64,000 nt of DNA from assembly GCA_003586115.2 (NCBI GenBank), contig QVOM02000126.1, positions 11,812,056-11,876,055 on the forward strand, given 5' to 3'. How positions within the stretch are numbered: the stretch's first letter is position 1; every line of letters begins with the position of its first letter. Both the position numbers and the translations under genes were made by a program. Origin of the DNA: Salvator merianae (lineage: Eukaryota > Chordata > Lepidosauria > Squamata > Teiidae). Positions 1 through 64,000 of the stretch are shown in pieces. The notes beneath the pieces are model-generated. The model searched no databases. It was given only the letters and a program-made list of their open reading frames with translations, and was not told where the DNA came from.

Positions 1-337
1 TTGGATCTGTGAGAAAAGCAAGCAAGCATGGCTGGGACTTGAGAATATGCAAAGATGGCTGTGCAGTGGCCAACGCACTGACAGGAGTAATGTTAAATGT
101 GAAACTAAAAGGAAATTGACAGAAAGGGAAGGCAACTAATTTGGAAAGCAGGGGAAATATACCTTTCTCGAGGTTTTCTCTTGCTGAGCGAAGATCACAG
201 TGTGGACAAATGGCAAACACTCTCTCACACAAGCAAGTGGGAGGATTGCTATGCCCAGAGCAACAGGCTTAAAGGATAAGCAGAAGTGCCACCACTCTGC
301 CTAACTTCTCGCCTCTTGCTACCAGTGAAGTGAGGTA
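1..337. other. No recognised feature
   Basis: No open frame of note, repeat family or RNA gene is recognised here. It is ordinary noncoding sequence upstream of the first DNA element. Confidence 0.5.
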
Positions 338-1350
338 AGGCCTTTCTGCACTTACCTTTGAAATGTTTTAGTGTCAGGCATAGCCCACTTCTGGGCCTTT
401 CTCTGTCCCACATTGGAATGGAAGAGAGATATCATGCCCTGTTGCACACTGTGTCTGCATTGGATGCAGAGCAGTGCACCTGGTCTAAGCAGCCAAAATG
501 GCCGCCTAGATGAGGGTATTGTTAGACCTGTTTTCACAGATCTGCCAGCAGTCTAGAGACCTCTGGGATGGAACAGGGAGGCGTGCAGAGGGGCACATGC
601 TTCCCCGTTATGGTTTAGTGGGGAACCCATTTCAGCAATGCACCAAATTGTGAAGCCGAAATGTGTCATCCTGTGGCTGCAAGGTCAGGAACTTTCATTC
701 CTGGCCATTGGAGCCCTTGCAGCAGACTCCAAAGCTTGTGCGTGCATCAGGGCAGCATGGGATGGCATGGAGCCTGTCCTGGAACAGAGGGCGTTTTCGC
801 ACCTACCAGAGCAGAATGGAATAATTACCAGGCTTCAGGCCGGTGAAGACAGAGTTTGCTGATCAGCATTCACATTAGTCAGCAATCGAATAATTTGTGA
901 GCTGACCAGCAGGAGGAGCTGTGCGAATGGGAATGCACTAGTCAGGGGAACCATAGAGCTCTTCTGAAAACATAGAGCTACTAATTCAAAGCCGGAGAGC
1001 TGTTTCTGAAGCTGGCCCCTCCCCGCTGCCATTTCAAAGCCAGAAGTAGTGCGAACGCTGCTTCCTGATCTACACCTGATTGCGCAAGTCAGACTCCAGA
1101 CTGCAATTTACTTCACCAGCCTTACTCAGCTTCGGGTAGGCATCAGGTGGGCTTGGGTGAGCTTCAAGGCAGCTGACTCCATTTGAAAGTGTGAATGCAG
1201 CTGACTAGCAAGTGAACAGGAATGTTCCTTTTGCAAAGTTCAAACAGGGCCAGAGAATCCAAGTGCGAATGGCCTTGTTCCAGGACAGTTGAACCACTTC
1301 AGCATGGAATCCTTTCCAGTCAGAGCAGTTCCAGCTGGAGTGGTCCAGAC
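338..1350 (+). mobile_element. HPM group E element, split by a group B copy
   Basis: The left end AGGCCTTTCTGCACTTACC matches the shared terminus GGGCCTKTTYGCACTT. Internal blocks (a GGACCCATTTCAGCAR stretch near 621, then TTGTTCCAGGACAG and GGAGTGGTCC near 1270-1350) also occur in the copies at 7110, 9751 and 15258, which fixes the family. A group B element at 789-1251 interrupts it. The right end is not clear, so 1350 is an estimate. There is no coding capacity. Confidence 0.6.
789..1251 (+). mobile_element. HPM group B element
   Basis: It starts GGGCGTTTTCGCACCTACC and ends CAAACAGGGCC. Exact 3-bp direct repeats AGA flank it at 786-788 and 1252-1254. Group B internal markers are present: a GTGAGCTGACCAGC stretch, GAATGGGAATGCACTAGT, CACCTGATTGCGCAAGTCAG and a CAGGTGGGCTTGGGTGAGCTT segment. 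It is nested in the group E element. Non-coding and non-autonomous. Confidence 0.75.
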
Positions 1351-1628
1351 CCTATGAGTATGGAAATAGCCTCAGTCTATGGAAGGGCTTTGCCATGTCT
1401 GTGAAAGCAAGGCTGGTCACACTCCTCATGGGGCTGTTGTGAAAAGAAGATGGGGAAAAATAATGTACCTTGAGTTCTTTGGGGGAAAGGATGCAGTGAA
1501 AAATGCCAGAAGTAAACACCATTATTTAAAAAGAATGCTACCTTGCAATGTAATCCTGGGTTGTCATCACATCAAAGCATTCTGATGTGTGCACCTATAG
1601 CAATTCTACCAAACTGTCTGGAGTTTTG

Positions 1629-2275
1629 GGGCCTTTTTGCACTTTCCACCTTGGAATGTTCGTATCCGGACATTCCAAGCTGGAACAATCCCCGTGGTGT
1701 GGTGGCCATCCGCACTGCGAGGGCTGGAACAACACAGAAATGGGCTGCAATGTGAATGCTGGAAGCCCCACCACAACAGTGGTTGGATAAATTTCTGGCT
1801 GCTGCCATGGTGACCAGGCATGTGGCATGTGGCATGCGTCTGCACAGCCGTGCCGTGCCGTGGCCTGCAGTGTTCGCGCTGGGAAGTGGATGCAAATGTT
1901 GAATACCAAAAGCAGTCCAGCTGTTCCCAATACAGCTTTGGAGCGCAATTTTGTGCTCCACGGCTAGTAGTAGCAATCGGGAGTGCCTGTAGCCACTGCT
2001 CCCAATCGCTTGGGTGTCCACAAAATGTGAAAGTGCTTCATTACTGAGTGTACCGACACCAGTGACGGCCCGTGACTTTAAGGGCGGGTGTTTGTGCTCT
2101 GCGCAAAGTATGCCATGGCTGTTTGCGGGGCCTCCGGGCCTCCATACTGCAGTACGGAGGCCCAGAGGCCCCGCGAAGAGCCATAGCATGCTTTGCATGA
2201 GGTGCAAACACCCGCCCTTAAAGTCACGGGCCACCGCTGGCAGACACCCACTAGCATGTACGCGCGAACAGGCCC
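1629..2275 (+). mobile_element. HPM group A element carrying a nested PAL-hAT
   Basis: It starts GGGCCTTTTTGCACTTTCC and ends CGCGCGAACAGGCCC, flanked by exact TTG repeats at 1626-1628 and 2276-2278. The first stem-loop, at about 1650-1677, pairs TTGGAATGTTCG with CGGACATTCCAA. The typical group A body follows (GGCCATCCGCACTGC, GGGCTGGAACAAC). The right half is interrupted at 2060 by a palindromic hAT element. A 220-codon open frame on the minus strand runs through both elements and I regard it as accidental. Confidence 0.8.
2060..2239. mobile_element. PAL-hAT palindromic element, copy 1
   Basis: It starts CAGTGACGGCCCGTGAC and ends CCACCGCTG. The two halves are close reverse complements along most of the 180 bp, around a centre near 2147. 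Flanking 8-bp repeats are ACCGACAC and GCAGACAC (6 of 8 match). The terminal CAG..CTG, 8-bp duplication and lack of coding fit a hAT-type MITE. It lies inside a group A element, so it is younger than that element. Confidence 0.8.
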
Positions 2276-2278
2276 TTG

Positions 2279-3622
2279 GTCTGAGGAATAGTTGGTGATC
2301 TCGGGTTGCTGTGGTTCATTTACTCCCTCTTACTGGCAGACATGTGGAATGGACCACCACCTGCGTCTTGCTTCATCCTGGCTCACAGCGCATCCGATTC
2401 TGGCAAATGGAGACTGAAAAGAAAATAATGAAGATCTGTCTGTGAGATCCTTCGGTTGCTTAGCGATAAAGAAGTGGCGAGCATTGGAGGCAGTTTCCCA
2501 TAGGTAGCAACAGCTGTATGTATCATTTCGCAGCTGCTAAATATGATATAAATCCGAAGAATTCCTCGTGTTTTTATAAAGTTTATTTAAAAAAAAAAAA
2601 AAAACCAGAAAGAAAGAAAGAAAGGAAAAAATACCCAGACAGCAAATTTTTGGCCATTCTGATACTCTTACCAAATGACATCTGGTTTCTGTACTGCTTA
2701 TTTAAGCAATCCTTTAAAAATGTTTGCCAAGGGGCGTAACTCAAAACGCTCCATCCTTCTCCATTTATAACTATACAGTTTAGATTACAATACAGTATGC
2801 TGAGTTTATTGTAAGTCACGGCATCCTCTTAACTGTTGGGTTTTTTTTTTTTTTTAAGTATGCTTTAAAGAGAATTGGATAAATATTATGCAATTAGTTA
2901 AGAGAGAGTGGCTTGGAAGATCCCGGATACCGAAGTAATGCATGACAATGAAGAGGAATGGTTTCCATATGGCGGGAGAGATCTTGGCCATTGTGAGAGC
3001 TGTTTCAAGAAATGTGCAGTGGGATGAAAAACTGAAGCTTGTTCACACATGACATGCGCTCCTCTAGGTTACTGTGTGTATGGGGAAGGTTCTCATACTG
3101 ATGTCCACCGAGAAGCGAATTATTTTTGATGGATGGACCAGTATGGGATTACTTTCAGAACACTTCAGGTCAGGCCGAACACACAGCTCTTCTCAGAGAA
3201 ATCAGCTCACAGGTTCTGCTGCCAGCCCTTGTCTGCAGGAAACCAACGTGGAAAAGGTTCCCTTGGCCAAGTTACCTTCACTGCTCAGAACAAAACTAAA
3301 AAAAACTGCTGAGTGTTCAGAAAATCCAGCTGCTCCAATGGAACACTTAGAACTTCTGAGTCTTCTCACCAGAGTGGACAATGGAGGACTCATTTCAAGT
3401 CCTCTGTTCCATGGAGGTGGGGGTCATAAAGTCTACCCAAAAGCCCCTCCACCCATTTTTGGTAGCAAAGAAGAATAATTGGGTTTTTTTCTCCCTTTTT
3501 CAGCAGCCATGAAGAGGCTGCTGAGAGGAATGAAAAACCTTCCAAGCACCTGTGAGAGGAGATGGGAGAGGTAGAAATTTCCTTTCAGCAGCTGATGGAG
3601 GGCAGTAGCAGACTGCCTAGAC
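2279..3622. other. Low-repeat interval
   Basis: No element boundary or known repeat is recognised apart from the A-rich/GAAA tract at 2588-2632. A 134-codon frame at 3074-3478 on the plus strand has no domain I recognise, no obvious splice context and low-complexity ends, so I do not call it a gene. Confidence 0.45.
2588..2632. repeat. Poly-A plus (GAAA)n simple repeat
   Basis: A run of about 16 A is followed by AGAAAGAAAGAAAGGAAAA. It may be the tail of an unrecognised retroposon. Confidence 0.85.
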
Positions 3623-3749
3623 CAGTGGTTCTCAAACTGCTATCCTCCAGATGTTCCTGAACCACCCCCAGCATTCTGGAATGCTGGGAGTAGAATGCTT
3701 TGAATAGTTGTTCAGGAACATCTGGAGGACCACACTTTGAGAACCACTG
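3623..3749. mobile_element. Short hAT MITE with CAGTGGTTCTCAAA termini
   Basis: It starts CAGTGGTTCTCAAACTG and ends with the reverse complement, CACACTTTGAGAACCACTG. Arms of more than 40 bp pair across a short centre (CCTCCAGATGTTCCTGAAC against GTTCAGGAACATCTGGAGG). The 8-bp flanks GCCTAGAC and GTTTAAAG differ mainly by transitions. These termini are typical of hAT-Charlie type MITEs in vertebrates. Confidence 0.8.
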
Positions 3750-4013
3750 GTTTAAAGAGTTCTCCATTGCCACCTCCTTCCCATTCATGGGAAGCAACCA
3801 TACATTGAGGTTTCTCTTTCCCTTTTAGCAGCCATTTGATGGCTGGTGAAAGAAAGAATTTCATTAAAAACAGGACCTGGTTTTGTTCTAAATCTGGAAC
3901 AGGCCGCTCTTCTGAAAGCACATTTTGTTCTGGGTTTAGAATCCTTGGAACCTGGTGTTTTGAGTGTGAAACATTTTATCCCAAAACGTTTTGTACATCC
4001 TTAGTCAAACATG

Positions 4014-4592
4014 GGGCCTGTTTGTGCTTTCTGCCTTAGAACACGATAATTATCCTACTGCTGGTCTGTTCTATGGCCTTGCAGTGTGGACAGTCACCAC
4101 ACTGCAAGTTCTGTTCTGCCTTAAAACAGGATCATTATCCTGTTCTATGGTGGAACGGACCTTGTAGCGCAGTAACCATCCACACTGCAAGGCCTTAGGA
4201 AAGACCAGTGGCAGGATACCAGCATTAGCAGTGCAAACACTGGCATCCTGCTGGTGTCTCACGCCATGACAGCAGTTAAGAAACTTCCAGCTGTTGCCAT
4301 GGAGACTGGCAATGCTGTGAGACGGTGCAACTGCAGATGCACAATGCGATGGCACAGTCATAGCCACACCGTGCCACTCTGAGTTTGCACCTGGAAGTGC
4401 GTGTGAACACAGTGTACCGGGAGCAGTCCAGCTGCTCCCAGTATGGCTGTGGAGCACAATTTTGTGCTCCACAGCAAGTAGCATCAGGAACAGCTGTAGT
4501 CTGCTTCCGATTGCCAGGACCGACGCAAAATGCAGAAGCACTTGACTAGTGAGCGTTCCTGACGTTTAGTAGCGTCAAGTGCGAAAAGGCCC
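4014..4592 (+). mobile_element. HPM group A element with duplicated left end
   Basis: It starts GGGCCTGTTTGTGCTTTC and ends CAAGTGCGAAAAGGCCC, flanked by exact ATG repeats at 4011-4013 and 4593-4595. The left-end stem-loop and the block after it occur twice (about 4031-4108 and 4114-4193), each beginning CTGCCTTARAACA and ending near CACACTGCAAG. The right part has the stem GGGAGCAGTCCAGCTGCTCCC. No coding. Confidence 0.8.
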
Positions 4593-5001
4593 ATGGACTC
4601 CAGCAACAGACGATGTGTTTACTAAAATCCAATCTTGCTCATATATAACTGGAATATACCCAGTCATAGCCTGTCAGCCATGGACTCAAGCAATAATAAA
4701 ATGCCCTCTTTCTATTTATCCTTCCATGAGCTCTGACTTCCAACTGCTAGTATCATTTCCCATCTGAATTCTGCCAATTCTGGTGTCGCTCTCTCTTTTC
4801 CAAAAATCCCAGGACTCCCTGAAACACAGGCAGCCTCTGCACAGAGGGGGCAGAAGTTGGTTGAAGGGCAGGAGCATGGGGTTGAGCCCTTGAGGTGGGA
4901 GGCATATTCTTGCCTTTTACTCTTGCAGACATCGAAGGCGGGGAACAAAAGTTCCCCGGCTTCTAAGTTTCTGCCCAGGGTCATTAAGCAACGTACAGGA
5001 A

Positions 5002-5505
5002 GGACATTTTCAGACTTACTACAGTGGAACATTCTAATTAGCAGGGTTCGGGCTGGTCAGGATCAAGTATAGTGAGGAGTGTTCGCTCTGGAACACTCCT
5101 CGATCCGACCAGCTGGGGAAGAAGTGTGAATGGGAGTGCATTAATTCGGTAGCTGTGTTCAGAACCAGAGGAGCCATGACTGGAGATGTGTCTGGAAGGA
5201 CCACCAGGTTCTGAACCCCAAGTCTGAACCTAGTGAGGGTTGGGTTCAAATTGTTTGATGGTGCAGGTGCCCCACCCCTTCACCATTCAGAACCAGGAAG
5301 TGGTGAGAACACATCTTTCCCGTCCTCCCCTGATGGTCCTGGTCAGCTTGGAGGCTACAGTTTTCTTGCCCACAGCTGTTGATGTTCAGGTGAGCTTCAG
5401 GTGGGCTTCAGTGAGTTTCCACTCAGCTGGAGCTGTTTGCAGGTGTGAATGCTCTGTTTCAGCGAGTGACCTGGAATGTTCTACTTGCTAAGTGTGAACA
5501 GGGCC
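5002..5505 (+). mobile_element. HPM group B element
   Basis: It starts GGACATTTTCAGACTTACT and ends AAGTGTGAACAGGGCC. The 3-bp flanks are GAA and AAA. A perfect stem-loop lies at 5075-5100 (AGGAGTGTTC / GAACACTCCT, loop GCTCTG). The body has the group B phrase AATTAGCAGGGTTCGGGC near the left end and AGCGAGTGACCTGGAATG near the right end. Confidence 0.75.
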
Positions 5506-5705
5506 AAAATGATCCCAGAAGTCGACCATTTTTGATGTCTTACTCAATGGGCTGGTGCTGTTGCCTTCAATCTGCATGGCTGCAGGATGGGCCCTCAAGG
5601 GCAGAAAGCACCTTGCAGGGTGGGATGCCTTTGAGAGCAGTTTCTGCCATCAGCAGCGAATCACCTGCGGGCAACAAAATTTGTTTGAGAGTGAAGGAGA
5701 CAAGC

Positions 5706-6412
5706 TAAGGAAGACCTGGCATGAAGCAATTGTGGGATCTTGTTTATATCCTATGCTGCTTCTTGCTGTCTGGAGGCAGCCTCTGTTTCCCCACAAACAG
5801 CTGTACGGAAAAAAACTGAGCTTAAGTCATTGTCTGGTGTCCAGAGGAGAGAAAAACAACAGGCTAACTTGCAGATATTTTCCCTCTGGCAAACTCGCAG
5901 AAGATCGCAGTGATATACTGAGGTATTTACTGGCTATCTTAATCTGTATATCAAATACCCGGCGGGGTTCTAATTAGCTTCCAGGCCTCCGTTCTTTGTT
6001 GCCAAGAAAACTGGTATTTACTGTAATTGTCTTTAAACAGCTAATTCCTTTCAGTCAATTCCAAGTAGTTCTATACTAAAGTGTGCACATTAATCTGTGC
6101 AGCTCCTGAAAAGCAGAGGGTCACAAATTGGATCTCCAGAAGAAGATATGGCAAATCACTTCTGTGTGTTTTTCAGGGAAACTGGAATCAGTCAATCCAC
6201 GTATTCAAGAATGACCAAAATCCCCATCCTCTTCTACACCAACGCTGCTTCCAGACAGCGAAAGGCAGTGTGGGATCTGAGCAAGCTCCCATAATTGCCT
6301 CTTGCTGCTCCCTCCCAGATGTGAGGGATAACCCAGCACTTACCTTGGAGTCTGGCAAAGAGTTTTCACAGTCAGAGCGATTGGGACGACCAGAAACCAG
6401 TCAAGCACCCAC
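5706..6412. other. Interval without recognised elements
   Basis: No known family is recognised. Segments such as GCAGCCTCTG near 5775 and CTGCTTCCAGACAGCG near 6247 recall similar words at 22555 and 42340, so an unclassified dispersed repeat may be present. Confidence 0.35.
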
Positions 6413-6515
6413 CCACCTGCTGCGACAGTATGGAGGCCCAGAGGCCCTACAAACAGCAATCGCACGCTTTCCGCGGGTTACAAACACCCACCCTTAAAGC
6501 CAGCAGCGGCCACTG
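6413..6515. mobile_element. PAL-hAT half element
   Basis: This is only the right half of the PAL-hAT family. It begins at the usual centre (CACCTGCTGCGACAGTATGG), then GGCCCAGAGGCCC, then CCCTTAAAGCCAGCAGCGGCCACTG at the terminus. The left arm is missing, so it cannot fold like the other copies. Confidence 0.75.
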
Positions 6516-6938
6516 AAGATTATATACTTCAGCAGCTACCACTCGCATCTGTGTTCAGCTCATCAGCCCCTGTTTAAACATTCCAGTGGTATCCCCGCAT
6601 CTTTCCCAAGCTGTGACCTTGAGGAGCACTCTCCAAACCAGAAGGGCATTCCTCTCCCATTCCCTATCTCTCTGTACCATGAAAACCCAGGGGCAGTAAG
6701 ATAAGCTAGCAGGGAAGACTGCATGGTCTACACTGTGAAGATGACAATACAAAGGCTATCTTCACAGTCACACTGTTGATGTTACTACCTGACTCTGCCA
6801 GAGCAGATCTAGACCTGGGTGTTGGGCTGCAGAATGTGTCCACAAGCCTGATCATCTGCAGTAACAGATCAGATGGGACTTGAAGAGGTATCCAAATGCC
6901 AGCCCATGACAACTTCACTGGGAAAAGTGTCCTAGGCT

Positions 6939-6965
6939 ACACACACACACACACACACACACACA
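6939..6965. repeat. (CA)n microsatellite
   Basis: An uninterrupted AC/CA dinucleotide run. Confidence 0.95.
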
Positions 6966-7109
6966 TTAAATAGCTCAAATGTAGCTTAGAGATGGTAGTG
7001 TCCATATGCTAGTGCCTTAATCCTCAGTAAAGGCCAGAAAATACATTCCCATTTTTTTTTATTTGGCCTTTAAGTGTAGATTAGAAGTAGACATGTAGTC
7101 TAGTATAGC

Positions 7110-7532
7110 AAGAAGTCCAGGGGCCTCCCTTCCACACACTAGTGCAGTTTAAGGAAGGCCATGCCCCCTTGTAGCATGCTCTGTCTGCACTGGATGGAGT
7201 GTAGACTGGACCAGGCAGACCCAAATGACCACTAGTCTGGTTTACTGTAGACCTTTTTTAAAAAAAATCCACTAGTGGTCTATTGTCTGCTACATCAGAC
7301 CACAGAGCAGAGTAAAAGGCATGTACTTCTGCTTTACCATGGGGACCCATTTTGATGACAAAACGAAGCATGCTTTGCATACAAAGCTTGCATAAACTTT
7401 GTGGCTGGAATTAATGTTGTGTTTGGTCTTGTTCTGGGACACCTGAACCACTCCAGCTGGTGGACCACTCCAGCTGATCCAGTCTCACTGGAGCATTCCA
7501 CCTAAGGTAAGTGTGGGAACAGACCAGTAGTG
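7110..7532 (+). mobile_element. HPM group E element, left end decayed
   Basis: Shared group E words are present: CCTCCCTTCCACACACTAGTG near 7123, ATGCTCTGTCTGCACTGGAT near 7174, GGGGACCCATTTTGATGA near 7340, and an end region with ACCACTCCAGCTG and AAGGTAAGTGTGGGAACAGACC. The first terminus is not identifiable. Confidence 0.6.
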
Positions 7533-7540
7533 TCCTATGG

Positions 7541-7818
7541 AGGCACGGTGGTGCAGAAGGCTAAGGCACTGATCTTTCAATAGGAGGATCAGAGTTCAAG
7601 GCCCCTGTCTGCCGTGTAGAGAGGATGAGCGCCCTCTACTGGCCTCTAGCTCCAGCCAACCTAGCTGTTCGAAAGCAAGTAATTGCAAGTAGAGAAATAG
7701 GGAGCATCACATTGTGTGATGTGGAAGATAGATAGATGTAAGCCTTCGGGCAAAAAATAACCTTGTAAGCCACTTTGAGTCAGCTTCGGCCGAGAAATGC
7801 GGGGTATAAAAAACCAAG
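7541..7818 (+). mobile_element. tRNA-derived SINE (Sauria-type), copy S1
   Basis: It begins GGCACGGTGGTGCAGAAGG. A-box-like (TGGTGCAGAAGG, about 7549) and B-box-like (GAGTTCAAGGC, about 7592) promoter elements have tRNA spacing. The tail reads GTAAGCCACTTTGAGTC then GCGGGGTATAAAA. Copies at 16253 (minus), 47186 and 58261 are almost the same length and sequence, so one source family was recently active. It ends in a long microsatellite. Confidence 0.85.
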
Positions 7819-7905
7819 TTGTTGTTGTTGTTGTTGTTGTTCTTCTTCTTCTTCTCCTCTTCCTCCTCCTCCTCCTCCTCCTCCTCCTCCTCCTCCTCCT
7901 CCTCT
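7819..7905. repeat. Compound (GTT)n(CTT)n(CCT)n microsatellite
   Basis: About 25 trinucleotide units grow out of the SINE 3' tail, which normally ends in AACCAAGTT. The run changes from GTT to CTT to CCT, as expected for stepwise expansion of a retroposon tail. Confidence 0.95.
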
Positions 7906-7907
7906 AA

Positions 7908-8040
7908 GGGCATTTTCTCATTTTCCATCTTGGAATTTTTGCAGTTGAACATTCCAAGATGGAACAGTCTTCATAGTGGGGTAGCCATCCGCACTGTGAG
8001 GGCTGGAACTTCATGGAAATGGGCTGGAACTTCACGAATA
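7908..8040 (+). mobile_element. HPM group A element, left-end fragment
   Basis: It starts GGGCATTTTCTCATTTTCC. A stem-loop follows at about 7926-7962 with arms CCATCTTGGAAT and ATTCCAAGATGG, then GGCCATCCGCACTG-type group A sequence. It breaks off after a short duplication of GGCTGGAACTTCA. Confidence 0.7.
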
Positions 8041-8425
8041 AGTGGCTTCTGTCCACTTCTCTATATGGTCCCAGAGAGTTAACGGAGCCACTCATGAGAT
8101 ACAGTACATCCTGTTCAGGTCATGGAAAGATGTGTGAGCAAAAAATCTGCTGACTGCAGGAATTGTTTCCTCTTTGAACAGAAACAGTACTTGTTATTGA
8201 GGAATTAGTTTATGTTTGCCTTTAGTCTTTAGTGTTTTATTTTAAATGAATAATTTGCCTTGTAAAAAGATAAATAATGCCCTGCTGGACCAGATGAGTG
8301 GCTTATGGAATCCAGCAGCCTGGTACCACAATGGGTAGACAGTTGTGTATGGAAGACCACAGGGAGAATATGGGTACAACAGCTTGCCAGTCCACAGTGT
8401 CCTAGCAGTTGCCTTTTGAGATATT

Positions 8426-8606
8426 GAGTCTGTTCGCACTTAGTGAGTGGAATGTTCCAGGTTACTCGCTGGAACAGAGCATTCACACCTGCAAACAGCT
8501 CCAGCTGCGTGGAAACTCACCAAAGCCCACCTGAAGATTACCTGAAGCCTACCAGCAGTGGTCAAGAAAATGGTAGTCTCAAAGCTGACTAGTGTGATCA
8601 GGTGAT
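8426..8606 (-). mobile_element. HPM group B fragment
   Basis: It starts GAGTCTGTTCGCACTTAG, the reverse complement of the group B right end. GCTGGAACAGAGCATTCAC, CAAACAGCTCCAGCT and GACTAGTGTGATCAGGTG follow, as in the reversed copies at 61349 and 62031. The rest of the element is absent. Confidence 0.65.
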
Positions 8607-8828
8607 GATCATGGTTTGGAATGGCAATGGGTCGGGACTACATGGCTGCACAGGCACCGTCTGACAATTTGACTCTATGTGGTTTACAAGTGATTAAAAA
8701 CAGTAACATCAGACATTAAAATCACAGAACCACAGGGTGGTTTGGTTGGCATGCAAATCATGTGAGCACCCCAGTTTGTTATGAACTGTGAACTAACCAA
8801 AGCAGTTTGGCACATCTCTATTCCTGAC

Positions 8829-9144
8829 TAGGGATGTACATGAAAAAAAAAAATCGATTCATTTTTGAAATGAAAATTTGCATTTTTCCTTTGTTAGCGA
8901 ATTTCATTGTCGAAAAATGCATTTTTCACATTCGTTTTTGCATTTTTCACAATGTTTTCCCATTGAAAATTCCATTTTCATTGTTTAAACATAGCGAAAA
9001 TTGCAAAAATTTGATGATTTCATTTTTCATTTTTGATCGAAAACTGTAAGTGCAAGAAACCTCATTTTCGTTTCGATGAGAAAATTTGCGAAAATGAAAT
9101 TTTGTACGAATTTTCAAATACGAATCGAAATTTGCACATCCCTA
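8829..9144. mobile_element. TAG-hAT element, copy a
   Basis: It starts TAGGGATGTACATGAAAA and ends TTTGCACATCCCTA. Flanking direct repeats TTCCTGAC (8821-8828 and 9145-9152) are exact 8-mers. The inside is AT-rich, dominated by GAAAATTTGCATTTTTC-like words, with no frame. Terminal TAGGG and the 8-bp duplication match the hAT superfamily. A further end of this type (TTTGGCACATCTCTA) lies just upstream at 8806-8820. Confidence 0.85.
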
Positions 9145-9252
9145 TTCCTGACTAGAGGATACCAACAAATTGTCCATTATTTCTTCCCTCTCCACTTGAA
9201 CGTTGGCCTCCTCTGATTTGTACAAATGCAAATGATGATAACTGAGTTCGTA

Positions 9253-9663
9253 GTGCCTGTGTGCACTGGCACTGGTGAGCACCTGGACACTACAGGCACT
9301 CCTGGACACTCCTAGCTGTGGACCACAGAAACGTTGTCCACAGCTTACCCAGGAGCAGCAGCTAGATGGCTTCCGCTCAACAACATTCACACCATCTTCT
9401 GGCTGTGAACGCTACAAGTGGGAGACATGGCACAGCTTTGGCTGCACAGTTGCGCACTGTGTCCTGGTTGCCATGGCATTGGCCAGACATTGACGTGACA
9501 GCAGCCATGGTGCTCAGGCCTGTCATCTGGACTTTGAGTGCTGGTGGCCTGGTATGGGGCTGTTCTAGCCCTGAAAGTGCAGATGGCTGCCACGCCACTG
9601 GGTCTCTTCCAGCCTAGAATGGTATTGTTATACCATTCTAGGCTGTAAAGTGCAAAGAGGCCC
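9253..9663 (-). mobile_element. HPM group A element
   Basis: It is in reverse orientation relative to the copy at 1629. It ends AAGTGCAAAGAGGCCC. A perfect stem lies just inside that end at 9611-9644 (AGCCTAGAATGGTAT / ATACCATTCTAGGCT). The other end reads GTGCCTGTGTGCACTGG followed by a CACTGGTGAGCACC hairpin remnant. The 3-bp flanks do not match. Confidence 0.75.
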
Positions 9664-9750
9664 ACAGTCTCTCGGCACAGTTGTCACTTTTCTTTTTATG
9701 CTTGTTTCACAGCCTGATGGACTTTTACTGCTAGCTTAGAAAGAGTCAAA

Positions 9751-10263
9751 GGGCCTTTCTGCACTTGCTCTGGCAAATGCGCTAATGGCCTCCCTTCCAC
9801 ACATTAATGTGTAATATGGGAGGTTCTGCCCTTCTTTGGTATGCTTCATCAGCACAGGGCAGAGCATAATCCAGAGCAGGAGGTCCCTGGTCTGGATCAC
9901 TGATAGTCCTCAACATTGAGGACTACTGGCATGCCAGCTCGATCCAGTCTGGATCACAGAAGCCTGCAGAAGGCACACCTGTTTTTTCTGGACTACTGGG
10001 GGACCCATTTCGGTAGTGTACTTTATTGTGCCACCAAAATTGGTCCCCCAGGGCTTTCAAGACCAGAAGCTTTTGTTCCTGGTTGTCTGAGCTGCTGCAT
10101 GCCAGTTCTGAAGCTCATGTGAGCTTTGGGACCAAGAGTGTGCTAGACCAAGAGTGTAGATGGTATTGTCCCAGTGCAGGATGGTCTATCCCAGTCTTAG
10201 GATGGATTGTTCTGTTCCTGCCCTATTATTCCAGCCCAGAAGTGGTAAGTGTATAAAGGCCCC
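9751..10263 (+). mobile_element. HPM group E element, most complete copy
   Basis: It starts GGGCCTTTCTGCACTTGC and ends GTAAGTGTATAAAGGCCCC. It is flanked by AAA on the left (9748-9750) and AAA after the final C on the right. Internal words CCTCCCTTCCACACATTA, ATGCTTCATCAGCACAGGG and GGGGACCCATTTCGGTAG define group E. No coding. Confidence 0.7.
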
Positions 10264-11300
10264 AAATGGGCAGCTGTTTACCTTGCCAGCTTTCTCTGGG
10301 ATCACTCATAGTGTTAGTCTGTGTTAGTCTGCAGTGGCTGCAAAGTTGATAGACCATTAGCCATGCTGTCTGTAAAGAAGTGTGGACAGTACACTTCATG
10401 CAGTTTGTGTCTGTTGTGCATCCCTCCCAAAAACTTGTGCAACTGTTGTGCATATCCAGTAATGACTGGGAAAAGAGAATCAATAGGGTTATATTATATT
10501 TTGCACAGTGCCAGTTATATTCTGCACAGTGCCACTTTGCAAGTCACATGCCAACACAGAAATGTTCCACGGCTCGACAAAACCGTAACACTTATGGGGT
10601 GCTTATAACAGGCCCTGCTCTGTGGTGTCCTGCATGTTATGGAATGGAAACTCCATACAGTGTGGCGGACGCTGTCTTTATACATCTTCTAGGGATCGGT
10701 GAAAAAGTGCCTCCTCAGTTAAAGGCACAGTCCGGTCTGTAGTCTTATTAGTAGCCTAGTGTTTTAATGTTTGCATTTTTATTTTGCTTTTGTATTTTCT
10801 GATCAACTGGGACGGTTTGGTGTATGTTGGAAAAATAAATGCATCAAATAAAAAAGTAAATAAAGAAGGCTGTGGTTTGAAAACAGAAGCCCAGTATGAA
10901 TGGCTGTCAAAACCCATTTTTGTAATTCTCCTTTTTGAATTGAAAACCCGAACTGAATCATTGCCTTAAGCTTTCCACAGAACATCTGTTATAGGGCAGC
11001 CTATAAATTGCCTAAATTAAACATAACAAACAATGCTATGATTAGGAATACCAGAATTAATCATGTGAATGGCTCAAGCAGCAGAATGCATAACAAAATG
11101 TCAGCTAAACTATGTGGAATTGTGGGAAGAGATTTTAGTTTGTGTCTCCTGTCTGAGGCACCACTGGTTTGTGGGCTCCCATCCTTTTTCCTTAGGGAAA
11201 CCATCTTTCAGATCATGCCTGTGACTTTTCTGTGACAAATTCAGTGTTTTAGCTTATTTAGGCTTGGCTTCTGTTTTTGTTGGGTTCTTATCCATTGTAA
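10264..11300. other. Interval without recognised genes
   Basis: A short tandem duplication of TTATATTYTGCACAGTGCCA occurs at about 10494-10533. The stretch near 10740-10860 ends in AATAAATGCATCAAATAAAA and looks like a decayed retroposon 3' tail. Nothing else is supported. Confidence 0.4.
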
Positions 11301-11303
11301 TAT

Positions 11304-11370
11304 TTTAGCTCAGTGGTAGAGCTACTGCCTGAGGGTCATAGGTTCAATCCCTGAGATTTCCCCAGAAGTT
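11304..11370 (+). repeat. tRNA-like SINE head fragment
   Basis: TTAGCTCAGTGGTAGAG (A box) and GGTTCAATCCC (B box) are spaced as in a tRNA, but the acceptor arms do not pair and no full cloverleaf is formed. This is a short tRNA-derived SINE relic rather than a working tRNA gene. Confidence 0.6.
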
Positions 11371-11499
11371 ATTCATAACATAACTCTATCCATCCTTCTT
11401 TCTTAACAAACAAACAAACAAATAAATATTAACAACAGTACAGACATATGATCCATAACATTACTTATGTACTATACCATCATATTCATTTATTACAGT

Positions 11500-11735
11500 G
11501 TTCTAACACAATCCTCCTGCCCCCTCTCCACCCTAATCCTGGACAGCTGAAAACGTATTTACCAAATTAAGTGGACAGCCATTGATTAATACTTAATATT
11601 TCAGTCCTCAGTGAAATTGATGCATCTGTTTATATATTTCAAGAGGTTTTTCCATTCCTCTTGGACTTTAAATGGCCTCTGTGTTCCCATATATTTAAGA
11701 CAGTATTGTCTGGAAAGATCAAATTTATATTTTAT
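11500..11735 (-). mobile_element. L1 LINE ORF2 C-terminus and 3' end fragment
   Basis: The minus strand reads a tract around VQEEWKNLLKYIN, resembling the extreme C-terminus of vertebrate L1 ORF2 (a Trp-Lys..Phe/Leu..Tyr motif before the stop). It is short and followed by AT-rich 3' sequence. Similar fragments occur at 21900 and 41555. Confidence 0.55.
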
Positions 11736-12222
11736 GTGAGCAGGGGGTTGGACCTGATGACCCTGGAGGTCCCTTCCAACTCTATGATTCTATGATTCTG
11801 TGATTCTATAATTCTGTGATACTATGATTCTGTGATTCTATAATTCTGTGATTCTATAATTCTGTGATTCTATGATTCTAAGATTCTGTGATTCTATAAT
11901 TCTATGATACTATGATTCTGTGACTCTATGATTCTGTGATTCTATAATTCTGTGATTCTATAATTCTGTGATTCTATGATTCTAAGATTCTGTGATTCTA
12001 TAATTCTATGATACTATGATTCTGTGACTCTATGATTCTGTGATTCTATAATTCTGTGATACTATGATTCTGTGATTCTATGACTCTATGATTCCACGAG
12101 TCTGTGATTTTATGATTCTATGATCCTGTAATTCTGTGATACTGCAATTCTATGATTCTGTGATTCTGTGATTTTATGATTCTGTGATGCTATAATTCTG
12201 TGATACTGTGATTCTATGATTC
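11736..12222 (+). mobile_element. CR1 3' end with hugely expanded octamer tail
   Basis: The CR1 3' UTR signature GAGCAGGGGGTTGGACC .. GGTCCCTTCCAACTCTATG occupies 11737-11785. The terminal octamer (ATTCTATG and variants such as ATTCTGTG and ATTCTAAG) then repeats for about 440 bp, where CR1 copies normally carry two or three units. A higher-order unit of 104 bp (13 octamers), marked by ATTCTAAGATTCTGTG, recurs at about 11875 and 11979. Confidence 0.9.
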
Positions 12223-12469
12223 ACATACATCAAGTACATCATGAAGCGGTAAAGTGTAAACAGGCCCTGAGTTTCTGTTTGCATTGACTCTATACAAGTC
12301 AATTCAAGACCAAGGCTACAACTCCACTTACTTCCCAGTAGGTGAGCTAGGGAGGAGGCAACTCTGACATGGCCTGGCCAGCGTGGTAGTCCACTGCTAC
12401 CAGCCAGATCACAGTGATAGGTTCAGCCTCCTTCATGTTGGCTGCTGGGCACAGGTGCCAGTGGCACCA

Positions 12470-12921
12470 TAAGAACACAAAAATATCAAAGGAGACCTGC
12501 TGGATCAGGCCACTGTCCATCTAGTCCAACATCCTGTCTCATACAATGGCCCACCAATTGTCTCTAGACATTATCTAGCAAAAGACAGGGGCAAAACCTT
12601 CACCTGCTCTTGACTCCGTGCAAATGGAGTAGATACAGGCTAGATATTAGGAAAAACTTCCTGACCGTAAGGGCAATCAGTCATTGGAACAGGTTGCCAC
12701 AGGAGGTGGTGGGCTCTCCTTCGCTGGAGGTCTTCAAGGAGAGGCTGGACAGTTATCTGTCTGGGATGCTTTAGTGAATCCTGCATTGAGCAGGGGGTTG
12801 GACTCGATGATCCTAGAGGTCCCTTCCAACTCTATGATTCTATGATTCTATGAAATGGCCTTTCGAGGCATCCTGCCTGTCCCTTCAGCCTGGAGGCAGT
12901 ACCTGGGCATTCATTCTAGAC
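12470..12921 (-). mobile_element. CR1-b LINE 3' end, split by a CR1-a insertion
   Basis: The antisense CR1-b 3' end starts AAGAACACAAAAATATCAAAG and reads GCTGGATCAGGCCACTGTCC and CCTCTTGACTCC-type sequence. It is interrupted at 12628-12852 and resumes with GGCCTTTCGAGGCATCCTGC up to CATTCATTCTAG. The interrupting CR1-a is flanked by AAATGG repeats. Confidence 0.85.
12628..12852 (+). mobile_element. CR1-a LINE 3' end nested in CR1-b
   Basis: It encodes the last part of the CR1 reverse-transcriptase ORF (RNFLTVRAISHWNRLPQE-type reading, then a VFKERLD motif) and the 3' UTR, and ends in ATTCTATG octamers. AAATGG direct repeats lie at 12622-12627 and 12853-12858. It is truncated at the 5' end, as usual for LINEs. 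Confidence 0.85.
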
Positions 12922-13130
12922 AAGGACATAAGAGAAGTCCTGCTGGATCTGGCCACAGCCCCTCTAGTCCAGCATCCTGTCTCATGCAGGGACTCACCAA
13001 TTGCTTCTGGGCATCTCAAGCAGAAGATAAAGGCAAACCCTTCACCTGCTTTCGACTCCCTACAAATGACCTTTAGAGGCCTCCTGCCTGTCCCTCCACC
13101 CCGGGGGCAGTTCCTAGGCATCCATTCTAT
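12922..13130 (-). mobile_element. CR1-b LINE 3' end, second adjacent copy
   Basis: GACATAAGAGAAGTCCTGC begins a second antisense CR1-b tail directly abutting the first. It reads CTAGTCCAGCATCCTGTCTC and ends CATCCATTCTATAAC. Both copies stop at the same internal point (CATTCTAG), a recurrent boundary in this window. Confidence 0.8.
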
Positions 13131-13959
13131 AACTTGCCTTGCAGCAGTTCCATAGAACACTAGGAGTCCTAATGCTGTGACCGTCTTCTCTTGCCCCTGG
13201 GTCAGCTGCATTAACACAAGGACGCAATGGGGGGCATCTCTTTGGCGTAGTGGAGACGTGGCGTAAGTGCATGCACCGATGCTGATTCCCTTTTGTTTAA
13301 GATCAGTGGTAGGGAAGCACATATAGATTCAGAGCCTGTCTGTGCCTGGTTCCTTTCTGTCCCATGAATGCAGGCCCTGCAAGGCCCAGACACAGTCAGA
13401 TGGTTTCTATTTCCTCGGCCGAGAGCTGGATTTGAACCAAAACTCCAAGGTGAAAGGGTGAGATGTAACATACTGTGACATCTAAAATAAAATAATGTAA
13501 TGTTTTTAATATTTAAAGAGAGCAAGCCGGCCGTAAAACATGGGTGCAGAGGGAGGCGAACACAGATCCCTATATATTTTAATTTTGAATGTGCACAGAT
13601 GGTGGGTTTTTAATCACGGCATGTCAGAGTTTGACTTTAACGATGGCAAAAATGTGAGATCTGCTTTTCTGAATTGCTTCCACGTTTCATACAGCAGATT
13701 TTTATTGCACCAAGGAGTGCACCATCGTATATTTATGTAAGATGCCATCACCTATTGACTTAAGTGCATGTATGAGGCTTAGCATATAACACATTTTACG
13801 GTGGGGATGATATCTGTGTGCAGCCGGCTGGCTCAGTGTACACTCTCCATACATGCGAGCAGATGCTTGCTTGTGCTGCGTCCAGGCATTGATCTCAGCC
13901 TGTCTCCAGACCTCAGGAGGCAACGCAGGGTATAAACAAGAACGTGGCGTTGCTTCTTG
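13131..13959. other. Interval without recognised genes
   Basis: No repeat family or coding exon is recognised. Short frames here are unremarkable. Confidence 0.4.
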
Positions 13960-14735
13960 TGTGTCGCGCTAGACATGCAGTGCAAACCCTGGCTTACCTG
14001 CCTGGCTGGCAAAATGTAAATGAAGACACCTTGCTGGGGACTTCCAGGAGCTTGGCTGGCTCCCAGGAGTCTCAGCAAGGTAATGCCTCACCAGACACGC
14101 AGGTAAGTGAAGCTATCACAGAAAACCCAGTGTTGCTGAGAGATTTCCTACGATAACGATGCAGCGTGTTTTCTACACATTTGCACTTGAAAGGCCACGG
14201 GGATGTCTGGCAATCTTGCCAGGGGTGCATTGCAATCCCTGGCTTACTTGCACGACTCTTGAAATCACCTCATTGGGGACTTCCAAGAGCTTGGCTGGCT
14301 CCTGGAAGTCCCCAGCAAGGTGATGCCTCACCTACACAACTGATGAAATGCAAATGAAATCACCTTGCTGGGGACTTCCAGGAGCCAGCCAAGTGCTCAC
14401 TCCCCCTCTTTCCCCCCCTGCCCCTAGAGGTCTCCGGCAAGATGATGGCTCGCCAGATGTCCAGGTAAGTGAAGCTATCACAGAAAACCCAGCGTTGCTG
14501 CTGGATTTCCCATGATAGCAATGTAATAGGAGACATGCACTGCAAACTCCAACTTACCTGCACAACTCGTGAAATGCAAATGAAATCACCTTGCTAGGGA
14601 CTTCTAAGAGCCTGCCAAGTGCTCACCCCTCCCCTTTCCCCCCACACTTGGCTGGCTCCTGGAAGTCCCCAACAAGGTGATGCCTTGCCAGATGTCCAGG
14701 TAAGTGAAGCTATCACAGAACCTTAATGGGTCCAC
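13960..14735. repeat. Cluster of inverted-repeat units
   Basis: At least four diverged units contain CACCTTGCTGGGGACTTCC and, nearby, its reverse complement GGAAGTCCCCAGCAAGGTG. Several also carry CAGGTAAGTGAAGCTATCACAG followed by AACCCAGYGTTGCTG. Units begin near 13985, 14230, 14350 and 14560. A related AACCCAGCATCGTTGCTGG word lies at 22831. This looks like a cluster of foldback-type elements or a decayed local satellite, not coding. Confidence 0.65.
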
Positions 14736-15257
14736 TGCTCGATTGCTCCAGGGAGGGGTTATCCTACTCTGATATGGCTGTGGCAGTGGAGAAATAGGAT
14801 GCTCCTGACCAGCGAGCAGTTAGAACCACTTCAGCTGGTAGGTGGGAAAAGGCCCTAGATCTCTGTTTTGTTCAGCTTTTGTATGTGATCTTTCAGGCAT
14901 TCAAGACAAGCACACGGAAATTGGGTGCTTGTGGGGAGATCACCTTCACTGTGCACACAAATTGTCCTTATTAATATTATTACAGTAGTCCCTTGTATAA
15001 TAACACCATTTTGTGTTAAACAGTTTGGTCTCTATGCTGTTTGAAAGACAAGATTTAATTTAATATTATACTGGAAGACTGTAGTAATGTGATTTGACCC
15101 TGAGGCACCATTGGTTTACACTGGAAGATTGGGTCTTCTCTCCTTGGGCCACTGGTGTAGCACTAATAAATTTGGCCTCCCCTCCACATCACCAGTGACT
15201 TATATTGGTAGTCTGGGTCTTCCCTCTATGGTGCCATTAACTTACCTTGTTTGACTG

Positions 15258-15690
15258 GGGCCCTTTCTGCATGCCCTCTTAGAGCAGTAATAAACAAGGG
15301 CTTAGGGCTTTCCCTTCTGCATGCTGGAATGGGATAAGGGACGCTCCTCCTCCTCCTAGTATGCTTCATCCACACAGGACAGAGCGTAGACAAGATCAGG
15401 ACACCGAAATTGGTGTCCTAGTTCAGATTGTGAGAAGACTTCACTGTCGAGGTCTCCTGTGTACTAGGAAATAATATACCAGACCACGGAGGCATGTGTA
15501 TGGCACGGTTTCATGGTTCGGTGTACCACGGGGGACCCATTTCAGCAGCGCAACAAGGTGCACTGCTGACATGCCCCTCAGGAGCTTTGAAGGCCAGGGA
15601 TGAAGCTTCAGAACTGGTGGGGTTGGGTAGAACAGGCTGTCCCAATGTGGGTGGCCTTGTTCCAGGCCAGGAACAATCTGTCTAGGTTTG
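15258..15690 (+). mobile_element. HPM group E element
   Basis: It starts GGGGCCCTTTCTGCATGCC, then TTTCCCTTCTGCATGC, TATGCTTCATCCACACAGG, GGGGGACCCATTTCAGCAG and a CCTTGTTCCAGGCCAGG region like the 338 copy. The right terminus is lost. Confidence 0.6.
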
Positions 15691-15899
15691 TGTGGAAATG
15701 GAGTGGGTCTCCTTTTTGTGGTGCTGTTGACTTCCACTGATTGGCTAAGCCTCTGTGGTTTCCTTGGCCCTCAAGTTCCCATAGGTGGCAATCATAAGCA
15801 TAACACAATATTGCAGTACAGAGTGGTTTGTGGCATTCAGTGAAGCACTGTTAAATAACTTAAAGGTGTGGTTGTGAACCTCTCCTCAAAAGTATGCAG

Positions 15900-17235
15900 C
15901 TGTTATAGCTGAAGCCTGGAAGATGGCCAATACAATTTTTAATGTGGACTCAAGAGAAGTCCCCAGAAATGATAGGCCTGTCAGCATAATCAATGTCCCA
16001 GGAAAGACTGTAGAAACTATTGCTAAAGATAAAATCATCAAATATTTAGAAGCACATGTGTTGCTCAAGGATCATCAGCATGGCTTCTGGAGGGAAAAGC
16101 CCTGTCCAACTAACCTTATAAAGTTTTTTGGGAGCATCAATAAACATGTCAATAAATATGATCAGGGTAGATATTCTGTACATGGACTTTCAAAAATATT
16201 CCTTTTATGAATAAGCAACTTAAAAAACAACAACAGAAGGGAAGAATAATTGAAGAAGAAGAACTTGGTTTTTATACCCCACTTTTTCTCAGCCGAAGCT
16301 GACTCAAAGTGGCTTACAAGGTTATTTTTCACCCGGAGGCTTACATCTGTCTATCTTCTGCATCACACAATGTGATGCTCCCTTTTTATCTACTTGCAAT
16401 TACTTGCTTTCGAACAGCTAGGTTGACTGGAGCTAGAGGCCAGTAGAAGGCGCTCATCCCCTCTACATGGCAAACAGGGGCCTTGAACTCCAATCCTCCT
16501 ATTGAAAGATCAGTGCCTTAGCCTTCTGCACCACCGTGCCTCTTATATTGGACATTTCAATCACCGTGGAACTGTAACTAGTAGAGTTCTCCAAAGTTCT
16601 GTACTGAGACAGGTGCTTTTAAACATTTACATAACTGATAGAGAGCTGGAGTGAGCAATCAAATGGCCAGATTTAGTAGTGACCTCAAATTGTGAAGAAT
16701 GGTAAAAATAAATTAGGCACTGTAGTGAGCTCCAAAAGGATGTCTGTGAGGCTTGTGCAAAATAGGTGTTTGAACCTCTTCAGACAGGTGAAAAAAGGGC
16801 TAGGACTGCTAAGTGAAGCACCTAACAATCTCAAGCTCCCCATGGAGGAGCTATTAAGGAACAAGTGAGTGCTGCAAAAACCATAAGGGAACTCTCCTGT
16901 TCTTCACCGGTGTGGATGCTGTCATTTCTTCCGCCTTCATGCTGGCAAGAAACGGGTCTCGAGACTCTTTACTCCCCTCCAAACAGGACTGAATGCCTAT
17001 TTGCACAAGTCTAATCTCTGCATGCAGGGGAAATGGGCATCAGAATGGCAGATGGTATTCAATGTGAACAAGTGTAAATACACAAGTAAAAAGTCCAATT
17101 TAAACATATAAACCAATGGGATCTCACTGGCTGTGACTGACCCGGAAAGAGATTTCAGCATAGTGGCAGATAGTTTGGTGAACATGTTGGGGCAGTCTGT
17201 GAAAAAGCAGTGAAAAATGTCAATAGCATACATTT
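15900..17235 (+). mobile_element. Old CR1/L3-type LINE reverse-transcriptase relic
   Basis: The plus-strand reading around 15950-16200 resembles the fingers/palm part of a CR1-group reverse transcriptase (a NDRPVSIINVPGK stretch, then QHGFWREKPCPTNLI). After a SINE insertion at 16253-16542 it continues with a VLGPVLFNIYINDL-like tract near 16600. A WQMVFNVNKCK-like block appears at 17045. Stops, indels and gaps show it is long dead. It acted by target-primed reverse transcription. Confidence 0.75.
16253..16542 (-). mobile_element. tRNA-derived SINE, copy S2
   Basis: This is the reverse complement of the family at 7541. It starts GAAGAAGAAGAACTTGG (tail and simple repeat), continues GTTTTTATACCCC, and ends CACCACCGTGCCTC (the tRNA-like head). 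It is full length and inserted in the CR1 relic. Confidence 0.85.
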
Positions 17236-17299
17236 TTCCTCCTTTGTCCATACCTATTGAATTCTTGAAAATTGACCCTGTAGGCAGCTAAAATGAAGT

Positions 17300-17440
17300 G
17301 GTACCAAAAGTAAGGAAGGAAAGAAGAAAATGAAAGTGAAAGAAAAAAGGAAGAAAGGAAATGAAAGAAAGGGAGAAGGAAGGAAGAAAGTGAAAGTGAA
17401 AGAAAAAAGGAAGAAAATGAAAGTGAACAAAGGAAGAAAT
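17300..17440. repeat. Polypurine (GAAA/GGAA) tract
   Basis: About 140 bp on the plus strand are almost pure purine, with repeated GAAAGTGAAAG and GGAAGAAAGG words. Such tracts can form triplexes. Confidence 0.85.
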
Positions 17441-17559
17441 CTGGAAGGGAAAAGCTTGATTTATTGGTTGAATCAGGATGAGAGGGGGGTGCTTTAAGGA
17501 AAGCACCTACCCCCGTCACCTTAAGGAGAAGTAATTCTCTTCCCTTTAAGTCGAATTGT

Positions 17560-17812
17560 CTGTCTGCTCTATCAAATGGTGACAGCGTTTTCCTTGCTGC
17601 CATTTGATGAGTGAAGGAAGCTTGCTCCCCCCCACCCCTGCTGGATTGGATGTCATTTTATATCTGATCCTGTGGGTTGGGTGGGAAGCCCTCCTCTCTG
17701 CATGATTGGATATACAATGACATCTGATCCAGTGGGGGGCAGCAACCCTTCCTTGCCTGTCAAATGGTAGCAAGGAAAGCCCTCGCACCATTTGACAGGA
17801 GGGAAGAAGACT
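17560..17812. mobile_element. Foldback element with palindromic ends
   Basis: The left end TCAAATGGTGACAGCG..CCATTTGA and right end TCAAATGGTAGCAAGG..CCATTTGA are reverse complements of each other, and each is itself bounded by TCAAATGG/CCATTTGA. Inner arms (GATTGGATGTCATTTTATAT against ATATACAATGACATCTGATC) also pair. I cannot define a target duplication or superfamily. Confidence 0.55.
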
Positions 17813-17829
17813 TTCCCCACGTTCATATT

Positions 17830-18636
17830 GAAGCAGGAGTTCCTATTCTAAAATGCAATTTGGGGGGCAGTCAAAAGTAGAGCACAGGCACAGCAAGACA
17901 AGGCAATCTGAAGACTCCTCAAGCCCTTCAATTCTCTCTGCTGCGACAGCACCTTAACAGCACTTGTATTGGCATAAGGGAGGAAGAGCACGGCATCTGA
18001 GCAGACCCTGCACTTTTCCACCATTCTGAGAGCCCAATGAAGGCACAGTGTGAAGCAGACACGGTGCCCTCAGCGTGCCCTCAGTGCACCATAATTGTGC
18101 CATGCGGATTCAGCCACTGATTCCTCAATCTGTTCCTTATTAACCTCATGCTTTGATAATTGCCACGGATTGTATATAGGAAAGCCTTCAAAGAACTGGA
18201 AGGCCTGCTTGTTGACCAGGGCCGGATGGTCTGTGTATTTAACACCTAATCTCGAGAAACTCTCCTCTTTGCCATTTTCTTTCTGAGTCAGCCTGAAAGT
18301 GCCAGATTTAATCTTTAACATCCCACCAAACATGGGTGCCTGCTGAAACTTCTTTCCTCCCTCTACCAGCCAGGTCACCCACTGAGGTGCCCATCAGAAG
18401 AACTGCAGGCATTTCTCAGTAGCAACCTGTAGTTCAGCACCACCTGGGCCAAGTCTAGATGAGAGCAGCGCTCCCCTGTAGAGCAAAATGCAAGGCAGGC
18501 AGATCAGAGGAAGGCTCCCAACCACTGCTTCATTCCTCTACCACCACCCTCTCCTAGAAATGATCAGCAACTGATTCCAGCATCTTCAACCCAGCAGAAC
18601 TTCTCTGCAGTGGCTCCATTTCTATGGAATATCATC
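17830..18636. other. Interval without confirmed genes
   Basis: An open frame of about 100 codons lies on the minus strand (18070-18378) with no start, splice or family evidence. I do not recognise the reading. Nothing else stands out. Confidence 0.35.
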
Positions 18637-19301
18637 CATAGAGAGGGTACTGTGTACAATTCTGGTCACCTCACCTCAGGAAGGATATTGTAGAACTGGA
18701 GAAGGTGCAAAAAAGGGCAACCAGAATGATCAAGGGGTTGGAACACCTTCCTTACGAAATCAGGCTGCAACGCCTTGGCCTCCTCAGCCTTGAAAAGCGG
18801 CGTTTAAGAGGAGACCTGATTGAAGTTTATAAAATCATGCATGGTATGGATAAGGTGGATAAAGAGAAGTTTTTTTCTCTCACACACAACACTAGGACCA
18901 GGGGGCACTCTCTGAAGCTGATGGTTAGGAGAGTTAGGACTGACAAGGGGAAGTATTTTTTTTTACCCAGAGGGTCGTCGGTCTGTGGAATTTATTACCG
19001 GATGAGGTGGTGACAGCCATCAGCCTGGACAGCTTTAAGAAGGGATTGGACAGATTCATGGTGGTCAGGTGTATCAATGGCTACTAGAATGGATGCCTGG
19101 GTGCTGCCTCCAGGTTGGAAAGACAGGCAGGATGTCTGTAAAACCATTTGCGGGGAGTCCAGAGCAGGTGAAGGGTTTGCCTTTATCTTCTGCTTAAGAA
19201 TGCCCAGAAGCAATTGGTGGGCCCTTGTGTGAAACGGGATGCTGGAGTAGATGGGCCACGGCCTGATCCAGCAAGGCTCCTCTTATGTTCTTATGTTCTT
19301 A
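18637..19301 (+). mobile_element. CR1-b LINE 3' end with ORF2 C-terminus
   Basis: The reading around 18700-18900 is the CR1 reverse-transcriptase C-terminal tract (QKRATRMIKGLEHLPYE, then LLSLEKRRLRGDLIEVYKI). The 3' UTR includes GGCTACTAGAATGGATGCC and GGGCCACGGCCTGATCCAGC, and it ends TCTTATGTTCTTATGTTCTTA, the octamer tail of this lineage. It is 5' truncated with a frameshift near the T-rich run at 18956. Confidence 0.9.
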
Positions 19302-19704
19302 TTCCATGCAGCAACTTTTGCATATATTGCATTTTTAGGCTGCATCTTGTATGTAAGGCTTTAGCTTGGCCCTTAAAAATTCCTGATCAATTTGGGTTTT
19401 TTTACTTTGTTCACTGAGCTGCTGACAAAGCATTCTTCTGCACCATGAGTCACACACGTACACTGTGCCTCCACTTCCATGTCCTGGAATCCGGAGAAAA
19501 GGTCTCGGGTGTTGTGTCTCTCTATTTGCTGGTGGGATACACCTGCCGGATGGCACAGCCCTTGCCCGGGTTGCAAGTTCATGCTCTCTGGTGGAGGGCC
19601 TCCCCCACTGCTTCGCCAGGCGTCTCCATGTGCCAGACACACCAAAGTGCCTGATGATGTCGCAGCTGGCTGCTTCCGCAGAGGCAAACGCCCCCAGTCC
19701 GCTC

Positions 19705-19900
19705 CCATCCTTAATAATTTATTTATAGCATTTGTATCCCACCCTTCATCTGGAAGTCCCAGGGCTGGTCACAGCACATGATAACATAATTACTAAAATA
19801 TATTTTAAAATATAATCCGTCCAACCTCCCTCCTTCCCTCTCTGGCACACTGGCAGGACGACAATCAGAATGAATGAATGAATGAATGAATGAATGATAG
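19705..19900 (-). repeat. Retroposon 3' end with (TGAA)n
   Basis: Antisense TTTATTTATAGCATTTGTATCCCACCC resembles the 3' end shared by L2 and several SINEs of reptiles. A (GAAT)n run of about seven units lies at 19869-19898. The body is too decayed to assign. Confidence 0.5.
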
Positions 19901-21440
19901 GTTCCTATGTTCAAAACCAAGATTTACTGCTAAAATGGTCTATGAAGATTGGGGACTGTGAGCCCAGCCTTGTGATCCCACTCCAGTGGAAGCAGCAGAG
20001 ACGGAGGGGAGACTGAGCCGACTTTTCGCAATGTTGTGAGACATCTCCCCACCCCATTCCCAGGAACCCGAGTGTCGCCTTGGCCTCCTCGGCTATGACA
20101 CTTTCCCACACAGCTCTGACTCTGAACCCTCTCAGATCACAGAGCATCCTTCTCCCAAGCCTTTGGTCTTCCCATAATAGCATGGGCCTTTGGGTCCCCG
20201 ATGTCGTGAAGTTATGAATGCCCCATATAATGAATATGCCTGCTTCCATTGACGAAGCGCTAATTTGATCTGTCTCCCTCCTGGTTTCTCTCCCCTGTCT
20301 TTTCCCCACAGCATCTGCCGAGGCTGGGATCGCTCTCTGTGGCCCCTTTCCCAATCAATGGAGAGCAGAACATAAAAGTGTGGAGGAAACACTGGCAAGC
20401 AATTCCCAGCAGACCCGGGACTGAACTGGTTCAATGGGATTTGGAATGGCTCTGCTCCTCCAGACAATGACCCAATTGTAGGCCTCTCCAAAACGCTGTC
20501 CTGCATACCCCAAACATTTCTTGTCTTTCAGAAAAAGACACATAATACCATGCCAGGAAACTATCCTTTTAAGTGGTGAATGCCTATCTCTGATTGTCCT
20601 CGAAGGAACAAGCAACGCTCCCGAAGAGCGACCCCATAGGGGAGATAACTTCACAGGTCGCAAGCCTTTTATCTTTCCCCCTCGTATCGTTTGAACTTCC
20701 TGAACTTGTCCTCCAAAGGGTCACGTTTCAACCTTATAGCATCCTCTCTGTGCAACATGATTGTTGATGGTGCCTCTGAAATTGATCACAGCAATAAGCA
20801 ATATGGGCAGCGGGGAAAGGAAGGAGGACTCCGGCTTCCAGCCATTTACTTAAAAAAAAAAACCCAACAACTGAAAGTCAGAGGTTCTTTTATGGTTTAC
20901 TTCTCAGGTGACTTAATCTTAGGCTAACCTGTCTGGTTCCTTAACAACAGGGCTCTCCGTTTAATACAATATCAAACTGAACAAGATGGTAGAGTGACTG
21001 CCTGGAAAGCAAAAGGATACATGTCCAAGCCCCGGCACAGGCAAAAACACTTCTGCATCGGCCCAAAATCCTGCAAGGAAGTGTCCATGTGGTCAGCCTA
21101 GCTTGGTGGTACCTTACAGCCACAACCACAGCAACGACAACCTCCTATATGATATAGAGATTTACATAACCCCCTAGGCTGATAGTACACTCGATGCTAT
21201 GCTCTTAGAAAGACGGCCTCTGATTCTTCAGATGCAGGGACGTATCTCTTGAGGTAGGATGTATGTATGAATCATAAAAAGAAAAAGTTGGATTTATTTT
21301 ATTTTATTTTATCTTAAGAATACATGAAACATATGTCAAGTTCCCAGATGGGTACATTTATTTAAGTACCCATTCATTCAATAAACTGCTGACTTCCCAT
21401 CTTCTTCAAAAGTTTTTCTTATTATTGATTGATTGATGGA
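19901..21440. other. Low-repeat interval
   Basis: This is one of the longer stretches without a clear element. A weak tRNA-like or SINE-like segment may exist near 20990-21130 (AAGATGGTAGAGTGACTGCC, CCAAGCCCC, CTGCAAGGAAGTGTCC). A (TTTTA)n run is at 21294-21313 and a (GATT)n run at 21426-21446. Minus-strand frames at 19911-20506 have no recognisable domain. Confidence 0.4.
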
Positions 21441-21444
21441 TGGA

Positions 21445-21840
21445 TTGATTATTTGCATTTTTATCCCGCCCTCTAGCCAAAGGTCTCAGGGTGGGTTATG
21501 ACATTAAAAACCAATATAAAATGAACATACTAAAACAATAACGGTGTCTGAAAATGGGGAGGAAAAGCTGTTTCCTTATTTAGCCAAAGGCCAGGGCAAA
21601 GAGATGAGTCTTCACTGCTTTCCTAAACATATAAAGTGAAGGTGCATGATGCACCTCAAGGGAGAGACTATTCCATAATCTGGGAGCCATCACTGAGAAG
21701 GCCCTATCCCGGGTGCCCACCCCTTTTGCTACAGAGAGTGCTGGTGCAACCAGGAGGGCTTCCCTTACAGATCTTAAGGCATGGGCAGGTCGATATGGAA
21801 GAAGCTGTTCCTTATTTCTTGCTCCTCCCGATTTCTTAGT
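21445..21840 (-). mobile_element. L2 LINE 3' end fragment
   Basis: It reads antisense from the 3' UTR (ATTTGCATTTTTATCCCGCCCT) into the ORF2 C-terminus, where the complement carries the RAFSVV/ALWN-type end region (GGAGCCATCACTGAGAAGGCC). The fragment at 27035 has the same order of blocks. Confidence 0.7.
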
Positions 21841-21899
21841 TCCCTTCTTCTTCCGACGTGTCTTCTTTCCTCTTTATTCTTCAAATCCAGCAATGACAA

Positions 21900-22110
21900 G
21901 CTAATTTTCTAATTCTTGTAGAAAGTCTATAAAGGGTATCCAGTGTTTAGTAAACTTACCCACTGTCTTATTTCTCAACAAGTCTGTCAATTTGTCCATT
22001 TTAGTGAGCTTCATCATTTTAATCAACCAGTCATCTACCGCAGGGAGTTTATCCTCTTTCCATTTTTGTGAATAGACAATTCTGGTTGGGGTCACCATAT
22101 ACTGGAAACC
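21900..22110 (-). mobile_element. L1 LINE ORF2 C-terminal fragment
   Basis: The minus-strand reading includes SQKWKEDKLPAVDDWLIKM, then a MDKLTDLLR motif and a W-PF-FLQ end. This matches the conserved C-terminal W..PF..F pattern of L1 ORF2. No flanking L1 sequence is left. Confidence 0.65.
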
Positions 22111-22203
22111 ATTGGGCTCCTGATGGTGCAGTTAGTAAAAAGCTCTGACTTGAATGCCTGCATGGTTCTCAAGCTCCCAATCCCTGATATGGAGGAACTG
22201 AAG

Positions 22204-22550
22204 TCATAAGAACATAAGAGGAGCCTTGCTGGATCAGGCCATGGCCCATCTAGTCCAGCATTCTGTTTCACACCGTGGCCCACCAATGGCTTCTGGGTAT
22301 CTCAAGCAGAATATAAAGGCAAAACCTTCACCTGCTCTTGACTCCCCGCAAATGGTTTTACAGACATCCCGCCTGTCTTTCCAACCTGGAGGCAGTACCT
22401 GGGCATCCATTCTAGTAGCCATTGATACACCTGACCACCATGAATCTGTCCAATCCATTCTTAAAACTATCTAGGCTGATTGCTGTCACCACCTCATCTG
22501 GTGGGTGAAAAAATACTCCCCCTTGCTGGTCCTAACTCTCCTACCCATGT
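22204..22550 (-). mobile_element. CR1-b LINE 3' end
   Basis: It starts with the antisense octamer tail CATAAGAACATAAGAGGAGCC, then GCTGGATCAGGCCATGGCCC and CTAGTAGCCATTGATACACC, and runs into the last ORF2 codons (GCTGTCACCACCTCATCTGG). It is 5' truncated near 22550. Confidence 0.88.
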
Positions 22551-23255
22551 GGATGGCTGCTTCCAGATAGCAAGAGACAATGCAGGATCTAAACAAGGTT
22601 CCTCAATTTCCTCTTGCCATCCTCCGCCAGAGGCAAGGAGCAACTGCCTGCTTACCTTCATGTCTGGAGAAGGCTTTGACAATCATCCTGAAGGGACCAC
22701 TGGAAGCCAGCCAACTGCCTCCCTGCTTCCTTTTGTTGTTTTTCTGCCGTGCTTGGTTGCCTCTGGAAGTCCCAGTTGGGCCAATAGCGTAGGATGCTTG
22801 ACACGCATCAGGGAAAGTGGAGCTTTTATGGGAAACCCAGCATCGTTGCTGGATTTCCCGTAATAATGATCAGCCGGGTTTTTGTCAGGTTGAAATTGGC
22901 GCTATATTGGGCGTGCCAGCAATATGTGCCAAGAGCACCACAGGTTATGTCTTGTACCTGGAGACAACCTTAGAAAGCCTGCATTGCCTCTCACTGTGGC
23001 CTACTAGAAACACGTGCATTCTGTAAGAATAAACTGACTTCTCTGTCGTCTGGCAAGACTCCTGAGACATTGCTTCAATAGGAATTTCTGGGAGCTTACT
23101 GTACGTCTGTTTCACATCCTTGGCAAACTCCTGAAAGTTGCTATGCAAGGCAGGCTACAGGAAGCTCACCAGATGCTGGGGGAGTGAAGATGGTGTGCGG
23201 TCCCTTGCACAATCTCTACGATGAAGTGGCCAATAGACCTCCAGAATCAGTCGGG
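22551..23255. other. Interval with an unclassified dispersed repeat
   Basis: Words near 22555 (GGCTGCTTCCAGATAGCAAG) and 22830 (AACCCAGCATCGTTGCTGG) recur near 6247, 14500 and 42340, so an unnamed element is likely present. No boundary can be set and no coding is supported. Confidence 0.35.
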
Positions 23256-23736
23256 GGGCCTGTTTGCACTTTCAAGCTTAGAATGGGAGAATTCTACCAT
23301 TCTAAGCTGCAACAGACCCTGTGGTGCGGAAACCATCTGCACTGCAAGACCTGGAACAGCCCGGAAACAGGCTTCCAGCACTTGCAGTGTGAATACTGGC
23401 CACCCACTATGACAGCGGCCACAGAAATGTCCGGTTGCTGTCATTGCAACGGGGGATGTGGCGCACAACTGCACACTTGTGCCTCACGGCACATCATAGC
23501 AATGGCACGCCACCATGCCATGCCATGCCATGCCATGCCGTGGCCTTCAGAAGTAGATGCGAACGTTGTTGACTGGGAGCAATCCAGCTGCTCCCAGTAC
23601 AGCTGTGGACAGCGATTTAGATGTCCACAGATAGTAGCATTTGGGAGTGTCTGCAGACGTTCCTGAATGCTAGGGCCTTCGCAGAATACGGATGAACTGT
23701 GCTAGTGAGCGTCTGGATGCTCACTAGAGCAGGCCT
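23256..23736 (+). mobile_element. HPM group A element
   Basis: It starts GGGCCTGTTTGCACTTTC and ends GCAGGCCT, with GGG on both sides (23253-23255, 23737-23739). A stem-loop lies at 23275-23308 (AGCTTAGAATGG / CCATTCTAAGCT around an AGAATTCT core). A right-end stem pairs CTAGTGAGCGTC with GATGCTCACTAG. The body holds the pentamer repeat at 23511 and the stem GGGAGCAATCCAGCTGCTCCC. Confidence 0.75.
23511..23540. repeat. (CCATG)n pentamer repeat inside group A
   Basis: Five to six tandem CCATG/CATGC units. A longer array at the same internal position is found in the copy at 54741. Confidence 0.9.
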
Positions 23737-23878
23737 GGGTTGTCTGTTAGTGTTCGGCAGCTCACTTAGGCACCATCTACATGGGAACCTAAGACCCCCA
23801 GGATTCCTCGAGATCCTTATAGTTATTCTTTTCTGCATCCTCTTTAATATGTGCCTCTTCTTGAGGTGCAACAACTAA

Positions 23879-24463
23879 GGTCACCACACCTTAGAAAGGA
23901 TATCGTGGAACTGGAAATAGTGCAGAACATGTCTCTTACACGATACAATGTCTTGGCCTCTTCAGCCTTGAAGGACGGCATTTAAGAAGGGACCTTATTG
24001 AAGTATTTAAAATCATGCACAGTACAGAAAAGGTGGATAGAGAGAAATTCTTTATTGCACAACACTAGTATCATGGGGCACTCTATGAAGCTGATGGGCA
24101 GGAAAGTTAGGATTGACAGGCAGAGGTATTTTTTCACCTGGAGGGTCATCAGTCTATGGAATTTACTGTTAGAAGAGATGGCAACAGCAATCAGCCTGGA
24201 TAGTTTTATGGAAGGGTTACAAAAATTCACAGAAGACGGGGCAACGTTGGCTACTAGAATGGATGCCTAGATACTGCCACCAGGTTGGAGAGACAAGCAG
24301 GATGCCTCTAAAGGCTATTTGCAGGGAGTGGAGAGCAGGTGAAGGTTTTGCCTTTGTCGTCTTCTTGACAAAGTCCAGAAGCAATCAGTGGGCCACTGTG
24401 TGAAACAGGATGCTGGACAAGATGGGACGTGGCCTGATTCAGCAGGATTCCTCTTATGTTCTT
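23879..24463 (+). mobile_element. CR1-b LINE 3' end
   Basis: It reads from the ORF2 C-terminus (CCTCTTCAGCCTTGAAGGACG, GACCTTATTGAAGTATTTAA) through the 3' UTR (GGCTACTAGAATGGATGCC, GGCCTGATTCAGCAGG) to TCTTATGTTCTTA. A partial second tail follows immediately. Confidence 0.88.
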
Positions 24464-24727
24464 ACAGACAAATTCATGGAGGACAGTTGAATCAATGGCT
24501 ACTAGAATGGATGCCTAGGTACTGCCTCCAGGTTGGAGAAATTGACAGGATGCTTGTAAAACCCATTTGCAGGGAATCGAGAGCAGGTGAAGATTTTGTC
24601 TTCATGTTCTGCTTGAGAATGCCCAGAAGCAATTGGGTGTGTGTGTGTGTGCACTGCGTGAGATAAGATGCTGGCCTGGATGGCTTGTGGCCTGATCCAG
24701 CATCCCTCCTCTTATGCCTCTTCAGTT
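24464..24727 (+). mobile_element. CR1-b 3' tail, second tandem copy
   Basis: It begins ACAGACAAATTCATGGAGGAC and repeats the 3' UTR block GGCTACTAGAATGGATGCC .. GGCCTGATCCAGCATCC, ending CTCCTCTTATGCCTCTTC. It contains a (GT)n expansion at 24636-24652. It starts at the same UTR point as other concatenated copies. Confidence 0.85.
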
Positions 24728-25655
24728 CTAAGGAAGAAAGGTGACTCACCTATGCTTAGGTGATATCATTCATAAATAAGAGTTTACCATTGTTATTCTT
24801 TATTTAAGACCCTCCCTCCCAATTAATTCAGAAACATGTCAGAGAAAAGAATAGGTTAGTGAGTGCCTGCCTAGTTGTAAAAAAGAATTCAAGGGGGTCT
24901 TTGTAAAAGAATAAGTACAGGGGAATATTCGCTTCTCTGTGACTCATGCTTTCCCTTTGATGTGGTGTAGTCCAGATAGGGGTGATTACTGCAGTCATAC
25001 TGGGACCTTGGAAGCCTCTGCAAATGGCTTCTTTTAAATATGTGAAAATAGTCCTGCATTGTTGTCGAAGCCCCTAGAGTTTAAGCTTTTATCTCATCCC
25101 ACCTGGCATTCTGAAGCCTGCAGAGAAAGAGTATTGTGTTAATGGCGATGCCAGAGATGTGATGATGTCATCAGACTATGTTGGCCAATCAGGGTTTCCC
25201 CCTTCCCTTGAAGGCTGTGGAGCACCAGGTGAGCGCAGGAAAATGCACACAGCCCTCCCAAGGACTCAGTAAATGTGGACTAATCCAAACAAATGCCGGA
25301 TTCCCTGATTTTGCTGCTAAGCTATTTCTAATGTTTCAAAACAGCCTTTTGCACCTGTCTAGGATTTTGGTTCTTATAACTGTAAAGGTGGCCTGCAGAA
25401 GGAAAAGGGGGGAGGAGAGGCTATTTCTGTGAACGTATCAGTAATGCATATGGGGGGAGAAGGGGAGGAGGGGAAAATGGGGCATGGGCTCCTTTTCAAC
25501 TTTGCCATCTGCACCAAACCTGTGCAAATATTCTATACCCTAACCCTGGGAAGCAGTAGTGATGAGTGAAATAGGGGGCGGAGGTGGCAGAGTTTTGACA
25601 GAGGCAAGTTGGCAGGATCAAAGCAAGACTCCAATGAAAGCTTGACCCCCTAGAC
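24728..25655. other. Interval without recognised elements
   Basis: No LINE, SINE or hairpin terminus is recognised, and no exon-like frame stands out. Short G-rich runs occur at 25449-25485. Confidence 0.4.
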
Positions 25656-26080
25656 CCCAAAATGGTGAGTGGTCTGCAAACCATGTCCTACGAGGAACAG
25701 TGAAAGGACCTAGGAATGTTTAGCCTGCAGAAGAGAAGACTGAGAGGAGACATGATAGCTGTTTTCAAGTATCTGAAGGGCTGTCACAGTGCAGAGGGAT
25801 TGGCCCTATTCTCAGTTGCGCAAGAAGGAAGGACTAGAAACAATGGGATGAAACTTCAAGGGAGTAGATGCAGGCTAGATATTAGAAAGAACTTTCTGAC
25901 AGTAAGGGCGATCAGTCAATGGAACAGGTTGCCACAGGAGGTGGTGGGCTCTCCTTCGCTGGAGGTCTTCAAGGAGAGGCTGGACAGTTATCTGTCTGGG
26001 ATGGTTTAGTGAATCCTGCATTGAGCAGGGGGTTGGACTTGATGACCCTGGAGGTCCCTTCCAACTCTATGATTCTATGA
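25656..26080 (+). mobile_element. CR1-a LINE 3' end with ORF2 C-terminus
   Basis: The reading SLQKRRLRGDMIAVFKYLKG followed by NRLPQEVV and the 3' UTR GAGCAGGGGGTTGGACTTG identify CR1. It ends in two ATTCTATG octamers. The tract from 25716 to 26009 is open for 97 codons, so this copy is relatively recent. Confidence 0.92.
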
Positions 26081-26129
26081 TCTTCCGCCCTGCTGGTCCT
26101 GTATGGCCAGTTGCGGAGTCAGAGAGTTG

Positions 26130-26629
26130 GGGCCTTTTCGCACTTTCCTCCGTGGAATGTTCGATTGCGGACATTCCAAGGTGGAACAGCCCCCGCAGTG
26201 CAGTGGCCATCCGCACTGCCAGGGCTGGAACAACCCGGAAATGGGCTTCCAGCACTCGCAGTGCGACTGCCAGCCACCCCACCGCAACAGCGGCCGGGGA
26301 AACGTCCTGCTGCTGTCATGCTGCAGCTGAGCCGTGCAGCATTCGCACCAGGAAGTAGGTGTGAATACTGCATACCGGGAGCAGTCCAGCTACTCCCAGT
26401 ACAGCTGTGGAGCACAATTTTCTGTGCAGTTGCACCACTTGTCCCCAGTCACCATGGCAGCAGCCGGAAGTTTCCCCAGCTGTTGTTGTGGGGTGTGTGT
26501 GTGTCAGCATGCGCGCTGTGAATGCTGGCTGCCCGTTTCTGGGATGTTCCTGCCCTCACAGTGTGAGGACTGTTGCATCTTGGAATGTTCGACTGTGAAC
26601 ATTCCAAGATGGAAAGGGCAGAAGCACCC
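26130..26629. mobile_element. HPM group A foldback element
   Basis: It starts GGGCCTTTTCGCACTTTCC and ends near AAGGGCAGAAGCACCC. Unlike most copies, both ends are of the same type, so the outer 150 bp or so of each side pair. The left stem is TGGAATGTTCG/CGGACATTCCA and the right stem is perfect at 26577-26610 (ATCTTGGAATGTTC / GAACATTCCAAGAT). Flanks are TTG and TTC. Confidence 0.7.
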
Positions 26630-27034
26630 TTCGACATCATGCTTTTAGCTGCTCAACAAGGGCTGGCAACAAAATGGACATGTACTTCACCATATCCTCG
26701 CCTACGTTGGTAAGCTTCTCCGTGGACAACAGCAGCACAGCACTGTATCAGTGCCCAGATCTGTAATCCCCAGGGAGAAACTGATGGTTTATCCTTCCAC
26801 ACAACCTGGGATAAATTCCTAACTTCTGCACCATCATCCTTGGACTTTACCCCACCAAATTATCACCCTCTATCACTCTGGCTGGGCTCCCATAATGTTC
26901 CATAGTAACCTTGTTGATTTTCTCTTTGTTGTTACTGCAGCTGACATTGCTGTTTCTTTGATATGCATGTTCAAGGATTTAAACAATAAAAATATATATA
27001 TATCTGGGCTAGGTCTAGTGCTGCCATTCTGGGG

Positions 27035-27690
27035 CATTTATTATTTATGTATTTGCATTTTTATCCCACCCTACAGCTGAAGGTCTCATGGCGGGTCATA
27101 ACAGTAAAAAACAGAATGAAAAAGGCACACACTGGGAACAATAGCAGTGCCTGACAGTGGGGAGGGAAAACAGTATCTTTAGCTAAGGCAAGGGTAAGTA
27201 GGTGCGTCTTCCCTGCTCTTCTAAAGAGGTAAAGTGAAGATGCCTGCTGTACCCGGGGGGGGGGGGGAGGGGAGTGTTCCACAGTCTGGGGCCACCACTG
27301 AAAAGGCCCTATCCCGTATGCTCACCTCTCTAGCTACTGAACGTGGTGATACAACCAGGAGGGTCTCATCGGCACAGCTTAAGAACATAAGAACATAAGA
27401 GGAGCCTTGCTGGATCAGGCCACGGCCCATCTAGTCCAGCATTCTGTTTCACACAGTGGCCCACCAATTGCTTCTGGGCATTTTCAAGCAGAAGATAAAG
27501 GCAAAACCTTTACCTGCTCTTGACTCCCTGCAAGTGGTTTTACAGACATCCTGCCTGTCTTTCCAACCTGGAGGCAGTACCTAGGCATCCATTCTAGTAG
27601 CCATTGATACACAGCTTAAGGCACAGGCATGTAGATATGGGATAAGATGTTCCTTTAGGTATTTGGGGCCCATTTAAGGTTGACATCTTG
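27035..27690 (-). mobile_element. L2 LINE 3' end, split by CR1-b
   Basis: Antisense 3' UTR (ATTTGCATTTTTATCCCACCCT) leads into the ORF2 C-terminus; the complement reads an RDRAFSVVAPDCG tract typical of L2. A CR1-b fragment at 27384-27609 interrupts it and the L2 continues with GCACAGGCATGTAGATATGG, as in the copy at 21780. Confidence 0.75.
27384..27609 (-). mobile_element. CR1-b LINE 3' end inserted in L2
   Basis: It starts AACATAAGAACATAAGAGG (two tail octamers) and ends CTAGTAGCCATTGATA. Exact 11-bp repeats CACAGCTTAAG at 27373-27383 and 27610-27620 mark the insertion, and removing it restores the L2 order seen at 21760. Confidence 0.92.
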
Positions 27691-28940
27691 AATTGGCATG
27701 ACATCCAGTCCACCCTAGGCACTTCCCTGGAGCCACAGAGAATGCTACAGCATGACATGCTGCCTCTTGCAGCCCCAAAATGTAGCTGGATGAGCTCCTG
27801 GGCAATAAATGTGCAGGCAGAAGTCTGCCACAGCTGTTCACATGGTGACCAGGAGCTGGATCCAGTTATTCCTCGGGTGGTCTGAGAGTTACTAAATCTG
27901 GCTTCTCCTTAGGCCAAACGAGGATAGGAGCACGTCCTTACCCAGCCCCCCAGATGCTCAGAGCGCTGACTTCTGTCCATGTGGGTGCAGTCTGTGGTCC
28001 TCAAGAAGCCGGCGCTTGGCTCCTTCCTGTTGTGCAATAGCTCTTAGGCACGGTCTGCTTGCTAAACTTCACTGCTCCTCGTGTCTCTTCGGCCCCAGCG
28101 TTCTGCCGGGCAGTTTAGAGCATCCAGCAATTCCGAACATCTGTCTTTCTGCCCAACATCAATGTCTAATAGGGGCATTGTTTGCATGTGTCCCAAAGAT
28201 GGAAGTGATTACCATAAAACATGTAAATGGATTATGTCAGAAATTCTCGTCCCGGCTCGGCACAGTTGAGGAGTTGTTCTGTTTTGCATTACAGAATTAC
28301 AGTATGTTCTCTAATGGCTTGGCACTGGAAGCAGGATCCTGAGGTCTCCATCCCTAGCGTTGGAGATCAAGAGGGGCCAAGGAACACGGCGCTTAAACAC
28401 CACCAGCTGCTGCACCATCGTTCCTGCTTCTTCGGTGGGTGCGGCTTTGTGGCTTGGAGGGGGCCCAGGAATCGCCTTCCCTCTCACGCCGAGGAGTGAG
28501 GATTTAGGCTGGATCCAGGTGAAGATGGCAGCAAGCACTTGCTCCCGCCACAGAGGCAGGGTCCGTGATGTCAACCCACCGCTCCCTCCAAAGCTGGGGA
28601 ACTTTTGCTTCCCAGAGATAAATGGAAATGGCCCCGGAATTTTTGGCATGACAGAAAATACTTTCGTGCACAGAGTGGGCTGGGCAAATTACTCAAGTGG
28701 TGGCCACAGAGCTAAAAGGATGTGCTCAAAATCATGGCGCTGTGGGTGCCTGAAGGGGGGAGATGGTCCCAGCATCCTTCATCTCGCTCTGCGGAAGGAT
28801 GCTGCGAGGATGCTTACTGGTCCACAAGTGTCCTCCGAGGAGTGGTCCACACCCACCAGGGCATCAGGCATGTGGACACTGCGCCCCTTGCCCCCCCCCC
28901 AGTGTGCCTTTCATCATCTGTGTGAATGCAGCCAGAAAGG
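27691..28940. other. Interval without recognised elements
   Basis: A 205-codon frame at 28360-28977 on the plus strand overlaps the SINE head and has no recognisable domain, so I treat it as chance. No repeat family is identified. Confidence 0.4.
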
Positions 28941-29214
28941 CCGTCTAGTGGCCCAGTGGCTAAGAGCACCAGGCTAGAACGCAGGACTCCTGCGGTTCGA
29001 ATCCCTGCTCTGCCATGAAAGTTCAGTAGGTTCTCCCGGCTATGGGTAAAATAGCCTCACTGCCATATAAGTAAAAAAACTAAAAGTAGAAACCCTAACA
29101 GGAAATCCAGAGTGGATCCCCTAAGGCATGTGGATGGACCAAGGTTCATCTCTCCAGCAGCTCCTACAGCTGAAAATCACTGTGTGGTATAGGGTGGAAT
29201 ATAAATCTAAATAA
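28941..29214 (+). mobile_element. tRNA-derived SINE of a second family, copy S5
   Basis: The head has A-box (TGGCCCAGTGGCTAAGAG) and B-box (GGTTCGAATCCC) motifs and GCTCTGCCATGAAAGTTCA, as in squamate tRNA SINEs. The tail reads GGGTGGAATATAAATCTAAATAAA and is followed by a (GAAGG)n run to about 29240. The internal sequence differs from the copies at 7541, 16253, 47186 and 58261. Confidence 0.8.
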
Positions 29215-29364
29215 AATGAAGGAAAGAAGGAAGAAAGGAGTAAAGGGCCAGTGATTTTTAAGGCAAGGACTCTTACAAGGCTTCTCCCATATGGATCTGC
29301 CTGAGTATTAAGATCACAAGGTGAGTCCCTTCTTGTATTTCTGCTACCCTCTGAGGTATGATGG

Positions 29365-29895
29365 GTGGTGACACAGAATAGGGTCTTTTCAGTGCTGGCC
29401 CCCAGGCTTTGGAACAGCGTCCCTTTGGAGGTTTGCCAGGAGGCTACACTGTGTGGTTTTTGGTATCTGGTTAAATCATATATCTTTGCCAAGGCCTTTG
29501 ATGCAGCGGTGCCTGCCGGCTTTAAACCCAGTTGTTTGCACCCCGTGCAAAGCATGCCAAGCCTGTTCGCGGGGCCTCCGGGCCTCTGTACTGCTGCAGC
29601 AGGTCACCTGCTGTGGCAGTACGGAGGCCCAGAGGCCCAGTGAACAGCCATGGCAGGCTTTGCGCGGGGCGCGAACACCTGGGCTTAAAGCCGGCAGGTA
29701 CCACTGTGCGAACACCCGGGCTTAAAGCTGGCGGCTGCCACTGCTTTGATGTTTTCCTTTCCTTGAGTGTTGTCCTGCTAGGGAGGGAGGGTTATATTTT
29801 AAGCAAATTTTAATCTGTTTTATAGATACCCACTGGAACTTTCAAGTGAAGGATGGGATACGAATATCTGAATGAATGAATGAATGAATGAATCT
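29365..29895 (+). mobile_element. L2 LINE 3' end, split by a PAL-hAT
   Basis: The reading RVFSVLAPRLWNSVPLE, followed by a VKSYIFAKAFD motif, is the L2 ORF2 C-terminus. A PAL-hAT interrupts at 29504-29743. The 3' UTR resumes with TTTTCCTTTCCTTGAG and ends in a (TGAA)n tail at 29868-29893, the usual L2 terminus. Confidence 0.85.
29504..29743. mobile_element. PAL-hAT copy with duplicated right end
   Basis: It starts CAGCGGTGCCTGCCGGC and ends GGCGGCTGCCACTG. Exact 8-bp repeats CTTTGATG lie at 29496-29503 and 29744-29751. The last 37 bp or so occur twice in tandem (about 29671-29706 and 29707-29743), so it has two candidate right termini. The arms around the centre at about 29601 pair almost completely. 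Confidence 0.9.
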
Positions 29896-30698
29896 TCTCA
29901 AGGGATTCATATTATTTCTGAGAAGCAGTGGGCAGCCCTTGAGATCTTTCTCCCTCGTACTGGGGCGGGGGGGGGGTTGCTTTCCGGGCACCAATGAAAC
30001 ATCCACCCTTCCCTAGTGACACAACTTCTGTCCCTTTGCTCCTTAATTCCTCTGAGCGCATTTATGATCCCCATCTTTTCCCCCACCTTGCAAACTTTTT
30101 TGGTACTTGGGTTTTAATGTGAGTCGGTTGCTTGTTCTGAGCAAGGGAAAAAAAGGCCATCTGGGCCACTGGAAGGCAGTGGAGGTTGCTGGAAGGAACA
30201 GTGGTGTTCAGTCCTGGTTCTTGACAAATCTCCTGCCTTCCAGTGCAATAAGGTGAACAACCAAGCCCCCGCACTGCAAGCAGCATCCAGCGTGCTCCCC
30301 AGGGAGCAATGGCATTAAGCAACAATCCTTACCAAAAGATGCCCGGTGCTTTCCCGTTTGTTGATTAATGCTCCCTATTCTGTCTGCTTACTTGTTTCAT
30401 TTTATGTATTTATTAAATGTATATCCTGCCTTTCTGCTAAAAGATTGTGCCCAAGGCAGCTTCTAAAAAGGCTAAACAAAACGTGCTGGTTGGGCAGCTA
30501 CCATTCTGATGCAAATCCCCTTGCCCATAGAACCTCCTGCTGATGGGCTGGCAGAGGCTGGTTGAATAAATGTTCTTTTGCCAGAGGTCCAGCTAAGGAT
30601 GCTTCATCAGGTCCTTTCACCTGCCTGCCGTGCAACGTTTGGGTGGCACGAAGTGTCCCCAAGAGTCCATATTTTCTCACTAAACTATGAAGATAAAA
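29896..30698. other. Interval without recognised genes
   Basis: A G-run lies at about 29965-29975. Antisense TTATGTATTTATTAAATGTATATCCTGCC at 30397-30428 looks like a retroposon 3' end. Nothing else is supported. Confidence 0.4.
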
Positions 30699-30883
30699 AG
30701 GCCATTTTCACATTTACAGCAGTTCTAATTAGCAGGGTTCGGGCCGGCCAGGGTCTGGTACGGTGATGAGTATTCGCACTTGTCAGCAATAGAACAGTTT
30801 GCGAGCTGACCAGCAGGGGGAGCAGTGTGAATGGGAATGCACTAGTTAGGTAGCTGTGTTCGAACCCAGAGGAATCATACACT

Positions 30884-31599
30884 GAGCCTTTTTGCACTTC
30901 ACACTAGTGAGCGTCAGGAACGCCCACTAGTGAAGGGCTTTCGCACGAGAAGACAGCCGTAGTGACCGGCAGCAGACCCCATCTGCTGCCGATCGCTACT
31001 ACCGCTAGACAGGAAGGTAGCTGTCTGAATCCTGACCTGAAGCTCAAAGTGAGCTTCAGGTGAGGAGTCATTCACACCTACCTTTCTGTCCCTGGTGGCG
31101 GCCATCTTCTGGGCAATGCATCACATCTTCATGTGATCACGCAATGCATGCTGGGCAATGGAGTCCGGCGCTTCGCACGGGCCCGAATGGGCCTGTACGA
31201 GGCCCGAATGGACCCCATGCCGCCGCAATCAGGCCAGGGACACTGGACAAGGCGGCACTGCGCCCCGTCCGGCGTTCTGGTGCCCGATCGCGGGCGCGAA
31301 TGTTGGTCGCCGCGGCAGCGGCCTGCAAAATGTCAGGCTACTGGCAAGGCGACAGGGAGGACCGCGCGGCATGCCGTGATGATGTCATCACCGTGCGGGC
31401 CTCCCGGTCGCCATGGCAGCAGCTGACGCTTGCTGGCCACTGCGTGGCGACCATCAGGCCGGATGATGGCGTTCGGCGTTATCCAACTTGGGTTCTGTTC
31501 TCAGGCCCCATCGTGCAGACGGTGTCTGCACGATGGGTTCTGTTCCATGCTAGAATGTGCTAATTAGCACATTCTAGCGTGGACAGTGCGAACAGGCCC
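30884..31599. mobile_element. HPM group D element, long form (D1)
   Basis: It starts GAGCCTTTTTGCACTTCAC and ends CAGTGCGAACAGGCCC. Left stems: CACTAGTGAGCG..CGCCCACTAGTG, and a strong hairpin at 30960-30998 with CGGCAGCAGA/TCTGCTGCCG. Right stem: a 38-bp near-perfect palindrome at 31545-31582. The centre is CpG-rich (GCGCCCCGTCCGGCGTTC) and has no domain-bearing frame, so it is non-autonomous. High CpG suggests youth. The left terminal GGG is changed to GAG. Confidence 0.8.
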
Positions 31600-32153
31600 A
31601 ATCATAGAGTTGGAAGGGACCACCAGGGTCATGGAATCCAATGCAGGATTCACTAAACCATCCCAGACAGACGTCCGTCCAGCCTTTCCTTGAAGACCTC
31701 CAGCGAAGGAGAGCCCACCACCTCCTGTGGTAACCTGTTCCAATGACTGATTGCCCTGACGATCAGAAAGTTTTTCCTAATATCTAGCCTGTATCTACTC
31801 CCTTGAAGTTTCATCCCATTGTTTCTAGTCCTTCCTTCTTGCGCAACTGAGAATAGGGCCAATCCTTCTGCACTGTGACAGCCCTTCAGATACTTGAAAA
31901 CAGCTATCATGTCTCCTCTCAGTCTTCTCTTCTGCAGGCTAAACATTCCTAAGTCCTTTAACCGTTCCTCGTAGGACATGGTTTGCAGACCACTCACCAT
32001 TTTGGTCGCCCTTCTCTGAACTTGCTCCGGTTTGTCAATGTCTTTTTTAAATTGGGGTGCCCAGCACTGGACACAATATTCCAGATGAGGTCTGACTAAG
32101 ATAGAGTAATGAGGGATAATTACTTGTCATGATCTAGACTCTATGCTCCTCTT
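31600..32153 (-). mobile_element. CR1-a LINE 3' end
   Basis: The antisense tail AATCATAGAGTTGGAAGG directly abuts the D1 end. The minus-strand frame 31653-32000 (115 codons) reads the CR1 C-terminal tract (SLQKRRLRGDMIAVFKYLKG). It is 5' truncated after the CAGCACTGGACACAATATTCC segment. Confidence 0.92.
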
Positions 32154-32698
32154 GATATGAAACAGCTGCCGGGGCTGGACCCCAAATCCAAACCTGGGTC
32201 TGAATTGTTTGACAGCACCTGTGCGGCCACGCAGTCCCGGTCCTGTCACTATTCCACACCAGGAAGTGGTGCGAATGCACCTTTCCTGATCTGCACCTGA
32301 TCACACAAGTCAGCTTCCAGACTACAATTTTCTTGACCAGCACAATCCGGTTTCAGGTGAGCATCAGGTGGGCTTCGGTAGGTTTCAAGTCAGCTGAGGC
32401 TGTTTGCAGGTACGAACACTCATTACTAGCAAGTGTCCTGGAACATTCCATTTTCTAAGTGCGAACAGGCCCATAGTGTCCTTCATTTACCAGTTCATGG
32501 AAGTTAGAGACGGCTATCAACGGCTAACAGCTCTGATGGTAGCATGACTGTCTCTGGTAATAGAAGGTCGTTTGCACCTGAAGGCCAGGTGCTGAGAGGT
32601 TGTCACCAGGGCTGTTGCGTGTTCACGTCCTGCTATCAGGCTTCCTGGTGCAGCAGGTTGGCCACTGCAAGAACAGACTGGATGGGCCATGGGTCTTT

Positions 32699-32998
32699 GG
32701 GCCTTTTCGCACTTCACACTAGTGAGCATCAGGAACGCCCACTAGTGAAGTGCTTTCGCACCCGTGGACGCTCGTAGCGACCGGCAGTGGACTTGATCCA
32801 CTGCCGATCGCTACTAGCGCCAGACAGGAAGGTAGCTGTCTGAATCCTGACCTGAAGCTCAAAACGAGCGAACGCCATTATCCGGCTTGGGGTCTGTTCT
32901 CAGGCCCCATAGTGCAGATGGGGTCTGCACGATGGGGTCTGTTCCATGCTAGACTGGGCTAATTAGCCCAGTCTAGCATGGACAGTGCGAACAGGCCC
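32699..32998. mobile_element. HPM group D element, short form (D2)
   Basis: It starts GGGCCTTTTCGCACTTCAC and ends CAGTGCGAACAGGCCC, flanked by exact TTT repeats (32696-32698, 32999-33001). It lacks about 415 bp of the D1 centre, joining CCTGAAGCTCAAA to ACGAGCGAACGCC. The right stem at 32944-32981 is a perfect 38-bp palindrome. The left inner hairpin at 32775-32813 has CGGCAGTGGA/TCCACTGCCG, differing from D1 in paired positions. Confidence 0.88.
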
Positions 32999-33264
32999 TT
33001 TCTTAGGTTCTTATGCCTCCAGAGGTCAGTGGCTGGGAGGCTGTAAGTGGGACAAGCTGTGCACTCATGTTCTGCTGGTGGGCCTCCATGTGCAACTGGA
33101 TGGCCACTGGGATAGAAGACGGCTGGACTAGATGGACCATGAGTCTGATCCAGTGGGGCACTTTTTATGGTCTTATGTGTTTGAAGACCAGCTGCTGGGA
33201 GACTATGAACAGGGCAAGCTATGTGTTCATATCTGGTGCACTTCCTTGAGCTGCTGCCTGGCAT

Positions 33265-34620
33265 GGTTGGAGGAAATGGATTTTCTAGACCCATTTCAAT
33301 CTGGTTTCAGGCAGGGGTTTTGCACATAGACTGCCTTGATTGCCCTGATGGATGACCTTTATTGTGGGAGGAACATTGGCAATGTGACCCTGTTAGTTCT
33401 GCTCAATCTCTCGGCGGCTTTGGATTCCATTGACCATGGTGTCTGGCTGGAGCAGCTTTGTGGATTGGAGCTAGGAGGCACTGTTTTACAGTGGTTCTCT
33501 TTTGATCCCTGAGGTAGACTCCAGAAAGTAGCAATGGGGAACTTTCGTTCAGTGCCCTAAGAACTTTCTTGTGGAGTTCCCCAGGAGGTCAGTTCTATCT
33601 CCCATGGTCTTCAACATCTATATGAAGCTGCAGGGAGAGGTCATCAGGAGTTCTAGAGTGAGGAGCCATCAGTACACTGATGACACCTAACTCTATTGCT
33701 CCGTTCTTTCTGAGTCAGGGGAGGCATTTAAGGTGCTCGGACATGCCTAGAAGTAGTAATGTACTGGATGTGGACCATAAATTGAAACCAAATCCAGGCA
33801 AGATGGAGATACTGTGGTCAAGGGGACTTGAATTCAGGAAGTTAGGGGGCACCTGATTCTAGATGTGTTCTTTTGTCCCGTCCCCCCCAGGGTGTGTTAT
33901 CTGGGGGTGCTTCTCAATTCATTTCTGCCTCATGAGGCTCAGGTGCCAGTGGTAGCCAGAAATGTTTGCTTCCATTTTGGACTTTCTTGTGTAGAAACAA
34001 CTTGGCCAAAGTGATCGATGCTCTGGTAACTTCTAGACTAGACTACTGTAATGCACTGTACATGGAGCTGCCCTTGAAGATAGTTTGGAACCTGGAGCTA
34101 GCGCAGAACGCAGCCGCTTGACTGCTGGTGTGAGTTTCTGGCTGGACACACAACATGCCAGTTTTAAAATATCTGCACTGGTTACCTATTTGCTACCATG
34201 CCCTATTCAAGGTATTGATGTTGACATATAAAGCCTTCAATCATTTGGACCCCAAATATCTGAAGGAGTGTCTCCTCCCATGCAGACCTGCCCAGCCATT
34301 AAGGCTGGAAAGGGAGGCCTTTCCTGTAGTTGCACCACCCACAGAGGCACAAGGCATGGTGGTATGCAAAAGAGCCTTCTCCGTGGTGACCCCCAGGCTT
34401 TGGAACAGCCTTCCTCTGCAAACATACCACATGCCAACATTATACAGTTTTCAGCACCTGGTTAAAACATATCTCTTCACCCAAAGCAATACCTGCCACC
34501 TGGTGGGGTGGAAGCAGTCACACAGGCAGGGAGTCTCAGCTCTGAGTCTTGTTTGTAGCTCTAGAATGCAATGCCAACAATAATGGACCATCTTGTCCCA
34601 TGACTCTGACAAGCAAAATC
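33265..34620 (+). mobile_element. L2 LINE ORF2 relic and 3' end
   Basis: Reading in several frames, the region gives ordered L2 reverse-transcriptase blocks: FQSGFRQG, a LSAAFDSIDH tract, VPQE and VFNIYMK, and a HQYTDDT block (the catalytic YADD motif degraded to YTDD). It then has the long C-terminal frame 34155-34583 with YLHWLPICYHALFKV and AFSVVTPRLWNSLP. Frameshifts near 33510 and 33740 show inactivation. It is the longest LINE relic in the window. Confidence 0.85.
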
Positions 34621-34689
34621 CTCATTATCACTACTAATGCCTTGGGCTATTTCTGCACTCGCCTTGCCTGGAGCGGTCCAACTATCCGA

Positions 34690-34865
34690 GGCCATTATGG
34701 GTTTTTTCACACTTTTAGCTAGTGGGCGTCAGGGATGCTCACTAGCAAAGTGTCTGCACACTCTGCAGAGACCCGCATGACCGGGAGCAGCATATAGCTG
34801 CTCCTGTTCGTGTCTAGCTGTCGGGTGCTAATTGGTGCTCCATAGCTTGACGTGGAGCAGCTATT
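34690..34865 (+). mobile_element. HPM group A-like fragment
   Basis: It starts GGGTTTTTTCACACTTTTAG. A stem pairs GCTAGTGGGCGTC with GATGCTCACTAGC, and a second stem GACCGGGAGCAG with CTGCTCCTGTTC. It breaks off near 34865. A second decayed terminus (GGGCTATTTCTGCACTC) is at 34647. Confidence 0.6.
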
Positions 34866-35604
34866 GTTGTGTTCAAGTGTAACTGGATTTCATATCTTAT
34901 CATCTCTAACCATTGCTCATGCTGGCTGGTGGAGATATGGCAACCACATCTGCTGGGCACCACATTCCCTACCCCTGAACTAGAGATAACTTTTGCCTGC
35001 ATTAATGCAGAGGATACAGAGCTGGTGGCCTTTTGTACATCTCATGGGACATTTGTGTCAAGTGTTGGCGTGACCATACGGCCTTCGGCTAGGTCAACAG
35101 TCTCCATCCCTCACTGACTTTCAGTTTGCAAGTTCTCCTGCCTCAGGGGACGTGTGTAGTCCAAGATGAGGGGGGAAAGGAGGCCCGTGAGCACTGAAAT
35201 GCTTGAAGGCAAAATGTCATTGCCAGGGCTCTGAGAAAATGCACTGAATGACTTCATTGTTATTAATACACGCTGCTTGATCTTTCTGTTTGGAGTGCAA
35301 CATAAGAGAGAAAAGGAAAAGTCAGTACCCAGGGGGGAGAGAGGTGAACAGCTGTGCCTTGGTTGGGTGTGGAGTCCATCTATATCTTCAAGGAACTGAT
35401 GTTATCTAGTGGTGGCAGGTGTCCACATTTTACACTAATGGGGTTCAAAGGGCATATTGATTTAAAGCATTAATGAGTTAGGCCATGAAACTGTTTTCAG
35501 GGCTTTTCTCAGTTTGGCAATGCACAAGGTATAGACGCGGATGAGATAAAGCAGAATGACAGAAATCCGTTGTCAGTGTTATTTGCTCTCCTCAGTAAAG
35601 ACAA
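34866..35604. other. Interval without recognised elements
   Basis: No repeat family, RNA gene or exon-like frame is recognised. Confidence 0.4.
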
Positions 35605-35606
35605 AA

Positions 35607-35880
35607 GAACATAAGAAGAGCTTTGCTGGATCAGGTCACAGCCCACCTAGTCCAGCATCTTGTTTCACACAGTGGCCCACCAACTGCTTCTGGGCATCTC
35701 AAGCAGAATAAAAGGCAAAACTTTCACCTGCTCTTGACTCCCCACAAATGGTTTTACAAACATCCTGCCTGTCTCTCCACCCTGGAGGCAGTACCTGGGC
35801 ATCCATTCTAGTAGCCATTGATACACCTGCCCTCCAAGAATCTGTCCAATCCGTTCTTAAAGCAACCCAGGCTGACAGCA
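35607..35880 (-). mobile_element. CR1-b LINE 3' end
   Basis: It starts AGAACATAAGAAGAGCTTTGC, continues GTGGCCCACCAACTGCTTC and CTAGTAGCCATTGATACACC, and fades out after TCCAATCCGTTCTTAAAG. Confidence 0.88.
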
Positions 35881-35989
35881 ATGCTAAAAATGACACTTGG
35901 ATGGAGAAACAGCACCTTTGGGCTGCAATGAGTTTAGGTACAGGTTATAGATTACTATGAATTTGTCATGGTGATTGTATGCTTATTAT

Positions 35990-36184
35990 CAATGATGGCC
36001 GCTGGCTTTAAGCCTGAGTGTTCGCACCCCGCACAAAGCATGCCGTGGCTGTTTGCGGGGCCTCCGGGCTTCCATACTGCCACAGCTGCTGTGGCAGTAC
36101 GGAGGTCTGGAGGCCCCACAAACAGCCACGGCATGCTTTGCGCAGGGTGTGAACACCTGGGCTTAAAGCCGGCGACTGCTGCTG
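35990..36184. mobile_element. PAL-hAT palindromic element
   Basis: It starts CAATGATGGCCGCTGGC and ends CGACTGCTGCTG. Exact 8-bp repeats CTTATTAT lie at 35982-35989 and 36185-36192. The two halves pair around CAGCTGCTG near 36088, with GGCCTCCGGGCTTCC against GGAGGTCTGGAGGCC. Confidence 0.9.
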
Positions 36185-36352
36185 CTTATTATGTGCATGG
36201 AGAGATGGATGTCAGCTGTGAATGGGTTCACCTTAAGCATCTCTTCTCAATGCCCTTATATACATATTTTTTTAAAAAGTGTATTACCCAGAAATGTACT
36301 GCTAAATGAAGCGACCTCACAGAAGGCTTAGAAGATCAGAAAGTGAATGTGA

Positions 36353-36703
36353 TAGAGATGTACATGAACATTGAAAGTGCTGTTCTGTTTGAATCGAATT
36401 GAACCTTAGGTGGTTTGGTTCAAATCTGAATCTGAATCTTTTCAAACTGGTTCAACTGAGCATTGAACCTGTTCAAACTACCTCCCCCCCATTTTTCTTT
36501 TCAAAAAGCCCTTTTAATAACAGTGAACATGAACCACTTCACTTTGAGCTGAGGTGTTCAATCAGTTCTAAAGTACCTCTCTGGTTCAGTTCAGTTCAAA
36601 CTGATCGTCCTCAAATCAGGGGGTTCAGTTTGAATTCAAACTTGTCAAACGTTCCTGGTTTTAATGAAACTGGTTCATGTTAGAACGGTTCAGTGCATCT
36701 CTC
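36353..36703. mobile_element. TAG-hAT element, copy b
   Basis: It starts TAGAGATGTACATGAAC and ends GTGCATCTCTC. Flanks GAATGTGA and AAGTATAA match at 4 of 8, and all differences are G/A transitions. The body is rich in GGTTCA and TTCAAAC words, a variant of the family at 49895. Confidence 0.7.
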
Positions 36704-37551
36704 AAGTATAATGCAAAGTACATAATGAGAATATAGTATGAGAATAGTGCAAAGCATGTTCTATCAAGATCCTCCAGTGGTTGCAGAAATGCTCAAGGAG
36801 ATATTCCCATGGGTTCCTTCACCCTTTCTATGAAATGCACAGATCCCAATTTATTTGAAAACTGATCCTGAAAATAGACCTTATACTGAAAATCTAGACA
36901 ATGAAAATGATCTTCCATTAATCTGAATGGGAAAAATCCACTTTTTTTCCAAACCCACTCCATGCACACCCAGAAATCATCCTAAAATGCCTAATAACTT
37001 AAGAAGAAGAAAAAAAGTTATGTAACATGACATAATAGAATGAATAACAATAGCAATATTATATCTAAAATAAAGCAAAAGATTAAAGATCAAATTTAAA
37101 ATTTAAGTTTGTGTGGGCTGGACCAGTTGTCTTCTACATTTTGTTATCTAAACCAAAATTTCATGTTTCGCTACTGTATATATGGTCTGCAATCCAGTAC
37201 AAGAGGGAAGATGACCCTTTTCCTGGGTTCCTTATAACTGTACAGTTTAGCTTGTATAACAAAATAAGGCAGTAACAGACCTTAAGAAGTGAAAATCTGC
37301 ACAATGAGCATAGGAATAACAGCGGATTAGTGTATTTTACATGATGTCTATGCAGATTTCTTCCATTTGCAGAAGTCCATGAACTTGTAAAATGGGTTAA
37401 CATTCTAGGATGTTATTAGGTTTTGTATTATGGAAGATAAACATAAAGGACCACTCAGTTTTTATCTTCCCAAACTTACCATGTGCCTGTTCGGTTACAT
37501 ATTCATTGGCTGCCAGTAAATATTCCAAATTGTGGGCTAGGCCAAGATGAA
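36704..37551. other. AT-rich interval without recognised elements
   Basis: No family or exon is recognised. It ends where an HPM group F terminus begins. Confidence 0.4.
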
Positions 37552-38010
37552 GAGCCTTTTTGCACTGATCAGCCTAGTATTGTATAACAGTGCCATGCTA
37601 GACTGGTAAAGATCCAGCGTGGCAGCAGCCATTCACACATTGGCCCTTTCTGCACTTGGCCTTATTGTGGATTATATCCCAGAATAGGGACCTGCTATCC
37701 ACATGCTAGTACAAACTGTGAAAGGTCTTGCCCAGGGCCTACCATAGTCTGCACTAGCAAGCAGATGGCAGGTCCCTATTCTAAGATATAATCCACAATA
37801 AGTCCAAGTGCAGAAAGGGCCTTCGAGAGTTGTAATAGCCCTGTACCAGGCCAGCAGCATAGGAAGTGTGAACGGTCAGGCCAGGGCTGCATAGATTACC
37901 AAAACGTTTGGACATTTCCGTGGTGATCAGGACGCAGCATGCAACTGCACAACCACAGTCGTGCAGCCACGCCCACTTGCTGTGCCACACCCGCTGTGAA
38001 TGCTGGCATC
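37552..38010. mobile_element. HPM group F element carrying a nested H element
   Basis: It starts GAGCCTTTTTGCACTGATC with the AGCCTAGTATTGTATAACAG region. It is interrupted at 37642-37821. It resumes with CCCTGTACCAGGCCAGCAGC and GTGAACGGTCAGGCCAGGGC, matching the copy at 56553, and then AAGCGATCCAGCTAGATCAC. The right end is not defined. Confidence 0.6.
37642..37821. mobile_element. HPM group H foldback element
   Basis: It starts GGCCCTTTCTGCACTTGG and ends CCAAGTGCAGAAAGGGCC. The arms pair for more than 60 bp each side (TTATTGTGGATTATATC against GATATAATCCACAATAA). TT flanks both sides but no exact 3-bp repeat is seen. A nearly complete hairpin of 180 bp. Confidence 0.8.
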
Positions 38011-38089
38011 CAGAAGCGATCCAGCTAGATCACTTGGGAAGACCTGCAGCACCTTCTGGTGCATCGCTGCAGCTCCCTGGTGTGGATGG

Positions 38090-38275
38090 AGCAATCTACC
38101 AGTTTACTAGGGTGTGGTGTACCATGTTTTGATAGTGCAGCAAGGTGTGCCACTGAAAGGGGTCCCCTGGGGGGCTCCAAAGTCCATGAACTTCCATTTC
38201 AGGCCATTAGAACTTTCAGAGGTCCCTTGGGCCAGGAGCAATCCATCCCAGCTTAGGATGGGGCCAAATTGCATC
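38090..38275 (+). mobile_element. HPM group E internal fragment
   Basis: AGTGCAGCAAGGTGTGCCAC, CCCTGGGGGGCTCC and TTGGGCCAGGAGCAATCC match the second half of the element at 15258. Termini are missing. Confidence 0.5.
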
Positions 38276-38756
38276 CTCAGGGAAGCCTTTTGATATAGTG
38301 AACAAAGTGCGTAGGTGAAGGCACCCTTCCCCAGATGACCTCACTGAGGCAACATGGCAATTTGCATCAATGAAAACATCTTCAAAATCACCACGAAAAT
38401 AACATCCTTTCTTCACCTGCGCATTTGACATTGTCCGATAGGGAGACCATTCTTTACTGCAATTGCTTTTAATGTTGATTTTATGGTTTTTATTCGTTTG
38501 TAAGCCACATGAAATCTTTGGGAATCTGCAGGATGCAAATTCAATAAATAAATTTTAAATTATGTTGTTAATGCTTTTCCTTTACAATGATAAGATTAAG
38601 AAAGTACAAAAATGTGGTAAGTTGAAATGTGGTAAGTTATCAGCAGCTTAAAGGGGTGTCATCTTCCTAGCATAACAGTCTCCATAAGATTGGTTATTAA
38701 TATTCCAGAAATAAACTCCTGGTTTCAAAGCTTTGAAATTTTTATTTTTATTTGTT

Positions 38757-38760
<4 letters not shown>

Positions 38761-38792
<32 letters not shown>
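38761..38792. repeat. (AT)n microsatellite
   Basis: An uninterrupted TA run of about 15 units. Confidence 0.95.
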
Positions 38793-38795
<3 letters not shown>

Positions 38796-38847
38796 TCTCA
38801 TCCTTCCTTCCCCCCTGGCAGGACAGCACTCAGAGGACCCTGGACAT

Positions 38848-39197
38848 TAGCAATGTGCAAGATTCGATTTGCATTCAGAAATTCAATCAAAAAATTCATA
38901 TTCATGAGTATTTGCATCGGAACAAAAATGCGTTTTTTCACATGACCAAACTTCTTCCAAAGTGAAGCAGTCTCCCACTCGTGAAGATGAAATATTTGAT
39001 CGGACATTCACATGTTCGCTGTGTTTCACCCATTAAAAGACTTTTTCAATAGGAAAAATGATATTTTACGCTGCGAAAAAGCACCAAAATGAATATGAAA
39101 ACCTGTTTTGAGGATTTGAAACATTGAAGCAAATAAATGGAATTTTGTTTCGACAGCGAAATGAACATGTGATTTTTTTTTTCCATGCACATCTTTA
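38848..39197. mobile_element. TAG-hAT element, copy c
   Basis: It starts TAGCAATGTGCAAGATTCG and ends CATGCACATCTTTA. Flanks CTGGACAT (38840-38847) and CTAGACAT (39198-39205) match at 7 of 8. The body has the family style of AAATTCAT and GAAAAA words and no frame. Confidence 0.85.
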
Positions 39198-39345
39198 CTA
39201 GACATCAAAGGCCTGGGTGAAGAGGCATGCTTTGGCCAGGTGCCAAAAACCATATAATGGAGGTTGTTCCAAACTCTGGGGGCCACCACAAAAAAGACCT
39301 CCAGAAAAAAGAGGATAAGGGACATTTTGCTTGTGATTCTCCCAT

Positions 39346-39949
39346 TCTTTTGTGTTACCTAATTCATGGCATGTCGACACCTGCATCTCAAAAGTATGAA
39401 TCCTGGGATATTTAGCTTCTAGGTGTCTGACAGTGCATTGCCCAGGAGAAAAAAATAAGACTACCAACAACCCCTGGTGCCTGGAATGTTGATTCTGCCT
39501 TATAACTGAAGAGCTGGTTGTGAACCACACATGCAGTTCCCATCAGACACCAACGTTCTTAGCAGGAAGGCAAAATAGTCAACATTTTGAAACTATGCTG
39601 GGGGGGGGGGGGAAGGACAATTTTTTGGAAATGACTTAATGCCTCCCATACTTGCTCTATCTTTCTCATGGATTTCTCTAAGTAGCAACAACTATCTAAA
39701 TGAGTGTTTAGAGATGGTTTTCATAATGCCGTCATTTGTTTTGGTTCCCTCATCTTCTTGGAATGCCTTCCATGATCGTTCAAGCATTTTGTGGCAAAAA
39801 AAAAGCCCTCATTTCCCCTGCTCGTTGTTAATCTGAGAAGAAAGATCTCGAACATTGTAGAGATGCGCCGATCTGCAATTCGTTTCTTACGAACTGCTCA
39901 GAGAGGCCTCGAACCATCAGGTGTCTCACCTGACCGCTTGGGAGTCTCT
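39346..39949. other. Interval without recognised elements
   Basis: A G-run lies at 39600-39612. No other feature is supported. Confidence 0.4.
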
Positions 39950-40595
39950 GGCCATTTTGGCACTTACTACAATAGAACTTTCCAATTAGCATGGTTCGGG
40001 CAGGTCAGGATCAGGTATGGTGGGTGCTATTCACACTTCCAGCGCTGGAACAATACACAAGCAAACCAGCAAGTAAGGAAGTGCAAACAGGTAGCGAACT
40101 CCGTTGTTCGCTTGGAGACAGAAGCGTCTGGAAGGCCCGCCCACCCCCAGCCACCATTGGTCTCGGTTCATGTCAGCGTCGCCTCGCATCCGGTACATGA
40201 GGGTGGGGCCAGTGGAGCTGGGTTTGGAACCAGAGGAGCCATGTGTGGAGATGCATACAGACTGGCTGCAAGGTTCCGAACCCCACAGCAACCCAACGTT
40301 CGAGCATAGCGAGGACTGGGCTTGAACCTTCTGACAGCACAGGTGCGACTGTGCAGTCCCTGCCCCATCACCGCTCCAAACCAGGAAGTGGTGCGAACAC
40401 ACTGTTCCTGAACCTCACCCGATGGCCCTTAGTGGGCTTTAAGGCTACAATTGTCTTGACCACAGCTGGCAGGCTTCAGGTGAGCTTCCGGTGGGCTTCG
40501 GTGAGCTTCTAGTCAGCTGACGCGGTTTGCAGGTGCAAATGCTGCATTCCAGCAAGCAACCTGGAAGGTTCCACTTGCTAAGTGTGAACAGGCCC
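39950..40595 (+). mobile_element. HPM group B element, long copy
   Basis: It starts GGCCATTTTGGCACTTACT, one G short of the usual terminus, and ends AAGTGTGAACAGGCCC. Exact TCT repeats lie at 39947-39949 and 40596-40598. It holds a group B body with an extra segment near 40100-40200 (CGCCCACCCCCAGCC), GTGGGCTTCGGTGAGCTTC and CCTGGAAGGTTCCAC. Confidence 0.78.
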
Positions 40596-40796
40596 TCTGT
40601 GACACCTCAAAGTTCCTCAGGAGTAGGGGACCCCTGTGGAGAATGCATGTCTCCGTGAAATGTGGCCACTGCCTTTATCTTTCTCTCTGTAGCTGGGGCC
40701 ACGTGGCATGTAAAGGTGATAGATAGCAAGATGATGTTGCACTTGCGTGCCATGTGACTCTGCCCATGGAGAGACAGACAGTGGTAGTGGTTAAGA

Positions 40797-41340
40797 TCAT
40801 AAGAGGAGTCCTGCTGTGTCAGGCCACGGCCCATCTAGTCCAGCATCCTGTCTCGCACAGTGACCCACCAATTGCTTCCGGGCATTCTTAGCAGAAGATG
40901 AAGGTGAAATCTTCACCTGCTCTCAACTTCCTGCAAATGGTCTTTAGAGGCATCCTGCCTGTCTCTCCACCCTGGAGGCAGCACCTAAGCATCCATCCTA
41001 GTAGCCATTGATACACCTGCCCTCCATGAGTTTGTCTAACCCGTTCTTAAAGCAGGCTGATCGCTGTCACCACCTCTTCTGGTAGTAAATTCCATAGACC
41101 AATGACCCTCTGGGTGAAAAGATACTTCCCCTTGCTGGTCCTAACTCTCCTGCCCATCAGCTTCATAGAGCCCTGGTCCTACTATTCTGTGCTAGAGAAC
41201 AGAATTTCTCTCTATCCCTCTTTTCCACAACCTGCATGATTTTTTATATACTTCAATCAGGTCCCCTCTTAAACACCACCTTTCAAGGCTGAAGAGGCCA
41301 AGATGTTGGTTGTGTTTCATGGACAATTGAGTTCTCTCCA
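40797..41340 (-). mobile_element. CR1-b LINE 3' end with ORF2 C-terminus
   Basis: It starts ATCATAAGAGGAGTCCTGC and reads antisense through GTAGCCATTGATACACCTGC into the coding part (CTGTCACCACCTCTTCTGG, ACTTCAATCAGGTCCCCTC, AGGCTGAAGAGGCC). 5' truncated near 41340. Confidence 0.88.
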
Positions 41341-41554
41341 CTTTTTGTACAGGGCTCACCTACTCCGGATCAGGGTCCGGGTGCCCTAAAGAGCTGAGGT
41401 TGTCAGGTGAGGCAACTGATGGTCCCAGACCTCTCTGAGCAGTTCATAAAAAATGACAATCCTGTGAACTGCATCTTGGCACAACACTACAACTTCACAA
41501 ACAATGGAAAAGGAGAGCCTACATTTATTTATTATTTCAATGTATGATTCTCGC

Positions 41555-41720
41555 AGCGTAGGCGCAAGTATGGAAAATGGAAAAGATACCAACTATTGAG
41601 GACTGGACAATAAAGATGGTAGAGTTGATGGAAATGGACAAACTGATGTGTTCGTTAAGAGATAACATTTTTAAAGAATTGGCAATGCTTGGTGGACTTT
41701 CTATGAAACACAGAAAAAGG
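41555..41720 (+). mobile_element. L1 LINE ORF2 C-terminal fragment
   Basis: The plus-strand reading includes WKMEKIPTIEDWTIKMVEL and then MDKLMCSLRDN. It corresponds to the antisense fragment at 21900 and to the conserved C-terminal part of L1 ORF2. Confidence 0.7.
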
Positions 41721-42984
41721 CCTGGTGTTCCTAGGTTTTGAAGAATGAGTGACAATAGTGCACTGACTCTTGCGTGGTACTGACTATGGTGTAGTCCCAC
41801 TATGAATCTTTTAAATTTATTGTTCTTAGAACTTGCCATTGGGAAAGACATGTGTCAAAATGCATATGGCTTGGGCTGTGTCCAGACAGGGTGTAAAAAC
41901 CAGAATTATCCTGGCACTATGTTGGGACTGCCGCACATGCCTGTGGCAATCTCAGCGTGGCCCTGGGATATTGGGTGAAATTCTGCAATAACTCTATGGT
42001 GCGAAGAACAACTCCTAAAGAACTTTATTGATTCCATGAGAATATTTCCTTGTCTGGATGCTTGCCCCCAGGATTCGCCATCTTGGCAATGGCTGCCACG
42101 CATATATGGGCTAAATTGGGCCCCAAATGGCCACCACACATGCATGGGAGGTGGTGATTGTGCACTTCTGGGTTTTTTGCACCATTGAAATACCTGGAAG
42201 CACCCATTGCGCCATTGTGGGAACAAGTGTTCAGACAGGTGTTTGGCCATGTCTGCTGCATGAAGTCGGCCTGCTATTTGACAGAGATGGTGAGAAGCAA
42301 TTACAGGATCCAAACAAGATCCTGTATTTTCTCCTCGACGTCTGGAAGCAGCCTTGGTTGTATGATCAGATGGGAACGCAATGGTCCCCATTCTGCAATA
42401 ACAGTTCATTTATGTTCCATATATCCATGGACACTTGAACTGTGAACAACGGAAAACAGCTGCTGGAAGATTTACAATTAGATAATCTCTGTGATGGGCT
42501 ATTTCGATCGTTTCCCTTTTCCACGATTGTTCTAAAACATATCAGTGCTGTTTGATATTGTTTCCAGATACACTGCATTATTATTTATAGTTTTCATTGC
42601 TCAATATATTAAACTTATTTTGAATTTAATTACCCTGAAACTTTTGGGGTTTGGCTTGAGATGGGTTTGTTTCAGGTTTATTGACTGTCTTCACTTAGCT
42701 GAAGCAGGATACAACCAGGGCGATCATAGCATGGCAATGAGATGGCTGAGGAGAAAGGAGGAAAGGACATTTGTGCTCAGAGTTTCAATTAGAACTCCCA
42801 TGCTCCTTAGCTAGAAGGTCAGATATAAATCAAGATCCAGACTCTATGAGAAGGAAATGAATGGACAGGGCAAGGTGTGAGAAATAACAAATAGGCCAGA
42901 GAAAGTAGGCTTTTGAGTTCTTTGGTTTGAGTTGCTTTCTCTCACTGGACCCTGGGTGACCATGCCGGCCAGGCCACCAGGGAG
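41721..42984. other. Interval with an unclassified repeat
   Basis: GGGCTGTGTCCAGACAGGG at 41872 and CGTCTGGAAGCAGCC at 42339 resemble CTGTCTGGATGCAGCC at 43803 and words at 22555. An undefined dispersed element may span roughly 41870-42440. No coding is supported. Confidence 0.35.
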
Positions 42985-43337
42985 TAGGAATGTGCAAACT
43001 TGGATTCTCATTCAAAAATTCATTTGAAATTTCACATTCGCAAACTTTTGTGTCGAAATGAAAATGCCTTTTATTGCATTTGCAGTTTTTGATCGAAACG
43101 GAACAGCCTCTTCTTTTTGCAAAAAAGGAAATGTTCATCAATTTTCACATTTTTGTTGCGTTTAAACCATGAAAATGGCATTTTCAAGGGCATTTTTAAT
43201 GGGAAAAACATTCCGAAAACAGAGAAAATGAATGCGAAAAATGCATTTTCTGACACTGTAATTTGCTGACGAAATGAAAATACAGATTTTTGTTTGACAG
43301 TGAATCAAAAATGATTTTTTTTCCGTCCACATCCCAA
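42985..43337. mobile_element. TAG-hAT element, copy d
   Basis: It starts TAGGAATGTGCAAACTTGG and ends CGTCCACATCCCAA. Flanks CCAGGGAG and CCAGAGAT match at 6 of 8. The inside has repeated GAAAATG/CATTTTC words like copy a. Confidence 0.8.
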
Positions 43338-43924
43338 CCAGAGATCTCTGCTGCTGAATATCTTGCTGAATATCCAAATGAAGACATCACTAAAGCCACC
43401 TCCAGATATCACTTATTAATTCCATAATTTATCAAATTACCAATATAAAGGATATCCAGAATTATCACTCATTGTCTAGACATTAGATTGATCTGCATTT
43501 TAGCATTTGTTGCAGCAGTGAAGTGACGTTACAGCTGCGAGATTTTCTTTCCATGTGACCTAACCCTCCTGTCATGATCAATAATATCACATGAAATATT
43601 TCCTGATAGCAGCAGCTCTTGCTGAACTCTCACTGTATTTCTCACACACTAATCCAGACAGAGCTGCAGTTACAGAATAACATGATATTGCTCTAGGATA
43701 GTTAAAGATAAAGCAGGTCCATTCACCGGGACTGTATTGGAAGCACTGTGATCATGTCTGGCAAATCATGTAAAATTATGAAATAATTACGGGGTTTTGA
43801 CTCTGTCTGGATGCAGCCTAATTCATGAGACAGTTGTGGGTGAGCAGGCCTATATGGTATGTGTTGCAGAGGCATGAGAGAAAAAATATGTGTTCTGATT
43901 CACAAAAAATGTTCACCTGATTAC
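43338..43924. other. Interval without recognised elements
   Basis: AT-rich and non-coding. CTGTCTGGATGCAGCC near 43803 may be part of the unclassified repeat mentioned for 41721-42984. Confidence 0.4.
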
Positions 43925-44330
43925 AGACCTGTTTGCACTTTAGTGCTAGTGAGTGTGGAGACACTCACTAGCACAGTGCATCCACATTTTGTGGAGGCCA
44001 TAGTGGTCAGGAGTGTCTGCAGATGCTCCTGATCACTATTAGCTGCGGACAACAAAACTGCTGTCCACAGCTGAACTGGGAGCAGCTGGACTGCTCCTGG
44101 TAAGCAACGTTTGTTTTTACTTCTGGGTGTGAATGCTACACTGCATCCCCAGTTGCCATGTCAGCGGCTGGACATTTCTGTGGCCGCTGTCATGGTGGGT
44201 AGCCAGGCATATGCACTGTGCATGCTGGAAACACGTTTCTGGGTTGTTCCAGCCTTCGCAGTGCAGATGGCCACTGCAGTGTGGGGACTGTTCCACCTTA
44301 GAATGGGATAATGCCCCGTATGTCCCCACT
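43925..44330 (-). mobile_element. HPM group A element
   Basis: It starts AGACCTGTTTGCACTTTAG. A perfect stem-loop at 43943-43974 (GTGCTAGTGAGTGT / ACACTCACTAGCAC, loop GGAG) is followed by AGTGGTCAGGAG/CTCCTGATCACT. The body includes GGGAGCAGCTGGACTGCTCC. The far end has the CCACCTTAGAATGGGATAAT half-stem but decays before the terminus. Confidence 0.72.
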
Positions 44331-44763
44331 TGCAACTGTGAAGGGTGAAGAACTACAGTAGAGATGAAGAAACTTCCTGATATATTGGGGGAAAAAATGG
44401 CAGCATCCACATGGGTGGAATGTTAATCTCCTTAAAAGTTCAGGGGGTATGATGTCCAAATTCACTAGCTCTCCATCCGCTCCTGAGCCTCCACAGCCAA
44501 CCTCAGCAGCAGCTTCCAAGTAAACCCTCAGAAACTGGTCGTGGAGGATGAGACTTTCCCTTCTTCCTGTGTGGATGCATGGCGGGAAAGCAGAGACTTA
44601 CCTGCTGCCATTTTAGTGCTGGTTGGTCCTCAATCAGACTGGAAACATGGCTGGAGGTCAGCCATTTTTGGTCCCTTGAAGGACCAACCAGTGCAGAAGA
44701 TGATTCCCATTATGGCTGTGTTCGGAACCCACACAGGGGCAAACAGAGTTTGGATGTTGCACT
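44331..44763. other. Interval without recognised elements
   Basis: No family is recognised between the decayed group A end and the PAL-hAT at 44764. Confidence 0.4.
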
Positions 44764-44969
44764 CAGCAGTGGCCCGTTGCTTTAAGGGCAGGTGTTCGGA
44801 AACTGCAGGAAGGGGGCAATAGTTGTTCATGGGGCCTCCGGGCTTCCGTACTGTCACAGCAGGTCGGTGGCCTGCTGCGACAGTATGGAAGCCCAGAGGC
44901 CCTGCAAACAGCGATCACCCCTCTCCTGCAGGTTCCAAACGCCACCCTTAAAGCGACAGGCCGCTGCTG
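44764..44969. mobile_element. PAL-hAT palindromic element
   Basis: It starts CAGCAGTGGCCCGTTGC and ends CAGGCCGCTGCTG. Exact 8-bp repeats GTTGCACT lie at 44756-44763 and 44970-44977. The arms (GGGCCTCCGGGCTTCCGTAC / GTATGGAAGCCCAGAGGCCC) pair around GGTCGGTGGCC near 44866. Confidence 0.92.
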
Positions 44970-45159
44970 GTTGCACTGCCCTGTCCTCGTGACAGGATCA
45001 GTGCCTCTCACCTCACCTCAGCTCCTGTCCCTTTTGAGGGATGTGTGGATGAAGCCTTTTTCTAGCCCTGAGCTGAAGTATTTCCTGACTGCTTGGACAC
45101 CTCTATGCCATTTTCCTAGCAGGGATACAGGTGTGGTTTGTCTAAACTTCCTTCCAAGG

Positions 45160-45232
45160 AAATGCTGAGCAGGGACTGAACCTTTGACCCTGTTCTTTCC
45201 AGACGGTTGCTCTACTGCTGAGCTATGGTCAC
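45160..45232 (-). repeat. tRNA-like SINE head fragment
   Basis: The complement reads ATAGCTCAGCAGTAGAGCAA (A box) and GGTTCAGTCCC (B box). There is no complete cloverleaf and no SINE body, so it is a relic rather than a tRNA gene. Confidence 0.6.
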
Positions 45233-45417
45233 CTTCTTGATATTTTAACCTCTCCCTTTATTAACCTGGTGCCCTTTCGGTAACTTGAGCTACCATGTGT
45301 GTGTTATTTGGGAGTTGTAGTCCTAAGCATCTGGGATTCACTAGGCCGGTAACAGCTGCGTTAATCCAACATGCATCCCTCTAGTTCTGTCTTATTCCCA
45401 GAGTGCTGAGAAGCAAA

Positions 45418-45786
45418 GGGCCTTTTTGCACTTTTCACCTTAGAACAGGAGAATTATCCCGTTCTAAGGTGCAACAGACCTTGCAGTGGGAAAGCCAGAG
45501 CGAATGCTGGTGGCCTATGCCATGACAGCAGCTGGGAACACTTCCAGCCTCTGCCATGATGACTGGGAACGTTGCACAACTGTGCAGCCACAGCTGCCGC
45601 CACCCATGCCACCCTGTGTTTGCACCCAGAAGCGGGTACAAATGCAGTGCACCAGTGTACACTTTTGTGTTCCACAGCAGGTAGTGATCGGGAGCAGCTG
45701 GAGTCTGCTCCTGATCGCCGGGACCTCCACATGGTGAGGATGCACTTCACTAGTGAGCTCACTCGTGTAAAGTGCGAACGGGTCCC
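45418..45786 (+). mobile_element. HPM group A element
   Basis: It starts GGGCCTTTTTGCACTTTTC and ends AAGTGCGAACGGGTCCC. The flanks are AAA and AAG. The left stem at 45436-45471 pairs CACCTTAGAAC with GTTCTAAGGTG. A right inner stem pairs GATCGGGAGCAG with CTGCTCCTGATC. No coding. Confidence 0.75.
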
Positions 45787-46171
45787 AAGTGAAGTGCAGA
45801 GGCAACAGACTCACACCTAAAACTTATCTTTCTGTCGCTTTATCATGTAACCTGACCTGAGACTCCTGGGAAAAGGACAGGAGAGAAACCTCAGTGATAA
45901 ACAATGAAAAAGCAGGTTTTGTTCCTTCGGGATTAGCATTTAAAGATTTTAAAAAAGGGGAGGAAAGTGAAGGACATCTCTCTTGTGCCCTTTCAAGAGA
46001 GTCTGGCTTTCTAGATTGTACGATGAGAAAACAAATACAGATTATTTGGCTAATTAATTACATTTATATCCCACCTTAGGCTGTTTCTGTGCTAGAAGGG
46101 GAATAAGAGGCTTGGCTTCTACTCATTATCACAGGATAGCACAGGCCTCCATTTGCACAAGATGGAGCATA

Positions 46172-46572
46172 GGGCCTGTTCGCACTTCACACTATTGAGT
46201 GTTGGGATGCTCACTAGTGAAGTGCATCCGTACCATACAGAGGTCCTAGCAATTGGGAGCAGACTGCAGCTGTTTCCAATCGCTACTTGCTATCGAGCAC
46301 TAAATTGCGTTCTGCAGCTGTACCGGCAGCAGCTGGACTATTTCTGGTACCCTGCGTTCGCGGAGTGGTGAGGCTGCAGCTGTGGCTGCACAGTCGCACC
46401 GCTTTCTCAGTCACCATGGCAGCGGCCGGAAGTTTCCCCAGCCACTGTCATGCCCCAGGCTGCCAGTGTTTGTACTGCATTTGCACTGTGCTCCACGGCT
46501 TCCGCACTGCAAGGTCTGTTCCAGCTTAGAACAGGATAATTCTGTTCTGAAGCGGAAAGTGTGAAAGGACAC
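46172..46572 (-). mobile_element. HPM group A element
   Basis: It starts GGGCCTGTTCGCACTTCAC and ends AAAGTGTGAAAGGACAC, flanked by ATA at 46169-46171 and 46573-46575. The left stem is CACTATTGAGTG..GCTCACTAGTG. The inner stem is AGCAATTGGGAGCAG with its partner GCTGTTTCCAATCGCT. The right stem is TTAGAACAG/CTGTTCTGAA. Confidence 0.75.
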
Positions 46573-46574
46573 AT

Positions 46575-47110
46575 AGAGCAGGATAGGTTGTTGAATGGCG
46601 CACCTTTCTGTGTACATATCATACCTGTGCTTAAGTACCTGCATTGGTCGACAGTTAGGGACCGGGCCAGATTCAAGGTTTTATCTTTGGCATACAAGGC
46701 GCTCAACAACTTGGGGCGAGCTTACTTTTCAGACAGCCTCTCTCAATATGGACTTGCGAGATCATTAAGATCTAGAGGGGATTCTGCTGCAGAGATGAAT
46801 CACTGATGTCATCTAATGACTATCCGTAGTTGGGCCTTCTCTGTGGTGGCACCCACACCTTGGAATAAATTTTCTTCTAACATCCATATGGTGCCTGCTC
46901 TTCTGGTTTTTAGGCACCAGTTGAAGATCGATCTTTTCACCCACGCCTTTCCAGAGTAAACGTTTGTGTGTTTCCCCCATCCTTGATTTTTATTATGTTT
47001 TTATATAACTATTAGGATTTTAGCTGTATTTAGTCTTTGTACATTGCTTCAAGATTATATTTTAATGGGAAGTGGTACATAAATATTTCAGATAAAATAA
47101 GTACATTCTT
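46575..47110 (+). mobile_element. L2 LINE ORF2 C-terminus and 3' end
   Basis: The frame from 46561 reads VLKYLHWSTVRDRARFKVLS then LAYKALNNLG, the L2 C-terminal block. After a frameshift it gives WAFSVVAPTPWNKF and FRHQLKIDLFTHAFPE. The 3' end contains TTTTATATAACTATTAGG and AAGTGGTACATAAATATTTC. Confidence 0.82.
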
Positions 47111-47185
47111 ATATGGCTAGGGGCTGTTTACATCAAGGTCATTTTTTCCCTCACCTAGTGGGACCAAAGATGGTCAGGACTTCTG

Positions 47186-47475
47186 CATCACGGTGGCGCA
47201 GAAGGCTAAGGCACTGATCTTTCAATAGGAGGATCGGAGTTCAAGGCCCCTGTCTGCCGTGTAGAGGGGATGAGCGCCCTCTACTGGCCTCTAGCTCCAG
47301 CCAACCTAGCTGTTCGAAAGCAAGTAATTGCAAGTAGATAAATAGGGAGCATCACATTGTGTGATGCGGAAGATAGACAGATGTAAGCCTTCGGGCGAAA
47401 AATAACCTTGTAAGCCGCTTTGAGTCAGCTTCGGCCGAGAAAAGCGGGGTATAAAAACCAAGTTCAAAAAAAAAA
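47186..47475 (+). mobile_element. tRNA-derived SINE, copy S3
   Basis: It starts GCATCACGGTGGCGCAGAAGG and ends GCGGGGTATAAAAACCAAG with an A-rich tail. It is full length and nearly identical to the copies at 7541 and 58261. It abuts a BovB fragment. Confidence 0.88.
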
Positions 47476-47795
47476 GTTCAACATCCAGTTTATGTTGGTC
47501 CATAGATCTTACATTCCGGGTTCCTATGCAATACTGTTGTTTATAATATCAGACTTACCTTTTACCACCAGGCACATCCACAGTTGAGCATCTTTTTGGC
47601 TTTGGCCCAGCTGCTTTACTTTTTCTGGAGCTACTAGTAGTTGCCCTCCACTCTCCCTATATTGGACAACTTCTAACCTGAGGAGCTCATCTTCCAGTGT
47701 CATAAGTTTTAGCCTTTTGATACTATCCATAGGGTTTTCTTGGAAAGATACTAGAGTGATTTGCCATTTTCTTCTCCAGTGGATCAGCTTTTGTC
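47476..47795 (-). mobile_element. BovB/RTE LINE 5' region fragment
   Basis: On the minus strand it reads the segment known from squamate BovB just upstream of and into the endonuclease start: GGAGAAGAAAATGGCAAATC, CCCTATGGATAGTATC, CAGCTGTGGATGTGCCTG-type wording (CAACTGTGGATGTGCCTGG), then GCATAGGAACCCGGAATGTA. A 68-codon minus-strand frame (47524-47730) is part of this repeat, not a host exon. Confidence 0.8.
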
Positions 47796-47847
47796 AGAAT
47801 TCTGCATTATTACCTGTCCATCTTGAATGGCCCTGCACAGCATAGCT

Positions 47848-48067
47848 CATCAATGGCTACTAGAATGGATATCTTGGTTCTGTCCCTGGGTTGGAAAGAG
47901 AAGCAGGATGCCACTAAAGACCATCTGAAGGGAGTTGAGAGCAGGTGAAATCTGCCTTTGTCTTCTGCTTGAGATGCCTAGAAGCAATTGGTGCATCACT
48001 GTGTGAGACAGGGTGCTGGACTAGATGGGCCGTGGCCTGATACAGCAGGGCTCCTCTTGGGTTCTTA
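47848..48067 (+). mobile_element. CR1-b 3' tail, first of three
   Basis: It starts CATCAATGGCTACTAGAATGG, continues GGGAGTTGAGAGCAGGTG and GATGGGCCGTGGCCTGATAC, and ends CTCCTCTTGGGTTCTTAT. Confidence 0.88.
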
Positions 48068-48274
48068 TCTAGAATTGATGCCTAAATACCACCTCCAGGC
48101 TGGAGAGACAGGCAGGATGCCTCCAAAGGCCATTTGCAGGGAGTTGAGAGCATGTGAATGTTTTGCTCTCATCTTCTGCTTTGAGAATGCCCAGAAGCAA
48201 CTGGTGGGCCACTCTGTGAGATGGGATGTTGGATTAGATGTGTTGTGGCCTGATCCAGCAGGGCTTGTCTTAAT
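48068..48274 (+). mobile_element. CR1-b 3' tail, second of three
   Basis: It starts TCTAGAATTGATGCCTAAA, directly after the first tail, and ends CAGCAGGGCTTGTCTTA. It covers the same UTR block and differs from its neighbours by many substitutions. Confidence 0.88.
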
Positions 48275-48512
48275 TCATGGAGGACAGGTGTGTCAATGGC
48301 TACTAGAATGGATATCTAGGTACTGACTCTAGGTTGGAGAGACAGGCAGGATGTCTGTAAAACCATTTGCAGGGAGTCAAGAGCAGGTGAAGGTTTTGCC
48401 TTTGTCTTCTGCTTGAGATGCCCAGAAGTAATTGGTGGGTCATTGTGTGAGACAGGATGTTGGACTAGATGGGCTGCGGCCGGATCCAGCAGGATTCCCC
48501 TTATGTGCTTAT
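48275..48512 (+). mobile_element. CR1-b 3' tail, third of three
   Basis: It starts ATTCATGGAGGACAGGTGTG, continues GGCTACTAGAATGGATATC, and ends ATTCCCCTTATGTGCTTATC. All three copies are head to tail in the same orientation. Confidence 0.88.
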
Positions 48513-49527
48513 CTGCTCCGTGTGCAACTGCCGAAAAACAATGAATGTTGCTGTTGTTGCAAGTGTGGAGCCACAGGCACATTCCAAAGGACCGAGATTT
48601 CCTGTTTGTGGGGTGACCTCAAGGAACTCTTTTGGATCACATGGTGCAACAGAGTTTTGCTCGTGTGCCATTGCTAGGAGGCAACCTTCCCTTTTATAAC
48701 ATGGATTTCGAGCTTTGCAAATTGTGCTGTAGGGGACCTTTGCAAGCTTGCAGCTAGGGGAAACAACCTTATATGTGGCCCTAAGGTTAAAACTTACAAA
48801 CTGAGCAGCTCAACTCCTGAACTGAAACTCCAAGAGAATTTAAAGGGCAGTAAAAAAAATGAAAAAAAAAGTAGAAAGCAAATGTTTTGCAGGCTGTTTG
48901 ATTTTTTTTGGTGGGGGGGGGATTATTATTATTCCAGCATCTTTTCAATACTGGCAAGTTCTGATGTCATACATTTATGATTTATAGTGTACATAACATC
49001 TGCAGTTTTGACAGAATAAAATAAAATCCCTGCTTTGGACTTGCTGCCAATATGGAGGGGAAATCTTGGAATTTAGGACAAATGTTGTCATTTTATTACC
49101 TCTGAATCCTTACTCCACAATTTTGGTAGCCAAAATCTGCAGAGCTGTAGATGAGTCATGCTTATGCAATGAGAATTTAATATAATCGTAATATGTGAAT
49201 ATTTACATTACAATGTCTGCATGTTTACTCTGTTTCATACCAAACTATTGGCGCCTGTTATATTATTTCTATCTCTGGTGCATCAAACTATCTGTATTCC
49301 TATGATGTTTTCAGGCTGGGCATTGAGCTGACCCATCCTTCACAGCAAAGATGTCCGTGCAATAGCCAAAATTATCTATCTGACGGTATAACCTCACCAC
49401 TCAGTTTTCCTTTTTGAAAATGCACAGCAGAAGAGAGTCTAAGCATATACGTAGTTTGAAGAATAAAGGCATAGCACAAATGCAACAAAAACCACACTGT
49501 GCCACGGAGTTCACATAGGTATTCTTC
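48513..49527. other. Interval without recognised elements
   Basis: A-rich and G-rich runs occur at 48853-48875 and 48901-48920. No family or exon is recognised. Confidence 0.4.
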
Positions 49528-49710
49528 TCCAGATGTCCCTGAGCTACAACTGCTTTTAGCTTCAGCCATGGTGGACAAAAGCAGGGAATTATGGGAGCTG
49601 TCATTCTTTAACATTTCGAAGACCATGCCTGGATCTGCTTTTGGCCAAATGGAAGTCCTCCAGATGTTGTTGGACTACAACTCCCATCACCACTTGCCTA
49701 TAGTGTGACT
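49528..49710. mobile_element. Decayed DNA-element-like repeat
   Basis: TCCTCCAGATGTTGTTGGAC followed by TACAACTCCCATCA at the right, and TCTCCAGATGTCCCTGAGC at the left, are words common in reptile interspersed repeats with inverted ends. The arms are partly complementary. The family is not certain. Confidence 0.45.
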
Positions 49711-50130
49711 GACTAGGGTTCATGGGATCTGTAGTTCAGGAAGATATGGAGGGACAGACTTTGACTAATCCTATTTTATGACATCTCATGATGGTGGCAG
49801 TTGCCTGGACAAAGCCAAAGAAGAAAAATCAATTTCCTCTGTAAATTATTTCTAAATTCTTTCTGGTCTTTCCCCCCAACTACAAACTTTTAGTAAGAGA
49901 TGTGCATGAACCCAAAAATGGTGGGCTGTTCAGTTGATTGGCTCTCACCCCTCCAGTTCAGTTTGAATTTGAATTGGCTCAAATCAGGTTGAACAGATAT
50001 AATTCAAGCCTCAAACCTGTTTGAGCGGGGTCTATACATCCAAATACATACAAAAAACAAAATGCAAAAAGAGCAAAATGCAAAATCAAACCAATTCAAA
50101 TAGAACTGGATGGCTTGACCTATTGTAGCC

Positions 50131-50582
50131 TCATAGAATCATAGAATTGAAAGGGACCTCCAGGATCATCGAGTCCAACCCCCTGCTCAGTGCAGCATTC
50201 GCTAAACCATCCCAGACAGATGTCTGTCCAGCCTCTCCTTGAAGACCTCCAGCGAAGGACAGCCCACCACCTCCTGTGGTAACCTGTTCCAATGACTGAT
50301 TGCCCTTACGGTCAGAAAGTTTTTTCTAATATCCAGCCTATATCTACTCCCTTGAAGTTTCATCCCATTATTTCTAGTCCTTCCTTCTTGTGCAAGTGAG
50401 AATAGGGAGAATCCCTCTGCACTGTGACAGCCCTTCAGATACTTGAAAACAGTGATGATGTCTCCTCTCAATCTTCTCTTCTGCAGGTTAAACATTCCTA
50501 GATCCTTTAACCATTCCTTATAAGACATGGTTTGCAGACCACTCACCATTTTGGTAGCACCCCTCTGAACTTGCTCCAGTTT
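50131..50582 (-). mobile_element. CR1-a LINE 3' end
   Basis: The antisense tail TCATAGAATCATAGAATTG is followed by the UTR and the C-terminal frame 50202-50549 (LQKRRLRGDIITVFKYLKG). 5' truncated at CTTGCTCCAGTTTGA. Confidence 0.93.
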
Positions 50583-50647
50583 GAATCATCCAGTCTAATC
50601 ATCTCTTACCCACCGCTCCTTATCTCCATATCCTATGAGAACTCAGC

Positions 50648-51260
50648 GAATCATAGAATTGGAAGGGACCTCCGGGGTCATCGAGTCCAACCCTCTGCTC
50701 AATGCAGGATTCACTAAACCATCCCAGACAGACGTCTGCCCAGCCTCTCCTTGAAGACCTTCAGCAAAGGAGAGCTCACCAATTCCTGTGGCAACCTGTT
50801 CCAATGACTGATGGCCCTTATGGTCAGAAAGGTTTTTCTAATATCTAACCTGTATCTACTCCCTTGAAGTTTCATCCCGTTGCTTTTAGTCTTTCCTTCC
50901 TGTGTAAGTGAGAATAGGGCCAATCCTTCTGCACTGTGACAGCCCTTCAGATACCTGAAAACAGCTATCATGTCTCCTCTCAGTCTTCTCTTCTGCAGGC
51001 TAAACATTCCTAGGTTCCTTAACCGTTCCTCGTAGGACATGGTTGGCGGACCACTCGCCATTTTGGTCGCCCTTCTCTGAACTTGCTCCAGTTTGTCATT
51101 GTCTTTTTTTAATTGGGGTGCCCAGAACTGGACACAGTACTCCAGATGAGGTCTGACCAAGGTAGAGCAAAGAGGGATAATTACTTCTTGTGATCTATGC
51201 TGCCCTTGATACGTCCGAGGATGGTGTTTGCCTTTTTTGCAGCTGTGTCACACTGTTGAC
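50648..51260 (-). mobile_element. CR1-a LINE 3' end, longer copy
   Basis: The antisense frame 50714-51160 is open for 148 codons and begins MVRPHLEYCVQFWAPQLKK, the C-terminal part of CR1 reverse transcriptase, followed by KLEQVQRRATKM. This is the longest intact LINE coding tract in the window. It is 5' truncated near CACACTGTTGAC. Confidence 0.94.
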
Positions 51261-51782
51261 AATTGGTTTGGTTTGACTTCAGACTAACTCCCTGAACCTG
51301 AGGGTTGTTCAGTTCAAATTCAAAATGATCAAACCACTCAGTTTGATTCAAACAGGTTCAAGCTTGGACTGGTTCGGTGCAACTCTACTTTTACTCCTAG
51401 CGAAGTATGCAAACATCTAAACCTCTCATGCTCACAGCTTGTAGACCAAACTCCTGGCACAAATCAGAGTCTAGGCTGCCAGGCCCTAGGTCTCAACTGG
51501 AGTGGATTGGAAGTGCAGCCATCCAGGTCAGGGCAACTTTGGGGACACCAAGCCTGAGGTCAATGCTGGGCCGGGCACAACAATTGTGGAGGACAAGGTT
51601 CCAAAGGGAGGGCATCATAGGGTCTGGTAGAAGCAGATTGGCTGTTGGGGATCAGCTGGCAGGATGCTGAGACAGGCTGGCACTGAGTCCTGGGGGGTGC
51701 CCTTGAAACACAGAGTTCACCTGGGCTACCTCAACTCAGGTGCCTGAGCCAGAAGCCCAGTTCAAATATCCTTCTCTGCTCT

Positions 51783-52357
51783 ATAAGAACATAACAAGAA
51801 GAGACCTGCTGGATCAGGCCACAGCCCTTCTAGCCCAGCATCCTGTCTCATACAGTGGCCCAGCAACTGCTTCTGGGCATTCTCAAACAGAAGATGAAGG
51901 CAAAACCTTCACCTGCTCTTGACTCCCTGCAAATGGCCTTTAGAGACATCCTGCCTGTCTCTAACCTGGAGGCCGTATCTAGGCATCAATCATCATCAGT
52001 CATCAATCCACCCTCTAAATTGAATGCTATATGTAAGATCATCCTCCATTCCTCATCATCCATTTTAGTAGCCATTGACAGGCCTGACCTCCATGAATTT
52101 GCCTAAGCCTTTCTTAAAGCTATCCAGGCTGATTGCTGTCACCATCTCTTTTGGCAGTAAATTCCATAGACTGGTGGCCCTCTGGTCCTAATTCTCCTGT
52201 CCATCAGCTTCATAGAGTGCCCTCTAGTCCTAGTGTTATGCAACAGAGAAAAGAATTTTTCTCTATCCACCTTTTCCACACCATGGTGGATTTTATACAC
52301 TTCAATCAGGCCCTCCCTCAAATGCCCACCTGAAGAGGCTGAAGAGGTCCAGACATT
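51783..52357 (-). mobile_element. CR1-b LINE 3' end with ORF2 C-terminus
   Basis: It starts ATAAGAACATAACAAGAAGAG, reads GGCCTTTAGAGACATCCTGCC, contains an extra stretch near 51985-52055 (CATCAATCATCATCAGTC), then the coding part (ACTTCAATCAGGCCCTCCC, GAGGCTGAAGAGG). Confidence 0.88.
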
Positions 52358-53176
52358 ACATCCTGATCTTGGACGGGACCTGCACTATAGCATCATGAGG
52401 TGCAGGTGAACAATTTACCCGCAGCATGCAAAGTGACTTCTAAATAAAAGTCTTCTCCCAGCACCTTTCCAACATATGTTCCAGTTCTTAGACTTCATAA
52501 AGACCAGTCATTGAAAAAAACAAATGCTTCCCTTGGTTTATTTACAGAAAGCAATGGGTGGACAGATATCTAGCCAATGTTTGGCCACCAGCACCTGGAC
52601 TGGCATGAGCCAGCCAATACTAAAAGCTTGCCAGGAAACAACCTTCAATTATTCATCCACTGTTTTGGAAGAAATGGATCTCTGCAAACAGTCTAAATAA
52701 ACAGAATGGCTTTGAACTGCTGATCGGGATTCATTAGCTTTGTTCGCCCCCCAATCCTTTTCTCTTGCCGGGTTTTTGTTTCGTCTGACACAATCATTTG
52801 TTTTTGGTGATAGATTGGATTAAATTAATTGAGGCTTAGAACAATATACATTTCCTCTCACAGCTACTTTCAAGGCCAATACGATCTTATCCGTCTCATT
52901 AGGCTGACAGCTTTTCCTTCTGTGACATTAGTTTTGCTGCAGAGTATATATCCACTTTCTAAAGGGAAAAAAGAATCCGTCTGAAAATCCTTTCACAGTA
53001 ATTTATATTAATTCATTTTTTCAGATAATGCCCCCTGTTTCACTCCTCTACATCCTTTTAACTGGTAGAAAGTCATGGGAGTGTCTAGCGCTTGGAAATT
53101 ATTCAGAGATCTCCAACATGTTTGAACTTTTGGAGACAGAAACAGGCTGGCCACAGAAATTGCTGAGGCAATTAAC
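52358..53176. other. Low-repeat interval
   Basis: AT-rich single-copy-looking sequence with no recognised family and no exon-like frame. Confidence 0.4.
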
Positions 53177-53379
53177 CAGCAGCGGCCCCTGGCTTTAATC
53201 CCAGGTGTTCGCGTCCTGCGCAAAGTATGCTATGGCTGTTTGCGGGACCTCCGGGCCTCCGTACTGCCGCAGACGGCAACCTGCTGCGGCAGTATGGAGG
53301 CCCGGAGACCCCACAAACAGCCATGGTGTGCTTTGCGCGGGGCGTGAACACCCAGGCTTAAAACCAGCGGCCACCGCTG
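53177..53379. mobile_element. PAL-hAT palindromic element
   Basis: It starts CAGCAGCGGCCCCTGGC and ends GCGGCCACCGCTG. Exact 8-bp repeats CAATTAAC lie at 53169-53176 and 53380-53387. Pairing arms include CCTCCGTACTGCCGCAG against CTGCGGCAGTATGGAGG. Confidence 0.93.
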
Positions 53380-53387
53380 CAATTAAC

Positions 53388-54057
53388 ATAGCCGTAGGAA
53401 AAGCTGAAAAACAACAACAACCCAGATGTATCTGATGTTGGGCAGATTTTCTACAGTTTTTGGCAACCCTGCCACAGAAAGACCTCAGAAAGGCATGGTC
53501 CACAATAGAGCCGTCTGCGTGACAGCCCTGATCCGGACCAACCCACACACCAACTCCGAAGCTCGCGTGAGTCCAAGGGCTAGGAATGAAGGTTCCTAAC
53601 CTTGAACCCACAGTGGCACTCATTGTGGCAGCCTGCCACACGTTCTGGGCAAGGCCCACTGGTCTGCTGATAGACCTGTTTAAACAGGTCTACCAGTAAT
53701 CCTATATCGGGGCTTCCCTGACCGGGATCACGCTCCATCCTTTGAGGAAGGAATGTGCTAGCAGGCATCGGGGCCTCTCTGATCTGCAGAAGGGGCCTGT
53801 GTGTGACTTTTGTCCCAGGGGGAAAAATTCTACAAGACTCCTGTAATGCATGATACACCACTTTGGAAGCATACACACATGCAGTGGCAGACAACCCGAA
53901 AGAGGCCCCAAGGGCATGGTGGCCAAATGGCCACAGCATCCACACTGTAGGGTACTCTGACAAGGGTGCTGGAAGAGCTTCAATGCTCTTCCCACCAAGC
54001 AGGATAAAGAACTCTGAGCATGCCCACAGCCCACAGTACTCAGACACTCTTGCTGCT
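53388..54057. other. Interval without recognised elements
   Basis: Minus-strand frames of 110-168 codons (53580-54086) have no recognisable domain. Their long open length may reflect base composition. No gene is called. Confidence 0.35.
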
Positions 54058-54486
54058 ACCAAAATGGAGAGTGGTCTGCAAACCATGTCCTACAAGGAAC
54101 GGTTAAAGGACCTAGGAATGTTTGGCTTGCAGAAGAGAAGACTGAGAGGGGCATGATAGCTGTTTTCAAGTATCTGAAGGGCTGTCACAGTGCAGAGGGA
54201 TTGGCCCTATTCTCAGTTGCACAAGAAGGAAGGACTAGAAAGAGTGGGGTGAACCTTCAAGGGAGTAGATACAGGCTAGATATTAGGAAAAACTTTCTGA
54301 CCGTAAGGGCAATCAGTCACTGGAACAGGTTGCCACAGGAGGCGGTGGGCTCTCCTTCGCTGGAGATCTTTAAGGAGAGGCTGGACGGACGTCTGTCTGG
54401 GATGCTTTAGTGAATCCTGCACTGAGCAGGGGGTTGGACTGGATGACCCTGGAGGTCCCTCCCAACTCTATGATTCTATGATTCTA
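54058..54486 (+). mobile_element. CR1-a LINE 3' end
   Basis: The reading QTMSYKERLKDLGMFGLQKR continues after a one-base frameshift near 54150 into MIAVFKYLKGCHSAEG and NRLPQEAV. The 3' end has GAGCAGGGGGTTGGACTGG and ATTCTATG octamers. Confidence 0.93.
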
Positions 54487-54740
54487 CCCATGTGGCCGCC
54501 CAGCAGTGGTCAGAGTGATTTACCATGCCTCCTTTGTGCAGGCGTCACACTAAAAGAGACCCATTTCCAGGGTCACTTCTGGCACACCAGAGACCTTCTC
54601 CTCCAAGCTGAATTCTCATCTTCAAAGAGAGCGCAGGGCAAGGGGGGGGGCATGTGGATATTATGCGCCCTGCCCCTGCTCAGTGCCAACAGTGGGTGAG
54701 TGCAGCCCATCATATTGCAAAAGCCTTGTGGTTTATTGGA

Positions 54741-55161
54741 GGGCCTTTTCACACTCTCCACCTTAGAATGGGATAATTATTCTTAGGTGGAGCAGTTTCC
54801 GCGGTGTGACACCCGTCTGCCTGCTGCAAGGGCTAGAACAGCCCCGAACTGGGCTTCCAGCCCTTGCAATGCAAATGCTGGCCACTCACCATGACAGCGG
54901 CCATGAAAAGGTCCGGCTGCTACCACGGCGACTGGGGACACAGGGCAAAACTGTACAGTTGCAGCCATGCCATGCCATGCCATGCCATGCCATGCCACGG
55001 CCTGCAGCATTCACACCCGGAAGTAAGTTTGGACGCTGCTTACCGGGAGAAAGTCCAGCTGCTCCCAGGTCAGCTGTGGACAACAGTCAGGAACATCTGC
55101 AGACACTCCTGGTCACTCTGGCCTCCGCAAAATGTGGATGCACTTAAGTCTGAGCAGGTCT
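54741..55161 (+). mobile_element. HPM group A element
   Basis: It starts GGGCCTTTTCACACTCTCC. The left stem CCACCTTAGAAT is paired with a shortened TTCTTAGGTGG. The body has GGAAGTAAGTTTGGACGCTGC and CCAGCTGCTCCC. It ends TCTGAGCAGGTCT. The pentamer array at 54965 lies inside. Confidence 0.7.
54965..54997. repeat. (CCATG)n pentamer repeat inside group A
   Basis: About six to seven units of CCATG, at the same place in the element as at 23511. Confidence 0.92.
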
Positions 55162-55340
55162 GAAGTCACCACGCCTGTTCTACTATCCTCCCATCTCCCT
55201 TAGATCTCCATGGAGTGGTTGTTTGTAGGAGACCTTGCATGTTGACCGCTCAAAGGCTATGGAACGTCCTTCTGTCTACTGATTAAAACTTTCCTTTTTG
55301 CCCAGATATTTGGACTTGGCTTAAGATAGATATTTTCAAA

Positions 55341-55557
55341 GGGTGATTCTGCACTGGCTGGTATGTGGGACCAGCAAGCCTTCTAGGATCTTCCCTTTCA
55401 CACACTGGTGCAGTCTAAGAGAGGCCCCTCCCCCTTAGACAATGCCCCCTTAGACCACCCGCTGGTGATGGGGCTTCCCTTAGACTGCAACAGCATGTGG
55501 AAGGGAGACTAATAGTACAATTGCTGGTCCTATATATCAGCTAGTGTAAAATTGCTC
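55341..55557. mobile_element. HPM group H foldback element
   Basis: It starts GGGTGATTCTGCACTGGCT and ends AGTGTAAAATTGCTC, with exact AAA repeats at 55338-55340 and 55558-55560. The arms pair through GGACCAGCAA/TTGCTGGTCC and CACTGGTGCAGTCTAAG/CTTAGACTGCAACAG. Confidence 0.75.
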
Positions 55558-55579
55558 AAAGCCTCCTCAACTTCAGTAT

Positions 55580-55870
55580 CTATAGGGGTGGGCACTCAGG
55601 ATAGGGCCTTCTCAGTGGTGACCCCCCAGACTATGGAACAGTCTCCTCCCTGTGATGTGTCAAGCATCTTCTCTTTACATTTTTAGGAGAGCAGTGAAGA
55701 TGCACCTATTTATCCTTGCCTTTGGCTAAGGACACAAGTTCCCCTCCCCACTTTCAGGCACTGCTACTGTTTTAGTATGGGTATTTTACATCCTGTTTTT
55801 TATTGTTGTAACCCACCTTGAGACCTTCGGATATAGGGCGGGACAAAAATGCTTCCTGATTTGTGGTGGA
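55580..55870 (+). mobile_element. L2 LINE 3' end fragment
   Basis: The reading RAFSVVTPQTMEQSPP, followed by FRRAVKMHLFILAFG, is the L2 ORF2 C-terminus. Its 3' UTR includes GTTGTAACCCACCTTGAGACC and GGATATAGGGCGGG. Confidence 0.78.
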
Positions 55871-56311
55871 GCTATTTGGTGCAAATGCCAAATTCAAAGG
55901 GCCTCCAAATTCCATAGGCGTCATTTTCAAAATACATTTCTGAAAGCAACCCGTCAAACTTAAAAGGAAAAACAGCTCTTTCATTTCAAACATTCAGGAA
56001 CTCTTTCATTTAGAACATTTTAACTTGATGTAGCTCAGGTTCAGTGTTTCCTCTAAGGATATGCAGGCGGAATAAACAAGGCTCTACTCATGAACCGGGA
56101 GCTGGTCCTTTGGCTCATACTTTTCCTGGGTCTTTCTGGCAGCCATATCCCCAGTCTCCTTCCTGCATTCCCCATCCCACTCCTGCTGGATTCCTTGCAT
56201 CTGAAGTGTTTTCAAAGCAAGCCAGCTCAAGGTAGTTTACAGCAGCCAACGATCAAGGCACAAATATTCTATATGAAATAGAATTAAATACAAGTGTGCA
56301 CTCTGTCTCTA
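55871..56311. other. Interval without recognised elements
   Basis: No family or exon is recognised. Confidence 0.4.
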
Positions 56312-56534
56312 AGAGCCCAGCCACACCTAAGTTTTATTTCAGCTTCAGTCCACTTTTGGATTGAAAGAACACATCAGCAAAGTGACTCATCGTTTTCTTT
56401 CCACATTATCTAACCCACAGGTGAATTTTCTGAGTTAGATAATAATGAGAGAAAACACCTTATTACTTCAGTGATGTGTTCTCTCAGTCTGAAAGTGGAC
56501 TGAAGCGGGATTAAAATTTAGGTGTGACTAGGCT
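56312..56534. mobile_element. Foldback MITE, unassigned family
   Basis: The left arm AGCCCAGCCACACCTAAG and right arm TTAGGTGTGACTAGGCTT pair. Pairing continues through CAGCTTCAGTCCACTTT against AAAGTGGACTGAAGCGGG and GAACACATCA against TGATGTGTTC, to a centre near 56425. I cannot fix a target duplication. The termini differ from the HPM and hAT groups. Confidence 0.7.
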
Positions 56535-56552
56535 TTAATAGATGAAAACCGA

Positions 56553-56950
56553 GGACCTGTTTACACTTGCAAATACCATACTAGGCCAGTAAGGATCAGG
56601 CAAAGCGACATCCATCAACACTTCACTTGCAGGAAAAGCCCCATCCCGGACCAGCAGCACTTGAAGTGTGGATGGTCAGGCCAGGGCAGGCTGAATCACC
56701 ATGGCAACATTCATGTCCCAATGGCACACCCACTCGCTGCGTCACACCCAGAAAAGGATGCGCACGCTGCTGACTGGGAGTGATCTAGCTGCTCCCGGTC
56801 AAGCTATGGACTGGTTTTTTAGCATCCCACCACTGGATGGCTCCAGGGCAGCCTGGGGCAACTTCTGAAAGTTGCTGCGGCTCTCTGGCGGAGACACACT
56901 TACCCTGTGAGTGGACCAGCGCTCACTAAGAGGTCAATGTGAACAGGCCC
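56553..56950 (+). mobile_element. HPM group F element
   Basis: It starts GGACCTGTTTACACTTGC and ends AATGTGAACAGGCCC, with flanks CGA and AGA. Internal words CCATACTAGGCCAGTAAGG, CCCGGACCAGCAGC, and GGTCAGGCCAGGGC match the copy at 37552. Near the right end a short GCGCTCACTAAG stem remains. Confidence 0.7.
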
Positions 56951-57177
56951 AGAGAATGACAACTGCTAACAAGTTTTAGTAGATTTTAAAAAAATGTATG
57001 GAAATGCTTGGTTGATTTCAATATTATACAGGATCTTCTCCGACACCGAAGATTCACTTTTATTTTTTGAACCATACAGTTCTTTTGGCACACTTTTTTG
57101 TTTCTATATTCTGCTTTTTAAAATGCAGAACTAGTCTGGATAAGTGCTACTAGAATCATTTGAGTGTCACATACATT

Positions 57178-57622
57178 GGGCCTGTTTGCACTTACAACAG
57201 TAGAATGGTCAAACTAGTATGGTTTGGGCTGGTCAGGATTGGGTATGGGGAGGAGCGTTCACACCTGTTAGTACTGGAACACTCCATGAGCTGATCAGCT
57301 GGGGCAGAAGTACGAATGGGAGCACACTAGTTCTGTCACTGTGCCTGGAATGGCCGCCAGGGTCCAGACCCCAAAGTCCAAACCTAGCAGTCCTGCCCGA
57401 TCACTATTCCAGACCAGGAAGTGGTGCAAACGCACCACTGCCGATCCACACCTGATTACACTAGTCAGCTTGGAGACTACAATTTTCTTGACCAGCGCTA
57501 TTTGGCTTCAGGTGAGCATCAGATGGGTTTCAGTGAGCTTCCGATCAGCTGTTTGCAGCTGCAAATGCTCTGTTCCAGCAAATGACCTGGAAACGTTCCT
57601 CTTGCTAAGTGCGAACAGCCCC
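57178..57622 (+). mobile_element. HPM group B element
   Basis: It starts GGGCCTGTTTGCACTTAC and ends AAGTGCGAACAGCCCC. A stem pairs GGAGCGTTC with GAACACTCC. The body has GGTTTGGGCTGGTCAGGATT and CACCTGATTACACTAGTCAG. No matching 3-bp flanks. Confidence 0.75.
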
Positions 57623-58260
57623 ATAATGCAATTCCTAAGTTTTGGTCTTTATTATACAACTTAATAAAACCAGCCCCGAGGAGCTGGACAAAATGCCTGC
57701 ATCATAGCTCACCACAAGGGGAGAGCTCTTGGAAATGGTCTGTCATACATTGTTTGGTGGTGGACTGCACCAGACACCTGTGTGTGGACAGCAGTGATCT
57801 GGTCTACCCAGCATACAGATCCTGGTGCTATTTTGTCAGGCTCCTGGAAACAGCCATAAAATAAGAAGGCCTGTGGGGAAATAAGAAAGTCCATAACCCA
57901 AAGGGAAGATTAGCCTGAAGTGTAAGATCAACTAATTGAGGACAGATACTAGTAAGCTAAAAGCTATGAAAGAAAGGAAGATGAAAAATGAAAAGACTAA
58001 GGAACATGCAGTAAAGAAACACTACCTTGACTTAGGTGAGGTCTCCACTTACCTTGGGGGGAGGCACCTTGGAAAAGCATCTAAGCCACTGTGTCTCAAC
58101 ACACGATATCAGGAAGTACCTCATGGTGAATGTGCTGCCCCAGTTTTGGATGCAAGCGACATATGGGACAGCTTTTTGGCAAAGCGTGATTTATCACCCT
58201 TGGCCACAGGCATCTCAGAATTGGTACTTGCAAAGACGTCTCCGTGTTCCAAAATGGAAT
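57623..58260. other. Interval without recognised elements
   Basis: A 108-codon plus-strand frame (57936-58262) has no recognisable domain, although parts read like an LINE-derived or processed sequence (a LGGRHLGKASK tract). The evidence is too weak to call. Confidence 0.35.
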
Positions 58261-58561
58261 AGAGGCACGGTGGTGCAGAAGGCTAAGGCACTGATCTTTC
58301 AATAGGAGGATCGGAGTTCAAGGCCCCTGTCTGCCATGTAGAGGGGATGAGCGCCCTCTACTGGCCTCTAGCTCCAGCCAACCTGGCTGTTCGAAAGCAA
58401 GTAATTGCAAGTAGATAAATAGGGAGCATCACATTGTGTGATGCAGAAGATAGACAGATGTAAGCCTTCGGGCGAAAAATAACCTTGTAAGCCGCTTTGA
58501 GTCAGCTTCGGCTGAGAAAAGCGGGGTATAAAAACCAAGTTCATCTTCATCATCATCATCT
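58261..58561 (+). mobile_element. tRNA-derived SINE, copy S4
   Basis: It starts GAGGCACGGTGGTGCAGAAG and ends GCGGGGTATAAAAACCAAG with a (CAT)n tail at 58541-58560. It is full length and closely similar to the other three copies. Confidence 0.9.
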
Positions 58562-58577
58562 TTCAGAGTGACAATCA

Positions 58578-59030
58578 GGGTCTTTTCACACTTGTTGCTA
58601 GCAAGCATCAAACATGCTTGTTAGCCAAGTGCCTCCGCCCTTTGCAGAGGCCTGAGCAGTTAGAAGTGGGCAACAGCCGCTCCTGATCGCTTCTAGCTGT
58701 CGAGAACTAATTTGTGCACCACAACCTTACCGGGAGGTGATAGTCACCTCCTGATAAGGTGCATTTGCACCTACCTGGACGCGTGATGACCAGGCCAGTG
58801 CGATCAACCAATTGTGCTTGCACAATTGCCTGATCATGCCTGCATGTTTGGCTGATTGTACCTGCACAACCCTGTGTACTGGGTGGCCCTGCCAGTTGCC
58901 AGGGCATGGCTATCTGGTTCAGGTAGGAAACCAGGGCCATGCAGCGCAGACAGTGTCAAAGCTGCATGGTCTATTCCACCTTAGAATGGGATAATTTCCC
59001 CATTCTAAGGTGGAAAGTGCGAAAACACTC
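58578..59030 (-). mobile_element. HPM group A element
   Basis: It starts GGGTCTTTTCACACTTG and ends AAAGTGCGAAAACACTC, flanked by exact TCA repeats at 58575-58577 and 59031-59033. The left stem pairs GCTAGCAAGCAT with ATGCTTGTTAGC. The right stem, at 58976-59013, pairs CCACCTTAGAATGGG with CCCATTCTAAGGTGG. A short-period CCTGATCATGCCTGCATG region sits in the middle. Confidence 0.82.
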
Positions 59031-59085
59031 TCAGTCTCTCCGGGCGCCTGTGCAGAAGCCTTTTCTCCCCAAAAGTGGAGACCCA

Positions 59086-59250
59086 GGGCCTGTTCGCTCA
59101 TAGTGAGCACCAGTCTGCCCCCTGGGTAAATGCATCTGCACCAGGGAGCTGCAGCAGGTCTCCAGAAGTTGCCACAGGCTGCCCCGGAGCCATCCAGTGG
59201 CAGACTGCTAAAAAGCAGTCCACAGCTTGACTGGGAGCAGTTGGATGGCA
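59086..59250 (+). mobile_element. HPM group C element, left fragment
   Basis: It starts GGGCCTGTTCGCTCATAG, with GGGAGCTGCAGCAGGTCTCC and GACTGCTAAAAAGCAGTCC (itself a stem), then GACTGGGAGCAG. It is truncated. The copy at 60212 shares this order. Confidence 0.6.
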
Positions 59251-59780
59251 TATCTTTTATTATAACCACTTACCTGTAAGGTGAGTGACGGAAAGGAAAG
59301 GAATGAAACTTGGGCAAAGAGACCAAACTATTTATTCCAGTCCATTTTGCAAATTGCTCTGAAACTCTGTTCATGCTCTGAGGTGTGAGGTCATTCAGAC
59401 AATGGGTTAGTTTGACATCAAGCAACTGGCAGGGGATGCCTAAAGAAGGGGAAACTGACCAGACAGGTTCCTAAACAATGTTACTTTTACTGAAATCAAA
59501 TTAGAACAACCAAAACAAATTAAAACAGTCATAAATGGTATAAGGAAGTAGCACAACATTTCCCCAGCTGGGCAAGTTAAGTACAGGTGGTGGGATTAGC
59601 TTAAGCAAACAGTCTAATTAGGAATATTGCAGTCAATCAGAAAAGTTATGGCAGAGTGACTAAGGGTCTCCAAGTTGCTGGGGGTGGGGCAGAAACTTGA
59701 AAAAAGCAGTAGTATCAGTAAAGAATAAAGAATAACAGAACCCATGAAACAGTGTAGCTGGTTTATCCCACCCTTACAGT
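59251..59780. other. Interval without recognised elements
   Basis: AT-rich and non-coding. No family is recognised. Confidence 0.4.
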
Positions 59781-59788
59781 GAATTGGA

Positions 59789-59953
59789 CAGCAGCAGCCG
59801 GCGTCTTTAAGGCTGAGTGTTCGTGTCCCACGGCTGTTCATGGGGCCTCTGGGCCTCCGTACTGCCACAGCAGGCCCGGAGGCCCCGCGAACAACCATGG
59901 TGTGCTTTGAGCGGGGCGCGAACACCCGGGCTTAAAGATGCTGACCGCCACTG
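59789..59953. mobile_element. PAL-hAT palindromic element, shortest full copy
   Basis: It starts CAGCAGCAGCCGGCGTC and ends GCTGACCGCCACTG. Exact 8-bp repeats GAATTGGA lie at 59781-59788 and 59954-59961. Part of the left arm is deleted, so pairing is less complete than in other copies. Confidence 0.92.
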
Positions 59954-60211
59954 GAATTGGATATCCCTAATTAAGCCTGATTAGTTAGGATTTCCTATAA
60001 AACTATCCTATTCTTTTCTAATGTCCCCCAAATCCCAAAGGTTCACATTTACCTGTCTTCAGGACTTCTAAATGGAGAAACTCACCACGAGTGTAGGAAC
60101 TCCAGGAGTAATGCAGCCAAATATGGAGTGTAGGAACTCAAAATTATCCCATTCAAACCTCTCTTTTTATACTTTAAGATTTGCTGTGTACAGTATATTA
60201 GCAATCATTTG

Positions 60212-60625
60212 GGGCCTGTTTGCACTTACCTCTTAGTGAGTGCCAGCATGTTCACTGGGGAGGTCTGTCTGCACTGGGGAGCTGCAGCAACTCACCAGAT
60301 GTTGGAGGCTCCCCTGAATCCAGCCAGCCGTGGACTGCTAAAAAAGCTGTCCACACACTTACCAGGAGCAACTAGCTCGCTCCTGGATGCTCTGTCCGCA
60401 CCTTCCTCCAGGTGTGGTACAGTGAGTGGGCGTGGTGGTGTGACTGTGGCTGTGGCTGCACAGTTGTGCACAGCATCCAGATCACCATGGCAATGTCTGA
60501 ACATGTGCCGGATGTTGCCGCGGCTGTTGTCATGGCGACCAGGCCTGGCCATCAGACTTTTGCAACACTTGAAGTGTAGATGGCCGCTGGCATGCTGGGT
60601 GTTTACCAGCCTAGTATGGTAAAAA
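60212..60625 (+). mobile_element. HPM group C element
   Basis: It starts GGGCCTGTTTGCACTTACC, with GGGGAGCTGCAGCAACTCACC, GGACTGCTAAAAAAGCTGTCC and ACCAGGAGCAACTAGCTCGCTCCTGG-like stems. It ends near CAGCCTAGTATGGTAAAAA, where the terminal stem is replaced by a poly-A run (60620-60636). Confidence 0.65.
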
Positions 60626-60660
60626 AAAAAAAAAAAAGTGTTGGTTAAAATGAAATCTTT

Positions 60661-61125
60661 GGCCTTTTCACACTTGCCCTGGAGACAATTCAGGCAGATT
60701 GTGGGAATGGCACATTCATACCGCAACCTGCTGCAACTGTCCCTGAGGCGTCCTGGCTGTTTCCAAGTTTTAACTGCTGTGGCCAGCTGAAATGTTGTCC
60801 ACAAACTATCCCATGGCATCAGGAATGGTGCGCCTGCACCACTTCCGGTGTTGCAGGGGAGGGACTTTTAGTTCTAACTTTCAAGGCTTCTGGGTCCAAA
60901 CCTCAAAGCTCACCCTCCTCTTGCGCACTAGATGCGACGTCCCCTCATCCAACTGCGGCAAGGGGTAGGGCGGGACTTCTGACATCAGGACATCCCACCA
61001 GGAACAGAACGGGAAGGCCTGCCATCTGCTACAGCAGCTGGACTGGAGAGAATGGCCCCAGCCATTCTCACTAGCCTGGAATTGTTTGCGGAGACAATTC
61101 CACACAGGTAAGTGCAAACCTGGCC
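60661..61125 (+). mobile_element. HPM group G element
   Basis: It starts GGCCTTTTCACACTTGCC and ends AAGTGCAAACCTGGCC. The left subterminal CTGGAGACAATTCAGGC and the right CTGGAATTGTTTGCGG..GACAATTCC can form inner stems. It is a single copy here, so the grouping is tentative. Confidence 0.6.
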
Positions 61126-61348
61126 TTGGTTTGTGGTTTACTTTACAATCACACCTCTGCATCTTCTTAAGGAGACTTGGGTTTTATTTACCACGGCATA
61201 ATCAACAATGCAAGCTGCATCGGCAGGAAAGAGGTTAGAGCTGCCACATACACAGGAGGATGGTCGACCCCAGACGTTTCAGGTCATGTTCACTTGTTTT
61301 CATGGTGCAGCTAAGCTACTTTCTCTGGAGCCTAAGGTTGGATTCACT

Positions 61349-61908
61349 GGGCCTGTTCGCACTTCCGAGGCAGACCGTTCTTGTCCACTCACTAGAACAG
61401 AGCATTCGCACTCACGCGTGCATGTACCATTCCCGATTCTCACTGAGGCTTGCCTGATACATACCTGAAGCTGGGGAAGGCTAGACAAGTAATTTGCTGT
61501 CTTGATTGCAACCTGCAAGATCAAGCGCAGATCGGGGAAGTTGCTTTCGTACTGCTTCCTGGCTCGAAATGGTGGCGGGGAGGGGCTGGCGCGGCCGTGC
61601 AGGCACGGTCCGCTGCTTCACAACCCGGTTTGGCCTTTGGGCTTCACACCCTGGTTGCCGTTTCAAAGACAGCTCCGAAGCAGTAGCTCTATGTTTTGGA
61701 TTACTAGCTCTATCTTCGCATCCATGCCCCTATGATTCGTTACCTCACTTCTTGCCTAGCAGATTCCCATCCGCACCGCTTCCTCTGCTGGTCAGCTTGG
61801 AGTCGTTTCCCGGGCTGGCAAGTGCGTACAGCACTCAACAGACTCCATCTTCACTGGCCTGAAGCCTGCTAATTAGAACGTTCTCCTCTGGTAAGTGCGA
61901 AAACGCCC
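61349..61908 (-). mobile_element. HPM group B element
   Basis: Reverse orientation: it starts GGGCCTGTTCGCACTTCC and ends GGTAAGTGCGAAAACGCCC. Flanks ACT and ATT. GAAGCCTGCTAATTAGAACG near the right end is the reversed group B left end. It is CpG-rich in the middle (GGCGCGGCCGTGCAGGC), so this may be a younger copy. Short frames here are accidental. Confidence 0.72.
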
Positions 61909-62030
61909 ATTGTCCCAATAGTGGCTTATCCTCACAGTATCCTTCCTTAGGTTTTAGCTGTACATGTGTATGCTTTTAATACTGGAGCATTTCTGTAACA
62001 AGTCCTTTCTGGAATTCAGAGCCTGGGATG

Positions 62031-62511
62031 GGGCCTGTAGGTGCTTGGAAAATGGAACATTCCAGGATGTTCCCTGGTACGGAGCGTTTGCACCTGCAAA
62101 CGGCTCCAGCTGGCCTGAACCTCACTGATGTACACCTTATCCTCACCTGAAGCTGAGTAGCGCTGCCAAAGAAAAAGCAGTTCTGAACCTGACTAGTGGG
62201 ATCAGGTGAGGTTCAGGAGTGATGCTTTCGCACCACTTCTGCGTTTGGAGCAGCACCGGGGCAGGGACTGCACAGACACACATGCACCGTCCGGCTGAAC
62301 CACCATGTTTGGTTCGGGGTCCGGACCCTGCCAACCATTCCGCAGATGGTGAGTGCATTAGTACGCTCCCATCCACACTGCTTTGAGTGCAGGTCGGCTT
62401 CTGGGGTGTTCCAGCACCAATGGGTGTGAACGCATCTCACCCTACCTAATGCTGACCGGCCCAAAACCATGCTAATTATACTGTTCCACTCCCATAAGTG
62501 CAAAAACACCC
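62031..62511 (-). mobile_element. HPM group B element
   Basis: Reverse orientation: it starts GGGCCTGTAGGTGCTTGG and ends ATAAGTGCAAAAACACCC. AACATTCCAGGATGTTCCC makes a left stem. CCATGCTAATTATACTGTTC marks the reversed left end. The 3-bp flanks differ (ATG, ACT). Confidence 0.72.
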
Positions 62512-62754
62512 ACTGTTAAGGCCCATTCACACAAGGGAGCTTCAGCAACTCTCCAGAGATTGCTACAGGCTCTCCTGGGGCCATCCAGCAATCCACAGTT
62601 TGACTGTGACCTTCTGTATCACCCCTGGTCAGCAGCATCTCCACCCTCTTTTGGGGATCTTGTTGCACTCTGTGCCTACTAAGCTTCTGCGCACTCACTA
62701 GGCAAGTGTGTCCATACCACATGGCAGCCTGGTGCACAAAATAGTAGTCCTGAA

Positions 62755-63867
62755 TAGGGATGTGCACGAAATTTCGAAGCAACGAAATTTCGTACGAATT
62801 TCGTTGCTTCGCGACATTCGCATCGAATGCGAAGTGCCCTCTCTATTGCGAAAGCGAATGGCGAAAGTCGTGGCCATTTTCGTCAATTTTCGTGACCTTC
62901 GCTACTCACCGCGAACGGCTATTTTCATCTCTTTTCGCTGCGAAAACTGCGATGCAACGAAGCTCAGTAGCTTCGTAGCCTCAAGCCTCTGCCTCTAGAG
63001 GTGGAAATTGTAATGCATCATATTAGGAAAGACGGTATTTTTTTAACTCTTCGCCTGCCTCGCAGCGATCGCACCACATGAGGATGAGAAACTCAGATGG
63101 CTAGGAGTTAATAAAACGTCTTTGATGGTGGTATATAGTTCTGCTTTTTGAAACGGAGGGCAAGACGAGGCGTCATTTTGCTGCTGCTCGGAAGTAGGGA
63201 GGGAGGGCAAGACGAGGCATCATTTCGCTGCTGCTCGGAAGTAGGGAGGGAGTTATTTCATCCTGCGGCTGCCTCCAGTCTTCTAAATTACGCGCTGAGC
63301 TGAAGGCATTTGCTTTGCGCGTCGCTGACTAAGCCTGCCCGCCTCGTAGGCGAGGTAATAATCGATCGGCATGGACGGCAGACAGCGACGAGTCGTGCCG
63401 ATAAGTTAAAGGGACAGAAGTTAGCGCGCATGCGCGCACAGACATGAGCGTCGAAAAGGCATCGAAAATGACGAAAAATCAAAGCGAAAAAAATTCCTTC
63501 GCTTGCTTTCGCTTGCTTTCGATCTGCAGTGAGGAACCCCAAACGTGCCTTCGTTGCTTTGAATCCTGCTACAAACCGGCCGGCCGTAAAAAGTAAGCTC
63601 CGTGCAATTTTTACCTTTAACGAAGCAACTCCTTAAATTAGCAACGTGGACGGTCAAATATAGAAGGGACAGGGCAGGGGGATATGTGGCGTTTGTTTTT
63701 CGCTACTTATTTCATTGATTTTGCACTTCTGTTTTTTTCGCGAAAATTTTCGCTGCGAAAACGAAAATCGCCATTTTCGCGACTTCCGTTTTCGTACGAA
63801 AACGAAGCAACGAAGCTTCGATGCATTGCGAAACAAACAAAGAAAATTCCTTTCGTGCACATCCCTA
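62755..63867. mobile_element. TAG-hAT element, copy f, long and CpG-rich
   Basis: It starts TAGGGATGTGCACGAAATTTC and ends TTCGTGCACATCCCTA. Exact 8-bp repeats GTCCTGAA lie at 62747-62754 and 63868-63875. The outer 150 bp or so pair as inverted repeats (AACGAAATTTCGTACGAA, CGAAGCAACGAAGC). The 1.1-kb inside has no domain-bearing frame, so it is non-autonomous. It is much longer than the 316-353-bp copies and retains many CpG dinucleotides. Confidence 0.88.
63155..63250. repeat. 47-bp tandem duplication
   Basis: Two units of 47 bp beginning GGAGGGCAAGACGAGGC differ at only a few positions (mostly CG to TG/CA). They lie in the middle of TAG-hAT copy f. Confidence 0.9.
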
Positions 63868-64000
63868 GTCCTGAACCTTCCCTGAAGTTTAAAGTGAGCC
63901 TCAGGTAAGGTTCCATTCGTACTTAACTTCACTGCGGTGGCAGGCATCTTCCATGCGATGGGGCTATCAGGCCTGATTGGGCCCGTGTCACACCCTGATT

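Follow-up and report, generated by a model that had tools for sequence, protein, structure and literature searches.

Subterminal stems whose arms change together in a hairpin-rich, PIF/Harbinger-like transposon family

Described systems and the present family

The importance of folds in hairpin-rich non-autonomous transposons, as function or as by-product, is hard to test. The nearest precedent that we found for transposon stems that differ while remaining paired is DINE-1 of Drosophila, a MITE or Helitron-like element, in which, according to the accessible text of its description, a stem near the 3' end differs between species and is inferred by the authors to be kept by compensatory mutations (PMC2374699). 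The same text gives insertion between TT dinucleotides and a stem of 7-11 nt (PMC2374699), whereas the family described here has many long stems, a relative with a DDE transposase, and changes within one genome that admit a timing test. No other precedent for both-arm change in Harbinger or MITE ends was found in the available parts of the open-licence literature. In prokaryotes, the HUH elements IS200/IS605 and REP are described, in the portions of the sources at hand, as having subterminal secondary structures that are recognised by the transposase; these elements use single-strand chemistry, whereas the present family has terminal inverted repeats (TIRs), target duplications and a DDE transposase relative.

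Among DDE elements, the transposition of PIF/Harbinger needs the transposase and an ORF1/Myb protein, and yields 3-bp duplications at an extended target preference, as given in the accessible sections of two reports (PMC2836001, PMC9710019). PIF/Harbinger and the Tourist-type MITEs (mPing, zebrafish Harbinger3N_DR) are like our family in their 3-bp duplications, a short TIR starting with GG, non-coding derivatives, and a DDE_Tnp_4 transposase with a Myb/SANT domain nearby. The Pangu group of the PHIS superfamily, as far as the available text extends, also resembles it in having ANT duplications, which are the commonest class here but not the only one, and in a TIR that often starts with GG; its second ORF is without known motif, whereas a Myb/SANT domain lies near the transposase of our family's relative, and its hosts are insects, an arachnid, a mollusc, cnidarians, fungi, a heterokont and algae, with no vertebrate listed (PMC4482050). 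Hairpin reading by a DDE, PIF/Harbinger-like transposase was not met in the accessible portion of the literature on such elements, and the words "hairpin" and "subterminal" are absent from PMC4482050 and PMC9921582. In the present case, one genome supplies thousands of copies, a transposase-bearing relative, subfamilies with paired changes, and resting copies as a mutational control. Selection for the fold would mean that a cut-and-paste DDE transposon works on folded DNA; copying of the arms during movement would mean that transposition itself rewrites the element.

The family was met in a window of 64,000 nucleotides of Salvator merianae, the whole stretch of DNA that was analysed. Its right-end pattern, CTGTTCCA N28-50 GGACAGTGCGAACAGGCCC, had 287 exact matches in the 2.05-Gb assembly and a looser right-end design had 2,610, with 0 matches for reversed control patterns. 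The distance between paired ends was mostly 650-770 bp or close to 300 bp, and identical 3-bp flanks were present at 37 of 58 paired ends, some of which are nested or mispaired. The family is a young, abundant, non-coding, PIF/Harbinger-like DNA transposon, the body of which is largely a chain of hairpins. We call it PIF/Harbinger-like because it has the TIR GGGCC and 3-bp duplications and because the left end of a transposase-bearing relative is homologous; as in MITEs and other non-autonomous elements, the copies are short, TIR-bounded and numerous, and the 733-bp body is judged to be non-coding from its length. It differs from the PIF/Harbinger Tourist-type MITEs in its hairpin-rich body and in its duplications: the class in narrow-sense PIF/Harbinger is TNA/TWA, and TAA in mPing, whereas ANT was the commonest class (20/46) and TNA occurred only once (1/46) among 46 pairs picked for identical flanks. 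A Helitron was ruled out by the TIRs and 3-bp duplications, since Helitrons have no TIR and no target duplication, and end in CTRR. Insertions favoured a palindromic target, ANAC-ANT-GTNT, among the 46 terminus pairs chosen for identical 3-bp flanks (loci L001-L060 and the window).

In a DDE_Tnp_4 search, 150 of 391 candidates were scored, and all 150 matched. The left end of one of them, locus L064, aligned with the non-coding element at 78% identity over 294 columns, and was followed by an open frame with PF13359 (2.4e-34), which looks partial. A Myb/SANT domain (PF13837, 1.3e-8) lies in L091, on the same strand and about 2.6 kb downstream of the L064 transposase. No right terminus of the L064 element was found up to C692:117300, so that the Myb/SANT domain only possibly belongs to the same element, which may be very long or carry nested insertions. 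GC-rich repeats were seen between the transposase and Myb/SANT domains (C692:109820-117300; L064, L091, L092). We also checked the other 29 transposase loci for termini, about 1.5 kb on each side; two had a terminus at ≤1 mismatch (L070, upstream of its gene, and L087, in the opposite orientation), three had only a 3-mismatch terminus, and 24 had none, so that the link between transposase and terminus rests on L064. The nearest named proteins were those of the gecko Eublepharis, at about 47% identity, followed by a worm lizard, another gecko, and turtles.

Stems and folding in the window

The preliminary description had reported stems just inside a shared terminus, with different sequences and conserved pairing, and all five that it quoted are present (Table 1). 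The stem at 32944-32981 is perfect as claimed, with 19 of 19 pairs, and is contained in a slightly longer palindrome, while that at 31545-31582 has 18 of 19 positions paired, with the single mismatch reported. Two others had also been called perfect, which is true of their arms and not of their centres: 9611-9644 has 15 of 17 positions paired, with perfect 15-nt arms around a 4-nt loop, and 26577-26610 has 14 of 17, with perfect 14-nt arms around a 6-nt loop, and is flanked only by a degraded terminus. The fifth stem, 58976-59013, has 17 of 19 positions paired, with 17-nt arms at 100% (58974-59015) and an 8-nt loop.

Table 1. Coordinates of the elements, target duplications and stems in the window
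Feature	Position	Strand	Remarks
300-bp non-autonomous element with the stem 32944-32981	32699..32998	+	shorter form of the ~733-bp element; TIRs GGGCCTTTTCGCAC / GTGCGAACAGGCCC; identical TTT flanks; fold z -12.56
Left target site duplication TTT	32696..32698	.	
H1, left subterminal stem	32709..32753	+	outer helix, 2-nt asymmetry, inner helix; described in the family's common form, coordinates read off the window sequence
H2, second left-end hairpin	32769..32819	+	arms 32769-32791 / 32797-32819, 91% complementary
H4, second right-end hairpin	32901..32941	+	predicted fold; position read off the sequence
H5, right subterminal stem, haplotype A (ACTGGG/CCCAGT)	32943..32982	+	perfect 40-bp palindrome; 20-nt arms 32943-32962/32963-32982, 100% complementary; stops 2 bases short of the 14-bp right terminus GTGCGAACAGGCCC (32985-32998)
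Right target site duplication TTT	32999..33001	.	
Longer-element copy, 716-bp, haplotype B right stem	30884..31599	+	fold z -17.55; flanks ACT / AAT, no clear duplication
Right stem of the 716-bp copy, AATGTG/CACATT	31544..31583	+	one mismatch
Right-type stem, older subfamily (AGCCTAGAATGGTAT)	9607..9648	+	
Right-type stem (ATCTTGGAATGTTC)	26573..26614	+	adjoining terminus degraded
Right-type stem (CCACCTTAGAATGGG)	58974..59015	+	adjoins mutated terminus
Right-type stem, older subfamily	1644..1685	-	terminus 1629-1642
Right-type stem, older subfamily	45433..45474	-	terminus 45418-45431
Right-type stem	7923..7964	-	degraded terminus

The terminus GTGCGAACAGGCC, at ≤3 mismatches, had 60 matches in the window against 14.07 expected, and the stem scores at 27 termini (≤2 mismatches) exceeded those of 2,000 random window 62-mers (Mann-Whitney P 1.6e-4). 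The statement that most copies have the stem is too strong, since only 8 of these 27 good termini scored above the 95th percentile of the background; the same count in the window fails to show a strong hairpin at each terminus of the GTGCGAACAGGCC type. The CTGTTCC...GGAAAGTGC design accounts for exactly these eight of the 27, so that each of its ends in the sample has the stem, and the other end types with the same terminus had weak or no stems by the ungapped score in the window.

We then compared single-strand folds with dinucleotide shuffles. The 716-bp and 300-bp copies gave the z values in Table 1, and values for 14 random window 600-mers ranged from -7.4 to 3.6. For three further stretches with similar termini at their ends, z was -12.7, -6.1 and -1.4, and thus strong folding is not common to every stretch with these termini. 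The consensus of subfamily A had 78% of its bases paired in the predicted single-strand fold, which is closed by the terminal repeats.

Paired change in the stems

Among the 100 listed of the 287 exact matches, seven right ends had length changes, several of which, on visual inspection, resembled template switches in which a further inverted copy of an arm is inserted. The remaining 93 ends conserved the length, and in 87 of them two key pairs were in one of three matched combinations, namely ACTGGG/CCCAGT in 40 (A), AATGTG/CACATT in 31 (B) and AATGGG/CCCATT in 16 (C), with one mismatch in the other six. A broader test used 92 unique right ends, consisting of 48 mined ends (from 116, only those with gap 34 and recognisable flanks), 24 of the exact design, and 20 of the looser design (from 22 ends with letters). 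A per-pair, APC-corrected G test with tree-shuffled nulls, in the style of R-scape, found 0 of 20 pairs at E < 0.05 with all 92 rows and again 0 of 20 with 49 older rows, which counts against the claim for any single right-stem pair. The overall pairing of the right stem, by contrast, lay far outside a tree-based null that assumes equal rates across columns: the Watson-Crick fraction over 13 inner pairs was 0.850 against 0.469 (sd 0.083), and 14 both-arm changes kept pairing against 1.58 expected (maximum 5), neither value being reached in 200 nulls. Slid pairings of the arms gave at most 0.264 Watson-Crick and four both-arm changes, and in the 49 rows without the GCTAG haplotypes the fraction was 0.799 against 0.538 and both-arm changes were 11 against 1.63 (0/200 nulls each).

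The left stem was analysed in 66 ends (46 unique) of 143 mined, all of one fixed length, and the unique ends were paired at 0.774 against 0.623 (sd 0.059; 0/200 nulls). Its outer and inner helices are separated by a 2-nt asymmetry, and since the ends were picked at one fixed length, the asymmetry is kept among them partly by choice; it is also identical in A and L064, though pairs on either side have changed. For the whole element, an alignment of 46 rows (two of 48 were dropped) had 34 both-arm changes against 7.3 in 60 nulls (maximum 15).

Groups A, B and C were defined by two right-stem pairs, which therefore cannot count as independent evidence when the groups are compared. Elsewhere in the element, the A and C consensuses differed at both positions of four pairs in four helices, all four remaining paired (0.62 expected, P 0.0025), and had 17 one-sided differences; B and C had three such pairs, all paired (P 0.006), with 14 one-sided differences, and A and B had none, with 12 one-sided differences. 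Pairing is thus not strictly kept. In the comparison of A with L064, nine of ten both-changed pairs were paired against 3.36 expected (0/5,000 permutations as high), together with 18 one-sided differences. Three of the A/C pairs fall within the stretch compared with L064, which carries the C state at each, so that these changes probably occurred towards A. Furthermore, four of the six distinct pair changes among A, B and C are double transversions, and G-T intermediates are therefore not the main route. Where pairs differ, A mostly has G-C and C or L064 has A-T; this holds for all four A/C pairs with a difference in G+C, including one group-defining pair, and may reflect stronger stems in the sample's commonest subfamily or GC-biased repair. 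In addition, the element at +817 of L043 combines a haplotype A right stem with a body grouped by the tree with haplotype B, as if the short palindrome moved between element bodies as a block.

These comparisons bear out the statement that both arms change together, for the right stem and also for other helices of the element. The further claim that the fold itself is maintained agrees with the tree-based nulls for the right stem, left stem and whole element and with the consensus comparisons, and goes without support from the per-pair test; covariation was thus not significant pair by pair, and exceeded its null for the right-stem pairing as a whole. Covariation of this kind might also be phylogeny, with chance palindromes carried along by successful founders and stem blocks recombined among bodies. 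Such descent fits the per-pair result, and the A, B and C haplotypes do mark subfamilies, with stems shuffled among bodies; however, nulls on the same trees never reach the observed pairing or both-arm changes (0/200, 0/200, 0/60), and, outside the right stem, every pair changed on both sides between A and C or between B and C has remained paired. We regard it as very improbable.

The right stems also have a common conserved core, T.GA..G, and show complementary change at many pairs, the letters being free. The core would suit palindromic duplex sites for a dimeric protein, either Myb-like or the transposase, in which no hairpin forms and the half-sites drift with specificity; so would the Myb/SANT domain in the L064 region and the 9-bp subterminal motif that the Myb-like protein of Harbinger3_DR binds, according to the accessible part of the report (PMC9710019). 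We nevertheless take this to be improbable, as covariation with no fixed letters extends along the right stem and to several other helices, the left stem has its 2-nt asymmetry, and uncontacted positions of half-sites need not pair.

Timing of the changes and possible causes

We next placed the changes on the trees. In the right stem, both-arm changes fell on 11 internal and 1 terminal branches and one-arm losses on 33 and 89 (Fisher 3e-6 to 4e-5 in five reconstructions). Right-stem pairing is kept in moving lineages and lost in resting copies. The paired CpG sites of the right stem had decayed to T at position 9 in 24 and to A at position 40 in 15 of the 93 ends, and decay in both arms was found in 4 against 3.87 expected, as for independent events. 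Private mutations were counted in 29 of 42 full copies (divergence < 6%), at columns with consensus ≥ 0.8; there were 138 single changes and 3 double ones, against 3.07 expected from the site rates, the 4 B copies having no mutated column. Non-CpG private changes affected 62 of 6,805 paired and 47 of 3,935 unpaired columns (P 0.16), and thus substitution in stems and at unpaired sites was alike. With the most divergent copies still included, the 25 copies of subfamily A showed 17 private doubles where 11.68 were expected, and non-CpG changes were less frequent at paired (0.0208) than at unpaired columns (0.0335); B (10 copies) had 1 double against 1.1, and C (7 copies) had 15 against 2.86, all 15 of which were traced to one wrongly paired end set.

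The contrast was weaker elsewhere in the element. Without CpG columns, both-arm changes in the whole element were 8 internal and 5 terminal, against 23 and 162 for one-arm changes (P 1.1e-4); six of these internal and two of these terminal changes belong to the two right-stem haplotype pairs, which are shuffled among bodies, and when these pairs were also left out the counts were 2/3 against 23/162 (P 0.13). With CpG columns the counts were 11/23 against 102/488 (P 0.037), and the 23 terminal doubles exceeded a uniform null of 6.6 (maximum 13), 18 of them being changes from G-C to A-T, one of which remains without CpG columns. The left stem alone gave 3/1 against 21/23 (P 0.61). The timing evidence therefore rests on the right stem and the private-mutation test.

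The preliminary description had named template-switch correction of quasi-palindromes as an alternative that needs no selection. If this operated during replication in every resident copy, the two arms would be corrected against each other, and a private change in one arm of a resting copy would be mirrored in the other. It is a known process, by the available text of PMC8794818, and would account for the arm length rearrangements in 7 of the 100 listed right ends and for the doubles in subfamily A before divergent copies were dropped (17 against 11.68). As a general process in resident copies we reject it, because the CpG decays of the two arms are independent (4 against 3.87), and because in the less divergent copies the number of doubles is that expected of independent changes (3 against 3.07), with similar mutation at paired and unpaired columns. 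The right-stem both-arm changes, moreover, lie on internal branches, and five other long, undated palindromes of the window are far from perfect (see below). This alternative is thus quite improbable.

The absence of mirrored private changes, together with the doubles on internal branches, favours maintenance tied to mobilisation over steady template-switch repair, either as selection for the fold or as arm copying in transposition. On this pattern, the fold as such may assist movement of the element. The simplest cause would be that pairing is under selection during mobilisation, copies with broken stems founding fewer offspring, to which we tentatively give a probability of about 0.45; arm copying, the main rival, would look similar. 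Under such selection, the stems might form cruciforms or fold while the DNA is single-stranded, and their folding could zip up the interior and bring the two terminal repeats together, as in the predicted fold of the A consensus, where the terminal repeats pair and close the structure. The transposase and a Myb-like partner would then act on the normal terminal duplex, and the letters of the stem would be largely free provided that the arms match. Against pure selection stand the four double transversions among six changes, the length-changing rearrangements (7 of the 100 listed ends), and an identical mismatched left-stem pair carried by L034 and L058, from which a mismatched lineage may have transposed. 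A stronger form, in which the mobilised element is itself folded, is unlikely: the element would extrude, or a single-strand copy would form the hairpin chain, closed by the terminal repeats, and the transposition complex would need this fold, so that sequence would drift while the arms match and fitness would lie in pairing.

Arm copying tied to mobilisation would involve a fold-back at excision or during gap repair, with one arm resynthesised from the other, and newly moved copies would thereby gain matched arms without selection. This would account for right-stem doubles that fall on amplifying lineages and are in no excess among copies at rest, give double transversions (4/6) with no need of a wobble intermediate, and leave length changes such as those of the 7 in 100 listed right ends, several of them template-switch-like by eye; template switching is indeed described as making and keeping hairpins in RNA genes, in the sections of PMC8794818 at hand. 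On the other hand, such copying would tend to erase the 2-nt asymmetry of the left stem, which is kept between A and L064. The 17 unmatched one-sided differences between the A and C consensuses also persist outside the right stem, and the A/C changes form no tracts but are single pairs, each in a helix of its own, although some A/L064 changes are neighbours. We consider arm copying somewhat unlikely, and selection for pairing during mobilisation remains the reading that we prefer.

The window contains further inverted repeats. A perfect 35-nt inverted repeat (14290-14324 / 14359-14393, 34 nt apart), adjoined by a partial copy at 14264-14290, has no visible relation to the terminus GTGCGAACAGGCC over its whole extent, 14264-14393. 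Long imperfect palindromes with 87-112-nt arms, 75-86% complementary, lie at 2059-2240, 29504-29706, 36000-36174, 53177-53379 and 56306-56542; at least some of the five carry CCGCGAACAG-like sequence, and they may represent another, older palindromic repeat. An RNA gene was rejected as a candidate, since an Rfam search of 29500-34500 gave five sub-threshold microRNA matches at 29558-29654, outside the elements; sub-threshold matches to mir-3160 fall on 29563-29647.
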